Below, piece by piece: positions 1 through 64,000 of a stretch of DNA of 64,000 bases; the first letter of the stretch is position 1, and each line of letters begins with the position of its first letter. A program made the translations under genes and the position numbers. Source of the stretch: Oscillibacter valericigenes Sjm18-20 (GTDB taxonomy: Bacteria; Bacillota; Clostridia; Oscillospirales; Oscillospiraceae); the NCBI GenBank assembly GCA_000283575.1, contig AP012044.1, forward strand, positions 1,550,001-1,614,000. Reading direction: 5' to 3'. Below the pieces are notes generated by a model. It saw only the letters and a program-made list of their open reading frames with translations, made no database searches and had not been told where the DNA came from.

Positions 1-2
1 TG

Positions 3-80
3 GCCGCAGCCGGAGACGCCGCCCCGCGGGACCATTCCAAAAAGTCCGGAGAGAGGGGGCTGAACCGGCGGATACCATAG
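3..80 (+). CDS. Possible C-terminal tail of a gene cut by the window start
   Basis: One forward frame is open from base 3 to a TAG at 78-80, giving about 25 residues. Its codon choice (mostly G or C at third positions) looks like the surrounding GC-rich coding DNA, whereas the other two forward frames also stop within 90 bases and look less coding-like. If real, it is the end of a gene belonging to the mobile element that carries the recombinase downstream. It is too short to identify and may be non-coding. Confidence 0.2.
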   Translation, partial: AAAGDAAPRDHSKKSGERGLNRRIP

Positions 81-314
81 ACTCATAGATAATCTTTTTC
101 GACAATATATTATATCTGTGTTTATAAAAAATGTCAATTAATCCTGATGCTCCGCCGCACATATTTTGATTCTCTGTTTCCATCTCAAAAGGAGGGGGTG
201 AATAACAAGTTCACGGGGAAATTGTCCGCCCTCTCCGGCCTGTCCCCCACAGCCCCGCATGTCCGGCCCTGCTCGCGCATAGAAATGGAGCAGCCTGATG
301 AGAGGAGGCGGCGC

Positions 315-452
315 ATGAGCGAAACAGAGCGGCACGGCAGGGCGGAGAAGGACCCCGCTGACGGGGTGCAGGTCATCCGCAGGTATGAGGGCGAAACTAC
401 GGCGGAAACGCTGGTTGTGAACCTCATTCGGGCGCACGCGGAGCGTGCCTGA
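315..452 (+). CDS. Small conserved-type protein upstream of a large serine recombinase
   Basis: A 45-residue ORF starting at an ATG preceded by a GAGGAGGC ribosome site; an in-frame start at 147 exists but its upstream residues look unconserved. The protein ends in a segment of the form V-x-R-R-Y-x-G followed by an amphipathic helix ending in NLIRAHAE. Small proteins with this basic strand plus C-terminal helix often sit just before large serine recombinases in clostridial mobile elements. Its stop lies 33 bases before the recombinase start, so the two are probably co-transcribed. The function is unknown; a directionality or accessory role in recombination is a guess. The family resemblance is from memory, not a search. 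Confidence 0.5.
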   Translation: MSETERHGRAEKDPADGVQVIRRYEGETTAETLVVNLIRAHAERA

Positions 453-485
453 GCGGGATACGGACCGCCGAAGGGAGGCGCAGCT

Positions 486-2066
486 GTGGAAAAGGACGGG
501 ACCCCAAAAATCTGGAAAACGGCGCTGTACTGCCGCTTGTCGCGGGAGGACGGCGACCGGCCGGAGAGCGACAGCATCGGCAATCAGCGCAGTCTGCTGA
601 TGGAATACGCGCAGGCCCGTCCGGAGCTTGCGGTGTACGACTGCTACATAGACGACGGCTATACGGGCACGAACTTTGACCGTCCCGCCTTCCGGCGGAT
701 GCTGCGGGATATTGAGGCCGGAAGGGTAGACTGCGTTCTGGTGAAGGATCTGTCCCGGTTTGGCCGGGATTATATTGACGCGGGACGGTATCTGGAGCGA
801 TGGTTGCCGGAACACGGCGCACGGTTTGTGGCGGTGACGGACGACATCGACAGCAGCCGGGGAGTCTACGATATGACCGTGCCGATAAAAAATCTGTTCA
901 ATGCGCAGTATGCCAGGGACATTTCCATGAAGGTGAAGAGCGCCCTGCATACCAAGCAGCGGCGGGGCGAATTTATCGGCGCTTTTGCCAGCTACGGCTA
1001 TCTGAAGGACCCGGAGGACCACAACCATTTGGTGGTTGATCCGGTGGCCGCGGAGGTGGTGCGGCGGATATTCGCTCTGTTTGAAGAGGGACACGGCAAA
1101 ATTGGAATTGCAAAGATTCTGAACGCAGAGGGGGTGCCGTGCCCCAGCGTATACAAGCGACTGATGGGGGAGCGGTACCGCAACAGCAACCGACTGGAGC
1201 GCACGACCTATTGGACTTACGCCACCATCCACCGTATCCTGCAAAGCGAGGTGTATATCGGTAATCTGGAACAGGGCCGCGATGACCGCGTCCAGCTCCA
1301 CGGAACGGCAAGGCGAAAGAAAAAGGCAGACTGGATTGTGGTCAGGGGAACCCACGAGCCTATCATCTCCCAGGAACAGTGGAAGCGGGTGCAGGCGCTG
1401 CTGCGCGGGAGCGCCAAAACACCTGATTTTACAGTGCAGGCCAGCCTTTTCGCGGGATTTTTAAAATGTGGGGACTGCGGGCGCGCCATGGTGAAAACGC
1501 ATCGGAGGGGCTATACGTATTACACCTGCGGATCCTATAAGCGCTATGGACCTGCAGCCTGTACCCGGCACGAGATTGCCGGCGCTGCGCTGGAGGCGGT
1601 GGTGCTGGGAGATTTGAATCGGATCGTCACCAGCGTGAAGGATCTCGGGCATCTGGCGGAGCGCGGGCAAAGAGAGGCGCTGAAGACGGATACCGCCCGC
1701 GGGGAGCGGGAGCGCCTGAGCGCGGCGCTGGACCGGGTGCAAAAGCTCGGCCAGGGCGCTTACGAAGATTACAGGGAGCGTCTGCTTTCAAAAGAGGAAT
1801 ACCTTCGCTATCGCCGGGACTATGCCGCTCAGGAGGAGACGCTGGCGCGGCAGATGGAGCGGCTGGATGAGACGGGAGACGAGCCGGACAGATCCTGGGC
1901 AGAAGAGCTGGTGCGGCTGGGCCGGCTGACGGAGCTGGACCGGGCCACTCTGGCGGAGACCGTTGAAGAGATTCGCGTGTTTGAGGGAAACCGGATCGAG
2001 ATCGACTACCTCTTTTCTCAGGAGCTTCGCGCTGTGCTGGAGGGCGGCGGACAGGCGGAGCAGTGA
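486..2066 (+). CDS. Large serine recombinase (SpoIVCA/TnpX type)
   Basis: Site-specific DNA recombinase of the large serine family (526 residues), which integrates or excises a DNA element through a phosphoserine intermediate. The start is a GTG with GGGAGGC 8 bases upstream. The N-terminal catalytic domain carries YCRLSRED with the expected nucleophile at Ser19, then the DRPAFRRML and KDLSRFGRD motifs. The central recombinase domain spans roughly residues 160-290. A zinc ribbon follows with CGDC (Cys328/Cys331) and a second Cys pair near 345-356, then a coiled-coil-like C-terminus. The gene looks intact. It ends only about 40 bases from where a sporulation deacetylase gene is cut short, the arrangement expected when the recombinase lies at the edge of its own integrated element. 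This suggests that it excises the element, possibly during sporulation as in skin-type elements; that timing is inference. Confidence 0.93.
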   Translation: MEKDGTPKIWKTALYCRLSREDGDRPESDSIGNQRSLLMEYAQARPELAVYDCYIDDGYTGTNFDRPAFRRMLRDIEAGRVDCVLVKDLSRFGRDYIDAGRYLERWLPEHGARFVAVTDDIDSSRGVYDMTVPIKNLFNAQYARDISMKVKSALHTKQRRGEFIGAFASYGYLKDPEDHNHLVVDPVAAEVVRRIFALFEEGHGKIGIAKILNAEGVPCPSVYKRLMGERYRNSNRLERTTYWTYATIHRILQSEVYIGNLEQGRDDRVQLHGTARRKKKADWIVVRGTHEPIISQEQWKRVQALLRGSAKTPDFTVQASLFAGFLKCGDCGRAMVKTHRRGYTYYTCGSYKRYGPAACTRHEIAGAALEAVVLGDLNRIVTSVKDLGHLAERGQREALKTDTARGERERLSAALDRVQKLGQGAYEDYRERLLSKEEYLRYRRDYAAQEETLARQMERLDETGDEPDRSWAEELVRLGRLTELDRATLAETVEEIRVFEGNRIEIDYLFSQELRAVLEGGGQAEQ

Positions 2067-2096
2067 ATTCCGGTGGCCGGAAAGCCCCGGGCCCCG

Positions 2097-2300
2097 TTAC
2101 CGCATTTTTTCATTCCCCCAGGCGGCGTCAAAACTGATGGAGCAAATTTTCTGCTGGTTCTTGTCCACACAGTAGACGGGGAGCTGACGGTCCGTGGCGT
2201 AGGCTGCGGCCGGGTATGATGCCACGTACCCCGCGATCCCCGCCGCCAACACCGCCGCCAACAGCGCGGCGGCTTTTTTCTTCCAGACAATGATTTTCAT
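2097..2300 (-). pseudogene. 5' part of a sporulation-type polysaccharide deacetylase gene, truncated by the element
   Basis: The reading frame starts at an ATG with GAGGAGGG upstream, encodes a signal-anchor (about residues 8-30, Ala/Leu-rich) and then LPVYCVD and ISFDAAWGNE. The last is the first catalytic motif region of clostridial PdaB-like polysaccharide deacetylases, where the Asp normally binds metal. After GNE the family continues for some 170 residues, but here three unrelated residues and a stop follow. Only 67 codons remain. The cut lies next to the serine recombinase gene, so the rest of the deacetylase is probably on the far side of the inserted element, left of this window. A CATANNNT-like sporulation -10 (2323-2330 on the reverse strand) is possible but very close to the ribosome site. 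Such enzymes remove acetyl groups from spore cortex peptidoglycan. Confidence 0.8.
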
Positions 2301-2460
2301 AAAATCCCTCCTCAGATGAAAGAGTATATGAGCAATGAGATGATAAATTGCGCTTGCGAGCAAATGAAAACCGCAAAAAATCCGGGAAAGCACAGAATCT
2401 GAGAAGCGGAGCGGACGGCATATCCGGATAAAATTTCCTAAAAAAACAGACTCCGAAGAA

Positions 2461-2489
2461 TTGACAAACCGGAAAAAATCTGTTACAAT
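2461..2489 (+). promoter_or_regulatory. Housekeeping sigma-A promoter
   Basis: TTGACA at 2461-2466, a 17-base spacer and TACAAT at 2484-2489, about 32 bases before the ATG at 2522. This is close to the consensus and points away from the truncated deacetylase gene, making the two divergent. Confidence 0.8.
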
Positions 2490-2521
2490 TTGGTTACAAA
2501 TTTTTTCAAAGGAGCATTCTG

Positions 2522-2833
2522 ATGGCTGATAAAGTGGAAACGACAGAACAGGCCACGGGCCTGACTTATAAGGGACATCCGCTCCGCCGGGTCGACAATC
2601 TGATTTATTACGGCACGATGGCTGAGAAATATATAATTATGATACAGATACTGGACACCAAGAAAGTACAGGATTTGAATGTGGCTACCAAGGTTTCCGT
2701 CCAGCTGCAGCTGACGGACCCGGATCTTAAGTCCCGGGACCGCGTGGTGAAAAAAAGTGAAAAAGAGAGCCTTTACGAGGCCATGGATATCTCCGCTATC
2801 TGGTTGGAGCGCGCATTGGCCGGTAAGCTGTAA
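2522..2833 (+). CDS. Conserved hypothetical small cytoplasmic protein
   Basis: A 103-residue protein with no signal peptide or membrane segment. It has a GGAGC ribosome site and a strong promoter just upstream. The predicted fold is two or three beta strands (YKGHPLRRVDNLIYYG, KYIIMIQIL, VSVQLQLTD) followed by a charged helix and a final helix. That pattern fits small uncharacterised proteins of Oscillospiraceae; I do not recognise a named domain. It lies 56 bases before an NlpC/P60 hydrolase in the same direction and may share its transcript. No function can be assigned. Confidence 0.75.
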   Translation: MADKVETTEQATGLTYKGHPLRRVDNLIYYGTMAEKYIIMIQILDTKKVQDLNVATKVSVQLQLTDPDLKSRDRVVKKSEKESLYEAMDISAIWLERALAGKL

Positions 2834-2889
2834 GGCAGGCGGCTCCACACTTCCCAACTGACGACGAATACGAAAGGAAGCGTACACTT

Positions 2890-3792
2890 ATGAAACACCA
2901 CGCAGGTAAGGCGGCAGGGTTCGTTGCTCTCTCCGCCGCAATGACCATGTTGCTGGCCGCAACGGCCACGGTTTCCGCAGCCGATCAGATCGCGATCGGC
3001 GTCGGTTGCACCACCGGCTCCAGCTTGCGGCTGAGGTCTGAGGCATCCACTTCTTCCGCTATTGTCACACAGCTGGACAAAAGCGTCGCTGTCGCCATTT
3101 TAGGCAAGCAGGACGGCTGGTATTATGTCAGCTATGATGGTAAGTCCGGTTATGTTTCCGACGACTATGTAATCGAGGATCAGGACGGCGTTTTTACCAC
3201 TGATGGCCGGGTGAACGGCGACGGCGTAAATGTCCGTGCCTCTGCCGCTTCCGGCGCGGAGTCCGTTGCCACGGTGAACAGCGACAGTCCCGTGACCGTG
3301 AACGGTTTTACCGACGGGTGGTACGCCGTGACCTGTCAGTACGGAACCACCGGCTATATTCGCAGTGATTTTGTGGATTTGACTTCTGATGCTTCCTCTT
3401 CTTCTTCCGCTTCCGGTGTCGTCTCCGTTGCCAAGCAGTATCTGGGTACTCGGTATGCTTATGGCGGCGCGTCTCCCAGCGGATTTGACTGTTCCGGCTT
3501 TACCATGTATGTCTTTAATCAGGTGGGCGTCAGTCTGCCCCATAGCGCCACCAGCCAGTGGCAGAGCGGGGCGGGTCAGAAGATCACCTCGACTTCCGCG
3601 CTGCAGTCCGGTGATCTGGTGTTTTTCTGTGATCCCAGTCGTTCTCTGGGCAAGGCATGCTCCCACGCCGGAATTTATATCGGCGGCGGGCAGTTTATTC
3701 ATGCGTCCTCCGCCAACAGCGGCGGCGTGATTGTCAGCAATCTGGCCAGTGGGTATTACAATACTTATTTTGTGGGTGGTATACGCATCTGA
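2890..3792 (+). CDS. Secreted SH3-domain NlpC/P60 peptidoglycan hydrolase
   Basis: A 300-residue cell-wall hydrolase that should cleave gamma-D-Glu to diamino-acid bonds in stem peptides outside the cell. A signal peptide covers residues 1-31 (cleavage near VSA-AD). Two bacterial SH3 domains follow (about 38-95 and 103-163), each with the G-W-Y-x-V and G-Y-[VI] features. A short Ser-rich linker leads to the NlpC/P60 domain (about 175-300). The catalytic triad is visible: Cys201 in DCSGF, His259 in CSHAGIYIG and His271. A ribosome site (AAAGGAAG) precedes the ATG. The gene ends at a strong terminator. Related enzymes act in cell separation or wall turnover; which role applies here is not shown. 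Confidence 0.93.
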   Translation: MKHHAGKAAGFVALSAAMTMLLAATATVSAADQIAIGVGCTTGSSLRLRSEASTSSAIVTQLDKSVAVAILGKQDGWYYVSYDGKSGYVSDDYVIEDQDGVFTTDGRVNGDGVNVRASAASGAESVATVNSDSPVTVNGFTDGWYAVTCQYGTTGYIRSDFVDLTSDASSSSSASGVVSVAKQYLGTRYAYGGASPSGFDCSGFTMYVFNQVGVSLPHSATSQWQSGAGQKITSTSALQSGDLVFFCDPSRSLGKACSHAGIYIGGGQFIHASSANSGGVIVSNLASGYYNTYFVGGIRI

Positions 3793-3839
3793 GTCCGGTT
3801 TACATAGGGTAAAAGTGAATCCGGTATAGTCTCCATGGT

Positions 3840-3878
3840 AGGGCGGACAGTTTTGACTGTCCGTCCTGCTTTTTCTTT
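3840..3878 (+). terminator. Rho-independent terminator after the NlpC/P60 gene
   Basis: An 11-bp stem (AGGGCGGACAG pairing with CTGTCCGTCCT) around a short TTTTGA loop, followed by a T-rich tract at 3869-3877. Confidence 0.9.
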
Positions 3879-3907
3879 AACGCTGTTTTGGGCTGGAGAG
3901 GCCACGA

Positions 3908-3947
3908 GCGAACCGGGGGGGGTTCTGAAAAGTCCCGCCTGGTTCGC
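3908..3947. repeat. Short inverted repeat in the intergenic region
   Basis: GCGAACC (3908-3914) pairs with GGTTCGC (3941-3947) with additional G/C pairing inside. There is no T run on either side, so it is a weak terminator candidate or a decayed element. The rest of 3793-4108 holds the NlpC terminator and the promoter of the Rrf2 gene. Confidence 0.4.
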
Positions 3948-4046
3948 TTATCATTTAAGAATAGACAGGCGCATTTGATCTTTGTAATAATCTACAAACA
4001 AAAAAAGAATTAACAAAAATTTGTTGGTTTTTTTGTGAAATTAAAT

Positions 4047-4076
4047 CTTGACAAAAATTATCAAGATTGCTACAGT
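4047..4076 (+). promoter_or_regulatory. Promoter overlapping a palindrome, likely Rrf2 operator
   Basis: TTGACA (4048-4053), 17-base spacer, TACAGT (4071-4076). The -35 and spacer coincide with an inverted repeat, CTTGA (4047-4051) and TCAAG (4061-4065), separated by an A/T core. Rrf2-family regulators commonly bind AT-rich dyads of this kind over their own promoter. Autoregulation is therefore likely but unproven. Confidence 0.6.
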
Positions 4077-4108
4077 ATAGAGGAACACAGGAAGGGGGAA
4101 TCGGCGGG

Positions 4109-4519
4109 TTGTTTATAACGAAGGAGACGGATTATGCGCTGAGAATCCTGCGGGCGCTGGCCGATGGGGAACGGCGCACGGCGGTGAGTCTGGCGGAGAG
4201 TGAACAGATTCCGCTGCAATTTGCCTATAAAATTCTGAAGAAGCTTGAAAAGGGAGGCGTTCTTCGAATTGTGCGGGGAGCGGACGGCGGCTGTCTTTTA
4301 ACCATCGGACTGGATCAGATCACTTTGTACCGACTCATGCAGATCATGGGGGAGGATGCTTTCGTGAGCTCCTGTATGAGGCCGGAGTATCAGTGCCAGT
4401 GGTGTCAGGCACATAATGAGACCGTGTGCCGGGCCCATCTTCATTTGAGGGAGATCCAGCAGACGCTGAACCGGGAACTGGATACCCACAGCCTACAGGA
4501 AATTTTCTTCGGGGATTGA
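4109..4519 (+). CDS. Rrf2-family transcriptional regulator with a cysteine cluster
   Basis: A 136-residue winged-helix regulator. I chose the TTG at 4109 because it gives the canonical Rrf2 start (M-F-I-T-K-E-T-D-Y-A-L-R) with a GGAAGGGGGA ribosome site; an ATG further upstream would overlap the -10. The HTH lies at about residues 5-70. A cluster of four Cys in SSCMRPEYQCQWCQAHNETVC-like spacing sits at about residues 92-112, comparable to the Fe-S ligand region of IscR/NsrR. It may therefore sense iron-sulfur status, O2 or NO. It is followed after 83 bases by the dehydrogenase-rubredoxin fusion and FprA, whose predicted oxygen or NO detoxification would fit such a sensor. The target genes are inferred from position only. 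Confidence 0.88.
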   Translation: MFITKETDYALRILRALADGERRTAVSLAESEQIPLQFAYKILKKLEKGGVLRIVRGADGGCLLTIGLDQITLYRLMQIMGEDAFVSSCMRPEYQCQWCQAHNETVCRAHLHLREIQQTLNRELDTHSLQEIFFGD

Positions 4520-4602
4520 GAAATTCATAAATTGCAGGAAACGGGAAGAAAGCAATTCAAGGATGAAACTTTAAAGATAAATATTTAAAAGGAGGAGACG
4601 GT

Positions 4603-6513
4603 ATGTTATTTCAGACCACACAACAACAGGAAGAGCTGCGCGCCAAAATCCGCGCGTTTGCGGAGGAGGAAATCAAGCCCCTGACATTCCTGTTGGACAA
4701 GGAAAACGAGTTTCCGGAGGACGCGGTGGCCAAGCTGGGAAGCATGGGCTATATGGGAATTCCGTATCCCAAGGAATACGGAGGTATGGGCCTGGACGTT
4801 TTGAGCTACGCCATCGCGGTGGAGGAGCTGGCCAGAGTGGACGGGGGCAGCGGCGTCATTTTGTCGGCCCACACCTCGCTGGGAACCTGGCCGATTTTCG
4901 CCTTTGGGACGGAGGAGCAAAAGCAGAAGTACCTGATTCCTCTGTGCAAGGGAGAGAAGCTGGGCGCTTTTGGGCTGACTGAGCCAAACGCGGGCTCCGA
5001 CGCCGGCGGCACCGAGACTACCGCCGTGGACAAAGGCGACCACTATCTTCTGAACGGGGGAAAGATCTTTATCACCAACGCCCCCAAGGCGGATACCTAT
5101 GTGGTTTTTGCCGTGACCACACCCGATATCGGGACCCGGGGCATTTCCGCGTTCATTGTGGAAAAAGGCTGGAAAGGCTTTGAGTTTGGGGACCATTACG
5201 ACAAGATGGGCATCCGTTCCTCCGCCACGGCCGAGTTGATTTTTAACAATGTGGAGGTCCCGAAAGAAAACCTGCTGGGCAAGGAGGGCCAGGGCTTTAA
5301 AATTGCCATGGCAACGCTGGACGGCGGACGCATCGGCATCGCGTCCCAGGCACTGGGAATCGCCCAGGGGGCCTTTGAGCAGGCGGTCAGCTATGCCAAG
5401 GAACGGGTTCAGTTTGGGAAGCCCATCGGATTCCAGCAGGCCATCTCCTTTAAAATCGCGGACATGGCCACCAAGCTGCGCACCGCGCGTCTGCTGGTGT
5501 ATTCCGCGGCGGAGCTGAAGGAGAACCACCAGCCCTATGGCATGGAGTCCGCTATGGCAAAGCAATACGCCTCGGACATTGCTCTGGAGGTGACCAACGA
5601 TGCGCTTCAGATTTTCGGAGGCACCGGATACCTGAAGGGCATGGAGGTGGAGCGGATGTACCGCGACGCCAAGATCACCACCATTTACGAGGGAACCAAC
5701 GAAATTCAGCGGGTCGTCATAGCCTCGCACATTTTGGGTAAGGAGCCAAGAACCGAGGGAACCTCCACAAGCCGCCCCCGTAAGCCCTCGCCAGTTACCG
5801 GGATTCGGAAGAAGGTCCTGTTTCGGGATGGCGGCGCCCAGGAGCAGGTGGAGGAGCTGGTGGACGCCCTGAAGAAAGACGGCTACGACTTTACCGTTGG
5901 GATTGCGCCGGATGTCCCCATCGCACTGGCCGAACGGGTGGTTTCCGCCGGAAAGGGCATTGGGGAGAAAAAGAACATGAAGCTGATCGAGCAGCTGGCC
6001 AAAGCCGCCGGCGCGGCCATCGGTTCCTCCCGTCCCGTGGCGGAGACGCTGAAGTATGTCCCTCTGAACCGCTATGTGGGTATGTCCGGGCAGAAATTCG
6101 TCGGCAATTTGTACATCGCCTGCGGCATCTCCGGCGCCATCCAACACCTGAAAGGGATCAAGGATGCCTCCACAATCGTGGCCATCAACAAGAACCCCAA
6201 TGCACCGATCTTTAAAAACTGCGATTACGGCATTGTGGGCGATCTCATGGAAGTTCTGCCCCTGCTGACCAAGGCTCTGGATACCGGAGAAAAGCAGCCG
6301 GCGCCTCCTATGGTTAAGATCAAGCGGCCCGTGATGCCAAAGCCCGAACCAATCGGACCCAGATATGTGTGCAGCGGCTGCGGCTATGAGTATGTGCCGG
6401 AGCTTGGGGACGAGGAGAGCGAGACCGCGCCGGGCACTCTGTTCAAGGATCTGCCGGACGACTGGATCTGCCCCGAGTGTGCCGAGAGCAAAGACCAGTT
6501 TATTGAAGCGTAA
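4603..6513 (+). CDS. Acyl-CoA dehydrogenase / EtfA FAD-domain / rubredoxin fusion
   Basis: A 636-residue three-part flavo-iron protein. Residues 1-380 form a complete short-chain acyl-CoA dehydrogenase, about 55-60% like the Bcd encoded at 15773 by eye, with the catalytic base at Glu363 in IYEGTNE. After a Ser/Pro/Arg-rich linker (about 383-400), residues 400-575 match the C-terminal FAD-binding domain of electron-transfer flavoprotein alpha ([35 protein letters not shown]). Residues 587-636 are a rubredoxin with Cys590/593 and Cys623/626. No EtfB partner is adjacent. The expected flow is acyl-CoA to FAD, to the ETF-type FAD, to the rubredoxin iron, and then probably to the flavodiiron protein encoded 21 bases downstream. 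Ribosome site AAAGGAGGAG. The substrate chain length is unknown; short chain is likely. The electron route is inference. Confidence 0.92.
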
Positions 6514-6534
6514 CGCGGAAAGGAGGAACAGATT

Positions 6535-7746
6535 ATGTATTGTGTAAGAAATGTGACGGAAGATCTGTACTGGGTCGGGGCCAATGACCATCGGCTGGCT
6601 CTGTTCGAAAATGCCTATCCGATTCCCCGGGGAGTGAGCTATAATTCGTATCTCCTGCTGGATGAGAAAACGGCTCTGTTTGACACGGTGGACTTTGGAA
6701 GTTGCCGTCAGCTGATTGAAAACATGACCCATGTACTGGACGGAAGGCCGCTGGACTATCTGGTTATCAACCACCTGGAGCCGGATCACGCGGGCAGCAT
6801 CGAGGAGGTGCTGCTGCGCTGGCCCAAGGTGAAGATCATCAGCAATGAAAAGGCCTTCATGCTGATGCGGCAGTTTGGTTTCCACGTGGACACCCACGAT
6901 CAGATCGAGGTGAAGGAAGGAGATACCTTCTCCTTCGGAACCCATACGGTCACCTTTGTGTTTGCGCCCATGGTGCACTGGCCCGAGGTGATGGTCACCT
7001 TCGACGTGACCAACGGCGTCCTCTTCTCCGCCGACGCTTTCGGAACCTTCGGCGCGCTGGACGGCAAGCTGTTTGCCGACGAGGTCAATTTCGACCGGGA
7101 CTGGCTGGATGACGCCCGCCGGTATCTGACCAACATCGTGGGGAAATACGGCCCGCATATCCAGCTGATCCTGAAAAAGGCCGGGACGATTCTGGATAAA
7201 ATCAAGTATATTTGCCCCTTGCACGGTCCCGTGTGGCGCAAGGACCTGATGTATTTCATTCAGAAATACGATACCTGGAGCCGGTATGTGCCGGAGGAAA
7301 AGGGTGTTCTGATTGTCTACGCCTCTATGTACGGCAACACGGAGGCGGCCGCCCAGGCACTGGCGGCGCGGCTGTGTGAAAAGGGACAGACGAATGTGGC
7401 GGTCTATGACGTGTCCAGCACCGACGTGTCCCAACTGATTTCCGAAAGCTTCAAGTACAGCCATCTGGTGCTGGCTTCCGTGACCTATAACCTGGGTATC
7501 TATCCGAAGATGCTCAATTTCCTGATGGACATGAAGGCGCTGAATGTCCAGAACCGGACGATTGCCCTGATCGAGAACGGTTCCTGGGCCTGCAAGTCCG
7601 GGGACTTGATGCAGAAGTTCATCAATGACGAGCTCAAGGATATGACCATTCTCAACGAGCGGGTGAGCATGGCCTCTTCTCTGGGGACGGATAAGGTTCC
7701 GGAGCTGGACGCTCTGGTAAACGCGATTCTGGAATCCATGGCATGA
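6535..7746 (+). CDS. fprA: FprA-type flavodiiron protein (rubredoxin:O2/NO oxidoreductase)
   Basis: A 403-residue A-type flavoprotein that reduces O2 to water or NO to N2O with electrons from rubredoxin, in the cytoplasm. The N-terminal metallo-beta-lactamase-like domain keeps every diiron ligand: His80, Glu82, Asp84 (in HLEPDH), His148, Asp167 and His230. The C-terminal flavodoxin domain (from about 255) has the FMN loop ASMYGNTE. The length is typical of the class. It follows the rubredoxin-containing fusion by 21 bases with its own AAAGGAGGA ribosome site and is followed by a long palindrome. The close linkage indicates that the fused rubredoxin is its electron donor and that the pair forms an O2/NO defence module. 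Whether it prefers O2 or NO cannot be read from the sequence. Confidence 0.95.
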   Translation: MYCVRNVTEDLYWVGANDHRLALFENAYPIPRGVSYNSYLLLDEKTALFDTVDFGSCRQLIENMTHVLDGRPLDYLVINHLEPDHAGSIEEVLLRWPKVKIISNEKAFMLMRQFGFHVDTHDQIEVKEGDTFSFGTHTVTFVFAPMVHWPEVMVTFDVTNGVLFSADAFGTFGALDGKLFADEVNFDRDWLDDARRYLTNIVGKYGPHIQLILKKAGTILDKIKYICPLHGPVWRKDLMYFIQKYDTWSRYVPEEKGVLIVYASMYGNTEAAAQALAARLCEKGQTNVAVYDVSSTDVSQLISESFKYSHLVLASVTYNLGIYPKMLNFLMDMKALNVQNRTIALIENGSWACKSGDLMQKFINDELKDMTILNERVSMASSLGTDKVPELDALVNAILESMA

Positions 7747-7752
7747 CAGGAT

Positions 7753-7798
7753 GACCGCCCCCGCCGCTGCAACTCGAGTTGCAGCGGCGGGGGCGGTC
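7753..7798. terminator. 46-base perfect palindrome after fprA
   Basis: The sequence from GACCGCCCCC at 7753 to GGGGGCGGTC ending at 7798 reads the same on both strands over all 46 bases, centred on CTCGAG. As RNA it would form a very strong hairpin. No clear T tract follows on the plus strand, so it may end transcription by structure alone or protect the 3' end. It is probably the end of the fprA transcript. Confidence 0.65.
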
Positions 7799-7904
7799 TA
7801 TACTTGCGAAGGGTGCAATATTTTGAACGAAGTTATAAGACGAGCCACCCTCATACGTCCTTACAAAGAGATCAAGCGGCGGCTCCATGGACCTTATTAT
7901 AAAA

Positions 7905-7940
7905 AATCGGGATACCCCTGCCGCACAAGCGGCAGGGGTA
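7905..7940 (-). terminator. Terminator of the amidase gene
   Basis: TACCCCTGCCGC (7913-7924) pairs perfectly with GCGGCAGGGGTA (7929-7940) around an ACAA loop. Read on the minus strand it is followed by a run of six T (complement of 7901-7906), just beyond the amidase stop. Confidence 0.9.
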
Positions 7941-7944
7941 CATT

Positions 7945-8517
7945 TTATGTGGAGAAACCAAAATATCTCATGATTCCAATGTAAATACCCTGCGCAAATT
8001 GATATTGGTCATCGCGTAGTTTTTCCATGTCGGACGGGTTGGACAAATAGGCCAATTCCACCAGAATAGAGGGCATTTTTGCCTTTTTCAGAACGTATAG
8101 GGATGGCCTTGCCTTGATCCCGTTATTTTTTGTGCCAACAACGTCCACAATGCCATCAATTACGGACTCCGCCAGCCAATTCGATTGTGTGTAGAACTGA
8201 TAGATGTAGACCTCCGTACCATTGATCTCTGTGTTGAGGTTGGCGTTTACGTGTATGCTGATAAAATAATTGGCCGGCCATTGGTTTGCCATGTTTACGC
8301 GCTCCACGAGGCTGGTGGTGTTATTGGTCCCGAGGACGGTTGAGGGTGTTGGACGTGACAGGCGAGCTTCAAAACGGGGGTCGCTATTGAGCAGTCCTGC
8401 GAGATAGACACCCACCTGATACGTGATATCCTGTTCAAAAAGCCCGTACCAGGAAGTTCCGGTATTGTGGTAGCCCGTTGGATTGTGCCCTTGGTCAATA
8501 TAGATTTTAATTGCCAT
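7945..8517 (-). CDS. N-acetylmuramoyl-L-alanine amidase (Amidase_3)
   Basis: A 190-residue zinc amidase that would cut the amide between muramic acid and the stem peptide. The single Amidase_3 domain fills the protein. Expected zinc and catalytic residues are visible: His in IDQGHNP, Glu in GLFEQD, His in SIHVNA, and the catalytic Glu in VELAYLSN. There is no signal peptide or wall-binding repeat, unlike most exported wall amidases. It may therefore be exported by another route, released by lysis, act in the mother cell during sporulation, or be of phage origin. The AGGAAG ribosome site is upstream. It stands alone, with its own terminator. Confidence 0.9.
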   Translation of the reverse strand: MAIKIYIDQGHNPTGYHNTGTSWYGLFEQDITYQVGVYLAGLLNSDPRFEARLSRPTPSTVLGTNNTTSLVERVNMANQWPANYFISIHVNANLNTEINGTEVYIYQFYTQSNWLAESVIDGIVDVVGTKNNGIKARPSLYVLKKAKMPSILVELAYLSNPSDMEKLRDDQYQFAQGIYIGIMRYFGFST

Positions 8518-8682
8518 TCTAACACTTCCTGAACTTATAATCTCATAGTATCCTATTCACATCTCCGTCTGGAAGTGTATGCAAAAACCTGCTGAGGTTA
8601 AAAATACGGCACAGAGAAATATACGGCTGGGAGGGAGACCATCCGGCGGTGTGGAGTTCGCAAAAACTTCACAGGCACAGAC

Positions 8683-8722
8683 TTGCAAATTTCTCCATTT
8701 GTGTTAACATAGACATATTAAC
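8683..8722 (+). promoter_or_regulatory. Promoter with dyad, possible DtxR/MntR operator
   Basis: TTGCAA (8683-8688), 16-base spacer, TAACAT (8705-8710). An interrupted dyad, GTTAA (8703-8707) with TTAAC (8718-8722), covers the -10 and the probable start site. It could be the operator for the regulator encoded downstream. Confidence 0.45.
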
Positions 8723-8774
8723 TGTCGGCGATGTGAGAGCACCGCTTTGAATCTGTCAATAAGGGGGCGGGACC

Positions 8775-9143
8775 ATGGTGATTCATGAGTCGGCGGAAGA
8801 CTATCTGGAATCAATTTTGATCGTGCAGGAGCGGCTGGGGTCCGTACGCTCCATCGACATCGTGAACGAGCTGGGCTACTCCAAGCCCAGCGTCAGCATT
8901 GCCATGAAGAAGCTTCGGGAAAATGGTTATATCTCTATGGCGGCGGATGGAATCATCACGCTGAACGACAGCGGCATGGAGATTGCCTCCCGGATCTATG
9001 GACGCCACAAGACCCTCACAGAGCTGTTTACGCTTCTGGGCGTTACACCGGAAATTGCTGCGGAGGATGCTTGCAAGGTGGAGCACGACCTGAACGACGA
9101 AACCTTTGCCCGTATCACGGAGTTCGTGGAGAGGTCCAGGTAA
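8775..9143 (+). CDS. DtxR/MntR-family metal-dependent repressor
   Basis: A 122-residue regulator of iron- or manganese-dependent transcription. The N-terminal winged helix (about 1-65) contains EDYLESIL and the recognition helix around YSKPSVSIAMKKL. A dimerisation and metal-binding region follows (about 66-115), with H-K-T-L near 75 and a DACKVEHDL motif that carries the conserved Glu-His ligands. It lacks the C-terminal SH3-like domain of DtxR and so resembles the short MntR type. Ribosome site AAGGGGGCGGG. Its stop lies only about 30 bases from the end of an IS3 remnant, but the coding region appears complete. Its target genes are not next to it. Whether it binds Fe or Mn cannot be decided. 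Confidence 0.85.
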   Translation: MVIHESAEDYLESILIVQERLGSVRSIDIVNELGYSKPSVSIAMKKLRENGYISMAADGIITLNDSGMEIASRIYGRHKTLTELFTLLGVTPEIAAEDACKVEHDLNDETFARITEFVERSR

Positions 9144-9202
9144 AAATAAGGAGCGGCTCTCCGTTTCGTGAATTGACCCCGAAAAGTTAGGCAAATATTT
9201 TG

Positions 9203-9908
9203 TCAAGCGGTTAAGAGGGCTTGTTGCCTGTAAATAGCAGGCGGCAGGCCCTTTAACTTTGCCTTGCTGCGGCAGTTGTTGTAATAATCAAGATAGTCAA
9301 CCAACTCTCGCTTGAAGTGCTCCATTGAGACGAAATCTTGCAAATAGAGAAGTTTGCTTTTAAGCAGACCAAAGAAATTTTCAATTACGGCGTTGTCCAG
9401 GCAGTTTCCTTTGCGGCTCATGCTCTGCCGAATTCCCTTCCTGCGAGCATTCTTTGGTATTTCTTGTGCTGGTAGTCCAGCCCTGATGGAAATGCAAAAT
9501 GAGTAACTCACAATATCCCGACTGCACAGGTCAGGGATCGGTGACAGATAGAGTTTTTGTCCGAACAGATTGAGCTCTGTCACATCCGTCACCCACTTTT
9601 GATTCGGCTTTTCAGCTTCAAAGTTCCGGTTCAGCAAGTTTGACGCAATTTTACCCACTTCACCCTTGTAGGAACGATGCTTTTTCATCCGTACACGACA
9701 GATCAGCCCTAACTCCTTCATGAACCGTCTTGTGGTTCAGTACGAAACCCTGTTGCCGAAATGCAGCCGTGATTCGGCGATAGCCATAGGCGGCCTTTGT
9801 TCTTCCGGCCAGCCTCTTTGTATGGTAGTAGCAGGTTGAGCGCGGAAGCTGAGCGATTTCAAGAAGAATATCCAGCGAAAATGTTTGCCTCAGTCCTTGA
9901 ATCACCAA
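9203..9908 (-). pseudogene. IS3 transposase OrfB, frameshifted and deleted
   Basis: Two overlapping reading frames hold one transposase. The upstream frame (9660-9908) encodes the helical start with YGYRRITAAFRQ. The downstream frame (9203-9721) encodes the integrase core with WVTDVTELNL (first catalytic Asp) and MSRKGNCLDNAVIENFFG (catalytic Glu). A frameshift separates them near 9690-9720. The stretch that should contain the second Asp (normally SDQGWQY) has been lost and replaced by an out-of-frame remnant around residue 95 of the second ORF. The enzyme cannot be active. Confidence 0.88.
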
Positions 9909-10072
9909 CGCTTTTTGTGCTGGCGCCGCTCGTCTTTCAAAACCAAGGCCTGCAAGTTTTTTAAGTATGCATTCTCCGCCCTAAGGCGCTGTACTTCCGC
10001 AAGTAAGTCTTCCTCTACGTTCTCTGGCAGCTTTGCTGGTTGACCTTTACCTCCGCGTCCACGGCGTTCCAT
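9902..10072 (-). pseudogene. Fragment of IS3 OrfA
   Basis: A 56-codon frame beginning ERRGRGGKGQPAKLP and containing the leucine-zipper-like LLAEVQRLRAENAYLKNL. It ends KKRW, typical of the C-terminal half of OrfA. The helix-turn-helix half is missing: only about 20 further codons upstream are open before a stop. It belongs with the OrfB remnant downstream. Confidence 0.75.
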
Positions 10073-10154
10073 GCAAAAACCCTCTGTCCCGTAGGTTAAG
10101 AAAATGCGTTCCCAATCCTGAACCCTTTTGTGCCTAATCTGACCGCGCTCTTTT

Positions 10155-11069
10155 TTACGCCTCTTTTGAAAATTCTTCCCTGGGTGCGGCGCTGCTTCCC
10201 GTTCGTCTCTGAGCCAGAACTACCCCGGTGGTAATGAGGCCCGCGCCCAGAATCGCCGCCCAGCTGATTGGCTCCTTCAGTGTGAAGTGGGCTGCCACGA
10301 TGGTGACGAAGGGAATCAAGTAAATGCAGTTGTTAGTGGGAACTACGCCCAGCAGCGCAAAGGCTTTCGCCCAGAGTACGTAACAAAGCGCGCTGCCGAT
10401 CAGTCCCAGGAACAAAAGGTCAAATGCCAGAAGGGGAGAGGCCAGCGGCGCCAGAGAGAACGCTCCGCCGCCAACGGCCATGGGGATGGCGGTAACAAGA
10501 CCCCAGAGCATGGTCCGCCGGATAACCAGAATCGGGTCCAACTCCGCCGACGTTCTGCGCAGCAGCACGGAGTACACCGCCCAGCAGCAGGCGGCCAGCA
10601 GAGCCAGAAGGTCCCCCGCCGGACTGAGGTGGAGGACAAATGCGCCGTTGCACACCACCAGTACCACTCCGGCAAAGGCCACGAGAAAGCCGAACAGCGT
10701 GTTTCGGTGAAACTTTTCGTCAAGGATGAAGTGGGCCAGAATTGCCGTAAAGATCGGGGCGGCGGAAACGATGATGCTGACGTTGGCGGCGGTGGTGTGA
10801 AGTAGGGCGGTGTTTTCTGTTAAAAAATACAAAGAGCAGCCCGTGACCCCCAGAGCGGCGAAGCGCAGCTCCGATTTCCACGGCAGCTTCAACGGACGGG
10901 GCCGGATGATCCATAGAGCGATGTAGGCCAGGATAAACCGCATGAGCATGATACGGGCGGGGGTATAAACGGTCAGTAGCTGCTTGCTGGCGATAAAGGT
11001 GGCTCCCCATACCGCTACGGTGAACAGGGCAAAAAAGTATCCCAGTGAGGTTCGCTTTGACGATTTCAT
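10155..11069 (-). CDS. EamA/DMT-family metabolite exporter
   Basis: A 304-residue inner-membrane transporter of the drug/metabolite superfamily. I start it at the ATG with AGGAGGACACC directly upstream rather than the ATG nine codons earlier. It has ten hydrophobic segments in two EamA repeats (about 10-135 and 150-285), including the typical VWGATFIASK start and the repeat-end pattern LKEPISWAAILGAGLI. Family members export amino acids or related metabolites; the substrate here is unknown. The gene stands alone, and its stop lies about 10 bases from the IS3 remnant. It looks intact. Confidence 0.9.
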   Translation of the reverse strand: MKSSKRTSLGYFFALFTVAVWGATFIASKQLLTVYTPARIMLMRFILAYIALWIIRPRPLKLPWKSELRFAALGVTGCSLYFLTENTALLHTTAANVSIIVSAAPIFTAILAHFILDEKFHRNTLFGFLVAFAGVVLVVCNGAFVLHLSPAGDLLALLAACCWAVYSVLLRRTSAELDPILVIRRTMLWGLVTAIPMAVGGGAFSLAPLASPLLAFDLLFLGLIGSALCYVLWAKAFALLGVVPTNNCIYLIPFVTIVAAHFTLKEPISWAAILGAGLITTGVVLAQRRTGSSAAPREEFSKEA

Positions 11070-11166
11070 AGGTGTCCTCCTGCGCATGGCGCACACAATA
11101 TGAGAACAACGATACCACGTCAGGCGCGAAACCGCAAGGCATTTACGCTACAAGATCCTACCCCTT

Positions 11167-11213
11167 AAAAACGCGCGGACCGCCGGAGGGCGATCCGCGC
11201 TCCCCGGCGGTCC
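11167..11213 (-). terminator. Terminator after the Q/N-rich small gene
   Basis: GGACCGCCGG (11177-11186) pairs with CCGGCGGTCC (11204-11213). On the minus strand the stem is followed, after a few bases, by TTTTT. It lies just past the stop of the small ORF at 11222-11377. Confidence 0.75.
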
Positions 11214-11221
11214 TGAACAAC

Positions 11222-11377
11222 TCAACGCTGGGTCTGCTTCCGGTTTTCCTGATTGCGGCGCTGATTATCCTGCTGATTCTGCTGTGTCTGGTTCTGGTTC
11301 TGGTTCTGATTCTGGCGCTGGCTCTGCTGCCCCTGCTGGCGGTCTTCGCGCTGACTGTTCTCACGGTTCTGGGCCAT
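11222..11377 (-). CDS. Small Gln/Asn/Arg-rich hydrophilic protein
   Basis: A 51-residue protein with a GGGAGG ribosome site 8 bases before its ATG and its own terminator. After MAQNRENSQRED it consists almost wholly of Q, N and R, with QNQNQNQ and QQNQQDNQRR runs and no hydrophobic core. It is probably disordered. The composition recalls gamma-type small acid-soluble spore proteins and the Q/N-rich small proteins of clostridial spores, but the typical repeat motifs of those families are absent. I cannot assign a function. The near-perfect signals for translation and termination argue that it is a real gene. Confidence 0.65.
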   Translation of the reverse strand: MAQNRENSQREDRQQGQQSQRQNQNQNQNQTQQNQQDNQRRNQENRKQTQR

Positions 11378-11492
11378 GCTGCACACCTCCCTTCGGCTCA
11401 CTGAGTACGGTGAATAGTTTGCCGCAGCCGCCAAATTTTATTCAGGAGGGCCGGATTCTTTAAAGCTTCTTTAAAAAAAGAATGGATAGTGG

Positions 11493-11521
11493 TTGACAAA
11501 CAGGAGCGGGACTGGTACAAT
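11493..11521 (+). promoter_or_regulatory. Sigma-A promoter of the infC operon
   Basis: TTGACA (11493-11498), a 17-base spacer, TACAAT (11516-11521). It starts transcription about 200 bases before infC, leaving room for a structured leader. Confidence 0.85.
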
Positions 11522-11527
11522 AAATGA

Positions 11528-11700
11528 GCAAAACGAAGAGAGCTGAAAGCATCCGCTCCACCTCCCGCCGAATGGCAAAGAGGTCAACATCGTACTAAAA
11601 CCGCCTTTGGCGGTTTGCTGGCAGGCGCGGTTCGAATTTTCGGAATCAGGCGCTCTGTCCGGGAAGTTACGCGGATGCCGGATCGGCACCCGCTTTTTTT
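11528..11700 (+). promoter_or_regulatory. Structured leader with attenuator (L20-leader type) before infC
   Basis: A roughly 200-base untranslated leader with several hairpins (for example AAACCGCC paired with GGCGGTTT around 11598-11614). It ends in a terminator hairpin: GCGG-TGCCG pairs with CGGCA-CCGC (11671-11693), followed by seven T (11694-11700), all before the infC start. In low-GC Gram-positives, ribosomal protein L20 binds a leader at this position to control infC-rpmI-rplT. I infer the same here. The exact pseudoknot was not modelled. Confidence 0.7.
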
Positions 11701-11728
11701 GCAATTTTTGAATGGAGGTGCTTGGACT

Positions 11729-12247
11729 ATTAGCAGTGTAGAGCATGAACTGAATGAGGCGATCCGGGACCGGGAGATCCGTTTGATTGGGGCTGACAGT
11801 GAGCAGCTGGGCATCATGTCTTCAGCCGACGCGCAGAAGATCGCCGACGAACAGGGTCTGGACTTGGTGAAGATTTCGCCACAGGCAAAGCCGCCCGTAT
11901 GCAAGCTGATGAACTATGGAAAGTTCCGGTTTGAACAGAGCAAGCGGGAAAAGGAAGCCCGGAAGAATCAGCATGTGGTGGAGATCAAGGAGATCCGTAT
12001 GTCCCCCGGCATTGACATCGGGGATTTCAACACCAAGCTGAAAAATGCCCAGAAGTTCATTGCCGAAGGCAACCGAGTCAAGGTGTCGGTCCGCTTCCGC
12101 GGACGCGAGATGGCCCACACCGATATTGGCCGGGCCCTGCTGTACCGGTTTGCCGAGCAGTGTGCCGAAATCGCCGCATTGGACAAGACCGCCAAACTGG
12201 AGGGCAGGATGATGTCTATCTTCCTCTCCCCGAAAATTAGTAAATAA
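11729..12247 (+). CDS. infC: Translation initiation factor IF-3
   Basis: A 172-residue IF-3 that binds the 30S subunit and discriminates start codons. The N-domain has [20 protein letters not shown] and the C-domain has [31 protein letters not shown] and a final MMSIFLSPK. The open frame reaches back to 11615. The start is almost certainly the ATT at 11729, seven bases after GGAGGTG: it gives the normal IF-3 length and N-terminus, and rare AUU starts are the hallmark of infC, through which IF-3 represses its own translation. The ATG at 11615 would place the attenuator inside the coding region. It is the first gene of infC-rpmI-rplT. Confidence 0.96.
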
Positions 12248-12282
12248 CAGGCTTTTCAAATACACGGAAGGAGATTTCAATT

Positions 12283-12480
12283 ATGCCGAAGCTGAAGACT
12301 CACAGCGGTGCCAAGAAGAGATTTAATCTGAGCAAGAGCGGGAAAGTCAAGCGCGCCCGCGCCTTCAAGAGCCATATTCTGACCAAGAAGGATACCAAGC
12401 GCACACGCCGCCTCCGCACCGGTACCTACGCGGATAAAACCAATGTGGACGCGATCCGCAAGATGATCCCCTACAAATAA
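12283..12480 (+). CDS. rpmI: Ribosomal protein L35
   Basis: A 65-residue, very basic ribosomal large-subunit protein. It has the family start [14 protein letters not shown] and the [11 protein letters not shown] segment. The length is standard. It lies 35 bases after infC with its own GGAAGGAGA site and precedes rplT, the conserved order in bacteria. Confidence 0.98.
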
Positions 12481-12515
12481 GATAGTGAACGGTTTAGAAT
12501 AGGAGGCATTTCGAT

Positions 12516-12869
12516 ATGGCAAGAGTGAAAGGCGCGATGATGACGCGCAAAAGAAGAAATAAGGTTATGAAGCTGGCCAAGGGCTATTGGGGCGACAAGT
12601 CCAAGCACTTCAGAATCGCAAACGAAGCGGTCATGAAGTCCCTGAGCTACGCTTATACCGGTCGTCGTCTGAAGAAGCGCGACTTCCGCCAGCTGTGGAT
12701 CACCCGCATCTCTGCGGCCTGCAAGATCAACGGCATGAACTACTCCACGTTCATGCACGGTCTGAAGACCGCCGGCGTGACTATCAACCGCAAGATGCTG
12801 GCTGAGATGGCCGTCAACGACACCGCTGCGTTCGCGCAGTTGGTGGAGATGGCCAAAAAGGCCGCGTAA
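12516..12869 (+). CDS. rplT: Ribosomal protein L20
   Basis: A 117-residue 23S rRNA-binding protein needed early in 50S assembly. Hallmarks are the basic N-terminal arm ([16 protein letters not shown]), [34 protein letters not shown], and the end motif [10 protein letters not shown]. It is the last gene of the infC operon, followed by a terminator. In related bacteria it is the repressor that binds the operon leader. Confidence 0.98.
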
Positions 12870-12890
12870 AGACAGCACATATAAACTTTA

Positions 12891-12923
12891 GGGCAGGTAT
12901 CCGGTTGGATACCTGCCCTTTTT
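12891..12923 (+). terminator. Terminator of infC-rpmI-rplT
   Basis: GGGCAGGTATCC pairs perfectly with GGATACCTGCCC around a GGTT loop, followed by TTTTT at 12919-12923. Confidence 0.95.
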
Positions 12924-12927
12924 GGCA

Positions 12928-13647
12928 TCATGCCTCCGCTTTGCCGCTTCGGTTGGGGGTGATTTCATCTTCCTGCGCTCCATACTCCGGAGCGGATTCC
13001 GGCTCCTCCCAGTCCACCATAGTGGCAACCAGCCGGTTGATGGGCGTTCCCAGCTCATGGAATTTCACCTCATAGTCCGTCATGACGCCTGCGGGACCGC
13101 TTGCATGGAGGTCCCGGGTCACCTCAGAGAGCGTAAAGCCGAACTGCGGAATCTCCTCCACGGAAAACTCGAACAGGGGGGAGTTGTCCGTCTTGAAGTG
13201 AATCTGCCCGCCGAGCTTCAGGACCTTCCGGTACAGCTTGAGGAAATTTCCGTGGGTCAGGCGACGTTTGGCGTGCCGCTTGGTGGGCCAGGGGTCGCAG
13301 AAGTTGATATAAATGCGGTCCACCTCGCCGGGCTGGAAGAAGGAGGATAGCTGATCGGCGTTGGCGTCCACGAAAAAGACATTGCCCAGTCCCTCGGCAC
13401 GACACCGCTCCATGGCTACCACCATGGCGTCCGGCACCATCTCCACCGCGATGAACAGTACATCCGGTTCCCCCTTAGCAGTCTGCGCTGTGAACCGTCC
13501 CTTGCCGCAGCCCAGCTCCACCCGAAGTTCCCGGGCGTCGGGCTTCAGCGTCCGCCACTGGCCGGACATGGGATAGGGGTCGGAAATCAACAGCGCGGCG
13601 CACCGCTCCATTCGGGGAGCCAGATTTTTTTTCTTTCTCATTCGCAT
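12928..13647 (-). CDS. trmB: tRNA (guanine-N7-)-methyltransferase
   Basis: Forms m7G46 in the variable loop of tRNAs using S-adenosylmethionine. The 239-residue protein has the SAM-binding VELGCGKGRF, the acidic IAVEMV and the TrmB signature NFCDPWPTKRHAKRRL, followed by TDN. I favour the ATG at 13647 (start MRMRKKKNLAPR, as in homologues). A GTG at 13656 sits only 2 bases from AGGAGG and is less likely. The C-terminus carries an acidic extension of about 15 residues (PESAPEYGAQEDE). It faces the infC operon and has no partner gene beside it. Confidence 0.95.
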   Translation of the reverse strand: MRMRKKKNLAPRMERCAALLISDPYPMSGQWRTLKPDARELRVELGCGKGRFTAQTAKGEPDVLFIAVEMVPDAMVVAMERCRAEGLGNVFFVDANADQLSSFFQPGEVDRIYINFCDPWPTKRHAKRRLTHGNFLKLYRKVLKLGGQIHFKTDNSPLFEFSVEEIPQFGFTLSEVTRDLHASGPAGVMTDYEVKFHELGTPINRLVATMVDWEEPESAPEYGAQEDEITPNRSGKAEA

Positions 13648-13995
13648 ATCGGACACATCCTCCTGTATTTAAAGTAAATTATGATGGCGGAAATTCATCA
13701 CGCCATCACAATTTACAGCCAGTGCCGCCTCCGGCGGCGCGGCCATAGACTTGGCGTTCAGCGCTTGGCGCCGAGACACATATATAACCGCACTGAGGGT
13801 ATTATAGCACGCTTTTTTTTCTTTGTAAATGTGGGCGAAACGAGAAAAAACCGGTCGAAGGGGGTCACTTTTGCAGCATTGTTATGAATTTAAATAAACG
13901 CATAAATTTATACAACGAATTTGTACGAAGTGTAAAAAAGCAAGAATTGTTAGATTTCTTCCACGATTGGACTTGATAATTGTGGCTGGAGAAAC
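13648..13995. other. Intergenic region before the butyryl-CoA operon
   Basis: About 430 bases separate trmB and crt. The left part is GC-rich with small inverted repeats (around 13735-13775). The right part is AT-rich and holds the crt promoter. I see no gene or known RNA here. Confidence 0.5.
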
Positions 13996-14001
13996 TATAA
14001 T
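13973..14001 (+). promoter_or_regulatory. Promoter of the crt-hbd-bcd-etfBA operon
   Basis: TTGATA (13973-13978), 17-base spacer, TATAAT (13996-14001, perfect -10). It lies about 75 bases before the crt start. No clear Rex-type dyad is seen over it. Confidence 0.75.
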
Positions 14002-14077
14002 GGACATTGTGAGGATTTTAGCAAAGTCTGTTTTTCCAGATGGCAGATGCCTTTGACAAGAATTAAAGGAGGAAGAC

Positions 14078-14854
14078 ATGGCGTTTGTAGAGTTGGAGCA
14101 CAAGGGTGACATCGCGGTCCTGACCATCAACCGTCCCGAGGCGCTGAACGCATTAAATGACGAAGTTATTTCACAGCTGGACAAGGTGTTGGATTCGATT
14201 GATTCCTCGTCTGTCCGGTGTTTGATCGTCACCGGTGCGGGGCAGAAGGCGTTTGTGGCCGGCGCGGATATCGCGCAGATGAGCGGGTTGACCAAGGCGG
14301 AGGGCGAAGTTTTCGGAAAGAACGGAAACGACGTGTTCCGCAAGCTGGAAACGCTCCCCATTCCCACCATCGCGGCGGTGAACGGCTTTGCTTTGGGCGG
14401 CGGCTGTGAGCTGTCCATGAGCTGTGATATCCGCCTTTGTGCCGACACGGCGGTCTTCGGACAGCCAGAGGTGGGTCTTGGCATCACGCCGGGCTTCGGC
14501 GGAACCCAGCGCATGGCCCGTCTCATCGGGCCTGGAAAAGCAAAGGAACTGATCTATACCGCCCGCAATATCAAGGCCCCGGAGGCCCTGAGTGTTGGGC
14601 TGGTACAGGCTGTCTATCCCGCCGACCAATTGCTGGCGGAGGCTGAGAAAATGGCGTATCGCATTGCCGGAAACGCACCCATTGCCGTCCGCGCCTGCAA
14701 GAAGGCTGTCAACGACGGACTGCAGGTGGACATGGACGCGGCCGTGAAAGTAGAGGAGAAGCTGTTCGGCTCCTGTTTTGAGACCAGGGATCAGAAGAAC
14801 GCCATGTCCGCTTTCATTGAGAAGCGTAAGCACGACCCGTTTATAAATGGCTGA
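14078..14854 (+). CDS. crt: Crotonase (3-hydroxybutyryl-CoA dehydratase)
   Basis: A 258-residue enoyl-CoA hydratase-fold enzyme that dehydrates 3-hydroxybutyryl-CoA to crotonyl-CoA. The oxyanion-hole segments AGADIAQM and GFALGGGCELSM and the two catalytic Glu regions (GGGCELSMSCD and PEVGLGITPG) are present. The length is exactly that of clostridial Crt. It is the first gene of an operon with hbd, bcd, etfB and etfA. No thiolase gene is present, so acetoacetyl-CoA must come from an enzyme encoded elsewhere. Ribosome site AAAGGAGGAAG. Confidence 0.96.
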   Translation: MAFVELEHKGDIAVLTINRPEALNALNDEVISQLDKVLDSIDSSSVRCLIVTGAGQKAFVAGADIAQMSGLTKAEGEVFGKNGNDVFRKLETLPIPTIAAVNGFALGGGCELSMSCDIRLCADTAVFGQPEVGLGITPGFGGTQRMARLIGPGKAKELIYTARNIKAPEALSVGLVQAVYPADQLLAEAEKMAYRIAGNAPIAVRACKKAVNDGLQVDMDAAVKVEEKLFGSCFETRDQKNAMSAFIEKRKHDPFING

Positions 14855-14912
14855 TTTATCAGCGTTTATGAAATAAATCCCACAAAATTATTTTATTAAT
14901 AGGAGGATCAGT

Positions 14913-15749
14913 ATGAAAGTTGCAGTTTTTGGCGCCGGTACCATGGGCAGCGGGATCGCTCAGGTTTTTGCGGCCAAGGGTCACACCGCTTTGATGTATG
15001 CAAGCTCCGTCGCTTCCGCACAGAAGCACAAGGATAAGCTGGCGGCGTCTTTGCAAAAGCGCGTCGAGAAGGGTAAGATGACCCAGGAGGCGAAGGATGC
15101 CCTGATGGCCAACGTGCTGGTGGAGGAGAAATCCGCCGCTGCGGACGCCGACCTCATCATTGAGTGCGTCAAGGAAGACATGGCCACCAAGAAAGAGCTT
15201 TTGAACGAGCTGGACGCCATGTGCAAGCCCGAAACCGTGTTCGCTTCCAACACCTCTTCTCTGTCCGTCACCGAAATGGGCAACGGCCTGAAGCACCCCG
15301 TCATCGGTATGCATTTCTTCAATCCCGTTCCCAGCATGAAGTTGGTGGAGGTCATCCGGGGCGCCAATACCACCCAGGAGACTTTTGATTACATCTTTAA
15401 ACTGGCCCAGGAGATCGGCAAGGATCCCGTGGAAGTTGCGGAGGCTCCTGGTTTTGTGGTCAATAAGATCCTCATCCCCATGATCAACGAAGCGATTGGT
15501 CTTGTGGAGACCGGCGTGGCCTCCGTGGGCGACATTGACAAGGCCATGATGCTTGGTGCAAACCATCCCATGGGTCCTCTGGCTCTGGGTGATTTCATCG
15601 GCTTGGATGTATGCCTGGCGATCATGGAAACTCTGTACAACGAGACCGGCGATTCCAAGTATCGTTCTGCGCTGCTTCTACGCAAGATGGTTCGCGGCGG
15701 TCTGTTGGGTAAGAAGACCGGCAAGGGCTTCTACGATTATTCCAAGTAA
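14913..15749 (+). CDS. hbd: 3-hydroxybutyryl-CoA dehydrogenase
   Basis: Reduces acetoacetyl-CoA to (S)-3-hydroxybutyryl-CoA with NAD(P)H. The 278-residue protein opens with the Rossmann fingerprint [13 protein letters not shown]. The catalytic His lies in GMHFFNPVP with its Glu partner in VEVIRG, and the C-terminal helical domain contains [16 protein letters not shown]. Second gene of the butyryl-CoA operon, 58 bases after crt, with TAGGAGGA upstream. Confidence 0.97.
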
Positions 15750-15772
15750 ATTCAATAGAAGGAGTAAAAGGT

Positions 15773-16915
15773 ATGGATTTTCATCTGTCAAACGAGCAGT
15801 TGATGCTTCGTAAGATGTACCGCGAGTTCGCCGAGACCGAAGTAAAGCCTCTGGCCGAGGAAATCGACGAAGAAGAGCGCTTCCCTATGGAGACTGTGGA
15901 AAAGATGGCCAAGCTGGGCATGATGGGTATTTACTTCCCGAAGGAATATGGCGGCGCGGGCGGTGACGTTCTCTCTTACGCCATGTGCGTGGAGGAGCTG
16001 GCCAAAGTTTGCGGCACTACGGCTGTTGTTGTCTCTGCCCACACTTCTTTGTGCTGCGCTCCCATTTTTGAGCATGGCACCGAGGAGCAGAAGCGCAAGT
16101 ATCTGCCTGACCTGCTTTCCGGCAAGAAGATCGGCGCGTTCGGTCTGACCGAGCCCGGTGCCGGCACGGATGCTTCCGGACAGCAGACTATCGCTGTTCT
16201 GGAGGGCGATCATTATGTTCTGAACGGAACGAAGTGCTTCATCACCAACGGCAACGTGGCCGACACCTTTGTGGTGTTCGCCATGACGGATAAGAAGGCT
16301 GGTAACCACGGCATTACCGCCTTCATTGTGGAGAAGGACTTCCCTGGTTTCTCTCAGGGCAAACACGAGAAGAAGATGGGTATTCACGGCAGTTCTACCT
16401 GCGATCTGATCTTTGAGGACTGCGTTGTTCCCAAGGAGAACCTGCTGGGCAAAGAGGGCAAGGGCTTTAAGGTCGCCATGCAGACTCTGGACGGCGGCCG
16501 CATCGGCATTGCAGCGCAGGCTCTGGGTTTGGCGGAGGGTGCCATTGACGAGGCTGTCAAGTATACCAAGGAGCGCGTCCAGTTCGGCAAGCGCCTGAGC
16601 CAGTTCCAAAACACCCAGTTCCAGCTGGCCGACATGCACTGCCGCACTCAGGCTGCGCAGCATCTGGTTTATGCTGCGGCAATGGGCAAGCAGAATCATG
16701 AGAATTACAGTGAAGCTTCGGCAATGGCAAAGCTATTTGCCGCTGAAACTGCTTCTGATGTGACTCGCCGCGCCGTACAGCTGTTCGGAGGCTATGGCTA
16801 CACCCGTGAGTATCCCGTGGAGCGCATGATGCGCGACGCGAAGATCACCGAGATCTATGAAGGTACTTCCGAGGCTCAGCGCATGGTCATTGCCAAGCAC
16901 ATGGGCGTGAAATAA
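15773..16915 (+). CDS. bcd: Butyryl-CoA dehydrogenase
   Basis: A 380-residue FAD enzyme that reduces crotonyl-CoA to butyryl-CoA, normally in a bifurcating complex with EtfAB that also reduces ferredoxin with NADH. It shows [14 protein letters not shown], the FAD-binding [15 protein letters not shown] and VQFGKRLSQFQ, and the catalytic base Glu363 in IYEGTSEAQ. It has no C-terminal extension, in contrast to the three-domain fusion at 4603 whose first domain is a close paralogue. Followed by etfB after 18 bases. Confidence 0.96.
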   Translation: MDFHLSNEQLMLRKMYREFAETEVKPLAEEIDEEERFPMETVEKMAKLGMMGIYFPKEYGGAGGDVLSYAMCVEELAKVCGTTAVVVSAHTSLCCAPIFEHGTEEQKRKYLPDLLSGKKIGAFGLTEPGAGTDASGQQTIAVLEGDHYVLNGTKCFITNGNVADTFVVFAMTDKKAGNHGITAFIVEKDFPGFSQGKHEKKMGIHGSSTCDLIFEDCVVPKENLLGKEGKGFKVAMQTLDGGRIGIAAQALGLAEGAIDEAVKYTKERVQFGKRLSQFQNTQFQLADMHCRTQAAQHLVYAAAMGKQNHENYSEASAMAKLFAAETASDVTRRAVQLFGGYGYTREYPVERMMRDAKITEIYEGTSEAQRMVIAKHMGVK

Positions 16916-16933
16916 ATAAGGAGGTAGAGAGTC

Positions 16934-17734
16934 ATGAAAATCATTGTAAGTGTAAAGCAGGTACCCGATACCTCCGGAAAGGTGGCGGTGAATCCGGATG
17001 GAACGCTGGACCGGGCGTCCATGCAGACCATCACCAACCCCGACGACCTGAACGCGGTGGAGGCCGCCCTGAAGCTGAAGGACGAGACGGGCTGCAAGGT
17101 CGTCGTGGTCACCATGGGTCCCCCTCCTGCGGCCGGGATGCTGCGGGAGATCATGGCCCGGGGCGCGGACGAGGGCGTTCTGGTCTCCGCCCGTGAGTTC
17201 GGCGGCAGCGATACATACGCCACTTCCCAGATCCTGGCCGCGGCTATCAGCCGCATCGGGGTGGAGAAGGACGACATCGTGATGTGCGGCCGTCAGGCCA
17301 TCGACGGCGACACCGCCCAGGTGGGCCCCCAGATCGCCGAGAAGCTGCACCTGCCCCAGGTGACTTACGCCGCCGACATTCAAAAGACCGGCGACACCAT
17401 CACCGTCAAGCGCATGCTGGAGGACGGCTACATGACCATCAAGGTCAAGACGCCGTGCCTTCTGACCTGCATTAAGGAGCTGAACACCCCCCGTTACATG
17501 AGCGTGGGCGGCATTTTCGAGGCTTATGGCAAGCCGCTTGCGACCTTCGATTACGAGACGCTGAAAAACGATCCCCTGATCGATCCCACCACCATCGGCC
17601 TGAAGGGTTCTCCCACCAATATTCTCACATCCTTCACGCCGCCCCAGAAGGGCGCGGGCATGATGCTGGAGGGCGCCGACAAAGCGAGCTGCGAGAAGCT
17701 GGCGGGGATTCTGACCGCCAAGCACATCATCTGA
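16934..17734 (+). CDS. etfB: Electron-transfer flavoprotein, beta subunit
   Basis: A 266-residue EtfB that forms with EtfA the flavin carrier which takes electrons from NADH and passes them to Bcd and ferredoxin. The start MKIIVSVKQVPDTS and the loop DTAQVGPQIAEKL (EtfB signature area) are present, as are LKTPC-like residues near 175. Ribosome site AAGGAGGTAGAGAG. It sits between bcd and etfA, as in clostridial bcd complexes. Confidence 0.95.
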   Translation: MKIIVSVKQVPDTSGKVAVNPDGTLDRASMQTITNPDDLNAVEAALKLKDETGCKVVVVTMGPPPAAGMLREIMARGADEGVLVSAREFGGSDTYATSQILAAAISRIGVEKDDIVMCGRQAIDGDTAQVGPQIAEKLHLPQVTYAADIQKTGDTITVKRMLEDGYMTIKVKTPCLLTCIKELNTPRYMSVGGIFEAYGKPLATFDYETLKNDPLIDPTTIGLKGSPTNILTSFTPPQKGAGMMLEGADKASCEKLAGILTAKHII

Positions 17735-17751
17735 GAAAGGGGTAATTGAAC

Positions 17752-18885
17752 ATGTCTTTTAACAATACGGATATCGCTGCTTTCAAGGATGTATGGGTGT
17801 TCTGCGAGCAGCGTCAGGGCAAGCTGATGCCCACCGATTTTGAGCTGATCTCCGAAGGACGGAAGCTGGCGGACGAGCTGGGCGTGGATCTGTGCGGCCT
17901 GCTGCTGGGCGACAAGGTCGAGGGTCTGGCCAAAGAGCTTGGCGGCTACGGCGCGGACAAGGTCTATGTCTGCGACAGCCCCATGTTGAAAAACTACACC
18001 ACCGGCGGCTACACCACGGCAATCTGCCAGGTGATCGAGGAGCTGAAGCCCGAGGTCATGCTGTTCGGCGCCACCAACATCGGCCGGGACCTGGGCCCCC
18101 GCTGCGCCGCCCGCCTGCACACCGGCCTTTGCGCGGACTGCACGCATCTGGACGTGGATATGCCCATCTACAAGGACTTTCTGCGGGAGGCGTCCACTCT
18201 TGCCCCGGAGAAGATCGACGGATTGAACACCGCCGTGGTTCTGGGCGAGAAGCACGACGTGTCCCGGGACCTGAAGATGACCCGCCCTGCGTTCGGCGGC
18301 CATCTGATGGCCTCCATCATCTGCCCGAGGTTCCGTCCCGCCATGGCGACGGTGCGTCCGGGCGTGATGAAGAAGAATCCTTTCGACCAGGCCAAGGCGG
18401 ATGCCTGTGAGATCGTGAAGCCCGCCTTCACAGTGACCGAAGATGACGTCCAGACCGAGGTGGTCGAGGTCGTCAAGGCCGCGAAGAAGCTGGTGGATCT
18501 GATCGGCGCGGACTTCATCGTCTCCGTCGGCCGCGGCATCAGCAAGGATGTTGCTGGCGGTATCAAGCTGGCGGAAGAGCTGGCAGCCGAGCTGGGCGGC
18601 GTTGTGGGCGGCTCCCGCGCCACCATCGACTCCGGGTGGCTGTCCGCGGACCATCAGGTGGGCCAGACGGGCAAGACCGTCCATCCGAAGGTGTACGTCG
18701 CTCTGGGCATTTCCGGCGCCATCCAGCACAAGGCCGGCATGCAGGATTCCGAGTGCATCATCGCGGTGAACAAGAACGACACCGCCCCCATCTTTGAGAT
18801 CGCCGACTACGGCATCTGCGGCGACCTCTTCAAGGTTACCCCCATGCTCACCGAGGCCATTAGAGCCGCCAAGGCCGCAAAGTAA
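17752..18885 (+). CDS. etfA: Electron-transfer flavoprotein, alpha subunit
   Basis: A 377-residue EtfA with an N-terminal alpha/beta domain and the C-terminal FAD domain. The FAD-binding signatures are [41 protein letters not shown] and DYGICGD. The start is placed at the ATG 8 bases after AAAGGGGT; a TTG two codons earlier is less likely. It closes the crt operon and is followed by a strong terminator. Its FAD domain provides the internal comparison showing that the fusion at 4603 carries an EtfA domain. Confidence 0.95.
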   Translation: MSFNNTDIAAFKDVWVFCEQRQGKLMPTDFELISEGRKLADELGVDLCGLLLGDKVEGLAKELGGYGADKVYVCDSPMLKNYTTGGYTTAICQVIEELKPEVMLFGATNIGRDLGPRCAARLHTGLCADCTHLDVDMPIYKDFLREASTLAPEKIDGLNTAVVLGEKHDVSRDLKMTRPAFGGHLMASIICPRFRPAMATVRPGVMKKNPFDQAKADACEIVKPAFTVTEDDVQTEVVEVVKAAKKLVDLIGADFIVSVGRGISKDVAGGIKLAEELAAELGGVVGGSRATIDSGWLSADHQVGQTGKTVHPKVYVALGISGAIQHKAGMQDSECIIAVNKNDTAPIFEIADYGICGDLFKVTPMLTEAIRAAKAAK

Positions 18886-18903
18886 GGAAAATTCTATAAA
18901 ATG

Positions 18904-18943
18904 AAAAAGTCCCCGCCATCTTTTCGGATGGCGGGGACTTTTT
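18904..18943 (+). terminator. Terminator of the butyryl-CoA operon
   Basis: A 17-bp stem, AAAAAGTCCCCGCCATC with GATGGCGGGGACTTTTT, around a TTTTCG loop. The A and T arms make it work in both directions. Confidence 0.95.
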
Positions 18944-19476
18944 CATTGTGGAGCTGGTTTTGACGGAGTACACTCCCGTAGTGGGAATACCTTTCCGCAA
19001 TATTGGTGTACCCCCGATGGCTGGTATTGCTCATGACAACCACACAGGTGCAGTGCACAATGAAATTTAATGTTGAAAATATGGGGCTCAACTTCCACTG
19101 TGGCTCAGAGTAGATTCCCGTTGCCTGAAGCTTTTGTACATCAGACAGCTTTCGCCGTGGTGCAGTCGATGTTGAGGCCGGGCTGGGCGTTGTAAATGGA
19201 GACATTGAAGCCGGCACTACTGCCGTGATCCTCCCCCGAATCGCCTCCATCTTCACCTACCCATTATCAGATTAGTCTCAAAAATGGGTGCGACTTGATA
19301 GAGAACGCGATTCTGCATCGAGTGTTCTCAAATGCGGCTTCGACCACTGTGAGACGCTCGACGAAAGAGGCTCACAGTGCTATAATATCAGCAATCGCCG
19401 CGCTATGCGTCAAAGTACCGAGATTCAGGCAGAGTGGTCTCTGCCCCCATATGCGGTATTGCACATGTAGAATCGA
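18944..19476. other. Gene-poor stretch with coding relics
   Basis: Between the etfA terminator and the next gene there is no intact gene. Short conserved-looking peptide segments occur on the minus strand (for example SHRGYTNIAERY near 18975-19030 and the nuclease relic at 19141-19258). None is in a complete reading frame. Confidence 0.5.
19141..19258 (-). pseudogene. C-terminal relic of a DNA/RNA non-specific endonuclease
   Basis: The minus-strand frame ending at the TGA of 19141-19143 reads GEDHGSSAGFNVSIYNAQPG and then L-N-I-D. It resembles the end of secreted non-specific nucleases (pattern FNV-x-x-YN-x-QPG-x-x-I-D-Y). No upstream catalytic portion follows in frame. It appears to be a decayed fragment. 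The match is from memory of the family, so confidence is limited. Confidence 0.4.
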
Positions 19477-19542
19477 ATGATGGGAGACAGGAAAACTGGA
19501 TTGCCGTGGCTGCGGTACGACTTTGAGAGGGGAGCTGAATTG

Positions 19543-19977
19543 ATGACAGAGAGCTTTGCGGAGATTCGAAAAATCTATGCGGACTATCTGGAGAAGACGG
19601 TTTGGCTGAACGAGAACAGAAAGCTGGGCGAGGGCATCTTTGGTACGGCCGGACCTAAGACTGATCCATGTCACGGCATTTTCGCGGACGCATTGAAGAT
19701 TAAACTGGATGCGGCGGCGCAGGGAGGCCTATCCTCCGCCGGGGCGCGGGAAATCCTGAAGTACATGATTGAAACGCCGGTGGAGCAGGAAAATAACCAG
19801 CTGGCCTATTGGATGTTGTTGGCTGTCCACGGTTATATGCTGTCGCTGGCGGAGACACTGGATCCCAGTGACGCCAAAATACTACTGGAGCTTTATGGGC
19901 GGCTCTATCCCAAACGTCAGTGGCTGCCGGTGCAAAAGAGACTGGCCGATGTTTTAAGAGTGCGGGGAAAGGGATAA
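19543..19977 (+). CDS. Hypothetical soluble helical protein
   Basis: A 144-residue protein started at the ATG preceded by GAGAGGGGA; an earlier in-frame ATG at 19477 lacks a ribosome site. The composition is soluble and mainly helical, with a central hydrophobic helix containing NNQLAYWMLLAVHGYMLSLA and a basic end (PKRQWLPVQKRLADVL). No catalytic motif or named domain is recognisable. It stands alone. Proteins of this kind are widespread, uncharacterised single genes in Oscillospiraceae, but that statement is from general impression. Confidence 0.6.
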   Translation: MTESFAEIRKIYADYLEKTVWLNENRKLGEGIFGTAGPKTDPCHGIFADALKIKLDAAAQGGLSSAGAREILKYMIETPVEQENNQLAYWMLLAVHGYMLSLAETLDPSDAKILLELYGRLYPKRQWLPVQKRLADVLRVRGKG

Positions 19978-20126
19978 ATTCGGATATTCCGAAATACTTT
20001 CGGATAACGTTCTATGCCTCCTGCGGGGAAAGCTGCAAAGGACAGATAAAAGCTTCAATTCCACAGAAGAATCAGCCTTTAAGATTTGCGCAGTGGATGT
20101 ACCCCATCGCCTCGGCAAGATTCATG

Positions 20127-20633
20127 TTATCGCCTGATTTCTGCAACGCAGCGGCATTTTACCATGAGGCTCAGTACGATGAACTGGACCGGTCCTGAAA
20201 CCGTACACTGCAAAATCCGCGTCAAAAAAAGTACATGGTAGGAGACGCCGTATAAAATAGAAATCCACAGGGTGTTTAGCAGCAGGCTCAATGCCAGCTG
20301 GCTGAAGACAACGGATCCCAGAATGCGCTGAACGTTTTGCTTTTTATGCAGAAACAATCCGAAGATGATGCCGGTCAGAAACGCCGTCAGGGTAAAGCCC
20401 GGGAAATACGCGCCGATGGGAAACAAAATCGCGCCCAGAAAATCGCCCAGCGCCGCAACGGAACCCGCTTGCAGCGGGCCAAACAGAATTGCCGCTGCCG
20501 CCACAGGCACAAAGCTGAAGCCGATCTTTATATTCCATGCGGATATTGAGCAAAAGCGGGACAGGACAATCTCCATGGCGGTCAAAAGGCCCAGCATGAC
20601 GACGGTCCGAATATCAAACAGTTTCTTTCCCAT
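20127..20633 (-). CDS. folT: Folate-specific ECF transporter S component
   Basis: A 168-residue membrane protein with about six hydrophobic segments that binds folate and docks on the shared ECF energising module encoded elsewhere. The order of segments, the SRFCSI-x-x-W-N-I-K-I-G-F near residues 25-42, and the loop GDFLGAILFPIGAYFPGFTLTAFLTG match FolT. I chose the ATG directly after AAGGAGGAGG. That ribosome site is buried in a hairpin below a THF riboswitch, so expression is probably shut off when folate is ample. It lies next to the fhs-fchA-folD-focA operon, which also uses folate. Confidence 0.9.
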   Translation of the reverse strand: MGKKLFDIRTVVMLGLLTAMEIVLSRFCSISAWNIKIGFSFVPVAAAAILFGPLQAGSVAALGDFLGAILFPIGAYFPGFTLTAFLTGIIFGLFLHKKQNVQRILGSVVFSQLALSLLLNTLWISILYGVSYHVLFLTRILQCTVSGPVQFIVLSLMVKCRCVAEIRR

Positions 20634-20641
20634 GATAAAGC

Positions 20642-20677
20642 CTCCTCCTTTTGTGCCGTTTACCACAAAAGGAGGAG
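20642..20677 (-). promoter_or_regulatory. Hairpin that hides the folT ribosome binding site
   Basis: CTCCTCCTTTTGTG (20642-20655, plus strand) is the exact complement of CACAAAAGGAGGAG (20664-20677). In the mRNA the GGAGGAG ribosome site would be paired. With the riboswitch just upstream it forms the expression platform, acting on translation. Confidence 0.8.
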
Positions 20678-20691
20678 TTTTCCAGCTTAAG

Positions 20692-20799
20692 TGGCAGCGG
20701 ATGCGGGTACAGCAACGCGAAACGCCGAGGTTTCTTCGTCCGGCGACAACTTCCCATTCGCCGGCACTTGACGCGCTGTCCCTACTCTGTCTTTGCCAG
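20692..20799 (-). promoter_or_regulatory. Tetrahydrofolate (THF) riboswitch
   Basis: Read on the minus strand, the leader shows the order of conserved THF-riboswitch blocks: AGAGTAGG, GCGCGTCAAGTG, CGGCGAATGGGA, GTCGCCGGACGAAG, CGTTTCGCG and finally GCATCCGCTGCC. The last pairs with the 5' GGCA. These blocks are characteristic of the class found upstream of folT genes. It is followed at once by the hairpin covering the folT ribosome site. I did not run a covariance model. Confidence 0.85.
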
Positions 20800-20805
20800 T
20801 TTTAT

Positions 20806-21627
20806 TTAGTTTGCTTTGGACTTAATTTTCCGGTCAGATACCCAAATCAGAGCCGCAAAACCGCAGCCACCCAGCACATTGCCAAGGGTCACCGGAAGCA
20901 GGTTATGTACAAGGAAACCGCCCCAGGTCAGGACAGCGGTATTCAGTCCCGCCGCTTCTGCCAGCTCGGCGTATTTCGGCACCGACAGGGCGAACAGCCC
21001 CGCCGGGACGTAGTACATATTGGCCACGCAGTGCTCAAAACCGCAGAATACAAAAAAGCTGACAGGTACAAATGCGCCCACGGCTCTCCCCGCCACGCTT
21101 TTCGCGCACAGCGCACACATGACGCCTGCGCAGACCAGAATATTGCACAAAACGCCAAGTACCACCGCGCTGCCGAATGTCAGAGAACATTTTGCCGCGG
21201 CTATTTTGATAGTTGTTACCGCCAAGCCTCCGCCGGACAGGTTCATCTGCCCGCTGTAAGCACAGGCGGCCGACAATGCAATTGCTCCGACAAAGTTTCC
21301 AGCGTACACAATACACAGGTTCCGCAGCATGCCCCGCAGGCCGGTCCGCTTTGCGAGGACCGAGATGGTAATCAGACAATTCCCTGTGAACAGCTCCGCG
21401 CCCGTCAGAACCACGATGATCAGGCCAAAGGGAAACAGCATTCCGCAGATGATTTTTGCCGCGGATACATTTTCAACGGCATGGGACGCCGTATTGGTCA
21501 CGGCGCCGCCCATGCCGATCAGAAATCCCGCCAGGATTGCCAGCAGGAACAGCTTATACAGCGGCGCTTTTGCCTTGGTTGCACCGATGTCCGTATAGCT
21601 GTCCACAAATTCTCCGGGACTTAGCAT
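20806..21627 (-). CDS. Formate/nitrite channel (FNT family, FocA-like)
   Basis: A 273-residue pentameric channel subunit with six membrane segments. The FNT signatures are visible: KLFLLAILAGFLIGMGG near residues 24-40, LTGAELFTGNCL (about 72-83), VVYAGNF-like YAGNFVGA, and GFEHCVANMYYVP with the central conserved His. The ATG at 21627 overlaps the folD stop by ATGCTAA, so translation is coupled; longer frames upstream lie inside folD. Placement as the last gene of fhs-fchA-folD implies that it moves formate. Import or export is not determined by the sequence. Confidence 0.92.
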   Translation of the reverse strand: MLSPGEFVDSYTDIGATKAKAPLYKLFLLAILAGFLIGMGGAVTNTASHAVENVSAAKIICGMLFPFGLIIVVLTGAELFTGNCLITISVLAKRTGLRGMLRNLCIVYAGNFVGAIALSAACAYSGQMNLSGGGLAVTTIKIAAAKCSLTFGSAVVLGVLCNILVCAGVMCALCAKSVAGRAVGAFVPVSFFVFCGFEHCVANMYYVPAGLFALSVPKYAELAEAAGLNTAVLTWGGFLVHNLLPVTLGNVLGGCGFAALIWVSDRKIKSKAN

Positions 21628-22484
21628 ACTTCTTCCCCCAGCTGCTTTTCGGCAGCCTCCACCACATGCTTTGCCAGCACCGAGGAGGTTACGGTTCCGA
21701 CGCCACCGGGCACCGGCGTAATGGATGCCACAACAGACTCCACCCGGTCGAACCGGACATCCCCGCACAAATGGCCGCCTGCGTCCGTGTTGATTCCCAC
21801 GTCGATTACCGTCTGCCCGGGGGATACAAACGTCTCGTCCACTATGCCGGCTCTGCCCGCGGCCACAATCAGGATCTCCGCTTCACGGCACCGTGCTGCC
21901 AGATTTTCCGTCTTCGTATGGCACATCGTAACGGTCGCGTTCCGACTTTGGAGCATCATGGATACCGGCTTGCCCACCACCAGACTTCGCCCGATTACAG
22001 AGACCCGCTTTCCTTTCAGAACATAGCCGTAATGGTCCAGTATTTCGATACACGCCTGGGCCGTGCAGGGCGGAAAACCGGTCTGGCTTCCGGTAAATAC
22101 GCCGCACAAGGAGCCGCTGGTGATACAGTCAACGTCCTTTTCCGGAAGGAGTGCCCCACAGACAAGTCGTTCGTCAATCTGCTTTGGCAGCGGGCGAAAT
22201 AGCAGGCAGCCGTGAATTTTGCTGTCGTCGTTGATCTGCCTGATTGTTTTGAGCAGGCATTCCTGGGAGCAGTCCTCCGAGAGTACAAAACGGCGCACCT
22301 CGATACCTGCCGTCTCGCAGCGTTTTACGGCGCCGCGCTCATATGCCAGATCGCTGTCTCGCTGTCCCACGCGGACAATGGCCAGTGTCGGCATAATTCC
22401 GTTTTTTTTCAGACGCTTTACGCGCTTTGTCAACGCGTCGCTCAAGGCGGCTGCTACCGGCGCACCTTTCAAAATTTTCGCCAT
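21621..22484 (-). CDS. folD: Methylene-THF dehydrogenase / methenyl-THF cyclohydrolase
   Basis: A 287-residue bifunctional FolD interconverting methylene-, methenyl- and formyl-THF. The substrate region with Y-x-x-x-K is modified to YERGAVKRCE. The QLPLP-type motif appears as FRPLPKQI, and the NAD(P) loop VIGRSLVVGKPVSMML and the end P-V-P-G-G-V-G-T-V-T-S are clear. In most FolD the catalytic Lys lies in YVxxKxKA; here the Tyr and Lys are both kept. It starts two bases after the fchA stop and overlaps the formate channel gene. Confidence 0.93.
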   Translation of the reverse strand: MAKILKGAPVAAALSDALTKRVKRLKKNGIMPTLAIVRVGQRDSDLAYERGAVKRCETAGIEVRRFVLSEDCSQECLLKTIRQINDDSKIHGCLLFRPLPKQIDERLVCGALLPEKDVDCITSGSLCGVFTGSQTGFPPCTAQACIEILDHYGYVLKGKRVSVIGRSLVVGKPVSMMLQSRNATVTMCHTKTENLAARCREAEILIVAAGRAGIVDETFVSPGQTVIDVGINTDAGGHLCGDVRFDRVESVVASITPVPGGVGTVTSSVLAKHVVEAAEKQLGEEVC

Positions 22485-22486
22485 GG

Positions 22487-23119
22487 TTACTCCTTCCTAA
22501 GCAGACGGCGCGTAACTTCCCGCGCGATCCGTTCCGCCCTGCCGCCGTATGTGTGCAGCATCCCGTCCGCCTCTGATTCAAGCTTTGCTGCCTCGGCGCG
22601 GTCTTTTAAGGTCCTGGTGTTTACGTACACATTCAGACCAGCGCTCTCCAGCGCGGCGGCACAGCACAGCGCCCCGCAGCCCACGTCGGATATCAGCATG
22701 GTACTGCCTTTGTCAAGCATTTCCTCCAGCAGGCCGATGGCCCGGCAGCAGTACCGCATGATTTCAAGAGGCGCGGCGCAAGCACTGCGGGTTACCGCTT
22801 CCAGCGTCTTGTCCCGGTTCGGGTCTTCTTTCGGAGTGGAATACGCTTTTGCCAGCGGTTCAAACAGGGCCGCGTCTTCGTCCACCAGCTCCAGCAGCCG
22901 GGAGCGGACGGCTTCCCCTTCCGCCACCAAGTTTTGGACATCCGCTTCCACCGCCGCGTACTTTTTGCGCCCTAAGGTCAGGTTGCCCGCCATGGAGCAC
23001 AATGCCACCCCCAAAGCACCTGTCAGCGCCGCCGCGCCGCCGCCGCCGGGAACCGGCGCCCGGGAGGCCAGCGCCTCTGTAAAATTGGAACAGCTCTGTT
23101 CAGTCAGCTTTTCACTCAT
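22487..23119 (-). CDS. fchA: Methenyl-THF cyclohydrolase (FchA / cyclodeaminase family)
   Basis: A 210-residue, mostly helical enzyme of the formiminotransferase-cyclodeaminase C-terminal family, acting as methenyl-THF cyclohydrolase. Family features are SRAPVPGGGGAAALTGALG near the start, LTLGRKKY and a long helix with LVDEDAALF. It sits between fhs and folD, where a cyclohydrolase completes formate to methylene-THF. FolD usually has this activity as well, so the two may serve opposite directions or conditions. Ribosome site GGAGAAG. Confidence 0.9.
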   Translation of the reverse strand: MSEKLTEQSCSNFTEALASRAPVPGGGGAAALTGALGVALCSMAGNLTLGRKKYAAVEADVQNLVAEGEAVRSRLLELVDEDAALFEPLAKAYSTPKEDPNRDKTLEAVTRSACAAPLEIMRYCCRAIGLLEEMLDKGSTMLISDVGCGALCCAAALESAGLNVYVNTRTLKDRAEAAKLESEADGMLHTYGGRAERIAREVTRRLLRKE

Positions 23120-23199
23120 TTTTCTTCTCCATTTTTTATTGAGGAAATCGGCAAGCCCGCGCAGTCAGCGGGCGCGGGCCTGCCGTGAAGGGAGCGGGC

Positions 23200-24870
23200 T
23201 CAGAACAACCCTGAGATCCGGCCATTTTCGTCCACGTCGATCTTTTCGGCGGCGGGGATCTTAGGCAGGCCCGGCATGGTCATGATGTCGCCAGTCAGCG
23301 CCACCAGGAATCCCGCCCCGGCGGAAACCTTCAGATTCCGTACCGTGATGCGGAAATTCCGGGGGGCGCCCAGCAGCGCGGCATTGTCGGAAAAAGAATA
23401 CTGGGTCTTGGCCATGCAGACAGGCAGCTTGTCATAGCCCAAGTCCGTGAGCTGTTTGAGCTGCTTTTTGGCGCCGGAGGTCAGATCCACGCCGTCGGCG
23501 TGATAGATCTTCGTCGCGATGGCGTCCAGCTTGTCCTCAATGGAGCTTTCCGCATCATAGCAGTACCGGAAATCATTCGGCTGCCCGCACAGGCGCAGAA
23601 CCTCATTGGCAAGTTCGATTCCGCCTGCGCCGCCCTTTGCCCAAACCTCACTGAGAGCCACATTCACACCCAACTCCCGGCACTTGTCCTCAACCAGTTT
23701 CAGCTCGGCGGGGGTGTCGGTGGGGAATGCGTTGATGGCCACCACACAGGGCAGGCCGTACACCTGCGTCATATTCTCCACATGCTGGAGCAGATTGGGC
23801 AGGCCTCTCTCCAGAGCCGGAAGGTTCTCCTGGCCAAGATCCGCCTTGGCCACGCCGCCGTGGTGCTTCAGCGCGCGCACCGTCGCCACCACCACCACCG
23901 CGCTGGGGGCGAAGCCGCCAGCCCGGCACTTGATGTCCAAAAATTTTTCCGCGCCCAGGTCCGCGCCGAAACCGGCCTCCGTCACCACGTAGTCCCCCAG
24001 CTTCAATCCGGTTTCTGTTGCGGAGATGGAGTTGCAGCCGTGGGCAATGTTGGCAAAGGGGCCGCCGTGGATCAGGGCGGGAGTGTGCTCCAGCGTCTGT
24101 ACCAGATTCGGCTTAATGGTGTCTTTCAGCAGCGCGGCCATGGCGCCCTGCGCGTGGAGGTCCGCCGCCGTCACGGGCTTGTCGTCCCTCGTGTATCCAA
24201 CCACCATTCTGGAAAGCCGCGCTTTCAAATCGCTCAGGCTGGTGGCCAGGCACAGTACCGCCATGATCTCCGAGGCCACGGTTATGTCGAAGCCATCCTC
24301 ACGGGGGACACCGTTGGCTTTGCCCCCAAGACCGCACACGATATTACGAAGCTGGCGGTCGTTCATGTCCACACAGCGCTTCCAGACGATTTTACGGGTG
24401 TCAATATTGAGAGTATTGCCCTGCTGAATATGGTTGTCCAGCATGGCCGCGAGCAGGTTGTTGGCTGCTCCGATGGCGTGAAAGTCTCCGGTGAAATGCA
24501 GATTGATGTCCTCCATGGGAACCACCTGGGCATAGCCACCGCCGGCCGCGCCGCCCTTTACGCCGAACACCGGCCCCAAACTGGGCTCACGCAGGCACAA
24601 AACAGTCCTTTTTCCGAGCTGGCTCAGGGCGTCCGCCAGCCCCACGCTGGTGGTGGTCTTTCCCTCTCCGGCCGGCGTCGGATTGATGGCTGTCACCAAA
24701 ATCAACTTGCCTTTACGGGGAACATCCCGCAGCGTGTGAATATCCAGCTTGGCCTTGGTTCTGCCATAGGGTTCCAGCGCGTTCTCACTTACTCCCAGTT
24801 TCGCGGCGATCTCCCCGATGGGCAGCATCTTTGCTTCCTGCGCGATCTCAATGTCGGTCTTATAGTTCAT
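23200..24870 (-). CDS. fhs: Formate-tetrahydrofolate ligase
   Basis: Makes 10-formyl-THF from formate, ATP and THF. The 556-residue protein matches the usual length. The ATP loop [18 protein letters not shown], the FTGDFHAIG segment and the C-terminal [20 protein letters not shown] are diagnostic. I start at the ATG after CAGGAGG; the longer frame adds 29 residues that are absent in homologues. It leads the operon fhs-fchA-folD-focA and is divergent from the cupin/PocR histidine kinase at 25207. It can serve purine synthesis or formate assimilation, or run backwards to gain ATP from formyl-THF. Confidence 0.97.
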
Positions 24871-25089
24871 GCCTTTTACCTCCTGTTGTTGTACTCTTAT
24901 GTTTCCTGCATATCCCACTGGGCCGGAAAAGCTCAGATATTTTGCGGTTCCGACCATCCGCAGATTTACTCTCGATTTTTCGTTTTCATTTTACGTTCTG
25001 TTTCCACGAATGTCTTTTATCAAAACTGTGCATTTATTTACGAAACCTGTGTTTATGACCAAAACGGCTGATTTCCAAATAAATTCGCC
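24871..25089. other. Upstream region of fhs, shared with the divergent kinase gene
   Basis: AT-rich DNA between the two divergent transcripts. It should carry the fhs promoter and any operator for the response regulator encoded at 26711. I see no perfect consensus promoter for fhs; this may mean activator dependence. Confidence 0.4.
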
Positions 25090-25118
25090 TTGACCGAGTC
25101 ATAATTTTGCTTTAGTAT
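25090..25118 (+). promoter_or_regulatory. Promoter of the cupin-PocR kinase operon
   Basis: TTGACC (25090-25095), 17-base spacer, TAGTAT (25113-25118), about 90 bases before the kinase start. Confidence 0.55.
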
Positions 25119-25206
25119 TTAATCAGAAATTGTTGGAGATACAAAATCCATAATAAAAAACGCGGATTCGCGCAAATCCGTCAAACTGAAGAAGCGAGGT
25201 GAGATT

Positions 25207-26733
25207 ATGAACCGGCAGCAAACGGGATGGGGCTATATCGACTGGCTGAAGCCGGAAGCGGATTGCAATAAAATCACTCTGAATGTCGGCATCGTATCGA
25301 TTGCGCCTCACGCGCATATGAGTGCGCACATTCACTTTACCGAGCAAGTTATTTATATCCTTCAGGGGGACGGGTACAGTCTCGTCGACGGAAAAAAGAT
25401 TGAAATGCCGAAAGACGCTATTTTCCACTGGAAAGCCGGCGTAATCCACGAAATGTTCAATACCGGCGAAACCCTTTTCAAGCATCTGATGGTCTCCTGC
25501 CCGGACAACATCAATCCGGACAAGATTTTTAATGCAAACGATTTGGAATACAAAATTACAAACCGGGAGGCCAACGAGTACCTCTATGCCGCGATTGACG
25601 GCATTCGCACACAGTTCCTGGACACGCTGCATTACACTTATATCATTTTTGACTCCATGGGAAATCTGGTGACGAAGACCCGCGTTTTCCCCAATTTCTG
25701 CTGCGCGCATTGCTCGGAGGACATTCTGTCGAATTCGGCCCCCTGCATGTGCTCCAAAATTCCCCGCCCTATCCGGGAAGAGGGAAAAATTGAATGTCCC
25801 TACGGACTGACTGCTTTGTATATGCCCATTATCTTTCAGGGAATCTTTCTTGGATATGTGGAGGGCGGCTTTGTACACACTTCACTGATGATGAGCAAGC
25901 ATCAGGAAGAGGGCGTGTATATCACCCCCCAAAGTTCCATTCTGGGAGCACAGATGCTGCTCAGGCGTATTGCGAAGGCCATTGTGAACTTTTGCGAATT
26001 TTATAAATTCAAAAGTGAACTGATGGAAAAGGATCTGGCACTGTCCAGCAAGGAGCAGTATCAGGAACTGCTTGTGGCCAATTTGAAAAACGCGGAAAAT
26101 TCGATGACGGATCTGAAGATCAACAACCATTTCCTCTTCAATACGCTCAATCAAATGGCCTCTATGGCGATCGAGGGCGGTATGCTCCCTCTGTACCAGT
26201 CCATCGTAGATCTATCAAAAATGTTTTACTACACGCTGCGAAACAACAACAACACGGTATCTCTGGACAAGGAGCTGGAATATCTCAAGGCTTATCTCAA
26301 GCTGCAAAAGCTCCGCTACGGAGACGGCCTGACGCTTCACTACGACGTGCAGACGAATTTGAGCCAGTGGTTGGTGCCGTTCAATTTCCTGATGCCCATT
26401 GCGGAAAACGCCTTTACGCATGGGTTCTCCGATATAAAGGACAAGCAGCTGACCGTCCGGGTTTATGAATGCCAGAATCAGCTTCACTTTGTCATTGCAA
26501 ACAATGGAAAAGTGCTTGATTCCGTCACCTGCCGGGCCATTGCGCTTGGAATGAAAAGCGCTACGGCGCACGGCCTTTCCATGGTATACAGCAAGCTGAG
26601 GGCCGCTTATAACGACGATTTTTCATTTGAGATCGGTTCCGACGTGGAAGCTGGAACCAGCATTTCTCTGATCCTTCCCGCGAGGGAAGTGAAGAAGGTG
26701 GGAATTGAACATGATACGAGCTGTAATCTGTGA
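25207..26733 (+). CDS. Soluble sensor histidine kinase with cupin and PocR domains
   Basis: A 508-residue cytoplasmic sensor kinase. Residues 1-95 form a cupin with a metal-site pattern (HAHMSAHIHFTEQ, then a late His). Residues 115-270 look like a PocR ligand-binding domain, with the Cys set FCCAHC, CMC and ECPYGL that is typical of it. A coiled coil (about 272-300) leads to the LytS/YesM-type kinase domain, with phospho-acceptor His308 in NNHFLFNTLN and the ATPase motifs NAFTHGF and GLSM. No membrane segments are present. It overlaps the response regulator gene by 23 bases and is divergent from the fhs operon. PocR domains bind small metabolites, so it may sense a C1 or C3 compound. The ligand and the control of fhs are inference. 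Confidence 0.88.
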   Translation: MNRQQTGWGYIDWLKPEADCNKITLNVGIVSIAPHAHMSAHIHFTEQVIYILQGDGYSLVDGKKIEMPKDAIFHWKAGVIHEMFNTGETLFKHLMVSCPDNINPDKIFNANDLEYKITNREANEYLYAAIDGIRTQFLDTLHYTYIIFDSMGNLVTKTRVFPNFCCAHCSEDILSNSAPCMCSKIPRPIREEGKIECPYGLTALYMPIIFQGIFLGYVEGGFVHTSLMMSKHQEEGVYITPQSSILGAQMLLRRIAKAIVNFCEFYKFKSELMEKDLALSSKEQYQELLVANLKNAENSMTDLKINNHFLFNTLNQMASMAIEGGMLPLYQSIVDLSKMFYYTLRNNNNTVSLDKELEYLKAYLKLQKLRYGDGLTLHYDVQTNLSQWLVPFNFLMPIAENAFTHGFSDIKDKQLTVRVYECQNQLHFVIANNGKVLDSVTCRAIALGMKSATAHGLSMVYSKLRAAYNDDFSFEIGSDVEAGTSISLILPAREVKKVGIEHDTSCNL

Positions 26734-27382
26734 TGATGAAACCGCAGCGCAAAGAATCATCAGCTATTTTATTGAATCGGAGGGCCTGCCCATCCAAATC
26801 ACGGGAACGGCCTCCAACGGGGCGGAAGCTTTAAGCCTGATTGAACGGGAAAAGCCAGACCTCGCCTTTTTGGATATTCAGATGCCCACGCTTGATGGAT
26901 TTGAGATTATTGGAAAGCTGAAAGACAGTAACACCAAAGTGATCGTCGTGACCGTTTATAACACCTTTTCCTACGCGCAGAGAGCGCTGCGCCTGGGAGT
27001 ATGCGACATTATTGCCAAGCCCATCGACATGGAGCAGCTGCGCCAGGCCATCATCCGTGCGGTCGGCTGGAATTTTACGCCCAATGACATGCTCAATACG
27101 GCTCTGTTCTATATCTATCAGCATTATACGGACACGATCGCGATTGCGGATCTGTCCGGGGCGGCCTGCTGCACCAATAGCCATATCGCGCATCTTTTTA
27201 AAAAATATCTCGATATGACTGCGGTTGAGTATATCAACAAAATACGCATCGATAAAGCCGCTCAATTGCTGCGTGCCGGGAGCAGCATTAAGGAGGCCGC
27301 TTTTGCCGTCGGCTATAAGAATCTGAATAATTTTTATAAATATTTTAAATTGTATATGGGGAAAACGCCGGCGCTGTACTAG
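26711..27382 (+). CDS. Response regulator with AraC-type DNA-binding domain (YesN-like)
   Basis: A 223-residue regulator. The receiver (1-118) has the acidic pair Asp8-Asp9, phospho-acceptor Asp55 in FLDIQMP, a Thr in VVTVY and Lys in AKP. The AraC-type helix-turn-helix pair lies at about 130-223 (SHIAHLFKKYLDMTAVEYIN and then AAFAVGYKNLNNFYKYFK). The ATG at 26711 is inside the end of the kinase gene; a TTG at 26705 is possible but less likely. It forms a pair with the preceding kinase. Candidate targets are the divergent fhs operon, folT and the SHMT-like gene downstream, by position only. Confidence 0.9.
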   Translation: MIRAVICDDETAAQRIISYFIESEGLPIQITGTASNGAEALSLIEREKPDLAFLDIQMPTLDGFEIIGKLKDSNTKVIVVTVYNTFSYAQRALRLGVCDIIAKPIDMEQLRQAIIRAVGWNFTPNDMLNTALFYIYQHYTDTIAIADLSGAACCTNSHIAHLFKKYLDMTAVEYINKIRIDKAAQLLRAGSSIKEAAFAVGYKNLNNFYKYFKLYMGKTPALY

Positions 27383-27431
27383 GAGCGGCGGCCCTCCGTG
27401 GGGGAAAACCTATGAGGCTGTGAGAAACCGT

Positions 27432-27466
27432 GCGCCCGCCGGACTTTTGTCCGGCGGGCGCTTTTA
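27432..27466 (+). terminator. Terminator after the response regulator
   Basis: GCGCCCGCCGGAC pairs with GTCCGGCGGGCGC around a TTTT loop, followed by TTTTATT. It separates the convergent SHMT-like gene. Confidence 0.88.
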
Positions 27467-27489
27467 TTATTTGCGTGGAAAGGATCAGA

Positions 27490-28746
27490 TCAGTCGTCAA
27501 ACGAACCGGCGGGATACAGGGGGAAGCGGGAGACCAGCGCCTCCGCCTTCTTCCGACAGGCGCTGATATTTGCCTCGTCCTCGGGTGCTCTGGTAACCTG
27601 ATCGATGATTTCCGCGATTTCAGTGATCTCGGGTTCCTTCAAGCCGCGCTGCGTCACGGAAGTGAGACCGATACGGATGCCACTGGTAATGAAGGGCTTT
27701 TCCGGGTCAAAGGGAATCACATTTTTGTTGACGGAAATGCCGGCCTGGTCCAGCGCGTTCTGCATGGTTTTTCCGGTAACGCCTTTATTGCGCAGATCGA
27801 CAACCAAAAGATGGTTGTCCGTACCGCCGCTGACAATGCGGAAGCCTCTTTTTTGCAGCTCGACGGCCAGATGCTGCGCGTTTTTGACGACTTGGGCCAT
27901 GGTGTCGTGGAACTCCTGTGTGGCGGCGTACCGGAAGCTCCAGCATTTGGCAGCCATGGTATGCAGATGGATGGAACCCAGACTGCCGGGAAATGTGCCG
28001 TGGTCAAGCAGCTTGGCATATTTTTCTTTGCAGAACACCATGCCGCTTCTGGCGGAGCAAAATGTCTTGGTGGTGGACGAAGTGACAAAATCCATGTACG
28101 GGAACGGACTGGGAATTATTTTCGAGGCGACCAGACCGGCCACATGGGCCATGTCACACATGGAGTAGGCGCCAACGTCCGCCGCAATTTTCCCGATGCG
28201 CTCATAGTCGATCAGGCGGGGATAGGAACTGGCACCGCAGATAATCAGCCGGGGCTTTTCCTCATGCGCCAGCTTCTCCAACTCATCGTAATCAATTTGC
28301 TCTGTCTCTTTATTGCAGCCGTAAAAAACATGGTTATAAAACTTGCTCATCCAATTCGCGGGACTGCCATGGGTCAGGTGGCCGCCCTGGTCCAGGCGCA
28401 TGGCCAGAATCTTGTCGCTGGGCTTCAGGACGGACGCAAATACACTGTAATTCGCGGTAGAGCCGGAATAGGACTGAATATTGACATGCTCGGCGCCGAA
28501 GAGCGCCTTGGCGCGCTCCCACGCCAGCCTCTCCATTTTATCAGCTACCTCGGCGCCAGCCTGAAAACGTGCTCCGGGATAGCCTTCCAGCGTTTTGTTG
28601 GTAAACACACTGCCGGACAGTTCCATAATCGGTACGGGAACCGTGCTTTCCGAGGCGATCATTTCGATACAGTTTTCCTGACGGACAAGTTCCTCTTCTA
28701 CGAGCTCTGCCAGTTCGGGGTCCGTACGTTTGGTTTCTTTTAACAT
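27490..28746 (-). CDS. Serine hydroxymethyltransferase-like PLP enzyme with altered active-site loop
   Basis: A 418-residue fold-type I PLP enzyme of the SHMT family, normally converting serine and THF to glycine and methylene-THF. The N-terminal half is standard (SENC-like QENCIEMIASES, EGYPGARFQAG, VNIQSYSGSTAN, HLTHGSPANW). The PLP-lysine loop is unusual: VTSSTTKTFCSARSG, where classical enzymes have T-T-T-T-H-K-T-L-R/A-G-P-R-G-G. The schiff-base Lys is kept, but the neighbouring His and the G-P-R-G-G run are not, and FPG-Q-Q-G-G becomes FPGSLGS. It could be a true SHMT of a divergent clade or an aldolase on another beta-hydroxy amino acid. It lies beside the C1 genes but is transcribed alone. 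Confidence 0.85.
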   Translation of the reverse strand: MLKETKRTDPELAELVEEELVRQENCIEMIASESTVPVPIMELSGSVFTNKTLEGYPGARFQAGAEVADKMERLAWERAKALFGAEHVNIQSYSGSTANYSVFASVLKPSDKILAMRLDQGGHLTHGSPANWMSKFYNHVFYGCNKETEQIDYDELEKLAHEEKPRLIICGASSYPRLIDYERIGKIAADVGAYSMCDMAHVAGLVASKIIPSPFPYMDFVTSSTTKTFCSARSGMVFCKEKYAKLLDHGTFPGSLGSIHLHTMAAKCWSFRYAATQEFHDTMAQVVKNAQHLAVELQKRGFRIVSGGTDNHLLVVDLRNKGVTGKTMQNALDQAGISVNKNVIPFDPEKPFITSGIRIGLTSVTQRGLKEPEITEIAEIIDQVTRAPEDEANISACRKKAEALVSRFPLYPAGSFDD

Positions 28747-28912
28747 TTTTTTTCCTTTCTCAGCACTTTAGATGGTGAGTGTTTTCCCGCTATCGGCAGC
28801 GGGAATTCAATGAATTATTTTTGGATAATGCTATTTTAGCAGTCGCCGCCTTTGTTGTCTTTTACCGGGACTGCGGTCTTATTTATCGATTCTGCTGATC
28901 TATGACAAACAA

Positions 28913-28957
28913 AATATCTGCACAGATCAGTAACAAATTCTGACCTGTGCAGATATT
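28913..28957 (-). terminator. Terminator of the M20/DUF3100 operon
   Basis: A long hairpin: AATATCTGCACAG (28913-28925) pairs with CTGTGCAGATATT (28945-28957), with further pairing inside. On the minus strand T-rich sequence follows (ATTTTGTTTG). It lies 22 bases past the stop of the last operon gene. Confidence 0.8.
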
Positions 28958-28979
28958 ACACTTTTCTATGAAATCTATT

Positions 28980-29453
28980 TTAAATAATGTGTTCTGCTGA
29001 GAGAATAAGCTGCGCAATAAGCGCGGAACCGACAAATGTTCCGATCATGACGCAGAGAGTAACCACAATGCCTTTCCAGCCAATCTTTTTAAATTCCGCC
29101 CAATCTTTTCCCATATTGACACCGGCATAGGCCAAGACAGGAGTTGCGAGAGGCAAAAGTCCAACTTTTCCAACGGCTTCGGTTACATAGGGAGCTGTAG
29201 GGCTTCCCTCGATGGCCAACAGAATTCCGATAACCGTGATATAGATAATAGCGGGAATTTTCAATGGAATCACGTGGGCAAAGAGAGTCCCGAGAATGGC
29301 AATTCCGAGCAAAATCAGCATCCCCGGAATAGAATCGACGATGGATTGTGTAAATTTCCCACTAACCCAATTGCCAATGACGGCAATTGCCGCAACAATC
29401 AGCATAATTAAGAGGGCCTCAAGGAAATCATCCATTGTGAGCTTTTTATTCAT
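28980..29453 (-). CDS. Small membrane protein paired with a DUF3100 protein
   Basis: A 157-residue protein with about five hydrophobic segments (roughly 10-28, 40-62, 66-83, 100-118 and 128-152) and the loop AYAGVNMGKDWAEFKKIGWKG between the last two. It starts three bases after the DUF3100 gene ends and has its own AAGGAGA site. Together the two proteins have the size and segment count of one secondary transporter, so this may be a split transporter or a two-subunit one. I do not recognise a named family for it alone. Confidence 0.75.
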   Translation of the reverse strand: MNKKLTMDDFLEALLIMLIVAAIAVIGNWVSGKFTQSIVDSIPGMLILLGIAILGTLFAHVIPLKIPAIIYITVIGILLAIEGSPTAPYVTEAVGKVGLLPLATPVLAYAGVNMGKDWAEFKKIGWKGIVVTLCVMIGTFVGSALIAQLILSAEHII

Positions 29454-29456
29454 AAT

Positions 29457-30308
29457 TCACTCTCCTTTTGCACTCTGAGACAGTTTTTTCTCTTTCCTGC
29501 CCAAGCCGATCCGAGGGTAGAGCTTGCTATACAACCAGTTACATAGCGGCAAGCCGATAAACACAGTCATCACAATGCCGTCTGCGGTAGAAAACGTGTT
29601 ACTGAGGCCGGCTAGCGAAGAAATCATGTTATACATATCAGAGCCTTCTTTATACATGGCCAGCAATGGAGCGCTGGAGGCAGCCATCATACTTCCCGAG
29701 CCAACGCCGCATGCCATAGCCAATGCGTAGGCATGCAAAGGAGTAAAAGCCGCCAGAAAAGAGACCAGAAGATTCATAAAAATCGTGCCGATTACCGTAC
29801 CTACGGTATAGGTTGTAATCACACCGCGGCCTTCCGGAGAATCCAGGCCGTATTTTTGTGCCATATAGGCAACATTGGGTTCTCTCGCAATGGAATGCGT
29901 CATGCCGACCGCTTCCCTGCGAAAGCCGAGCAAAAGAGCTACCGGCAGCGCGATCAGAATGGTTCCCAGGTTTCCAAATTCCTGAAAGACAAGCGGTAAA
30001 AGGTAGCCGCTCTTGATGATCGTCATAATGGCGGCACCACTGTTGACGCTAATCTTTGCGATAAAGACAGAAATGCCAAGAACAACAAAGCCTCCTGCAG
30101 CCTTGCTGCTTTCCTGATTAATCCACTTAACAGGCTTAAGCAAAACTAAAATCAAACCAATCACCATTGCATACAGCAGCGGTAAAAACATGATGCTGGC
30201 GGCACCAATGGGAATCTTGATGATATTGATTTGTTCGCTGAGGACGACGACAGCCAGGAGCGTAATATGCAATTTCCAATTCTTTAAGACAACCTTGGTT
30301 TTCTCCAT
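29457..30308 (-). CDS. DUF3100 membrane protein, probable transporter
   Basis: A 283-residue integral membrane protein with about eight hydrophobic segments, recognised as DUF3100 (features: LGFRREAVGMTHSIAREPN, GRGVITTYTVGTVIGT and MACGVGSGSMMAASSAPL). The Gly-rich loops inside membrane segments suggest a channel or carrier. It lies between an M20 amidohydrolase and a small membrane protein in one operon, so it probably imports the hydrolase substrate, such as an N-acyl amino acid or dipeptide. Substrate and mechanism are unknown. Ribosome site AAAAGGAGG. Confidence 0.85.
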   Translation of the reverse strand: MEKTKVVLKNWKLHITLLAVVVLSEQINIIKIPIGAASIMFLPLLYAMVIGLILVLLKPVKWINQESSKAAGGFVVLGISVFIAKISVNSGAAIMTIIKSGYLLPLVFQEFGNLGTILIALPVALLLGFRREAVGMTHSIAREPNVAYMAQKYGLDSPEGRGVITTYTVGTVIGTIFMNLLVSFLAAFTPLHAYALAMACGVGSGSMMAASSAPLLAMYKEGSDMYNMISSLAGLSNTFSTADGIVMTVFIGLPLCNWLYSKLYPRIGLGRKEKKLSQSAKGE

Positions 30309-30351
30309 ATTGAGGCCTCCTTTTACTCCATATTAATTTTTTCTCTTCCTC

Positions 30352-31554
30352 TCAATTCTCCGCTTTAAATTTTTCTATGGCCTTAAATACAGACATTGTA
30401 TAGACTCCACCTCCTATCATAATGCAATGGGGATCGGCCTTGAATTTGGGACTGTGCCAGGAATAAACGCAGTCTTGCTTTTCATTTCGAGTCCCAAGCC
30501 AATAAAAGAAACAAGGGACATTCCCTTTCTGGTATACGGAGAAGTCCTCACCGCCCGTCGAAGGTGTCGGATCCACAGGCTGTGCACCGGTCTCCTTTAC
30601 TGCCTTGAGAGCTATGTCATAAAGCTCTTTTGAGCCAGTAACGTCCAGCTCCCTGATAAATTCCAGATTACCCTTGCAGCCGAATGCTTCACAGGTGTAC
30701 TGGATAATGCTGCCCAATCTTTTTTCAATCAGGTCGATATCTTCTGTTTGAAAAGCCCTGACGGTACCATACATTGTCACTTCATTTGGAGTCACATTGT
30801 TTGTGGTTCCCTCTCCGGCCCGCACATTACAAATAGATACCACACAAGGAGCAAATGGGCTGAGGTTTCTACTGACAATGGTCTGCGTAGACAAAATGAT
30901 CGATGCTGCGCAAACAATAGGATCGATATTGCGCTGTGGCACTCCGCCATGTCCGCCCGAGCCGGTAATGGTAATATTAATGCGGTTGACTGCTGCCATC
31001 AGGGGGCCATTTTTAACCGCAATTGTCCCAATTGGAATTTCTGGAGAATTATGCAGGCCAAAAAGCGCATCGACTTTCGGGTTTTCCAGAACTTTGTGTT
31101 TCATCATCTCTTTTGCGCCGAAGTTAACCTCTTCTGCTGGCTGAAAGAGAAACTTGACACTTCCCTGTAAATCCTCTTTGCAGGCAGCCAATATTCTGGC
31201 TGCAGCCAAAAGCGAACTCGCATGGGTATCGTGGCCGCAGGCATGCATATATCCTTTATTTTGAGATGGGAACGAACAACTGGACATCTCTTCAACAGGA
31301 AGTCCGTCAATGTCTGCGCGCAGTGCGATACACGGTCCGTCTGTAGCGCCCTTTAACAGACCAACCACGCCCGTCTTCATACCATGATCCATAATTGTAA
31401 TTCCGAGAGAAGTCAGCCGTTTTTTTATGAATGCAGTAGTTTCAAACTCCTCAAAGCTTTTTTCCGGATGCTGGTGAAGATATTTAAAATCTTCGATAAA
31501 TACCGGCTCCATTTCCTTCATTAAGCTGCGTACCTTACTACCAATGTCATTCAT
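30352..31554 (-). CDS. M20-family amidohydrolase / metallopeptidase
   Basis: A 400-residue zinc aminoacylase-type enzyme that hydrolyses N-acyl amino acids or small peptides in the cytoplasm. Motifs are ALRADIDGLPVEE, the metal-site CGHDTHASSLL, the catalytic PAEEVNFGAKEM, the dimerisation lid GSGGHGGVPQRNIDP, and STGGEDFSVY with a late His in YSWHSPKF. I prefer the ATG at 31554 over the TTG at 31563, which lies too close to AAAGGA. It is the first gene of the operon with the DUF3100 pair, indicating uptake and hydrolysis of an amide substrate. Confidence 0.92.
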   Translation of the reverse strand: MNDIGSKVRSLMKEMEPVFIEDFKYLHQHPEKSFEEFETTAFIKKRLTSLGITIMDHGMKTGVVGLLKGATDGPCIALRADIDGLPVEEMSSCSFPSQNKGYMHACGHDTHASSLLAAARILAACKEDLQGSVKFLFQPAEEVNFGAKEMMKHKVLENPKVDALFGLHNSPEIPIGTIAVKNGPLMAAVNRINITITGSGGHGGVPQRNIDPIVCAASIILSTQTIVSRNLSPFAPCVVSICNVRAGEGTTNNVTPNEVTMYGTVRAFQTEDIDLIEKRLGSIIQYTCEAFGCKGNLEFIRELDVTGSKELYDIALKAVKETGAQPVDPTPSTGGEDFSVYQKGNVPCFFYWLGTRNEKQDCVYSWHSPKFKADPHCIMIGGGVYTMSVFKAIEKFKAEN

Positions 31555-31868
31555 TCGTCCCAAATCCTTTCTTTTCTGCTTGTGTATGAATTGATTTTGT
31601 ATGGTTTTTGCTTATTAGGAAAAATTGAAACTTGAGTTGATAGATCAATAATTTGCAATAAAAAATTCTTTGTATACTATAAACCATATTTATTGTAGTT
31701 GCTTATCAGGTGGTTGTCTTTTATCAATCCTGCTTGCTTTTTTACCAAATCTGCCGACTTCGAATGATGAGTCTGTTAATAAAAAAGTGAAATCTCCCTG
31801 CTGCACCCACACGATAAATACCATGGGGAGATGGATAAAAACGAAATGTTAGATATTGCATAAAGTTG
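31555..31868. other. AT-rich intergenic region
   Basis: Between the M20 gene and the IS5-like element there is no convincing gene. The segment is very AT-rich, with several TATA-like motifs (for example TATACTAT at 31674-31681), and should contain the M20 operon promoter on the minus strand. No RNA is recognised. Confidence 0.5.
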
Positions 31869-31929
31869 TAAGGCAATACCGCACAGGAAATCAAGTGCAG
31901 TAAATGCTGGAATGTGATAAAATAAATCT

Positions 31930-32907
31930 ATGGATAAACAAATGAGTCTGTCCGCGCTGAGCGACGAATTGGCGCAAGTGCGGACAAAAAAGAAAGAATT
32001 TCTTGAGCAGATTGAGCGTATTGTTCCGTGGGGCAAATGGATCGCCATGACAAAGCCGTGCTATTATAAGGGAGAGCGCGGGAATAAGCCCTACAACTTG
32101 GAATTGATGCTGCGACTGTATCTGCTGCAAAACCTTTATAATTTATCCGACGAGGCAACGGTTGCCGAAGCAATCGACAGCCGTGCCTTTTCGGATTTCT
32201 GCGGCGTGGACTCCAGCAATCAGGTACCGGACGGCGATACGTCGGGCCGGTTTCGGAATATTCTGCTTCACAACGGTCTGCAGGAACAGCTCTTCTCGCA
32301 GGTGGTAAAGCTTTTGCAGCAAAAGGGTCTGCGCTTGAAGAAAGGCACCATTGTGGACTCCACAATCATTGCCGCACCGTCTTCTACGAAGAATCAGGAC
32401 AAGTAGCGGGACCCGGAGGCTCATCAGGTAAAAAAGGGTAATGAGTGGCACTTTGGCTACAAAGCGCATATTGGCGTTGACAAAGATAGTGGACTGGTTC
32501 ACACGCTCAAAGTGACAGCCGCCAATGTCCATGACGTTACCATGACTTCCAAGCTGCTGACCGGAGAAGAAACAGTTGTATATGGAGACAGCGGTTACCT
32601 TGGAGCGGAAAAGCGTGACGACGCCATCGTGGAGAGCAATTCCGGTAAGCACATTTGCTATAAGATAAATCGACGTCCCTCGCAGATTAAAAAGGGCTCT
32701 GCCAAATCACGGGCTCAACTTAAGCGCAGGGAGCATGAAAAGTCATCCGTCCGGGCAAAAGTAGAGCATGTCTTTGGTGTTGTGAAAAGATTGCTTCGCT
32801 ACCGAAAGACGCGATATCGAGGTCTGCGAAAACAGATCGCAAAACTGAATATGATGTTTGCATTGGCAAATCTGATTTTGGCTGACAGGCGTTGCCTGAT
32901 GGCTTGA
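31930..32907 (+). pseudogene. IS5-family transposase interrupted by an amber codon
   Basis: The frame is open from the ATG at 31930 to 32907 except for a single TAG at 32404-32406. The first part (158 codons) has the DUF772-type N-terminus (YNLELMLRLYLLQNLYNLSDEATVAEAI) and IVDSTIIAAPSST with the first catalytic Asp. After the stop the frame continues RDPEAHQVKKGNEWHFGYKAHIGVD, VYGDSGYLG (second Asp) and VRAKVEHVFGVVKRL (catalytic Glu). Homologues have Lys or Glu where the TAG stands. A single base change from AAG, GAG or CAG would explain it. The rest looks intact, so the loss is recent. Confidence 0.9.
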
Positions 32908-32943
32908 TTTGGGTTGCCTCCGCAAGTAGATATCAGGGATTTT

Positions 32944-32984
32944 CCACACTGTCTGCCGACACCGGCTGACAGTGTGGCTTTTTT
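32944..32984 (+). terminator. Terminator inside the IS5-like element
   Basis: CCACACTGTC (32944-32953) pairs with GACAGTGTGG (32968-32977), with GCCG/CGGC pairing inside, followed by CTTTTTTAT. Confidence 0.85.
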
Positions 32985-33008
32985 ATGCCGTTGTGCAGCA
33001 TTGCCGTA

Positions 33009-33270
33009 AATATTTCCGGACAAAGCCGGATTTTGAGGAGAGATGATCATGCAAAAACGTTTAAAGAATTCAGCCTAGTTTCTTCCGGTTGTCTGATTTT
33101 TCTGCATTTATGAAAACCTGTTTTATCAAAAATAAGTCGGAGACTTATTTCTCCAAATGTGGCGTTTTCACACGGCCTTGCAAAAGAGCGGAGAGTGAAT
33201 CAGGTTGTATTGCCAAAGGCTCACAACTGGAAAAGCCGGCGCAGAGTTAGATTTGGGCTGCCTGGAAGAA
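33009..33270. other. Gene-free region downstream of the IS element
   Basis: About 260 bases with no supported gene. A short inverted repeat, AAATAAGTC with GACTTATTT (about 33130-33152), is visible. No known RNA is recognised. Confidence 0.45.
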
Positions 33271-33300
33271 ATGCGCCGCGGGAGAATTCCCGCGGCGCAT
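33271..33300 (-). terminator. Terminator after the CAP-domain gene
   Basis: ATGCGCCGCGGGA pairs perfectly with TCCCGCGGCGCAT around GAAT. On the minus strand a T-rich tract (TTTCTTCC) follows. Confidence 0.75.
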
Positions 33301-33347
33301 TCAGACGTTTCTGTATCTCTGTATCTTAGTATGGATGGTTTAGAAAA

Positions 33348-34694
33348 TCAGCCGGTGAATTCCTGAGTCCAATAATTTCCGTCTGCCACATATCCAACGC
33401 CGATCTGCGTATAGGAGGCGTTGAGTATGTTGGCTCGGTGACCGGAGGAGTTCATCCAGGCGTTCATAACCGCTTCGGGCGTGGCATAGCCCATGGCAAT
33501 GTTTTCTCCCGCGGTACGGTAGCTGATTCCGAAGGATGTAAGCATATCAAAGGGGGAACCGTAAGTAGGGCTTTCGTGGGCGAAGTAGTGGTTATCATGC
33601 ATATCTTGAGACTTGGTCCGTGCGGCGTTGGACAACGCCGTGCTGAGCGTCAGGGACTGCAGGCCATTGGCGGCGCGCTGTTCGTTGACCAGCGCCACGA
33701 CTTGCTCTTCATAGCTCAGATTATCCACATTCTGCGCATTTGAGGAACCGGAACTGCTCTGATTGGAAGGGGTTGAGGTTGGAGTGGACTGTCCGCTGCC
33801 GGAAGATGTGGCGGGATTGGATGTGTCCGCATTGCTTCCGGCGGGCGTGGTCGTGCCGGTATTGCCGGTCGCATTTGACTGCGGATCGGATTCGTCTGTC
33901 CCGTTGGAAGCGGGGGCGGAAGCCGTCGCATTTCCGCAGCCCGGCAGAGTAATGCCCAGAGAGTTCAGATCAATGCCGCATTTTTTCAGAAAACTGTCGA
34001 TGCACTGCATCAGGGTGTTTCCAGAGGACTGAGCAGCATTGCAGTCAGATGCGGTCTGACTGTCAACGGCATTGCAGATGCTGGAAGTCGGGGCAGATGC
34101 CGCAACAGAAACCGAAGTGTCCTGAACCGCGGATTCCGGTTTTGCAACAGCTTCCGTCGTCGCGGTTTGCGCGGCAGTCTTTGTTTCTGGGACCGCCTTT
34201 TCAGAAGGAGAGGATGTCTTTGTGGCAGCGGCTGTGTTGCTGTTTGCCTGCTTAGAGTCAGCGGTTGGGCAGGAACTCTCGTCGGCAGCGGCTTGCACGT
34301 TCGCTGTACACTGTTTGTCGGCGGTTTCCTGCTTTGTGGTATTTTGGCAGTCCTGACTTGTCCCGGCTGTATCCGTTTGGGTTCCGGTAAATTTCTCGCT
34401 ACTGTCACAGGTCGGTTCGGACGGGCAATAGGAGTACAAATCTCCCAACAGTGATTTCAGTTCTGAACTGGATAGAACATTGGAAGAATCTGAACTGTAT
34501 AGTCTGCCGAAACTGCCGGAATCAGGCAAGCAGTTCGAATTGCCTGCATTCGAGAGAACGGTGTTCCAGCCCGCGCTGTCTCCGGAACAGGATGTTCCGT
34601 TGTTAAAGCTCTGCGCTGAGGCGTTTACCGTCAGGCCGGCTGCAAGAATCGCTGATGTAAGGACAAAAATAAGTTTGTTTTTCACGTTTTTCAT
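33348..34694 (-). CDS. Secreted CAP-domain (SCP/PR1, YkwD-like) protein
   Basis: A 448-residue exported protein. Signal peptide 1-28 (cleavage near ASA-QS). Residues 30-320 are low complexity, rich in Ser, Thr, Ala, Asn and Gln, with scattered Cys (about 14 in the mature N-terminal half, as in CSGDSAG, CPSEPTC, CGIDLNS). The C-terminal CAP domain (about 330-448) contains VALVNEQRAANGL, DNHYFAHESP, TAGENIAMG and WMNSSGHRANIL, with the usual two His and Glu. Bacterial CAP proteins of this kind are found on cell or spore surfaces; function is unclear. The many Cys in a disordered linker are unusual and could form disulfide links on the spore or wall. Ribosome site CGGAGGTGA. Confidence 0.9.
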   Translation of the reverse strand: MKNVKNKLIFVLTSAILAAGLTVNASAQSFNNGTSCSGDSAGWNTVLSNAGNSNCLPDSGSFGRLYSSDSSNVLSSSELKSLLGDLYSYCPSEPTCDSSEKFTGTQTDTAGTSQDCQNTTKQETADKQCTANVQAAADESSCPTADSKQANSNTAAATKTSSPSEKAVPETKTAAQTATTEAVAKPESAVQDTSVSVAASAPTSSICNAVDSQTASDCNAAQSSGNTLMQCIDSFLKKCGIDLNSLGITLPGCGNATASAPASNGTDESDPQSNATGNTGTTTPAGSNADTSNPATSSGSGQSTPTSTPSNQSSSGSSNAQNVDNLSYEEQVVALVNEQRAANGLQSLTLSTALSNAARTKSQDMHDNHYFAHESPTYGSPFDMLTSFGISYRTAGENIAMGYATPEAVMNAWMNSSGHRANILNASYTQIGVGYVADGNYWTQEFTG

Positions 34695-35130
34695 TTTGTC
34701 ACCTCCGTATAATCATTGTAACTATTTTGTAACTTTTTGCAATCTATAAATATTGCCATTCCATCCTCTGTATGGAAAGGCAACGTGAAGCCGAAAGAAA
34801 ACAAAAACACCGGAAGCCGCGGGAAAACGATTTTCGGCATCGTCATATCAATTCAGTGCAGATTGTGGTGCTTTGGGTGGCCGCTGGATCATGTGCACGG
34901 TGTATGCTTCGTAAAAAACGCAGCTTGGATTTAAAATCACGGTTCCTGTGTACAAGTCAAAATTTTTAAGCGCCCAGGAATTTGTATCGGGCGGGTTGTT
35001 TGCTTGTGGTTGCTCTGGTATTTTTTAAGTGCCGAAAGACTCTATAGGATGCTCAGCCGCTTACAATTTGCCCGAAGCACATCGCATGTGGTCATTCGGC
35101 ATAAAAATTTTAGAAAGTTATTGTACTTTT
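34695..35130. other. AT-rich intergenic region before the glutamate symporter
   Basis: About 440 bases with no convincing gene; short frames here have no ribosome sites. The promoter for the CAP gene should lie at the left and that of gltS at the right. Confidence 0.5.
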
Positions 35131-35159
35131 TTGTATTATTTTGTCTAGCGGAATATATC
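35131..35159 (+). promoter_or_regulatory. Possible promoter of the glutamate symporter
   Basis: TTGTAT (35131-35136), 17-base spacer, TATATC (35154-35159), about 45 bases before the start codon. Weaker than consensus, consistent with regulated expression. Confidence 0.4.
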
Positions 35160-35202
35160 CTTTGTTTATATTCTAACAAAGAACTACATAGGAGGAGAAG
35201 CA

Positions 35203-36393
35203 ATGACAGCAATTAAACTGGATATGTTCCAAGCCGGGGCCGTGGCGGCTCTAGTCTACTGCCTTGGGCGGTTTCTAATTCATAAAGTACCCATTCTGAA
35301 CAAGTACTGCATCCCCGCTCCCGTAGTAGGCGGCATTATTTTTTCCATTGTGAATCTGATTCTGCATTCCACCGGAGTGGCCGAAATCTCTTTCGACAGC
35401 ACGCTTCAAACGGTCTTCATGACTATTTTCTTCTGCACAGTAGGCTTTACCGCCTGTTTCAGTCTTCTCAGAAAAGGCGGATTACAAGTCCTGGTGTTCC
35501 TGGTGCTGGCAATTGTGATGGTCATCTCACAGGATTTGATTGGCAGCGGCATGGCCAGTGTCTTCGGTCTGGATCCAAAGCTCGGCCTTTGCATGGGTTC
35601 TATTCCTCTGGTGGGCGGCCATGGTACTTCTGGTGCATTCGGCCCCCTGCTGGAGAATGATTTCGGTGTGGCAGGCGCTACGACCGTTGCTATCGCCGCG
35701 GCAACGTACGGCCTGGTTGCGGGCGGCGTGATGGGCGGCCCTATTGCACGGCGCAGAATCATGAAGCTTCAGCTGCATAGCACGGCAAAGAAAGAAAACA
35801 TCTATGACCAGCAGGCTGAAAAGGCAGTCACCATTGACCCGCAGCGGTTTGTCAACGCCTCTTTGTTCATTGCCGTAGCAATCGGCGCCGGAACTTTGTT
35901 AGTTCCCCTGTTCAAAAGCTGGCATATCACAGTTCCCGGCTATATGGGTGCAATGCTGGTTGCCGTTGCAATCCGTAACATTTTTGACGGCATGAAAAAA
36001 GACGTCCCCATGCCCGAGATCGACTCTTTGGGCAACCTCTCTTTGCAGCTTTTCTTGGCTATGGCATTGATGGGCCTGCAGCTGTGGCAGCTGGCTGCTC
36101 TGGCCGTTCCCATGATCGTAATTTTGCTGGTACAGACCATCTGGATGGCACTCTATGCCAATTTTGCAGTGTTTAATATTTTGGGGAGAGATTACGAGGC
36201 CGCAGCCATGACCACCGCATTCTGCGGCTTCGGTATGGGCGCCACACCTAACGCCATGGCAAATATGGGCGTTCTGGCCGATAAATACGGACCGTGCCCC
36301 CGCGCATATTTCATTGTCCCGCTGGTGGGAAGCCTGTTCATAGACATGTTTAACAGTACCATTCTGTTGGCCCTTCTAAATATCCTTCACTAA
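35203..36393 (+). CDS. gltS: Sodium/glutamate symporter GltS
   Basis: A 396-residue Na+-coupled glutamate carrier with about ten membrane segments arranged as two inverted halves. Each half has the Gly-rich re-entrant loop: GSIPLVGGHGTSGAFGP in the first and FCGFGMGATPNAMANM in the second, both diagnostic of GltS. Ribosome site AGGAGGAGAAG. It is convergent with a GlnL/GlnK-like two-component system, which in Bacillus responds to glutamine or glutamate, so that system may control it. Glutamate may feed fermentation or osmotic balance. Confidence 0.95.
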   Translation: MTAIKLDMFQAGAVAALVYCLGRFLIHKVPILNKYCIPAPVVGGIIFSIVNLILHSTGVAEISFDSTLQTVFMTIFFCTVGFTACFSLLRKGGLQVLVFLVLAIVMVISQDLIGSGMASVFGLDPKLGLCMGSIPLVGGHGTSGAFGPLLENDFGVAGATTVAIAAATYGLVAGGVMGGPIARRRIMKLQLHSTAKKENIYDQQAEKAVTIDPQRFVNASLFIAVAIGAGTLLVPLFKSWHITVPGYMGAMLVAVAIRNIFDGMKKDVPMPEIDSLGNLSLQLFLAMALMGLQLWQLAALAVPMIVILLVQTIWMALYANFAVFNILGRDYEAAAMTTAFCGFGMGATPNAMANMGVLADKYGPCPRAYFIVPLVGSLFIDMFNSTILLALLNILH

Positions 36394-36482
36394 GAGGAAA
36401 AGCCGGTTTCCAGTATAGTTTCTACTTTAAAAAGATTCTCCAAGGGACGAACGGTTTTTACCAAGCAAAATACTTTTTCTTT

Positions 36483-36519
36483 AAGCACAGGCCGAACGAC
36501 TTGCCGTCGGCCTGTGCTT
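36483..36519 (+). terminator. Terminator of gltS
   Basis: AAGCACAGGCCGA pairs with TCGGCCTGTGCTT around an 11-base loop, ending in TTT. Confidence 0.75.
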
Positions 36520-36561
36520 TGCCAACCATACCAGTTCAAAAGCCATCGTCAAACAAATAGG

Positions 36562-36607
36562 AAAAGCCTTTGTGCAGCCAGCCGTCTGTCTGCATAAAGG
36601 CTTTTTT
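36562..36607. terminator. Terminator between gltS and the convergent regulator gene
   Basis: AAAAGCCTTT...TGCAG pairs with CTGCA...AAAGGCTTTTTTT. The A/T arms allow function for both the plus strand and the minus-strand regulator gene. Confidence 0.7.
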
Positions 36608-36645
36608 TGACTTTTCGCCTGACCACGCCTTTGTCGGCTGCGGCG

Positions 36646-37494
36646 TTACAGGGGAAATTCATCCTGCTCCGAAAGGATGAGAAGTCCGCCAATAAAACCC
36701 TTGACGCTGACTTTCCCGCCCCGCTTCCGCTTTCTGCGGATATAATCCATCTCCGCCTTGACCTCTTCAAATGGGAACAGACTTCCTGCGTATTCCACAA
36801 ATGTCTCGTTCATGTAATCTTCAATTCCCAGTTGAGCAAGGTTCCGCATTCCTTTCGCGATTGCCCTGCGGACTCTCTGCTCCATGCTCTGCGGAGCCGT
36901 GCCGCTCAAAGAGGCACAGAGCTGACCAAAATTCACATGATAAATTGAGAGCTTGTTATCATGCATATACTGGCAGATTTTCAGAATGTCAATGCAGCCC
37001 TTTTCTCCGGACATTCCAAGCTGGTTCATTGCCAGCTTGGCCCTTTTTAAAAATGTATCCGTCTTACGCACTTCGGCGGGAACGTTTTCCCCGAACAGAC
37101 TGCGGATACTTGCGATGGTACGTTCGTTCTGTATCTGATTTGCAACCGTACGGATGACCGACTTTACTTCAATGGCGTTAATCGGTTTACTGATGAAAAA
37201 GTCCACGCCTGCATGATACGCCTTGCCGATCAGGGTCTTGTCGGAAACCTGGGAGATCATCACATATTTTGCGCTGCACCCCAAGAGCTTAAGGGACTGG
37301 ACAATTTGAATGCCGTCCCTTTGGGGCATCAGGAAATCAATTAGTACAATATCCGGCTTGGCGGAGAGAACGCTTTGCTCATCCGGCTCTTTTCCCCCTG
37401 AATCTCCGCAGATACTCCCCAGATTTTGCTGTTCAATCAGGTCCTCCAGCGTATCGATGACAGCCTGATCATCTTCAATGACATAAATTTTCAT
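36646..37494 (-). CDS. Response regulator with YcbB/GlnL-type DNA-binding domain
   Basis: A 282-residue regulator. The receiver (1-120) has the acidic pair Asp8-Asp9, phospho-acceptor Asp53 in LIDFLMP, and Lys in SKPINAIEV. The C-terminal part (about 150-282) is the YcbB domain found in Bacillus GlnL, with the late EYAGSLFPFEEVKAEMDYI. Its start overlaps the stop of the kinase gene by four bases (ATGA). A second pair of the same kind is encoded at 57710-59847. The neighbour gltS suggests regulation of glutamate or glutamine transport; that is inference. Confidence 0.88.
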   Translation of the reverse strand: MKIYVIEDDQAVIDTLEDLIEQQNLGSICGDSGGKEPDEQSVLSAKPDIVLIDFLMPQRDGIQIVQSLKLLGCSAKYVMISQVSDKTLIGKAYHAGVDFFISKPINAIEVKSVIRTVANQIQNERTIASIRSLFGENVPAEVRKTDTFLKRAKLAMNQLGMSGEKGCIDILKICQYMHDNKLSIYHVNFGQLCASLSGTAPQSMEQRVRRAIAKGMRNLAQLGIEDYMNETFVEYAGSLFPFEEVKAEMDYIRRKRKRGGKVSVKGFIGGLLILSEQDEFPL

Positions 37495-38768
37495 ACTTCC
37501 TCCTCCAGAGAGCTGGCGGGAATTTGAATCCGAAATTCCGTCTTCACATATGGCCGTGATTCAACAGAAATCGTTCCATGAAACCGTTCCTCCACAACAC
37601 TTTTTACTCCGGACAAGCCGACTCCACGATAAATATTTCCTGTCGACTGGTCAAACTTTGTGGAAAATCCGTGCTGAAAAACTCTGGGAAGGTTTTTCTC
37701 CGATATTCCTGGCCCGTCATCACAGACGTTGATCAAATAATCGGTTCCGGCTTTGTTTTCTGTAATCTTGATATGTCCCTTTTTTTGGCCAAATTCAATC
37801 GCTTCTATGGCATTGTTTACAAGATTCTTTAATATCAGCATCAGAGAATAATGTGCCTGCGTCATAAAATCATCCTGGCACTGAAAGGCTAGAAATATGG
37901 GGAGATCCTTGGCATCGATCTGCGAATAGGTAAACTCCTTCAGAATGGTGAGAAGATCACTGAACTTCATTTCCGTTTCCGGATACTCGTTATTGATCTC
38001 CCGCTCCAACCCCATGATGATTCCAAGATAGTCCTTTTTAATCTCATGCACATCTCTTGCAATCGCCAGTGCGCAGTCCCGGACTTGCGGTTCTATCTGC
38101 CTGTCCGACAAAGATTCATACAGCCGATATGCGTTGCCCATGATCTGCTCAATTTCTTCCGAATTCTTTTTCATAAAGTAAATCTCATTTTTCAGTTCCG
38201 CAGTCATCAGAAAGAGCCGCTGGTATCGCTGTTCATGCTCTTTCCTGGTCAAAAGGGAATGATAGCGTTCAATCAGTATAAATGTGAAGCCGACAAGCGT
38301 GGTGCGCACAACCGCAACCGCTAGCAATTCCAGCGAATGGGACTGGCTGGGAAACACGCCGCTGCGCAAAAGGCTCTCCATCCAATTTGAAATAAAATCA
38401 CAGCACAGCACGCTGATGATCAGGCGGGAAAATTTTACGGTATGCTTATTACGTACGGCAAGATAAAAAAGCAAACTGTAAAATATATAGTAGAGCCCGC
38501 CCGGCAGTACGGTCCGAAGTGCGTGTACCAGCGTATCCTGCCCTATCCAGGCGTAAATTCCACGAAACAGGAAAATCATGATACCGGAAGTAAATCCGAT
38601 CCAAAGTGTGCTCAAATCCAGGTCAAGTGTTAAGAGCAGGATTGGGAACAGCGCCACGGACAATGAAACGCGGAGGCCATTATAAAAAAGATTCCAATAA
38701 ATTTCTGATACCAGCGTGATGCAAAGTCCTGTTACGAAAGTATATTTCCATTTGGTACGACTCTTCAT
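37491..38768 (-). CDS. Membrane sensor histidine kinase, GlnK-like
   Basis: A 425-residue kinase with about six membrane segments in residues 8-185, a short coiled coil, and a SpoOB/GlnK-type dimerisation segment with the probable phospho-acceptor in DVHEIKKDY. The ATPase domain follows (LVNNAIEAIE, DDGPGI, GVGLSGVKSV). No extracellular sensing domain of note is present, so the membrane part itself probably senses the signal. It pairs with the downstream YcbB-type regulator through an ATGA overlap and is paralogous to the kinase at 57710. Confidence 0.88.
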   Translation of the reverse strand: MKSRTKWKYTFVTGLCITLVSEIYWNLFYNGLRVSLSVALFPILLLTLDLDLSTLWIGFTSGIMIFLFRGIYAWIGQDTLVHALRTVLPGGLYYIFYSLLFYLAVRNKHTVKFSRLIISVLCCDFISNWMESLLRSGVFPSQSHSLELLAVAVVRTTLVGFTFILIERYHSLLTRKEHEQRYQRLFLMTAELKNEIYFMKKNSEEIEQIMGNAYRLYESLSDRQIEPQVRDCALAIARDVHEIKKDYLGIIMGLEREINNEYPETEMKFSDLLTILKEFTYSQIDAKDLPIFLAFQCQDDFMTQAHYSLMLILKNLVNNAIEAIEFGQKKGHIKITENKAGTDYLINVCDDGPGISEKNLPRVFQHGFSTKFDQSTGNIYRGVGLSGVKSVVEERFHGTISVESRPYVKTEFRIQIPASSLEEEV

Positions 38769-39048
38769 CCGGCTCCCACTCTCTCGAAGTCCATTTCCAG
38801 TTCAGTCCTTCTTATTTTTTGTAAGTTTTTATTATAATATATTTTCACACAGAAATCAAAAGAAACCGTATCTTTTTTATTAATTTTGCCCACTGCCGAC
38901 AAACTTATTTCCGATTTTAGCTGGTTCGGGTAGAGTTAAGAGTTATGTGCAGATAAGTTCACGGCCTCTTTCCGCGCGGGACGCCGAAAGCAAGCGGTAT
39001 GTCACATTTATATTTATAATTCATATCCTGTTTAAAAGGAGTGAGTAT
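38769..39048. other. Upstream region of dpaA
   Basis: AT-rich, with the promoter of the kinase operon on the minus strand at the left and dpaA on the right. A mother-cell promoter (sigma-K -10 of the form CATANNNT) is expected for dpaA; CATATCCT near 39020 fits the -10 pattern but lies very close to the ribosome site. Nothing else is recognised. Confidence 0.4.
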
Positions 39049-39903
39049 ATGCCGTTGCAAACGCAAATTGCTATTTTTGGCGGAGATATGCGACAAGTAT
39101 ATATAGCTGAAACTCTTATCAGGAAAGGGTATTCTGTTTGTACATATCACCTCAAGAAGCCACTACAGGATGGAAGATATACGGAATTACACTCGTTTGA
39201 AGATGTATTCAAAGAGTGCCAAATATTAATCTGTCCGATTCCTCTGACCCAAAATACTCTGCCGATCAAAGACTTGGCTGTCCTTTTTGATCAACAATTA
39301 AAGGAAGATCATGTGCTGATTGGCGGAGCGATCCCAAAAGGAATTGTTGAAATCCTTAATGAGAAAAAAATCGTTTATTACGATCTAATGAAAAATGAAA
39401 AAGTCGCTGTTTTGAACGCGGTTGCAACTGCGGAGGGAAGCATTGCAGCGGCGATACAGTCCAGCGTCATAAATTTGCATGGAAGCAATTGCTTGGTGCT
39501 GGGCTACGGGCGCTGTGCGAAAGTTCTTGCCGGAAAACTAAAGGGATTGAATGCGATCGTTACTGTTGCAGCCAGAACAGAGGAGGCGCTCGCGTACGCA
39601 AATGTCGCGGGGATGGGAACCGTACATCTATCGGATCTGAAAAAATTTCTGCCCAATTTTGAGTTTATATTTAACACAATACCCTCTTTAATACTGGATA
39701 AAAATTATCTTACGTTGGTCAGGCCAGACGTTGTAATCATTGATATCGCGTCTGCACCAGGAGGCATCGACTATGAATATGCTGATGAACGAGGACTCAA
39801 CGCCAAATTATGTCCGGGGCTGCCCGGGAAAACGGCTCCAAAAATATCAGCCGATATCCTGGAGACCGAAATTCTTAAATTATTGACTGGGAGATGTAGT
39901 TAG
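39049..39903 (+). CDS. dpaA: Dipicolinate synthase subunit A
   Basis: A 284-residue NAD(P)-binding subunit of dipicolinate synthase (SpoVFA), which converts hydroxy-tetrahydrodipicolinate to dipicolinic acid in the mother cell for spore heat resistance. I start at the ATG after AAAAGGAGTGAG; the ORF extends further upstream without a ribosome site. The N-terminal domain has IAIFGGDMRQVYIAE, and the Rossmann domain has CLVLGYGRCAKVLAGKL near residue 150. The end has IDIASAPGGIDYEYA and PGLPGKTAP, all typical. dpaB follows directly. The pair lies in AT-rich DNA bounded by an IS3 element. Confidence 0.95.
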   Translation: MPLQTQIAIFGGDMRQVYIAETLIRKGYSVCTYHLKKPLQDGRYTELHSFEDVFKECQILICPIPLTQNTLPIKDLAVLFDQQLKEDHVLIGGAIPKGIVEILNEKKIVYYDLMKNEKVAVLNAVATAEGSIAAAIQSSVINLHGSNCLVLGYGRCAKVLAGKLKGLNAIVTVAARTEEALAYANVAGMGTVHLSDLKKFLPNFEFIFNTIPSLILDKNYLTLVRPDVVIIDIASAPGGIDYEYADERGLNAKLCPGLPGKTAPKISADILETEILKLLTGRCS

Positions 39904-40491
39904 ATGACCATTAGCGGAAAAAATGTGGGTATAGCAATTACCGGATCGTTTTGTACTTTTGATAAGGCCTTTGCACAAATTGAGCGTCTGGTAGAAGAAA
40001 ACGCCAACGTCTTTACCATATTTTCCGAAAATGCACAAAGCATGGATACTCGCTTTGGAAATGCACGCAGTTTTCTTGCAAGAGCTGAAGGAATTACAGG
40101 GAACAAGCCAATACTGACAATAACCGAAGCCGAAAAACTTGGCCCCAACAATCTGCTTGATATAATCGCAGTTGCTCCATGTACCGGCAATACATTATCC
40201 AAGATGACAAATGCGATTACGGACACCTCTGTTTTGATGGCTGTAAAGGGTTTACTTCGGAATAACAAACCGATTGTAATTGGAATTTCCACGAATGACG
40301 CATTAAGTAACAGCTTAAGGAATATCGGCACGATGATTAACAAAAAAAATATTTATTTTATTCCATTTGGCCAGGACAATTTTAAAAGCAAGCCAAATTC
40401 CATGATTGCGGATTATAACCTGCTTATACCAACTTTAGAATATGCAATGGAAGGAAGACAGATTCAGCCGGTTATTACTGCGCCGAATTAA
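39904..40491 (+). CDS. dpaB: Dipicolinate synthase subunit B
   Basis: A 195-residue flavoprotein-fold partner (SpoVFB) of DpaA. Family features are GIAITGSFCTFDKA at the start, IFSENAQSMDTRFG, IAVAPCTGNTLSKMTNAITDTSVLMAVK, and PFGQDNFKSKPNSMIA at the end. Its ATG is the codon immediately after the dpaA stop, so translation is coupled. The IS3 element begins within about 60 bases of its stop. No other sporulation genes are in this block. Confidence 0.95.
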   Translation: MTISGKNVGIAITGSFCTFDKAFAQIERLVEENANVFTIFSENAQSMDTRFGNARSFLARAEGITGNKPILTITEAEKLGPNNLLDIIAVAPCTGNTLSKMTNAITDTSVLMAVKGLLRNNKPIVIGISTNDALSNSLRNIGTMINKKNIYFIPFGQDNFKSKPNSMIADYNLLIPTLEYAMEGRQIQPVITAPN

Positions 40492-40556
40492 TGTCGTTGC
40501 GGAAAAGCGCCATGCATCTGCATGTCCCGCACCGCGAAAAATGGACATTGAAAGAA

Positions 40557-40597
40557 AAAGCCTCCAGTCGTAGGATAGAACTACGATTGGAGGCTTT
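40557..40597 (+). promoter_or_regulatory. Hairpin hiding the OrfA ribosome site of the IS3 element
   Basis: AAAGCCTCCAGTCGTAG (40557-40573) pairs with CTACGATTGGAGGCTTT (40581-40597), one mismatch in 17. The GGAGG in the right arm is the ribosome site of OrfA (ATG at 40601). In a transcript entering from outside, this would block transposase translation. Confidence 0.75.
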
Positions 40598-40600
40598 GTC

Positions 40601-40891
40601 ATGTCAGGGAAAAAAGGAATGCCAAGATATAGCGAGGAAACGAAAGGAATGGTTGTCGAAGATTATCAAACAGGGACAAGTGTGTGTGAATTGAGCCGGC
40701 GATATGGAGTCAGCCGGTATTCCATCCAAAGCTGGTGTGGACTGCGTAAAGAAGTGGAGCTTCGTCATGAAGCCCCTTTGCCGAAAGGTCGACCTAGCAC
40801 GAAACCGGAAACACAAGAAAAGATTATTAAGCGTCTGCAAATGGAAAACGAACTGCTGCGAAATTTTCTGTCAGCCGATGGCAAGGAGTGA
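40601..40891 (+). CDS. IS3-family OrfA (helix-turn-helix)
   Basis: A 96-residue DNA-binding protein of the element. The HTH is VCELSRRYGVSRYSIQSWC, and a leucine-zipper-like helix, IIKRLQMENELLRNFL, follows near the end. OrfB lies in the -1 frame relative to it, as needed for programmed frameshifting to an OrfAB transposase. The gene itself looks intact. Confidence 0.9.
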   Translation: MSGKKGMPRYSEETKGMVVEDYQTGTSVCELSRRYGVSRYSIQSWCGLRKEVELRHEAPLPKGRPSTKPETQEKIIKRLQMENELLRNFLSADGKE

Positions 40892-40950
40892 AGCCAAGCC
40901 TAAAGTACCGGATTATCCAAGAATGTGCCAATCGATATTCTGTTTAGGAA

Positions 40951-41742
40951 ATGTGTTGCTTTTTTGGGGTATCCCGTAGTGGATATTACAGCTATCTTCG
41001 CCGCAAAGATCAGCAGGACAAAGACCTACCGCTTGCAGAACTCATTCGAGAATGCCAGTCGGAAAGAGGAAGAATTCACGGCTATCGCTACATTTATCTG
41101 TGGTTGGCCCGAAAGAAGCAGATGTATTGCAACCCTAAAACAGTCTTACGAATTATGAACAAATACAATCTTTTAAGCGAAATACGCAGGAAAAAGTATC
41201 ACCCATGCGGCGAACAGTTGCACCGTTATTCGAATGTGCTAAATCGCAATTTCAGTGCGGAGCATCCGAACCGCAAGTGGGTAACGGATATCTCCTACAT
41301 TCCTACACAGCAAGGCTTTTTGTGCCTTTCTGTAATCCGGGACTTGTTTAACAATAGCATTGTCGCTTACAAAACCAGCCGAACACAGACGACCTCACTG
41401 GTTTTGGACACAATTCGTTCCGCTATGGACAATGAAAAGGTCGCCGGGGAATTGCACCTCCACAGCGACCAAGGATTTCAATACACCTCGCAAGCATATT
41501 TCGACCTGACTAAAGAATATGGCATCACACCCTCGATGTCAAGACGCGGGAACCCTTATGACAATGCTTTAGCTGAAAATTTCTTCTCCATTCTGAAAAC
41601 AGAGTGCATCTATCGACAGAAGATTCAGACCTTTGCGCACGCTCAGGAACTGATTGATGACTACATCCATTTTTACAATTATGAACGTTTTCAAATAAAA
41701 TACCAGCTGACACCATTTGAAAGACGATGCCAACTGGCGTAA
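40951..41742 (+). CDS. IS3-family OrfB integrase core, preceded by an in-frame stop
   Basis: A 263-residue frame with the full DDE catalytic set: Asp in WVTDISYIP, Asp in LHSDQGFQYTS and Glu in DNALAENFFS, plus the HTH_21 start (RGRIHGYRYIYLWL). Upstream in the same frame the expected lead-in (KYRIIQECANRYSV) is present, but a TAG at 40945-40947 separates it from E-M-C-C. Homologues have Leu there. OrfB could still be made from its own ATG at 40951, but the usual OrfAB fusion would be cut off. Confidence 0.85.
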   Translation: MCCFFGVSRSGYYSYLRRKDQQDKDLPLAELIRECQSERGRIHGYRYIYLWLARKKQMYCNPKTVLRIMNKYNLLSEIRRKKYHPCGEQLHRYSNVLNRNFSAEHPNRKWVTDISYIPTQQGFLCLSVIRDLFNNSIVAYKTSRTQTTSLVLDTIRSAMDNEKVAGELHLHSDQGFQYTSQAYFDLTKEYGITPSMSRRGNPYDNALAENFFSILKTECIYRQKIQTFAHAQELIDDYIHFYNYERFQIKYQLTPFERRCQLA

Positions 41743-41907
41743 ATCAAAGATATTCTACGATCTGCTTTTCTCTTTTGTGTCTATTTCCCTTCGTGCGGTT
41801 CATAGTCAGGTGTCCCCAAATTTTGTATAAATTTAAAAATGCAATGCCAATAGAGCAAATTTACTGAAAGAGCGGCGCGAAAAAGAGCCGTGCCCTTTGC
41901 ACTTGTA

Positions 41908-42102
41908 TTAGCTGCAAACTTGCCGCATGTCAAGAGTCGCTGTACAACTAAGAGTCATATCCAATAGTTCAGGAAATTCCAACACAGTATGCAATGGGCG
42001 TTTACCGCGGTTTCTATAGCTTCTTTGGGGCTGTTCGGTATTGTAACGGACAAGCCACCACCGCTCGACATTTCTTGCCACTTTTAACTCATCCAACTTC
42101 AA
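41908..42102 (-). pseudogene. C-terminal relic of an integrase-core transposase
   Basis: A 64-codon frame with VERWWLVRYNTEQPQRSYRNRGKRP, the pattern of the last helix region of rve-type transposases of the IS481 kind (W-x-x-x-Y-N-x-x-R-P-H-x). No catalytic portion is present on either side. It is a fragment. Confidence 0.6.
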
Positions 42103-42317
42103 TATATCATTTGCTTGATGTTAGACAAGACTGCTAGTCATACAGCCGAAAGATCGCTTTAAATCACTTCTGAAATTTGATAACAAAATTATCACCTGCT
42201 CTATAAGCAACTATTTTTTTAAAGAAATAAATTTTGGAGTAATATATAAAAAATGAATTAGAATTATTTAAAATTTTTAGCTATTATATCATATATGGAC
42301 AATTGGAGGTTAAAGAA
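42103..42317. other. AT-rich gene-free stretch
   Basis: About 215 bases between the transposase relic and the small ORF at 42318. It is strongly AT-rich and may hold the promoter of that ORF (TATTAT near 42282). Nothing else is seen. Confidence 0.4.
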
Positions 42318-42470
42318 ATGAATTGCGAGGAAGCCTTAAGCCAATATTTGGATACATATGAAGCTGACGAAATCTTTAATAACTATTTTACTGCAATTCG
42401 AAAGGCCTTCATAGCAGGCTTTAAAGCGGCTGACGGTGAAATACAGATTGAGCAGAAAGAGCATTTATGA
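42318..42470 (+). CDS. Small hypothetical protein (50 residues)
   Basis: An ATG with a good TTGGAGG site 8 bases upstream opens a 50-residue acidic, helical protein: MNCEEALSQYLDTYEADEIF followed by NNYFTAIRKAFIAGFKAA. The aromatic/glycine pattern F-x-A-I-R-K-A-F-x-A-G-F recalls small proteins carried by plasmids and conjugative elements in Firmicutes, of unknown role. It lies alone between transposase relics, so it is probably cargo of a former mobile element. Confidence 0.55.
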   Translation: MNCEEALSQYLDTYEADEIFNNYFTAIRKAFIAGFKAADGEIQIEQKEHL

Positions 42471-42605
42471 GATTGAAAGTCAATTAAGGCAAGCGGGAAT
42501 GAATTATTAGAGTTCAGCAAGATACAAAAAAGATGTTCCTTTAAAGCTGAGAAACCTCTAGTCTGTCCACATCGTATCCATGTACCAGATGTTCTCTGGA
42601 AAGAC

Positions 42606-43346
42606 ATCATAGAAGCGCAGAGGGCAAACACCCCAAATATGATGAGAATAACAGAAGAACGGGGTGTTTGAAATGCACAAATATGATAAAGAATTTAAAG
42701 AAGGAGCCGTTAAGCTATCCGACGAGAGGCCGATGTGAAACAGGCGGCAAAATTGAGACCAAAGGCCGGATAACCGGAGGCGCGAGGAGGATTTGACCGG
42801 CATTGGGGCAAAGAGAAATGGAAGCCGGCCGCTCCAACGCGCGGCGCGCCATGAAAAAGGGCGGCTTGCTGAAATCGTTAAGCCGCAGGCCGCAGATTCT
42901 GATAAAAGCTGATACTGGCAGCACAAAAGGCGAAAAACCTGATTCAGCGGAACTCTTCCGCAGTGGTCCCCAATAAAAAATAGACCGATATCACACGGAT
43001 ACCGTGTGCAGACGGAAAGCTCAATATTGCCGCCGTTTTGGACTGCTATAACAGTAAAATCATCGGCCTTACTATGACAACATTCTGCATCCGCATGTTT
43101 GAGGGCGCCTACCAGACGCATGGCGCATACGGCATGATTCTTCACAATGATCGGGACAGCCAGATTACCAGCTCGGGTTTTCAAAATTTGCTGGCTCGGT
43201 ATGGCACGATAAAAACAACCGGAAACGTCCACACCAGCAATCCGGGAGCCTTTGCTCTTTCATGTATCGCCAGACCGCCAGAGTCCTGACAGCTTGAGAA
43301 CTATAAGTTTGGGTGTTCAGGCTTTGCACGATTCTTGACTTTTCCA
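42606..43346 (+). pseudogene. Relic of an IS3-family element, same type as the copy at 49695-51032
   Basis: The left part (42606-42735) matches the upstream and OrfA start of the intact copy (ATCATAGAAG-GCAGAG, then KYDKEFKE-AVKLSDE). The right part (43020-43250) keeps the OrfB core in pieces: AAVLDCYNSKIIGLTM, GAYGMILHNDRDSQITSSGF. The right terminal repeat TTCTTGACTTTTCCA ends at 43346, one mismatch from the intact copy. Large internal deletions and stops make it inactive. It ends about 140 bases before adhE. Confidence 0.8.
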
Positions 43347-43485
43347 CGATACTTATCGAATATCAGCCTTGCCAAGCACATTCCTGCGTGCTTTTTTAAG
43401 TTGAAAAAGAAAGGAGGCAGCGCGATAGCCCGGTTTTAAAAATTTTGCAATCAATAAATCACAAATTGGAAAGAGAGGCATATCT

Positions 43486-46257
43486 ATGGCAAACGCATTA
43501 TTGATCAACTCAGTAGAATCGTTTGAGCAGGCTCTGCCCATCATTCGCGCTTCTCAGGAGCAGTATGCCACCTTTACACAAGAACAGGTGGATACTATCT
43601 GCGAAAAGGCCGCCATGGCGGTATCCAAGATGCGGATTCCCCTTGCCAAAATGGCCTGTGAGGAGACCGGTTACGGTATCGTTGTGGACAAGGTAACGAA
43701 GAATCAATATGCTTCTGAGCATATGTGGAACTATATGCGTCACGCCAAAACCTGCGGTATCATTGAGGAGAACCCCGCTTTCGGCACCAAACGAGTGGCC
43801 TCTCCCAAGGGTGTAATTGCCGCTGTTACTCCTACCACCAACCCCACTTCTACCACAATTTTTAAGATGATGGTAGCCCTGAAAACCAGAAATGCCATCA
43901 TCCTCTCCCCACATCCCCATGCTGTGAAATGCTCTATCGCCGCCGCGAGAATTATGCGGGATGCCGCTATTGAGGCGGGCCTTCCGGAACACGTGATCAG
44001 CTGGATCGAGACACCTTCTCTGGAAATTTCCGATGTATTGATGAAGAAAGTTGACTTGATTATGGCTACCGGCGGTGCCGGCATGGTCCATGCAGCCTAT
44101 TCTTCCGGTACGCCCGCCATCGGCGTGGGCCCCGGCAACTGTAACGTCGTAATCGACGAGACGGCAGACCTCCGTATGGCTGTGGAGTCCATCGTTCATT
44201 CCAAGACGTTTGATAATGGTATGATCTGTGCCACAGAGCAGCATATCACGGTACTGAGCAGCGTTTATGATGAGGTCAAGGCGTTACTGAAAGATGCCCG
44301 CTGCTATTTCCTGAACGACGAAGAGGCTCCCAAGGTGGCCAAGGTGTTCTTCAATCCCAAAAATCACGGCGTAAATCCCCCCGCCGTTGGTCAGACCGCC
44401 GTGCGACTTGCCGAGATGGCCGGAATTCAGGTGCCCTATGATACCAAGGTTCTGATCTACGAGACGAACGATACCTCCCACGATAACCCCTGGGCCAATG
44501 AGAAGCTGACCACTTTGCTGGGCATGTTTAAAGCCGACACCCTGGATGAGGCCTTCGACATCTGCGCCAAGGTAGTCTTTGAGGGTGGCGCGGGCCACTC
44601 TGCGGCAATGTACGTTGACCCCACAGAGGAAGATAAGATCAACCGCTTCGCTGAAAAAATGAAGGCCGGTCGTATCCTCATCAATACACCCACGGCTTTC
44701 GGTGGTATCGGCGATCTGTACAACTTCGATATTGCACCGTCTCTGACTCTGGGGCCGGGCTCCGTGGGTCACTCTGCCTACATGGGAAACACCAATTTCG
44801 AGCAGCTGCTGGATATCAAAGTCGTTGCCATACGCAAGGAAAATCTGCTGTGGCTCCAGCTGCCCAAAAAAGTTTATCACAAGACAGGCTGCACTCCCGT
44901 GGCTTTGCGGGAAATGAAGCACGTATACGATTTTCAGCGTGCCTTTATCATCACCGATGCCAACCTCTATCAGATCGGTGCCTGTGACAGCATTCTCAAC
45001 CAGCTGCATGATCTGGGTATTGAAACCGCCGAGTTCTTTGATATCCGCGTGGACCCGCAGATTCAGGACGCCATGAAGGGTCTGCCTAAGATGAACGAAT
45101 TCGAGCCTGATGTCATCATCGCTGTGGGCGGCGGCTCCGCAATCGATACCGCCAAGATTATGTGGATCATGTATGAGCATCCCGAAGAGGCATTTTTGGA
45201 CATGGCCACCACCTTCCTGGATATCCGCAAGAGAATTCGCTTTTTCCCACAAATGGGCAAGAAGGCAAAGCTGGTGTGTATCCCCACCACAGCCGGTACC
45301 GGCTCCGAGTGCACGCCCTTTACCATCATCTCCGATGCCAACACCGGTATGAAGTGGCCGCTGATCGGATATGAAATGATGCCCGAGATGGCCATCATCG
45401 ATGCGGACCATATGATGAAGCTGCCGCCAAGAGCGACACAGGCCTCCGGCTATGACGTGCTGACTCACGCCGTGGAAGCCTACGTTTCCACCTTCGCCAC
45501 TGAGTATACCGACGGCTTCTGTAGGGATGCCACCAGGATGGTGTTCAATTATCTGCCGCGGGCCTATCGCTCCGCGTTCAAGGGCGCGAAGGCAGATCCC
45601 GTTGCCCGTGAGAAAATGGCTGATGCTTCCTGCCTGGCTGGCATTGGTTTCGCCAACGCATTCCTCGGTATCAACCACTCCCTGTCCCACAAGATTGGCG
45701 GTTGGTTCCATATCCCCCACGGAACCGCCAACGCGCTGCTGTTCCCCTATGTCTGCCGCTTTAATGCCCAGAAGCACCCCTATCATATGGGGACTTTCTC
45801 GCAGTATAAATATCCCCAGGCATTTGAGCGCTATGTCGAGCTGGGTGAACTTATTGGCGTCAAGGGTGCTACGGATGAAGAAACCTTTGAAAACTGGATC
45901 AAGGCTGCCGAGCAGCTGAAAAAGGATGTGGACATTCCCGAGACGATCTGCGACTGGCTGGTGGAAGCCCATCCTGAGAAGAGCGCGCAGGTGTGGGAAG
46001 CAGAATTCCTGGCCGCTGTCGACCAGATGTCGGAATGGGCGTTCCACGACGCATGCACCGGCTGCAATCCTGTATATCCCACCATCGACGAGCTGAAGGC
46101 CTGTTACTTGAGAGCCTTCTACGGAAACGAGAAGTTCGTTGAAAAGTTCGGCGATGTTCTGGAAGTGAAGGCCACGCTGCCCCTCGATACGCACGCGTCT
46201 TATCCCATGGGCCTCTCCGCAGAAATCGGTATTGACAAGGTCGGCGGTTTCATTTGA
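43486..46257 (+). CDS. adhE: Bifunctional acetaldehyde-CoA/alcohol dehydrogenase AdhE
   Basis: A 923-residue fusion that reduces acetyl-CoA (or butyryl-CoA) to aldehyde and then alcohol, regenerating NAD+. Residues 1-440 are the CoA-acylating aldehyde dehydrogenase, with the catalytic Cys248 in DNGMICATEQ. Residues 470-900 are the iron-dependent alcohol dehydrogenase, with the NAD loop VGGGSAIDTAK and metal ligands in IIDADHM, DVLTHAVEAYVST and GINHSLSHKIGGWFHIPHG. AdhE proteins assemble into long spirosome filaments. Ribosome site GAAAGAGAGG. The upstream region contains an IS relic that could affect its promoter. A shortened paralogue of its C-terminal half follows. Confidence 0.97.
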   Translation: MANALLINSVESFEQALPIIRASQEQYATFTQEQVDTICEKAAMAVSKMRIPLAKMACEETGYGIVVDKVTKNQYASEHMWNYMRHAKTCGIIEENPAFGTKRVASPKGVIAAVTPTTNPTSTTIFKMMVALKTRNAIILSPHPHAVKCSIAAARIMRDAAIEAGLPEHVISWIETPSLEISDVLMKKVDLIMATGGAGMVHAAYSSGTPAIGVGPGNCNVVIDETADLRMAVESIVHSKTFDNGMICATEQHITVLSSVYDEVKALLKDARCYFLNDEEAPKVAKVFFNPKNHGVNPPAVGQTAVRLAEMAGIQVPYDTKVLIYETNDTSHDNPWANEKLTTLLGMFKADTLDEAFDICAKVVFEGGAGHSAAMYVDPTEEDKINRFAEKMKAGRILINTPTAFGGIGDLYNFDIAPSLTLGPGSVGHSAYMGNTNFEQLLDIKVVAIRKENLLWLQLPKKVYHKTGCTPVALREMKHVYDFQRAFIITDANLYQIGACDSILNQLHDLGIETAEFFDIRVDPQIQDAMKGLPKMNEFEPDVIIAVGGGSAIDTAKIMWIMYEHPEEAFLDMATTFLDIRKRIRFFPQMGKKAKLVCIPTTAGTGSECTPFTIISDANTGMKWPLIGYEMMPEMAIIDADHMMKLPPRATQASGYDVLTHAVEAYVSTFATEYTDGFCRDATRMVFNYLPRAYRSAFKGAKADPVAREKMADASCLAGIGFANAFLGINHSLSHKIGGWFHIPHGTANALLFPYVCRFNAQKHPYHMGTFSQYKYPQAFERYVELGELIGVKGATDEETFENWIKAAEQLKKDVDIPETICDWLVEAHPEKSAQVWEAEFLAAVDQMSEWAFHDACTGCNPVYPTIDELKACYLRAFYGNEKFVEKFGDVLEVKATLPLDTHASYPMGLSAEIGIDKVGGFI

Positions 46258-46291
46258 TTTTCAGCAATTTCTTTGCTGCTTCAATTTCTCG

Positions 46292-46321
46292 GGAAGCCGG
46301 TGCCGGCCGGCACCGGCTTCC
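46292..46321. terminator. 30-base perfect palindrome between adhE and the AdhE-like gene
   Basis: GGAAGCCGGTGCCGG joined directly to its exact complement. It lacks a T tract but is stable enough to slow or end transcription or protect the adhE mRNA 3' end; read-through to the next gene would then be partial. Confidence 0.55.
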
Positions 46322-46350
46322 TGACTGTTTCGTGAGCTGGAGGATATCCG

Positions 46351-47262
46351 ATGAATATGTTGAATCTCCCCAAAAAGGTCTATTTTAAGAATGGTTCTGC
46401 GAATGTGGCTTTGCGGGAATTAAGCGAAATCTACCATATGAAGCGTGCTCTTCTCGTTTCAAATCCGAGACTGTATCGTTCCGGCGTCGTTTCTTCGATT
46501 GGCCGGCAGCTGCGCAAGCAGGGCATCCGCACAGCGGAGTTTTTCTCCATAGGCGCTGTGCCGTCCTTTGCCGACCTTCGCAGCGGCCTGCCAAAGCTGT
46601 TGGAATTCGAGCCGGACGTTATCGTGGGCATCGGCGGTGGTGCAGCGATGAGTGCTGCCAAGGCCTTATGGCTTTTGTATGAAAATCCAGAACTGAATCT
46701 AAAGGATGCTGCGGAATCTCCCGTCTGCATTCAAACCGGTGTCGAGGCAAAGCTGGTGCTTGTAGCCACTTCGTTTGGGAGCGGAGCACAAAACTCACCA
46801 TTTTCCGTACTGAAGGACGATGCCGGCGGCACCTGTGTCATCAACAGTTTTCAGTTGCTGCCGGAAATTTCGGTGACGGATGCTCGTTTCACTGAGAGTC
46901 TGTCTCCGGCGCAAGTCAAAGCCTGCGGACTTACCACGCTCTCGCAGTCAATTCGGGCGTTCGCAAGCTCCAGCTGCAGCGAATATACCCAGGGATTGCT
47001 GCGGGAGGCAGTACGGGCGGTGCTAAACAATCTGAAAGCTGCCGAGCGCGGATGCCCCATTGCGCTGGAAAAGCTCCATAACGCAGCCGCTCTTGCAGGC
47101 GCGGCTTACGGGAACGGGATGGATACCATTGATTTTACGGTGCCGTTCTACCCGACTGCCGCAGAAAAGGTCATGGATCATGAGCGGATAGAAATGCTGG
47201 CTCATGATTTGGGCATGTCGGGAATCCACAAGCTGTGGGAGGCTTGTGAGGCGCTTCACTGA
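46351..47262 (+). CDS. AdhE-like iron-ADH homologue without metal ligands (probable pseudoenzyme)
   Basis: A 303-residue protein that aligns by eye with residues about 455-830 of the neighbouring AdhE. NLPKKVYFKNGSANVALREL and FEPDVIVGIGGGAAMSAAKALWLLYENPEL mirror the AdhE dinucleotide domain. In the metal-binding domain the first Asp is kept (ISVTDARF), but the ligand His of DVLTHAVEA is replaced (TTLSQSIRA), and the region holding the two further His is gone (DTIDFTVPFYPTA). It should not be catalytic as an iron alcohol dehydrogenase. The long intact frame argues against simple decay. It may bind NAD(H) or AdhE and tune its activity or filament form; this is inference. Confidence 0.75.
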   Translation: MNMLNLPKKVYFKNGSANVALRELSEIYHMKRALLVSNPRLYRSGVVSSIGRQLRKQGIRTAEFFSIGAVPSFADLRSGLPKLLEFEPDVIVGIGGGAAMSAAKALWLLYENPELNLKDAAESPVCIQTGVEAKLVLVATSFGSGAQNSPFSVLKDDAGGTCVINSFQLLPEISVTDARFTESLSPAQVKACGLTTLSQSIRAFASSSCSEYTQGLLREAVRAVLNNLKAAERGCPIALEKLHNAAALAGAAYGNGMDTIDFTVPFYPTAAEKVMDHERIEMLAHDLGMSGIHKLWEACEALH

Positions 47263-47423
47263 AAAACCACAAACACATTATTACCAACCGTTCCAGTGCG
47301 CCCCCGGCCGTTGAGCCCTTTCAAGAACCGTTTCTCTGAGTAGTGTCAATAATTTTTCGCAAATCAGTTTGCAGGCTCCGGTAAATGAAGTTAGCTGGCG
47401 GTATCGGCTTCATCGGCCATGGA

Positions 47424-47500
47424 AAAGAATTTTTAGAGCAGGTTGAACGGTTTGTTCTGTGGGAAAATGGGATGCCATGATCCGGCTGTGCTACGATAAG
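47424..47500 (+). pseudogene. Fragment of an IS5-type transposase N-terminus
   Basis: The plus strand reads KEFLEQVERFVLW, closely matching KEFLEQIERIVPW in the transposase at 31930, then shifts frame after about 16 codons (continuing AMIRLCYDK in another frame). It is a small relic of the same IS family. Confidence 0.65.
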
Positions 47501-47631
47501 CTCCGACCATCTCCGCTGTGCTGGCTGAGGAAATCTCCACATGGAACCCTTGGGTTCAGATCTCTAACGACCACTGGCGCTTAAAGATCTGCGGGTAATG
47601 AATATAGAGCCGGTGTGGATTGACGGCGTAA

Positions 47632-47851
47632 AAGGTGGCAATCACTGTAGTCTGCTATTTGACGGGCCTTGTGGTCAAGGCAATGCCCCTGCCGGACTTT
47701 CCGTTCGCGGACCCGCTGACGGTGGTGGGCATTGTGAGCAGGCTTACGGATGTCGGTGTTAATCGGGTGGTCAAGCAGCAGGAAGGCAGCGGCAATGGCT
47801 GAGATCACGCAGGCCGGGACGCTGGCTCCAGAGCTGCTGACCAACATTTAG
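47632..47851 (+). pseudogene. Relic of phage lysis genes (holin-like)
   Basis: A frame without a start codon encodes KVAITVVCYLTGLVVKAMP and, after what looks like an internal deletion, DPLTVVGIVSRLTDVGVNRVV, ending in a Lys/Gln tail. This is the pattern of phage holins of Firmicutes (hydrophobic helix, then T-G-V-N-Q-x-x-K-Q). An overlapping frame starts MAEITQAGTLAPELL but stops at a TAG after 18 codons. Together they look like the remains of a prophage tail/lysis region. Confidence 0.45.
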
Positions 47852-48096
47852 ATCTATATCAATCAGAAACACTATCGGGAGTGCGGCACCGGGAAGATTT
47901 CCCAGAAGACTGGCTGCGACTTCCTGATCGGCAGGCTGATCTTACTGTGGAATAAGAGCAAAAAGCCGTACCTTCCCAAAGACCCCTGCTTCCATCTGAA
48001 AGCGAACGGGGAGGTGCTTGCAGGCCAGACTATACCGCCTACGGCATAGCATGGGAGCGCTGTTTAATAAGTGATGTGCCCACTTAGGCACAAAAA

Positions 48097-48136
48097 GCTC
48101 CCCGACGAGCCCTGCGCTCGCCGGGGGCGTTTTTTA
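48097..48136 (+). terminator. Terminator at the end of the phage relic
   Basis: GCTCCCCGACGAGC pairs with GCTCGCCGGGGGC (one mismatch) and is followed by seven T at 48130-48136. Confidence 0.8.
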
Positions 48137-48227
48137 TGTAATGAGCCAAGCAACATTGTTCGTCACTGTGACCAGATAGCATGGTTTTTTATACTATTTC
48201 GATGCGCCTTCAGTCCGTATCCTTAGG

Positions 48228-48256
48228 TTTACTTCAAATATTGATTATGCTATAAT
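48228..48256 (+). promoter_or_regulatory. Promoter of the PocR-chemoreceptor gene
   Basis: TTTACT (48228-48233), 17-base spacer, TATAAT (48251-48256, perfect -10), about 100 bases before the ATG. Confidence 0.6.
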
Positions 48257-48354
48257 TCAAAATGTAAATTTATCTGATCCCCTTATTCTGGCCTGGTGTT
48301 AGCTGAGTAAATAGAATAACCACAAAAGATTACAAAAGAAAGAAGACACGAACA

Positions 48355-49395
48355 ATGATTATATTGGATGGGTACGCAGTAGATGCTAGCAAATTGGAGA
48401 TGGAAGACATTATCGATAAATCGGTTTTGCAGCTTTTCCTCGACAACTTTGCCTTGGGTTTCAATTGTGCGGCAGTCTCAGTTGGCAGAAATGGTGAAGA
48501 ATTTACGAATCCCAGCCATTACCGCCCGTTTTGCTCAAATTTTATTCATGCTTCCGCTGTTGGTGACGCACGGTGTGCGGCATGCCATAAGGAATTTGGT
48601 AAAAAAGCTGCTGCCAGCAAACGCCCTTATATTGCCACTTGCCATGCCGGATTGATTGACTTTGCAGCCCCTATTCTGGTTGAAGGCGAATTGATAGGTA
48701 CAATTTTGGGAGGACAGATTCTATCAAGTCCAGCTGACGAGTCGGAAATTCGCCGAGTTGCGGAGGAAATTCACGCCGACCCAAACGGGCTGGTGGAAGC
48801 TGCAAGTAACATTGATATTGTACCGCAGGAAACCATTGAAGCTGCGGCAGAAGTGTTATACATCGTTGCAAATGCGCTGGCAAAGAGCGGCTACGATCGA
48901 ATAAAAGCAGACTTGCTATCCGGTGAGTTAGCAAATAGTTTTATTCAAATTTCCAGTACGGTCGAGGAACTGGCGGCTTCTGCACAATCTATTACAGGAA
49001 ATCAAAGTTCTCTTATGAATGAAATCAATACAGTTGGAGACAACATAAAAGAAATTGTTTCCACGCTGAAAGAAGTTTCTAAAATTGCAGATCAAATTCG
49101 CATGATTGGACTGAATGCCACCATTGAGGCAGCCCGTTTGGGGCAAACCGGCAAAACAATTGCAGTAGTCGCTGATGAAATTCGTAAGCTTGCCGATACG
49201 ACAAAATCTACAGTTACATCCATCGACAGCATTAATGAGGTAATTGAAAAAAGCCTTAGCTGTACAATCCATTCGGCAAATGATACGCTAAACAGTACCA
49301 GTGAGCAAGCCGCTGCGATGGAAGAGTTGTCCGCAGCAGTGCAAAGCTCGTCCAGCCTTGCCGAGCTGCTGAAAGACATGTCAGAGAAACACTAA
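48355..49395 (+). CDS. Soluble PocR-domain chemoreceptor-like signalling protein
   Basis: A 346-residue cytoplasmic protein. Residues 10-175 form a PocR ligand-binding domain with the Cys pattern FCSNFIHASAVGDARCAACH and YIATCHAGLIDFAAPI. Residues 185-340 form a shortened methyl-accepting chemotaxis signalling domain, with the hairpin core IGLNATIEAARLGQTGKTIAVVADEIRKLAD (conserved tip) and glutamate-rich flanks such as EQAAAMEELSAA that could be methylated. No membrane segments are present. It should pass ligand state to CheA/CheW, none of which is encoded here. The ligand may be a small diol, glycerol-like or C1 compound; unknown. It stands alone with a good promoter. Confidence 0.88.
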   Translation: MIILDGYAVDASKLEMEDIIDKSVLQLFLDNFALGFNCAAVSVGRNGEEFTNPSHYRPFCSNFIHASAVGDARCAACHKEFGKKAAASKRPYIATCHAGLIDFAAPILVEGELIGTILGGQILSSPADESEIRRVAEEIHADPNGLVEAASNIDIVPQETIEAAAEVLYIVANALAKSGYDRIKADLLSGELANSFIQISSTVEELAASAQSITGNQSSLMNEINTVGDNIKEIVSTLKEVSKIADQIRMIGLNATIEAARLGQTGKTIAVVADEIRKLADTTKSTVTSIDSINEVIEKSLSCTIHSANDTLNSTSEQAAAMEELSAAVQSSSSLAELLKDMSEKH

Positions 49396-49694
49396 GGTAC
49401 CGCATATAGCTTACCAAATTATAAATGATCTTCGAGGGCAATATGTCCCTTGCGTCTCAGGCTAACCGTGGGCGTCATAGAGAACAACCGGGCCTATGGC
49501 AACATTACGGGGGCGTACAGGCTGTGGTATAATGGTACTCCCCGGGGCTAACCAATTGAGGTGGGCCCGGGGGGGGCGTTTCCAAATTCGTGCCCATTTT
49601 TACACTCGTGTGCAATTTGAAACGCTTCATGCATTAGCACAAACGTCTAACGCACTATCAATTAAAACTTGTGGCTCTAAGTAAAAATAAAAAA
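49396..49694. other. Gene-free segment with coding relics
   Basis: About 300 bases with no intact gene. It contains one copy of a repeated relic (49474-49532) reading VIENNRAYGNITGAYR, and a G-rich run (49565-49577). Confidence 0.5.
49474..49532 (+). repeat. Diverged repeat, copy 1 (relic of a coding segment)
   Basis: Translates to V-I-E-N-N-R-A-Y-G-N-I-T-G-A-Y-R and matches 52169-52227 on the opposite strand (C-V-M-E-H-N-R-A-Y-A-N-I-T-W-A-Y-R) over about 45 bases with roughly 75% identity by eye. Both sit in decayed DNA. Confidence 0.5.
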
Positions 49695-49758
49695 TGGAGA
49701 AGTCAAGAACTGGAGCAGTCAAGAACCGTGCAGAATGTGAACACCCGAAATCTGCGGC

Positions 49759-50583
49759 TTATGCGGCCAGGCCTCTGGCGGCCTGACGATACATGGCCGG
49801 CGGCAGGCCGCCGGGGTTAGCGGTGTAGATTCGCCGGCGGTTATAGTAAGTCATGATGTACCGGAACACGATGCTCTTAACCTGTGCCATGGGCATCTGC
49901 TCCGTCCGGATTCGATAGAGTTTTTCTTTCTTCAACGCAGCAAAAAAGCTCTCCATCCTGGCGTTGTCGTAGCAGTGTCCCGTACCGCTCATGCTTTGAA
50001 CCGCGCCGTATTGCGCCAGCACCTTCCGAAATGAGGAACTGGTAAATTGGCTTCCGCGGTCGCTGTGCAGGGTCATTCCACAGGCTCCCTGCGCCTGGCA
50101 GGCAGACCGAAACGCCCGAATACACAGCTCCTTCTTCATGTTGTCATCCATGGCAAGACCGACGATCTCTCCGTTATAACAGTCCAGAAATGCCGCCAGG
50201 TACAGCTTGCCGTCCTTACATTGGATCTGCGTGATATCCGTCAGCCACTTCCGGTTGGGAGCGTCTGCGGTAAAATCCCGGTGAATCAGGTTCTCCGCCT
50301 TCTGCGCAGCCAAGTCTGCTTTTGTCAGACTGCTGGGGTGACGTGAAGAACGATGGAGCAAACCTCCCCGGTTCATGGCCCGCCGTACGCTGCTGCGGCT
50401 TACCGCAATACCGCGCTGTGTAAGCGCCAGAAGGATTCGGCCAACGCCGTAGTTATCATTGTTTGGATTTTCTTTGTAAACCTCTCGTATTTTGACCAGA
50501 AGCAGCTGCCACGGTTTTGGCTTGCCAGCCGACTGCAAAGAGCGGTAGTACCCGGATTCACTGACTTTCACAACCCGACACAT
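49759..50583 (-). CDS. IS3-family OrfB transposase
   Basis: A 274-residue integrase-core transposase. The DDE residues are all visible: Asp in WLTDITQIQ, Asp in LHSDRGSQFTSS and Glu in ARMESFFAALKKE. The HTH_21 start contains NDNYGVGRILLAL. It would be made mainly as an OrfAB fusion by frameshifting from the OrfA frame, whose end lies 60 bases upstream. It looks functional. Confidence 0.93.
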   Translation of the reverse strand: MCRVVKVSESGYYRSLQSAGKPKPWQLLLVKIREVYKENPNNDNYGVGRILLALTQRGIAVSRSSVRRAMNRGGLLHRSSRHPSSLTKADLAAQKAENLIHRDFTADAPNRKWLTDITQIQCKDGKLYLAAFLDCYNGEIVGLAMDDNMKKELCIRAFRSACQAQGACGMTLHSDRGSQFTSSSFRKVLAQYGAVQSMSGTGHCYDNARMESFFAALKKEKLYRIRTEQMPMAQVKSIVFRYIMTYYNRRRIYTANPGGLPPAMYRQAARGLAA

Positions 50584-50642
50584 GGTATGAATGCAGAACC
50601 GCTCACGGCGCAGCGTGATGTACTCATACAGCCGCTCCGGCT

Positions 50643-50930
50643 TTACCGTTTCCGGTCTTTGGCGAAAAAAACCAGCGCATCCTTGAGAATCTCATTGGCT
50701 TTCCGCAGCTCCGCGATTTCCTTTATTAGCCGGCGTTCGTTCTCGGAAAGCGGTGCGTCGCGGCGAATGCCGCTGCCGACGAAGGCGTGATCTCCGAAGG
50801 CCTTTCGCTTTTGCCGCCACTCCGCCAGAGAGTAGTACGGAATGCCCAGCTGTGCCCCCGCCTGCTTCACGCCAACCTCATCGGACAGCTTGACCGCTTC
50901 TTCTTTGAACTCCTTATCATATTTGCGCAT
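50643..50930 (-). CDS. IS3-family OrfA
   Basis: A 95-residue protein with HTH (AVKLSDEVGVKQAGAQLGIP-type, about 10-50) and a C-terminal zipper helix (ENERRLIKEIAELRKANEIL). I start at the ATG giving MRKYDKEFKEEA, preceded by AAGGTGG; the longer frame adds four codons. It binds the terminal repeats and, with OrfB, forms the transposase. Confidence 0.92.
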   Translation of the reverse strand: MRKYDKEFKEEAVKLSDEVGVKQAGAQLGIPYYSLAEWRQKRKAFGDHAFVGSGIRRDAPLSENERRLIKEIAELRKANEILKDALVFFAKDRKR

Positions 50931-51032
50931 TGCAAACACCACCTTATTCTTTCTTTGATTCTATCACTTTTGGGGTGTTTGTCCTCTGCACTTCTATGAT
51001 ATCCCTCCATCCCTCCATTCTTGACTTCTCCA

Positions 51033-51522
51033 CTTGATCGGTTTGCAGAGACAAAAACGAGTCTTTACAAACGTGTAGAAGGCTAAACGTATTATGAAAT
51101 ATTGGAGAGTACACGTGCCCAAGGGGAAGAACCATCATTTCGCTATGATATTGCGGAAATGGGATACTATTACATGGGTATACAAAATATGTCTTCCAAC
51201 CCAATACAGTTACCTCTTCCGAACTAATATTTTAACTTAGGATGCTAACAAATAGTCTAATATTATCGTAAAAAGGCTCTTGCTACAACTTAGCAAGGAC
51301 TGCGAAAAATACAACACGTAAAATTCCCCGGGACCTGCCAAAATGAAGCAAGCTCCGGGGAATCTCATTTATTGTATCGCTGTGTCCAACCTGATGGCTT
51401 GCAACTTCCGATCAAACCCGCCGCCGCGATAGATAAACACCGGCGTCCGCATGAATGAAACGGTGCGCACCCGCGCATTCTAACCCAAGACATCGGAATG
51501 AATTAAATCCGGAGGCATGGCT
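51033..51522. other. Gene-free region after the IS3 element
   Basis: About 490 bases without a supported gene. A hairpin ATTCCCCGG (51323-51331) with CCGGGGAAT (51355-51363) may be a terminator. The remainder is AT-rich. Confidence 0.5.
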
Positions 51523-52059
51523 ATGACCAAACCTTTTTGCAACGCGCTGCTGGTCGTTGACGTTCAAAAGGAATTTCTGACGGACGCCACCAGGGACCGC
51601 GTTCCTGAAATTCAAAGGCTGGCGGAAACCGGCAGCTATGACTACTGCATCTTGACCTACTACAAAAACACGCCGCAGTCACCGTTCTATAACCGGCTGC
51701 ACCGGTACAGCGGCCTGGACGCTTGCTCCGATTCCCTGCTGATCCATCCCCCTGCAGGATTGCCGACGGTGGTTGAGGAAAAAACGACCTACGGGCTGCC
51801 GCATCAGGACCTGTCCCGTTTGGTGGGGCGGTGTTCCCATATCGACGTGGTCGGCTTTGATACGGACGCCTGCGTGATAGCGTCGGCTATCACGCTTTTT
51901 GACGCCGGCTATGATTTCGATGTCCTCGGCGAGTACTGCGCGTCTACGAACGGACGCGATTACCACGAGGCGGGAATGAAAATTATTAACCGGGTGCTGG
52001 CCCGCCAACTGGAGCCGGAACGTCAAGGAAGCGGGCCAGCTTCTAATCCGGCCCGCTGA
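51523..52059 (+). CDS. Cysteine hydrolase of the isochorismatase family
   Basis: A 178-residue alpha/beta hydrolase related to nicotinamidase. The catalytic triad is present: Asp13 in VVDVQKEF, Lys87 in VVEEKTTYG, and Cys117 in GFDTDACV preceded by the expected cis-peptide-like segment. I start at the second ATG (MTKPF), which is seven bases after GGAGGC; the first ATG is too close to the site. The protein could be a nicotinamidase or another amidohydrolase; metal ligands typical of PncA are not obvious, so the substrate is open. It stands alone in a region of relics. Confidence 0.85.
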   Translation: MTKPFCNALLVVDVQKEFLTDATRDRVPEIQRLAETGSYDYCILTYYKNTPQSPFYNRLHRYSGLDACSDSLLIHPPAGLPTVVEEKTTYGLPHQDLSRLVGRCSHIDVVGFDTDACVIASAITLFDAGYDFDVLGEYCASTNGRDYHEAGMKIINRVLARQLEPERQGSGPASNPAR

Positions 52060-52168
52060 AGCCGCCGTGGAAAGCTCCGGGAATGGGTCTTTTGAACCGC
52101 GATGTGCTTCTTTTCAGGCTGCCGTATTTGCATTGCACCGCGGGACAGGCTGCCCCGTGCCTGTTTTA

Positions 52169-52227
52169 AATATATCAGGGCGATACGCCCAGGTGATGTT
52201 GGCATACGCTCGGTTGTGCTCCATGAC
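52169..52227 (-). repeat. Diverged repeat, copy 2 (relic of a coding segment)
   Basis: Minus-strand reading C-V-M-E-H-N-R-A-Y-A-N-I-T-W-A-Y-R, matching the relic at 49474-49532. The surrounding frame has no convincing start or end, so it appears to be debris of an unknown gene family. Confidence 0.5.
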
Positions 52228-52489
52228 ACAGCCGCCGTTGGCCTGAGACACGAGGGACGTGTTCATTATAGGGTTCTCGGGTCTTGAGCGGATAATTATC
52301 AATGGAATACCTGATTTCTAAGTATTCAACGAAGAACTTGTGTAAAGTTATATATTCTGCTCTTGATGATTTTCTGTTGAGTTAATGAATTCCTCTAGTT
52401 CTTTTTTAGAATATCAAACTTAAAACTTCCTCCATATATAAACAATATTAAAGCCAATTAAAACGATTGAAAATTAGAGGTAAAAGATA

Positions 52490-52573
52490 TTGGCGTTAGC
52501 AAAAAAGTGCGGTGGCGGCAAGAAAAAAGCCTACAGTAAGCAAAAAAGCAATAGGCTAGGGATTGATCCCTAG
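52490..52573 (+). CDS. Possible 27-residue basic micropeptide
   Basis: A TTG start, 9 bases after TAGAGGT, opens a 27-codon frame of the form ALAKKCGGGKKKAYSKQKSN followed by RLGIDP. The stop lies inside a strong hairpin that would end the transcript. The peptide is very basic and glycine-rich with one Cys. It may be a small expressed peptide or an RNA with a chance frame; the link between its end and the terminator is suggestive only. Confidence 0.3.
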   Translation: MALAKKCGGGKKKAYSKQKSNRLGIDP

Positions 52574-52587
52574 CCTATTCTTGTTTT
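52550..52587 (+). terminator. Terminator hairpin
   Basis: AATAGGCTAGGGAT (52550-52563) pairs perfectly with ATCCCTAGCCTATT (52566-52579), followed by CTTGTTTT. It implies a transcript reading through 52440-52570. Confidence 0.8.
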
Positions 52588-52672
52588 GAGTCTCAATCCG
52601 AATCGCGATTTATCATACAACCAAATCATTGATAAAGATAAACCGTATGTGTTCGGATAAGTCCCTTGCTTG

Positions 52673-52720
52673 TGGCCTGGCGGGAATTCGAACCCCGGAC
52701 CCGCTGCTTAAAAGGCAGAT
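52673..52720 (-). tRNA. 3' fragment of a tRNA-Lys(UUU) gene
   Basis: On the minus strand the sequence has an anticodon arm with stem CTGC/GCAG and loop CTTTTAA (anticodon UUU), a variable loop, a T arm with CGGGG-TTCGAAT-TCCCG, and the 3' acceptor strand CCAGGCC plus discriminator A. The matching 5' acceptor (GGCCTGG) and D arm are absent upstream, where unrelated sequence follows. It is therefore a half tRNA gene. Such 3' halves are commonly left by tyrosine-recombinase elements that integrate in tRNA genes, so it may mark an old attachment site. Confidence 0.65.
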
Positions 52721-53092
52721 GGTCGGCCTATTGTATATCCTTTGTTCGAATGCCCTAACCGCTTAAGGGGTGGATAGTACTCACGATTTCTGAAATTATG
52801 GTCATCCTTGTTTTCTGTACACCCATTCAACAAAAGTTCTCCCGCTGTTTTACTCATAAAATCATGAACATATGCCAGACCCCAGGGTGTGTTACGGCAA
52901 CTTACCGCCACACGGTATGTCTGAATCTGCTCCGCGAATTCTGGAGACAATATCGATTGATTAAAGAAAAAAGACGGATGCGGGCTGATTTTAATTCTGA
53001 ATGCTGGGCAACGGGGAAACACAAAAGAAAGACTCTTGCCTATCGGGGAACCATAAGAACGGATAAGGAGCATAAAATCATGCAATACAGCC
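52721..53092. other. Gene-poor stretch before the hydrogenase operon end
   Basis: A 138-codon minus-strand frame (52708-53124) is open here and contains LLLNGCTENKDDHNF, but it runs into both the tRNA fragment and the hydrogenase gene end, has no ribosome site, and matches nothing I know. I treat it as unproven. Confidence 0.35.
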
Positions 53093-54787
53093 CTAATCAC
53101 CGTAATGTACATGGAGTAGCTCATGGGCGCGGCCTTTCAGTTCGTGCTCATACAACTCCAGAATCATGGGATTGCGTTCTGACCGCTTGATCAGCGAGGC
53201 GCGATCTGCTTCATACAGTCCGCCTGCTCGCTTCCGCTTCTCGGCCATCAATCCATAGGGCTGTCCGGCACCACCTACACAGCCGCCCTGACAAGCCATG
53301 ACTTCCACCAGATCATATTGGACGGTTCCGGCTTCAATCTCATGCAGCAGCTTCTGTGCATGAATAAGCCCATGCACTACCGCAACCCGTACTTTTTGGT
53401 TCCCCACAGGAACCTCCACACTGCGAATGGGAGCACTGTCTCGCAGGGGGGAAAATTCCAGCATCTTCAGCGCATTATTAGACTTTTCCTCCATACAGGT
53501 CCGAGCCACTGCCTCCGCTACGCCCCCCGTGGTGCCGAAGATCGTTCCCGACCCGGTTCCGATGCCGAAAGGAAGGTCGGGAGACTCCCCCTCCAGCTCC
53601 GTGAACCGGATTCCAGACTCCTTAATCATGTTGATCAGCTCCTGTGTGGTTAAAACTAGGTCCACATCCGGCTTCCCGCCATGCTGAAAATCTTTCCGGG
53701 CAGATTCCATCTTTTTTGCGGTACAAGGCATGATGGCAATATGAAATGTTTCGCGCCCATCCTGCCGATCTATTTCTGCGTACTGATCCTTTAATACGGC
53801 TGCAAACATTTCCATAGGGGATTTACAGGTGGAAATATTTTTTAGATATTTCGAATTCTCCGTCTCAAGATATTTAATCCAGGCAGGGCAGCAGGAGGTA
53901 AACATCGGGAACGGCCCCCCGTTGTTTAAACGCGCTAAAAACTCCTTCGACTCTTCCATTACAGTCAGATCGGCGCCGAAAATGCTGTCAAAGACCTCTT
54001 CCGCTCCCATCATTTTCAGCGCGGAAACAGTTTTCCCAATCGCATTGTTCCCGCTGGGCAGGCCGAATGCCTCGCCAATCGCCACACGTACAGCGGGTGC
54101 GATCTGCACAACCACTCGCTTATCCGGATTATGCAGAGCACGCCACGCGGCTCCGATTTCATTGCGGATCGTAATTGCTCCCGTAGTACATACCGCAGCG
54201 CACTGGCCGCAACTGATACAGTCGGTTTCAGACAGCTTACGGTCAAAAGCGGGCATCACCTGCAAGTGAGAACCACGGCGAGCAAAGTCAATAATACCCA
54301 TTCCCTGCATCTCCTCACAGACCCGGATGCAGTCACCGCAGAGAATGCACTTGTTGGGATCACGGATGATGGCGGGACTGGACTCGTCCAGCTCATGCCG
54401 GGTTCGGGTATCGCTAAAGCGAATATGCCGGATACCGAAACGCGAAGCCAGCTCCTGCAGACGGCATTTTCCGTTTTTTTCACACGTTGTACAGTCCTTA
54501 CTGTGGGATGCCAGCAGCAGCTCTAAAATCATTCGCCGGTGTTTCAGAAGCCGCGCGGTGTTTGTGCGGATGCGCATACCGTCCTTTGGTTCCATAGAGC
54601 AGGAGGCATCAATTTTCCCGTTTTCATCCTCAACCACGCACATGCGGCAGGCCCCGTAAACCGACAATTCGGAATAATAGCAGAAGGTCGGCATATCAAT
54701 ACCAGCCTTACGGATAACTGCCAATACATTCTTCTCCCCATCAAAGGCAACCCGTTGGCCGTCTACATACATAATTCCCTGACTCAT
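53093..54787 (-). CDS. hydA: [FeFe] hydrogenase catalytic subunit (HydA/HndD type)
   Basis: A 564-residue H2-evolving or -oxidising enzyme of the NAD-linked, multi-subunit group. N-terminus: a [2Fe-2S] ferredoxin-like domain (about 1-80: CYYSELSVYGACRMC and a late Cys). Then a His-Cys [4Fe-4S] segment (HSKDCTTCEKNGKC), two [4Fe-4S] motifs (CILCGDCIRVC, CISCGQCAAVC) and the H-cluster domain with TSCCPAW, MPCTAKKME and MACQGGCVGGAGQP, all cluster ligands present. With HydB and HydC it should couple H2 with both NADH and ferredoxin (electron bifurcation or confurcation). Last gene of the operon. The gene order hydC-hydB-hydA is typical. Confidence 0.96.
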   Translation of the reverse strand: MSQGIMYVDGQRVAFDGEKNVLAVIRKAGIDMPTFCYYSELSVYGACRMCVVEDENGKIDASCSMEPKDGMRIRTNTARLLKHRRMILELLLASHSKDCTTCEKNGKCRLQELASRFGIRHIRFSDTRTRHELDESSPAIIRDPNKCILCGDCIRVCEEMQGMGIIDFARRGSHLQVMPAFDRKLSETDCISCGQCAAVCTTGAITIRNEIGAAWRALHNPDKRVVVQIAPAVRVAIGEAFGLPSGNNAIGKTVSALKMMGAEEVFDSIFGADLTVMEESKEFLARLNNGGPFPMFTSCCPAWIKYLETENSKYLKNISTCKSPMEMFAAVLKDQYAEIDRQDGRETFHIAIMPCTAKKMESARKDFQHGGKPDVDLVLTTQELINMIKESGIRFTELEGESPDLPFGIGTGSGTIFGTTGGVAEAVARTCMEEKSNNALKMLEFSPLRDSAPIRSVEVPVGNQKVRVAVVHGLIHAQKLLHEIEAGTVQYDLVEVMACQGGCVGGAGQPYGLMAEKRKRAGGLYEADRASLIKRSERNPMILELYEHELKGRAHELLHVHYGD

Positions 54788-54789
54788 AT

Positions 54790-56679
54790 TTATGCCTCCC
54801 TGATTGCCTTAAATGGGCAGCCCTTGATGCAGGCGCCGCAGTTGATGCATTTCTCTCCGTCTATGACATGAGGCTGCTTTGCTGTTCCGGTAATCGCCTC
54901 CATCGGACAGGCGCGTTTGCATTTTCCGCAGCCTTTGCATATTTCAGGGTCAATTACCGGGTGCTTTTTTGCGCCGTTACAGTGAGGGCAGTGTTTATCC
55001 ACCACATGCGCCAGATATTCTTCGCGGAAAAAACGCAGGGTACTCTGTACCGGTTTGCATGCGCTTTTTCCCAATCCGCACAGAGCGGTGTTTGTGATGG
55101 TATCCGAAAGTTCCTCTAAAAGATCAAGATCTTCCAAAGTCCCCTGATTATCAAGAATTCTATCCAGAATCTCCAGCATCCGCTTGGTCCCCTCCCGGCA
55201 GGGGACGCATTTACCGCAGGATTCATTCTGCGTAAAACGCATGAAGAAGCGAGCCACTTCCACCATGCATGCATCCTCATCCATGACCACCATTCCGCCG
55301 GAGCCAATCATAGCCCCCACTTCCTTCAGAGAATCGAAGTCTAAAGGCAGGTGCAGATGCTCAGCGGTGGCACAACAGCAGCCGCCAGAAGGGCCTCCAA
55401 TCTGAACAGCTTTAAATTTCTTCCCATTCTGAATGCCGCCGCCGATATCGAAAATCACTTTTTCCAAGGTTGTTCCCATCGGAACCTCAATCAGGCCCGT
55501 ATTCACGACATTACCGGTTAAGGCAAACACTTTGGTTCCCGGACTTCTGGGGGTTCCTATGGAGCGATACCACTCCACTCCTCTGCGGAGAATCAGAGGT
55601 ACGTTGGCAAAGGTCTCCACATTATTCAGCACGGTAGGATTTTCCCAAAGACCGTGCTCCACGGTACGGGGGGGCTTTACACGCGGCATCCCCCGCTTAC
55701 CTTCTATGGAGGCGGTTAATGCGCTGCCCTCGCCGCATACAAATGCGCCAGCGCCCCGGCTGACATGAATGCGGAAGCTGAAGTCGGTACCAAGAATATG
55801 GTCTCCCAGAAGTCCTAACTCCTCCGCCTTTGTGATTGCTGTTTTCAGGCGGCTCACCGCCAGAGGATATTCCGCCCGGACATAGATATAACCCTCGTCA
55901 CTTCCGATGGCCCGGCCGGCGATCATCATCCCCTCAAGTACACTGTGTGGATTTCCTTCCATGACACTGCGATCCATAAAGGCCCCGGGATCACCCTCGT
56001 CCCCGTTACAGACGACATATTTCTTAGGCGCGTTCTGCCTTCGGGCGCTCTCCCATTTGCGGCCGGTTGCAAAGCCGCCGCCGCCACGGCCGCGGAGGCC
56101 GGAGTCAGAAATGGTTTTGCAGATACCTTCGCTGTCCATTTCAAACAGAGTTTTTTCAAATGCCGCATAGCCGTCCTTCGCGATGTACTCCTCAATATCC
56201 TCCGCATCACTCTTCCCGCAGTTTTCAAGAACGACACGGTGCTGCTTTTTATAAAAGGGAATTTCCTCCTGCCGGGGATAGGACTTTCCATCCAGATGGT
56301 AGACCAGCCGGTCAATAATCTCCCCTCTAAGTACGGTCTTTTCTATGATTTCGCTACAATCTTCCGGCTTGACATGGATATACATGATACCAAGGGGTTC
56401 GATATGAATCAGCGGTCCCATCTCGCAAAAGCCGTGGCATCCGCTCATCTTCAAATGTAGACTTTTTTCCTCGTCCGTATGGTGCTTCAGGCCAACATAG
56501 ATGCTCAGGCCACGCTTTTCGCACTCCGCTTTGATGTTCTCGCATATTTTCAGAGACCCGCCGGCAATGCAGCCGGTTCCTCCGCAGACCAGAACCGAGG
56601 TTACCCGGCTACTTTGTTCAAGCGCCTGTTTTGCTGCGGTCCGGAACGTATGGAAGTCTTCCCGTTTCAACAAGGTCAT
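54790..56679 (-). CDS. hydB: NADH-binding flavoprotein subunit of the bifurcating hydrogenase (NuoF/HydB type)
   Basis: A 629-residue diaphorase subunit. An N-terminal thioredoxin-like [2Fe-2S] domain (CGGTGCIAGG ... CHGFCEMGP, residues 25-130) is followed by the NuoF core with the FMN loop GLRGRGGGGFATGRKW, the NAD region GDEGDPGAFMDR and the [4Fe-4S] motif ESCGKCVPCREGT. The C-terminus adds two ferredoxin motifs (CKGCGKCKRACP, CINCGACIKGCP). This layout is that of HydB/HndC in bifurcating hydrogenases. It lies two bases before hydA and overlaps hydC by four bases. Confidence 0.95.
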   Translation of the reverse strand: MTLLKREDFHTFRTAAKQALEQSSRVTSVLVCGGTGCIAGGSLKICENIKAECEKRGLSIYVGLKHHTDEEKSLHLKMSGCHGFCEMGPLIHIEPLGIMYIHVKPEDCSEIIEKTVLRGEIIDRLVYHLDGKSYPRQEEIPFYKKQHRVVLENCGKSDAEDIEEYIAKDGYAAFEKTLFEMDSEGICKTISDSGLRGRGGGGFATGRKWESARRQNAPKKYVVCNGDEGDPGAFMDRSVMEGNPHSVLEGMMIAGRAIGSDEGYIYVRAEYPLAVSRLKTAITKAEELGLLGDHILGTDFSFRIHVSRGAGAFVCGEGSALTASIEGKRGMPRVKPPRTVEHGLWENPTVLNNVETFANVPLILRRGVEWYRSIGTPRSPGTKVFALTGNVVNTGLIEVPMGTTLEKVIFDIGGGIQNGKKFKAVQIGGPSGGCCCATAEHLHLPLDFDSLKEVGAMIGSGGMVVMDEDACMVEVARFFMRFTQNESCGKCVPCREGTKRMLEILDRILDNQGTLEDLDLLEELSDTITNTALCGLGKSACKPVQSTLRFFREEYLAHVVDKHCPHCNGAKKHPVIDPEICKGCGKCKRACPMEAITGTAKQPHVIDGEKCINCGACIKGCPFKAIREA

Positions 56680-57155
56680 TCGCCAGCCTCCTCCTTTCTG
56701 ATCTTTTCAAGTAGGACTAAGGCTGTCTCCGGCGTCATTTTTGCGTGGACCTCGCCATCGATTGTCATGACCGGAGCTAAACCGCAGGCGCCCAAGCAGG
56801 CAACGGTCTCCAGCGTAAATAGGCCGTCCTTCGAGGTTTTCTGCGTATCGGTAAGTTCTAAGTACTTGTGAATGGCATCATAAATTGGCTGTGACTTCCG
56901 CACATGGCACGCCGTACCAGTGCAAACTTTTATGTTGTGCTTGCCTTTGGCTTCCAGGGAAAAGTTTTCGTAGAAGGTGGCCACGCTATATACTTTGGCC
57001 ACGCTCATATTCAGTTTTTCTGCAATTAATTGCAAGGCGTCTTCGCTGAGATATTTGTTCTTGTCCTGAATTTCCTGCATGATGGCGATCAATTCGGACC
57101 TCTGACAGCCAAAAGATTCAATAATCTTGTCTGCTAGTAGTAGTTCCTCTTTCAT
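56676..57155 (-). CDS. hydC: [2Fe-2S] subunit of the bifurcating hydrogenase (NuoE/HydC type)
   Basis: A 159-residue thioredoxin-fold ferredoxin. The N-terminal helical bundle is followed by the cluster ligands in CTGTACHV and CLGACGLAPV, spaced as in NuoE. It is the first gene of hydC-hydB-hydA, with its stop overlapping the hydB start (ATGA). It passes electrons within the hydrogenase complex. The operon lies behind a Rex-type operator. Its AGAGGAAC ribosome site precedes the ATG. Confidence 0.94.
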   Translation of the reverse strand: MKEELLLADKIIESFGCQRSELIAIMQEIQDKNKYLSEDALQLIAEKLNMSVAKVYSVATFYENFSLEAKGKHNIKVCTGTACHVRKSQPIYDAIHKYLELTDTQKTSKDGLFTLETVACLGACGLAPVMTIDGEVHAKMTPETALVLLEKIRKEEAGE

Positions 57156-57268
57156 TCTAAATCTCCATTCAAGCCGTTTTCCTTGCTCGGATCCTTTTAC
57201 TGAAAGTTTTTCATTTTTTTGCGCAGCAATTTTAGCCTCCTTTATTTTGCCCTTCAGTTTCGTTGAAA

Positions 57269-57286
57269 TTGTTATCGATTTAACAA
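57269..57286. promoter_or_regulatory. Rex operator before the hydrogenase operon
   Basis: TTGTTATCGATTTAACAA is an 18-base dyad with perfect TTGTTA/TAACAA arms, matching the clostridial Rex consensus (TTGTTAA-N4-TTAACAA) except at one inner position. It lies about 115 bases before the hydC start. Rex releases DNA when NADH is high, so a rise in NADH should raise hydrogenase expression. No rex gene is in the window. Confidence 0.85.
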
Positions 57287-57522
57287 TATCAACCTAATGC
57301 GTATTATAGCAGGGCAAAACCAAAGATGCAACACATAAATCTCAATTTTGTTGGCCGATTTTCCCTGTGATTCTCCAGACTGATAAGCTGACTGCTTTAT
57401 TTTCCACTTTTGGCTAAATACCGCCTCCTGCATTATGACAATTGCGTCGTTTTATTTCACAAACATACAAATGTCTGGGACACACTTTTCGATATTTATT
57501 TCCTCCACACTTCCACGGACTA

Positions 57523-57551
57523 TTGTCTACACAAGTGTTTTCTTATATAAT
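57523..57551 (+). promoter_or_regulatory. Promoter of the second GlnK/GlnL-like system
   Basis: TTGTCT (57523-57528), 17-base spacer, TATAAT (57546-57551, perfect -10), about 160 bases before the kinase start. Confidence 0.65.
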
Positions 57552-57709
57552 ATATGTAAAAATAGTGCTTACAATTGTACGCGCTATTCCAATCTTTTCA
57601 ATGTAGAGCACAGTATGTATCTGGTAAAATTGGTGTGGCTGTTCGGGTCCGGAAGAAGCGCTGGAAAGTCGGAATTGGATAGCTATCGGTAGATTGACGG
57701 AGGTTCGGC

Positions 57710-59008
57710 ATGAGATGGAATAAGGGACAAGCAAATGAAGGACATATAGGAGAAAAATTAAACCATATACTGGTGCTGAGTTTTATTACAATCTTTGCTG
57801 CGCAGATGAATCTTTATCTGTTCCACTCGTCGTTCAGCATTTCTCCGGCAGCAATTTGTCTGCCTACAATTCTCTATCTCTTTGATAATGTCGCCATGAT
57901 ACCCTTCTCACTGGTTGCAGGGCTGGGGATTTTTGGCACGCGAATCGTTGCCCACTTTATTCATTCTGGTAACTTTGATCATATCATCAGTAATTATGCC
58001 CCTGAAATTCTCTTCTATCTTACTTATGCGTTCATGCTCTGCGTATACGATCATCTGATTCATCACAAAAGAAAAATTCTGGTCTATGTTCCGTGTGTCA
58101 TACTCATCGATTATCTTTCCAATGTCATTGAGTTGCTAACGCGAATACAGTTGGACTCTTTCAATGTCAATTCCCAATTGGTGCTTGCCGCTTTGGCTTT
58201 TGCGAGAGGCGTCATATTATTTTTTATCCTGTGGTTTATGAACAAGTATAAGATCATCATTCTGTCAAAGGCTCGTGCAGAAAAATACCAGAAGCTGATT
58301 ATGCTCGTATCCAGATTAAATGGAGAAGTCGTATGGCTGGAAAAAGGCACGGCGAATGTTGAGAGTACCATGTCCACATCGTATAATCTGTACAGTCGCC
58401 TTCAGGAAAGCGGGAATAAAGACTTGGCGCTGGATGCCCTCTCCGTAGCAGAAAGCGTCCATGAGATAAAGAAAGAATATATGTTGATCATAAAGGGAAT
58501 CTCAGAGGACCTGCGGGATGAGTTGGGACGCGATTCCATGAATATGAAAGATATATTCTGGATTCTGTCGGAGTCGATCCAGTACGAATTCCGGGATACT
58601 GTGAAACATATCATCATCAATACCGACAGTGAAAATCAATTGGAGACAAAAGACCCGTTCCTTTTTTTATCTGTTTTTCACAACTTGGCATCCAACGCGG
58701 TCGAAGCCTCTGACAAGGACGAATGTATTATTACAATAAATGAGAAAAGAGACGTAGACCAATACATCTACACGATCACAGACAATGGGCCGGGCATACC
58801 GGCGAAATATGCAGGTCATATCTTTCAGCCGCGTTTTTCGACAAAGATAAACTATGAAACCGGAGAAATCAACCGGGGACTTGGGCTTTGCATTGTAAAG
58901 GATATGGTTGAACGAAAGCTGGGGGGCACAGTTAAACTTTCCGGCAAGGATTCAACTGCCACGTTCATGATAACCATACCGGCAAAGGAAATGGAGGAAA
59001 TCTTATGA
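57710..59008 (+). CDS. Membrane sensor histidine kinase, GlnK-like (second copy)
   Basis: A 432-residue kinase with six or so membrane segments (about 18-185), a linker helix and the probable phospho-acceptor in SVHEIKKEYMLI. The ATPase motifs are LASNAVEAS, DNGPGI and GLGLCIVKDM. It resembles the kinase at 37491 in length, layout and the HEIKK segment, so the two are paralogues. The start follows GACGGAGG. Its stop overlaps the regulator start by ATGA. The signal is unknown; the family member in Bacillus responds to glutamine. Confidence 0.88.
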   Translation: MRWNKGQANEGHIGEKLNHILVLSFITIFAAQMNLYLFHSSFSISPAAICLPTILYLFDNVAMIPFSLVAGLGIFGTRIVAHFIHSGNFDHIISNYAPEILFYLTYAFMLCVYDHLIHHKRKILVYVPCVILIDYLSNVIELLTRIQLDSFNVNSQLVLAALAFARGVILFFILWFMNKYKIIILSKARAEKYQKLIMLVSRLNGEVVWLEKGTANVESTMSTSYNLYSRLQESGNKDLALDALSVAESVHEIKKEYMLIIKGISEDLRDELGRDSMNMKDIFWILSESIQYEFRDTVKHIIINTDSENQLETKDPFLFLSVFHNLASNAVEASDKDECIITINEKRDVDQYIYTITDNGPGIPAKYAGHIFQPRFSTKINYETGEINRGLGLCIVKDMVERKLGGTVKLSGKDSTATFMITIPAKEMEEIL

Positions 59009-59847
59009 GCAAAATATTCCTAATCGATGATGACAGCTCTGTTACGAACATTTTAAAAATAATCATCGAAGACAAGGAACTTGGAACAGTATGTGCGATA
59101 TCCCAGACCCCGGAAGATGCTCTGGAAGATTTGCCTGATATAGCTCCAGACGTGGTTATCGTGGATCTGCTTATGCCCGAAATGGATGGCATATCTTTTG
59201 TCAAGAAGGCGCAAACTGTCTTTCCTGACGCGTCCTATGTAATGCTTTCGCAGGTTTCATCGAAGGATATGATCGCACAGGCCTATGATGCCGGCATCGA
59301 GTTTTTTATACAAAAGCCGATCAACAGTATCGAAGTCTGCCGCGTAATCGAAAACGTTCTTGAAAAGCAGCACCTTCAGAAAACAGTAAAGCAAGTTCAG
59401 AACATTTTTTCAAGTAATTCTTCCAATCAAGCAAAAAAAGCGCCAGAAAATGATTTGAGTAAAAAACTTGAGTACATTTTTCGCGATATAGGAATCTCAG
59501 GCGAGGCAGGATGCCGGGATATTGCTGCAGTTGTATCTTACCTGTATAAGCATGATGACGAGGACAGCGAACTGACAATAAAAGAAGTATGCAGCCGTTT
59601 TTCCGATGCTCCAAAATCTGTTGAACAGCGCATACGCAGAACAGCAGCGGCGGGCCTTTCTTTTATGGCGAACATGGGCTTGGTCGATTTTGGAAACCCA
59701 ATTTTTAACGAGTACTCCGGAACACTTTACAGCTTCGAGCAGGTAAGAAAGGAAATGGACTATATTCAGGGAAAATCCACGCAGCACGGGAGTGTAAAAA
59801 TCAGAAAGTTTATAAATGCATTTTTAAACATGTGCAAAATCAGGTAG
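59005..59847 (+). CDS. Response regulator with YcbB/GlnL-type domain (second copy)
   Basis: A 280-residue regulator with a receiver (Asp8-Asp10 pair, phospho-acceptor Asp54 in IVDLLMPEM, Lys in QKPINSIEV) and a YcbB-type C-terminal DNA-binding part (SVEQRIRRTAAAGL, then EYSGTLYSFEQVRKEMDYI). The same segments occur in the regulator at 36646 (SMEQRVRRAIAKGM, EYAGSLFPFEEVKAEMDYI). The nearest candidate target is the YkvI-type transporter gene, convergent with it. Confidence 0.88.
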   Translation: MSKIFLIDDDSSVTNILKIIIEDKELGTVCAISQTPEDALEDLPDIAPDVVIVDLLMPEMDGISFVKKAQTVFPDASYVMLSQVSSKDMIAQAYDAGIEFFIQKPINSIEVCRVIENVLEKQHLQKTVKQVQNIFSSNSSNQAKKAPENDLSKKLEYIFRDIGISGEAGCRDIAAVVSYLYKHDDEDSELTIKEVCSRFSDAPKSVEQRIRRTAAAGLSFMANMGLVDFGNPIFNEYSGTLYSFEQVRKEMDYIQGKSTQHGSVKIRKFINAFLNMCKIR

Positions 59848-59913
59848 GAAGCTGGCCGTTTAAGGCCAATCCTTCAATTTTTGATAATCTAGGTTTTTTA
59901 CTGTCTGGTCACT

Positions 59914-59974
59914 AAAATAGTCCCAGCCTAATAGCAGAGCTTGCTTTAGGCTGGAACTATTTTCCTTTAACTTA
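59914..59974. terminator. Bidirectional terminator between the regulator and the YkvI gene
   Basis: AAAATAGT-CCAGCCTAA pairs with TTTAGGCTGG-ACTATTTT across a 10-base loop. It serves the converging transcripts. Confidence 0.75.
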
Positions 59975-60028
59975 ATGACATGGATTAATCCAGGGATCTC
60001 ATCAAAGCAGACAGCCCCTTTTATATCC

Positions 60029-61144
60029 TCATTTGACGGATACAGCAGGAACTCGTAAAGGGAGCTTTTTTGTAGCTTTTTTTAAAGTGATTTCACGATA
60101 AGCAATTACGCCGAACAGGATAACACCCATATAGCCGCTGAAAGGATAGATAATGCTAATCAGTGTTTTGAAGTTTGTCATGCCGAGAACCAGTCCAAGA
60201 AGAGTAAGGCCAAGGGCAATGATGACGAACTTTTTTGTTCCATCTTTTGCAACGGTTCTTACAACACCCCAGAGCATAGGCACGGTTGTCGTGTAGATTC
60301 CACAGCAGATGATAACGGAGAATACTACGCCGAAGACCGAACTGATATTAGAAGCAAGTACAAGCGTGGGCACAGCCTTGGAATACAGCTCCCCGATATT
60401 TGCGAAAATGCCTAGGTTCATGGCTATAACAGCCAGCCCGAAGAAGATACCGCCAAGAGTCCCACCAAGGGCTGCTTCTTTGGCGCTCCCTGCTTCTTTT
60501 CCAATGCTGCTTGCCAAGATGATAACCACAATGGCATTAAAGGCCGGATACAATACGGACGACCAAAGCCACCCACCTTGTGTTTTTATAATGTCGAGGG
60601 TAGGCACGAGCCCGGCAGCTGCCGAAATTCCATCAATGTTGGACAGGAAGCCGTATAGCCCGATTCCAACGGAGAAAACAATGATTACGGTGCCTAAGCT
60701 TCCAAGAATATCCGTTACTTTGGTCAGGCCAAGAATAACGGTGAAAAATGCAATCGCTGCCATTCCGATGCGGCCAATCATCGGGTTCAGGCCAAAGTAC
60801 TCTGAAAGAGTGGTGCCTGCTCCCGCAATCATAATGACATAGACGCCATAGAGGAAGACCTGAAATAAAATTTCAACAGCTTTCCCTAATTTTTTACCGA
60901 AGTAGAATAAGACGATATCTCCCGGGTGCTCGAGCTGGAGTTCATAGCCATGCTTCATGAACATGGCACCAACCCATGAGAAAATAATTGTTGTAACAAC
61001 GGTTCCAAGTATCCCCATAATGCCCTGGCCTGAGAAAAACTGCAAGATTTCCTGACCGGTTGCAAAACCCGAACCGATGGCGCAGGCCACATATGCGCCA
61101 GCAAACTTGATGACATTGCCAAACTTAACTTTACTATTGCTCAT
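60029..61144 (-). CDS. YkvI-family membrane transporter (APC/LeuT fold)
   Basis: A 371-residue membrane protein with about ten segments. The start is the ATG after TGAGGAGGTACAT; five further codons upstream are open but lack a site. The first segment carries GAYVACAIGSGFATGQEILQFF, a Gly-rich broken helix typical of LeuT-fold carriers and of the YkvI family. YkvI proteins are uncharacterised and probably carry amino acids or similar solutes. It is convergent with the second GlnK/GlnL-like pair, which may control it. The substrate is unknown. Confidence 0.85.
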   Translation of the reverse strand: MSNSKVKFGNVIKFAGAYVACAIGSGFATGQEILQFFSGQGIMGILGTVVTTIIFSWVGAMFMKHGYELQLEHPGDIVLFYFGKKLGKAVEILFQVFLYGVYVIMIAGAGTTLSEYFGLNPMIGRIGMAAIAFFTVILGLTKVTDILGSLGTVIIVFSVGIGLYGFLSNIDGISAAAGLVPTLDIIKTQGGWLWSSVLYPAFNAIVVIILASSIGKEAGSAKEAALGGTLGGIFFGLAVIAMNLGIFANIGELYSKAVPTLVLASNISSVFGVVFSVIICCGIYTTTVPMLWGVVRTVAKDGTKKFVIIALGLTLLGLVLGMTNFKTLISIIYPFSGYMGVILFGVIAYREITLKKATKKLPLRVPAVSVK

Positions 61145-61436
61145 TATGTACCTCCTCAAACCCCTAAGCTTCTAATCAAAATTCCCGTTTCCTAATTTTG
61201 ATATCATAAACTTATGGTTTCAGAAAGTTTCAAAAAGTTCAAATAAACATAAAATTTTTTTGAATTTCAGACAATCATTTCGGCTGTTTTGTCAACGCCG
61301 CTTAAAGAGTCGGCTCCACAACCCGAGAGGTCAGAGGACGCAGACTTTTTGGCGTCTCGCATAATGGGAACACTGACCCCGATAGACTCGGCGGAAAATT
61401 GTAACAATATATGAATTTACTTGGATAGAAAAGGTC
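61145..61436. other. Intergenic region between the YkvI gene and the ABC operon end
   Basis: About 290 bases with no gene recognised. It should contain the YkvI promoter (minus strand) and the end of the ABC transporter transcript. Confidence 0.45.
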
Positions 61437-62129
61437 TTATGAATTAGAATTATATATCATACCGTCCCTTACACTTACAATCCGATTGCCGTATGCCGCT
61501 GCATCGGCTGAATGTGTTACCATAATGATGGTTTTATCACTTTCACGGTTAATTTCCTTTAGAAGCTTCATAATCTCGGTGCCGGTCTTGCTGTCAAGGT
61601 TACCGGTTGGCTCATCGGCAAAAATGATATCGGGACTGTTAATCAGCGCTCTGGCAATAGCCACACGCTGTTGCTGTCCCCCGGAAAGTTCTCTGGGTGT
61701 ATGGTTTCTTCTATCGGTTAGTCCAACGATTTCAAGAATGTTATTAAGCTGCTTTCGATAGTCTTTTGCGTTTTTTCCATCCAGAAGAATGGGAAGTAAA
61801 ACATTCTCTTCCACGTTCAGATTGGGAATCAGGTTATAAAACTGAAAGATGAAGCCGATGTCTCTGCGTCGCATAACGCTTTTTTTCTCGTCATTATACC
61901 GGGAGATGTCCTTGCCGCCCATCAGCACACTTCCGTTTGTGGGGCTGTCAAGACCGCCTAGAATATAGAGCAGCGTACTTTTTCCCGAACCGGACGGCCC
62001 CATAATTGATAAAAATTCGCCTTTGGGGATTTGCAGTGAGATACCCTTGAGCACTCTAGTGACGGTGTCACCTATTTTAAAATCTTTTATGATATTTTCG
62101 CCTTCTATGGCGACAGGCATTTTAGTCAT
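61437..62129 (-). CDS. ABC transporter ATP-binding protein (MacB/LolD type)
   Basis: A 230-residue ATPase. Walker A is GPSGSGKSTLL, the signature LSGGQQQRVAIARAL, Walker B IIFADEPTGNLDS, and the switch His lies in MVTHSADAA. These, including NLDS, mark the MacB/LolD/FtsE-like group that works with FtsX-like permeases. I start at the second ATG, seven bases after AAGGAG. It follows the permease gene by 17 bases. The system may export antimicrobial peptides or lipids or act in envelope stress; no sensor gene is in the window. Confidence 0.94.
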   Translation of the reverse strand: MTKMPVAIEGENIIKDFKIGDTVTRVLKGISLQIPKGEFLSIMGPSGSGKSTLLYILGGLDSPTNGSVLMGGKDISRYNDEKKSVMRRRDIGFIFQFYNLIPNLNVEENVLLPILLDGKNAKDYRKQLNNILEIVGLTDRRNHTPRELSGGQQQRVAIARALINSPDIIFADEPTGNLDSKTGTEIMKLLKEINRESDKTIIMVTHSADAAAYGNRIVSVRDGMIYNSNS

Positions 62130-62146
62130 ATGCATTCTCCTTATTC

Positions 62147-64000
62147 TTATTCGAATTTGATCTCTTCTACGAGCTTCATTCTAGAGCCTTTCAAAATCGG
62201 TACAACGGAACCAAGCAGGGTAATAATGATTCCCGCAAGACCGGCCATCATAAATATTCCTGCGTCCAGCTCCGGGGTAACCAAAATTTTCGGGCCGGCA
62301 ACGATAAAGATTGTTCCTATTTCCATGTATGAGACAAACATTCCGATCACTGCACCAATAAGCCCTGATGTAAACCCTTCCAACAGCGTCATTTTTACAT
62401 TCTGACGGTTGCTCATTCCGACCGATTTGTACATGGCGATGGAGCGTTTCCTTTGAATATAGTTGATGAGCAGATTGTTAATAATGCCGACAGCCGCAAG
62501 CAGCAGAATAAAATACGTAAGCTTTCGCATTGGCTCCAAAAACGAGCTAACGGTACTCATCGCATCCTGGTTAAATTCTTCTATTGTACGGCACCAGTTT
62601 GTTTTGTTTCCAAATAAATTACGGATTTGCACCATAACGGCATCGGGGTCGGCGGCGGTATAGGTCAGCATACCGTAATTCTGTACACCGAAATCACTTT
62701 TCACATAGGCAGCCGGGATAACGGCATCCGAATTGTCTGCGCGCGACTGAAAGGCTCCGATAATCCGGTAGTTGAATGTTTTTCCGTGATATGCAAGGCT
62801 AACGGTATCGCCAATCGTCAGGTTGTGTTTTGTCATACAATCTTTGGTCAGAAGGATGTTTCTCTCATTTGCGAAGGAAGTATCAACATCATTTTTTACC
62901 TGTTCGCTGTCATAGTGAATATTGAGCATGGAATTATACAGGCTGACATTATCCACAGCTTCCACTTGATTAAGGTCAAAGCCGTCCGTACTGATTTCAT
63001 TGGTTAACTGATAGATAGGCAAAACATTGTCAATTCCTTGAACGCTTTTAACCTCATTTACAAACTCCTCGCTCATGTCTGCCTGCGCGAAACCGTTCAG
63101 TCCAGCGCCATGAAAAACATCTCCCACATAGGAGGAAACAAAGTTTCCAATCACACTGATTGCGATAACTGCCGACAGGCTGATAAACAGCAGCGTGATA
63201 TTCTGGCTTGCATTTTTATTCTGTTTCATGTTCCGGGCGGCAAGTCTGCCTTCATTACCGAATATCAGCCCGTAAACCTGCTCCAGAACATAAGAGAAAA
63301 GGTTTATAAGCATCGGAATGATGATAATTGTTGCCGTGATCAGTCCAAGCAATGAAAACCCTCCCGCAAGCGTGAGCAGGTTTCCGGAGTTTTTATTCAC
63401 AACACGCGGAAGAATGACGGAAAGGATAAAAAGGACAGCTCCAAATATGAGTTTTGTCTTGTTGGAGATATTCTTTTCTTCTACTGTACCCAAAACGATG
63501 TCCTTTACCGGAAGGCGGCTTGCCCTGCGGATCGGGAGATAGGCACTCAGCATAGATACGGAAACTGCCACCGTGCAGGAGAGCAGAATGTTAAGCGGTG
63601 AAACCACCATTGGTATTTCGATACCCATCGACAGTGATTCACCCAGCCCGTTAAGGATCAGTTTCAAAATACCGTAGCTCAGCGGAATGCTGAGCAGGCC
63701 TCCGGCAATTCCGTATATCAGGCTTTCGAACAACAGAATTCTGGTCGTCATCTTTTCGGAAGCACCGATGCTGCGGAAGGTCCCGATGACCGGAAGACGC
63801 TCAAGTGTGATGACCTTGTAGCTGCCGAAAATAATAAAAGCGCTCATTGTAAGGGAGAAAAAGCTGATCAGATAAAACGGCAGGGATTTTTGCTTTGCAT
63901 CCGACGCGACCTGCGTTTCGTTATAGACCTTTGTCACATTATATTTTTCCGAAAGCAGGGAAGACGACAGTTCAGATTTCAGTTCCTCTGTACTTATTCC
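62147..64000 (-). CDS. FtsX-like ABC transporter permease, 5' end beyond the window
   Basis: The frame stays open to the last base, so the N-terminus is missing; at least 617 residues are present. It has FtsX-type four-helix blocks at about residues 35-160 and at the C-terminus (NNLLINYIQRKRSIAMYKSVGMSNRQNVKM, EG-F-T-S-G-L-I-G), with a large extracytoplasmic domain between and paired helices near 220-280. This is the duplicated FtsX layout of long permeases (about 800 residues). Its partner ATPase lies directly downstream. The substrate is unknown. Confidence 0.9.
   Translation of the reverse strand, partial: GISTEELKSELSSSLLSEKYNVTKVYNETQVASDAKQKSLPFYLISFFSLTMSAFIIFGSYKVITLERLPVIGTFRSIGASEKMTTRILLFESLIYGIAGGLLSIPLSYGILKLILNGLGESLSMGIEIPMVVSPLNILLSCTVAVSVSMLSAYLPIRRASRLPVKDIVLGTVEEKNISNKTKLIFGAVLFILSVILPRVVNKNSGNLLTLAGGFSLLGLITATIIIIPMLINLFSYVLEQVYGLIFGNEGRLAARNMKQNKNASQNITLLFISLSAVIAISVIGNFVSSYVGDVFHGAGLNGFAQADMSEEFVNEVKSVQGIDNVLPIYQLTNEISTDGFDLNQVEAVDNVSLYNSMLNIHYDSEQVKNDVDTSFANERNILLTKDCMTKHNLTIGDTVSLAYHGKTFNYRIIGAFQSRADNSDAVIPAAYVKSDFGVQNYGMLTYTAADPDAVMVQIRNLFGNKTNWCRTIEEFNQDAMSTVSSFLEPMRKLTYFILLLAAVGIINNLLINYIQRKRSIAMYKSVGMSNRQNVKMTLLEGFTSGLIGAVIGMFVSYMEIGTIFIVAGPKILVTPELDAGIFMMAGLAGIIITLLGSVVPILKGSRMKLVEEIKFE

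What the first reader, a model, noticed from the sequence alone, without database searches (positions are those of the whole stretch)
4047..7798. Acyl-CoA dehydrogenase, ETF and rubredoxin fused in one chain beside a flavodiiron protein: a built-in acyl-CoA-to-O2/NO pathway
Seen: one 636-residue ORF joins a Bcd-like dehydrogenase (Glu363), the FAD domain of EtfA and a rubredoxin (Cys590/593/623/626). It lies 21 bases before fprA with all six diiron ligands, and an Rrf2 regulator with four clustered Cys lies upstream. Known: flavodiiron proteins take electrons from rubredoxin, and ETF takes them from acyl-CoA dehydrogenases. Inference: the operon lets a butyrate-type anaerobe send acyl-CoA electrons to O2 or NO without NADH or a separate ETF. 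The EtfA-type domain without EtfB is unusual and could work as a one-protein ETF. I do not know of a biochemical description of this whole arrangement.
Basis: partly seen in the sequence, partly recalled or inferred. Interest (0 to 1): 0.88.

Follow-up and report, generated by a model that had tools for sequence, protein, structure and literature searches.

The report
Butyryl-CoA-to-oxygen enzyme pair, already described
Two neighbouring genes let a butyrate-type anaerobe dispose of oxygen with electrons from a fermentation intermediate; the system has already been characterised in another bacterium, and what this study adds is a likely DNA on/off switch for it and a shorter relative of its main enzyme.

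Summary
Window 4603-6513 encodes one 636-residue protein (butyryl-CoA-dehydrogenase-like domain, FAD domain of EtfA, rubredoxin), 21 nt before a flavodiiron protein (FDP) gene with all diiron ligands. The arrangement is not new: it is the butyryl-CoA:oxygen oxidoreductase (BOOR) characterised from Fusobacterium nucleatum in 2024, and its Rrf2 neighbour in gut Clostridia is in a July 2026 preprint. The characterised enzyme reduces O2 but not NO, so the 'or NO' half of the inference is unsupported. FDP linkage is near complete: 78 of 80 loci, the other two ending at contig ends. Two things were not found in the papers I could read. First, a palindrome (core TTGAC-N7-RTCNA) lies over the promoter before rrf2 in 45 of 46 readable Rrf2-linked loci and in 0 of 30 loci without Rrf2; a second copy lies before BCR in 32 of 38 loci, but not in this window. 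Second, a rubredoxin-less two-domain relative (dehydrogenase plus EtfA FAD domain) stands head-to-head with an FDP gene in 12 of 23 loci examined (all one genus) and lies inside butyrate-type operons in others. The window locus itself is an ordinary ortholog of a known system.

The parts
4044..4068 (.). palindromic operator-like site AATCTTGACAAAAATTATCAAGATT (8-nt arms, 9-nt spacer), predicted binding site of the Rrf2 protein
   Evidence: inverted repeat; core TTGAC-N7-RTCNA in 45 of 46 readable Rrf2-linked loci, shuffles mean 0.05, 0 of 30 loci without adjacent rrf2; binding itself untested
4048..4076 (+). promoter-like TTGACA-17-TACAGT overlapped by the palindrome
   Evidence: 10 of 12 matches; 3 promoter-like sites found against 1.8 expected, and another 10-of-12 site at 3962-3991, so the scan alone is not evidence; -10 columns 28, 29, 33 carry 1.65 bits each across 46 loci
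4109..4519 (+). Rrf2-family regulator, TTG start, Asp8 and Cys 89/96/107
   Evidence: PF02082; conserved residues in 48-49 of 49
4603..6513 (+). BCR: acyl-CoA dehydrogenase - EtfA FAD domain - rubredoxin fusion, 636 aa
4618..5733 (+). acyl-CoA dehydrogenase domains (residues 6-377), Glu363 catalytic base
   Evidence: fold match 4l1f Z 56.0, rmsd 1.6, 379 residues
5920..6162 (+). EtfA C-terminal FAD-binding domain (residues 440-520)
   Evidence: PF00766
6361..6501 (+). rubredoxin domain (residues 587-633), Cys 590/593/623/626
   Evidence: PF00301; Cys conserved in all 80-81 aligned sequences
6535..7746 (+). flavodiiron protein without fused rubredoxin (class A type), 403 aa
   Evidence: PF19583, PF00258; seven metal-site positions conserved in 71 of 71
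7753..7798 (.). perfect 23-nt-arm inverted repeat after the FDP gene, possible terminator without a T run
   Evidence: not listed by the terminator scan

Best explanation
The operon is a BOOR (butyryl-CoA:oxygen oxidoreductase) with its own Rrf2 switch. The dehydrogenase part oxidises butyryl-CoA, or a similar short acyl-CoA, to the enoyl-CoA. Electrons pass from its FAD to the tethered EtfA-type FAD, then to the rubredoxin iron, then to the FMN and diiron site of the neighbouring FDP, where O2 becomes water. Crotonyl-CoA returns to the ordinary Bcd-EtfAB pathway encoded 8 kb away. The Rrf2 protein probably carries an Fe-S cluster on Asp8 and three Cys, binds the palindrome over the promoter and represses the operon until O2 or related stress damages the cluster. 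Shown here: parts, residues, gene order, linkage, conservation of the site. Shown by others for F. nucleatum: the reaction, O2 to water, no NO reductase activity. Inferred: that this ortholog behaves the same, its substrate, the cluster, and the repression.
For: Domains and residues. FDP linkage 78 of 80 and 47 of 50. Catalytic Glu 81 of 81, FDP metal positions 71 of 71. Published system with the same domain order and FDP neighbour (passages). Enoyl-CoA hydratase, 3-hydroxyacyl-CoA dehydrogenase, Bcd, EtfB, EtfA genes at 14078-18885, so butyryl-CoA is probably made. Site before rrf2 45 of 46, none in 30 loci without rrf2; second site 32 of 38.
Against: One three-domain gene (L150) has no FDP in the 1500 nt after it, and 8 of the 47 linked cases have gaps of 218-1269 nt. 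The window lacks the second site. At a looser score (10) 2 of 33 loci without rrf2 also show a site. 33 of 80 loci have no rrf2 detected just upstream (3 of them with only 208-324 nt to look at), so the regulator is not part of every such operon.
Confidence: 0.85

Rival explanations
1. The pair is mainly a nitric oxide reductase fed by acyl-CoA electrons, and the Rrf2 protein is an NsrR-like NO sensor.
For: The FDP's best curated and solved-structure matches are NO-reducing flavodiiron proteins. Rrf2 has Asp8 and three conserved Cys, the features the preprint compares with NsrR.
Against: The F. nucleatum complex showed no NO reductase activity (review). The PRK11921 flavorubredoxin and NsrR models are far below their cut-offs (221.5 of 635; 32.3 of 182).
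Confidence: 0.08
2. BCR's main electron acceptor is not the neighbouring FDP but rubrerythrin or another rubredoxin-dependent peroxide or O2 scavenger.
For: The preprint reports rubrerythrin near BOOR in some genomes. One of the three-domain genes has no FDP next to it (L150).
Against: FDP linkage is near complete and the F. nucleatum proteins form a complex.
Confidence: 0.05
3. The fusion is a normal enoyl-CoA reductase or acyl-CoA dehydrogenase of another pathway (acryloyl-, isovaleryl-, caffeyl-type), and oxygen removal is secondary.
For: The best curated model is acryloyl-CoA reductase AcrC (491.6 bits), but below its cut-off of 640. Two-domain relatives lie inside butyrate-type operons.
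Against: AcrC is also the top model for the window's ordinary Bcd (541.9 bits), so it only says short-chain type. The rubredoxin and FDP partners fit no known reductive pathway (inference).
Confidence: 0.08
4. The conserved sequence before rrf2 is only a strong promoter with a consensus -35 box, not an operator.
For: TTGACA is the -35 consensus and the sites were aligned on the left half.
Against: The right half, which is no promoter element, carries 1.74-1.85 bits at columns 18, 19 and 21; 1547 TTGAC occurrences in 81 loci give only 60 with N7-RTCNA, most of them these sites; 0 of 30 loci without rrf2; a second copy lies before BCR.
Confidence: 0.1

Closest known systems
BOOR of Fusobacterium nucleatum (BCR FN1424 + FDP FN1423; Bystrom and Wolthers 2024, Biochemistry 63:2352; paper not held, seen through passages of PMC12288474, PMC12630350 and PMC13404960)
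   Same: Domain order ACAD - EtfA C-terminal domain - rubredoxin; bicistronic with an FDP; FDP without fused rubredoxin
   Different: Different phylum; window has an Rrf2 gene and operator upstream (whether F. nucleatum has one was not tested); sequence identity to FN1424 not measured
BOOR with adjacent Rrf2 (C0FN14 type) in Roseburia, Eisenbergiella, Faecalibacterium (preprint PMC13404960, passages)
   Same: Rrf2, BCR and FDP side by side in Clostridia; Asp8 and conserved Cys
   Different: The preprint's main text holds no operator, palindrome, promoter or binding-site statement; the site described here is an addition
NAD(P)H-fed FDP systems: Hrb-FprA of Moorella thermoacetica; multidomain FDP of Clostridioides difficile (mentioned in PMC12288474)
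   Same: Flavodiiron O2 (or NO) reduction in anaerobes, rubredoxin in the chain
   Different: Electrons come from NAD(P)H, not acyl-CoA
Bcd-EtfAB bifurcating complexes (4l1f, 5ol2)
   Same: Dehydrogenase fold (Z 56.0 and 55.6) and an EtfA FAD domain
   Different: No EtfB and no EtfA N-terminal domain in the fusion; rubredoxin and FDP instead

Membership tests
BOOR | ACAD - EtfA C-terminal domain - rubredoxin in one chain | tested here: met
BOOR | FDP gene in the same operon | tested here: met
   21-nt gap, same strand
BOOR | catalytic Glu, rubredoxin Cys and diiron ligands present | tested here: met
BOOR | sequence kinship with FN1424/FN1423 | not tested
BOOR | alpha4beta4 complex of BCR and FDP | not testable with these tools
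   reported for F. nucleatum
BOOR | butyryl-CoA-dependent O2 reduction to water, no NO reductase activity | not testable with these tools
   reported for F. nucleatum
Class A flavodiiron protein | beta-lactamase-like diiron domain plus flavodoxin, nothing else | tested here: met
   PF19583, PF00258; 403 aa
Rrf2 Fe-S regulator | Rrf2 domain with Asp8 and three Cys | tested here: met
   cluster itself not testable
Rrf2 Fe-S regulator | palindromic operator with 9-nt spacer (as TGTAA-N9-TTACA in PMC9218516) | tested here: met
   CTTGA-N9-TCAAG in the window; core in 45 of 46 readable loci; binding untested
NsrR or IscR proper (NCBIfam equivalogs) | score over the curated cut-off | tested here: not met
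   NsrR 32.3 of 182; IscR 43.1 of 207.55
Complete or bifurcating ETF | EtfB and EtfA N-terminal domain (PF01012) | tested here: not met
   only PF00766 in the fusion; ordinary EtfB and EtfA are separate genes at 16934-18885

The most novel reading that the evidence does not exclude
Rubredoxin is optional in this family. The core is a two-domain ACAD-EtfA_C protein that acts as a one-protein ETF: in one Clostridia lineage it feeds a divergently encoded FDP, directly or through free rubredoxin, and in others it serves as the butyryl-CoA/crotonyl-CoA enzyme of a butyrate-type operon without EtfB. The three-domain BOOR of the window is a rubredoxin-tethered form, kept in many species under a dedicated Rrf2 repressor with one or two conserved operators.
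Probability: 0.4. Interest if true: 0.6.

Novelty: already known. Interest (0 to 1): 0.34.

Why it matters
BOOR ties oxygen removal to butyrate metabolism in anaerobes, so its control decides when such bacteria give up butyrate for oxygen tolerance. A specific, conserved operator makes the published regulator hypothesis directly testable by gel shift or footprint. The rubredoxin-less relatives are a natural experiment on whether an EtfA FAD alone can feed a flavodiiron protein or replace EtfB.

Tried and rejected
NO reduction as the main role: put low on the published absence of NO activity. A wider regulon in the own genome: a strict pattern with 3 mismatches and a relaxed one with 2 listed other places, none with the full core TTGAC-N7-RTCNA; three related near-sites on contig C2 were not followed up. 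Second operator in the window: best score -10.4 between rrf2 and BCR, so none.

The second (53 sequences including the window's Bcd and EtfA) was better, pLDDT 82.6, pTM 0.63, with low-confidence stretches at 126-136, 201-203, 383-398 and 570-580. In the structure comparisons only residues 1-382 were really tested; no ETF or rubredoxin chain is among the rows shown, which excludes nothing. Cofactor distances could not be measured.

Two-domain form as an artefact of a split gene: no rubredoxin-like C..CG[YWF] motif within 400 nt downstream in any of the 23. L155 (a further two-domain match of G734, with a stop inside) gave no ORF over 480 residues and was dropped.

Literature on two-domain ACAD-EtfA_C: searches (3 papers, all already known to me; 19 papers, listing only; none) showed nothing on it; the 2024 Biochemistry paper is not held and may discuss it. 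PMC12288474, PMC13404960, PMC12630350 and PMC9218516 were seen as passages; every other paper as a search listing.
Full report
WHAT IS THERE. On the + strand the window encodes an Rrf2-family regulator (4109-4519), a 636-residue fusion (4603-6513) and a flavodiiron protein (6535-7746). Pfam places acyl-CoA dehydrogenase domains at residues 6-377, the EtfA FAD-binding domain at 440-520 and rubredoxin at 587-633. The gap before the FDP gene is 21 nt. A perfect inverted repeat with 23-nt arms follows the FDP gene (7753-7798).

IS IT MORE THAN CHANCE. A scan of one genome per species gave 80 loci (the best 80 of 377 confirmed stretches); 79 match the fusion over at least 635 residues and one, L061, to residue 605 where its contig ends. 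These are close homologues (81-88% identity in the best segment). An FDP gene follows in 78 of 80, at gaps of 17-572 nt; the other two contigs end 0 and 5 nt after the match. Eight of those 47 gaps are 218-1269 nt, so something may lie between. Glu363 is conserved in 81 of 81 aligned fusions (one of 82 dropped for length) and the seven FDP positions checked in 71 of 71 (9 of 80 dropped as shorter than 350 aa). By query coverage the three-domain protein is present in 31 of 391 genomes drawn from the window's class, in 5 of 398 drawn from its phylum (a sixth match, G092, is two-domain), and in 21 of the 36 same-genus genomes searched besides the window's own. It is widespread but patchy.

WHAT IT IS. 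The same arrangement was characterised from Fusobacterium nucleatum: BCR and FDP form a complex that oxidises butyryl-CoA and reduces O2 to water, without NO reductase activity, and is called BOOR (PMC12288474, passages; also PMC12630350, passages). The original paper is not held. The review says that many Firmicutes carry BOOR. A July 2026 preprint reports an Rrf2 regulator beside BOOR in gut Clostridia, with the BCR architecture in 123 of 149 neighbourhoods (PMC13404960, passages). A copy lies on a record filed as a plasmid of Vescimonas fastidiosa, with rrf2, BCR and FDP in the same order.

HOW IT LIKELY WORKS. The route is acyl-CoA to dehydrogenase FAD, EtfA FAD, rubredoxin iron, FDP FMN, diiron site and O2. 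The dehydrogenase part compares best with the Bcd-type chains of bifurcating systems (4l1f Z 56.0, rmsd 1.6, 379 residues; 5ol2 Z 55.6, rmsd 1.6, 377 residues). The EtfA part shares the [13 protein letters not shown] and DYGI stretches with the window's own EtfA, so FAD binding is likely (inference). Two poorly predicted stretches, 383-398 and 570-580, separate the domains and would let the two small domains move (inference). Genes for an enoyl-CoA hydratase, a 3-hydroxyacyl-CoA dehydrogenase, Bcd, EtfB and EtfA stand at 14078-18885, so butyryl-CoA is probably made.

THE SWITCH. A palindrome at 4044-4068 covers a consensus -35 box and the 17-nt spacer to TACAGT. The promoter scan alone is weak: 3 sites against 1.8 in shuffles, and another site at 3962 scores as high. 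The comparison is stronger. Of 80 loci, plasmid locus L087 and the window, 49 have rrf2 just before BCR (47 of 80, plus L087 and the window; 3 of the 33 others have only 208-324 nt to look at). In 46 of the 49 the 160 nt before rrf2 could be read (L018, L021 and L028 were dropped as too short or holding N). TTGAC-N7-RTCNA is present in 45 of 46 (not L074), against a mean of 0.05 and a maximum of 1 in 100 dinucleotide shuffles, and in 0 of 30 loci with BCR, at least 400 nt upstream and no adjacent rrf2. The right half, which is no promoter element, carries 1.74-1.85 bits at columns 18, 19 and 21. A second copy lies between rrf2 and BCR in 32 of the 38 loci with at least 40 readable nt there (score 15 or more; none in 30 shuffles; 0 of 33 loci without rrf2). 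At score 10 the figures are 33 of 38 and 2 of 33; at 20 they are 24 of 38 and 0 of 33. The window is one of the five that lack it at every score. The geometry matches the Rrf2 operator TGTAA-N9-TTACA (PMC9218516, passages). A likeness to the E. coli IscR type 1 site is recalled, not tested.

IS THE SWITCH DEDICATED. In the own genome no other listed place has the full core. In six other genomes a relaxed search finds BOOR sites in five (two have both sites, one only its second, one has none); the further hits are about as many as with the reversed control pattern, except in G948, which has somewhat more. So the regulator looks mainly local, but this is not proven. The preprint's main text has no hit for operator, palindrom, promoter, binding site or binding motif. 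Limits: the loci are related species, and no binding was measured.

THE TWO-DOMAIN RELATIVES. Searches also gave proteins with the dehydrogenase and the EtfA FAD domain but no rubredoxin (Pfam on two of them). I examined 23 of the many matches. Twelve, all from one genus, stand head-to-head with an FDP gene 40-44% identical to the window's. L188 has an FDP gene downstream on the same strand. L197 lies just before a three-domain BCR-FDP pair. Nine have no FDP among the three genes on either side; of these L154, L184 and L185 lie between a 3-hydroxyacyl-CoA dehydrogenase and a CoA-transferase gene, and L186 follows enoyl-CoA hydratase and 3-hydroxyacyl-CoA dehydrogenase relatives. The FDP metal positions are intact in 14 of 14. 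L194 and L196 have Asp where Glu363 is expected, so these two may not be working dehydrogenases. All 12 genomes with the head-to-head pair also encode free rubredoxin and a three-domain fusion, so free rubredoxin could serve as carrier. In the quick tree the two Bcd rows fall among two-domain rows, and the two-domain label needs three changes. That fits two-domain first, rubredoxin gained, then lost once, but it rests on long branches.

A biochemical description exists, NO is unsupported, and the fourth clustered Cys of the regulator is not conserved (7 of 49). The reading of the electron route was right.

VERDICT. A known system, correctly spotted. The operator and the two-domain relatives are the parts not found in the papers I could read.

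Noticed in passing
L189, L191-L196, L198-L202 (head-to-head FDP), L188, L197; L154, L184-L186 (butyrate-type operons): Rubredoxin-less two-domain ACAD-EtfA_C proteins, often next to an FDP gene, elsewhere inside butyrate-type operons without etfB beside them.
   Followed up: partly
window 16934-18885; own genome near C1:352k, 2.711M and 3.845M: The window's etfB and etfA are 99.5-100% identical in DNA to three other copies whose bcd is only 61% identical in protein to the window's; the three other copies are 99.8-99.9% identical to each other over 3.1-3.4 kb. This looks like homogenised etfBA serving two kinds of Bcd. A truncated fifth etfA lies near C1:2.345M.
   Followed up: partly
L087 (plasmid pMM35_02, Vescimonas fastidiosa, NZ_AP023417.1): rrf2-BCR-FDP on a record filed as a plasmid, followed within 8 kb by nitroreductase, MBL-fold protein, thioredoxin, thioredoxin reductase, a second Rrf2, a transcriptional repressor and ferritin: an oxygen-defence cluster on an extrachromosomal element.
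   Followed up: no
L191-L193, L202 intergenic regions between FDP and two-domain genes: These regions lack the TTGAC site but share a GATTATT(A/G)TTATC-like stretch, reminiscent of Fur or PerR boxes (recalled, not tested).
   Followed up: no
own genome contig C2: 5757, 8890, 15531: Three similar near-sites (CTTGACAA-N-GTATGTACA type) on the small second contig, one core base off the operator; perhaps sites of another Rrf2-type regulator.
   Followed up: no
L052 5001-6908: The fusion of this MAG carries one in-frame stop, perhaps a broken gene or a sequencing error.
   Followed up: no
BCR residues about 564-585: The linker between EtfA domain and rubredoxin (PAPPMVK-KRP..PKPEP-G) is strongly conserved although predicted as flexible, which hints at a docking role.
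   Followed up: no
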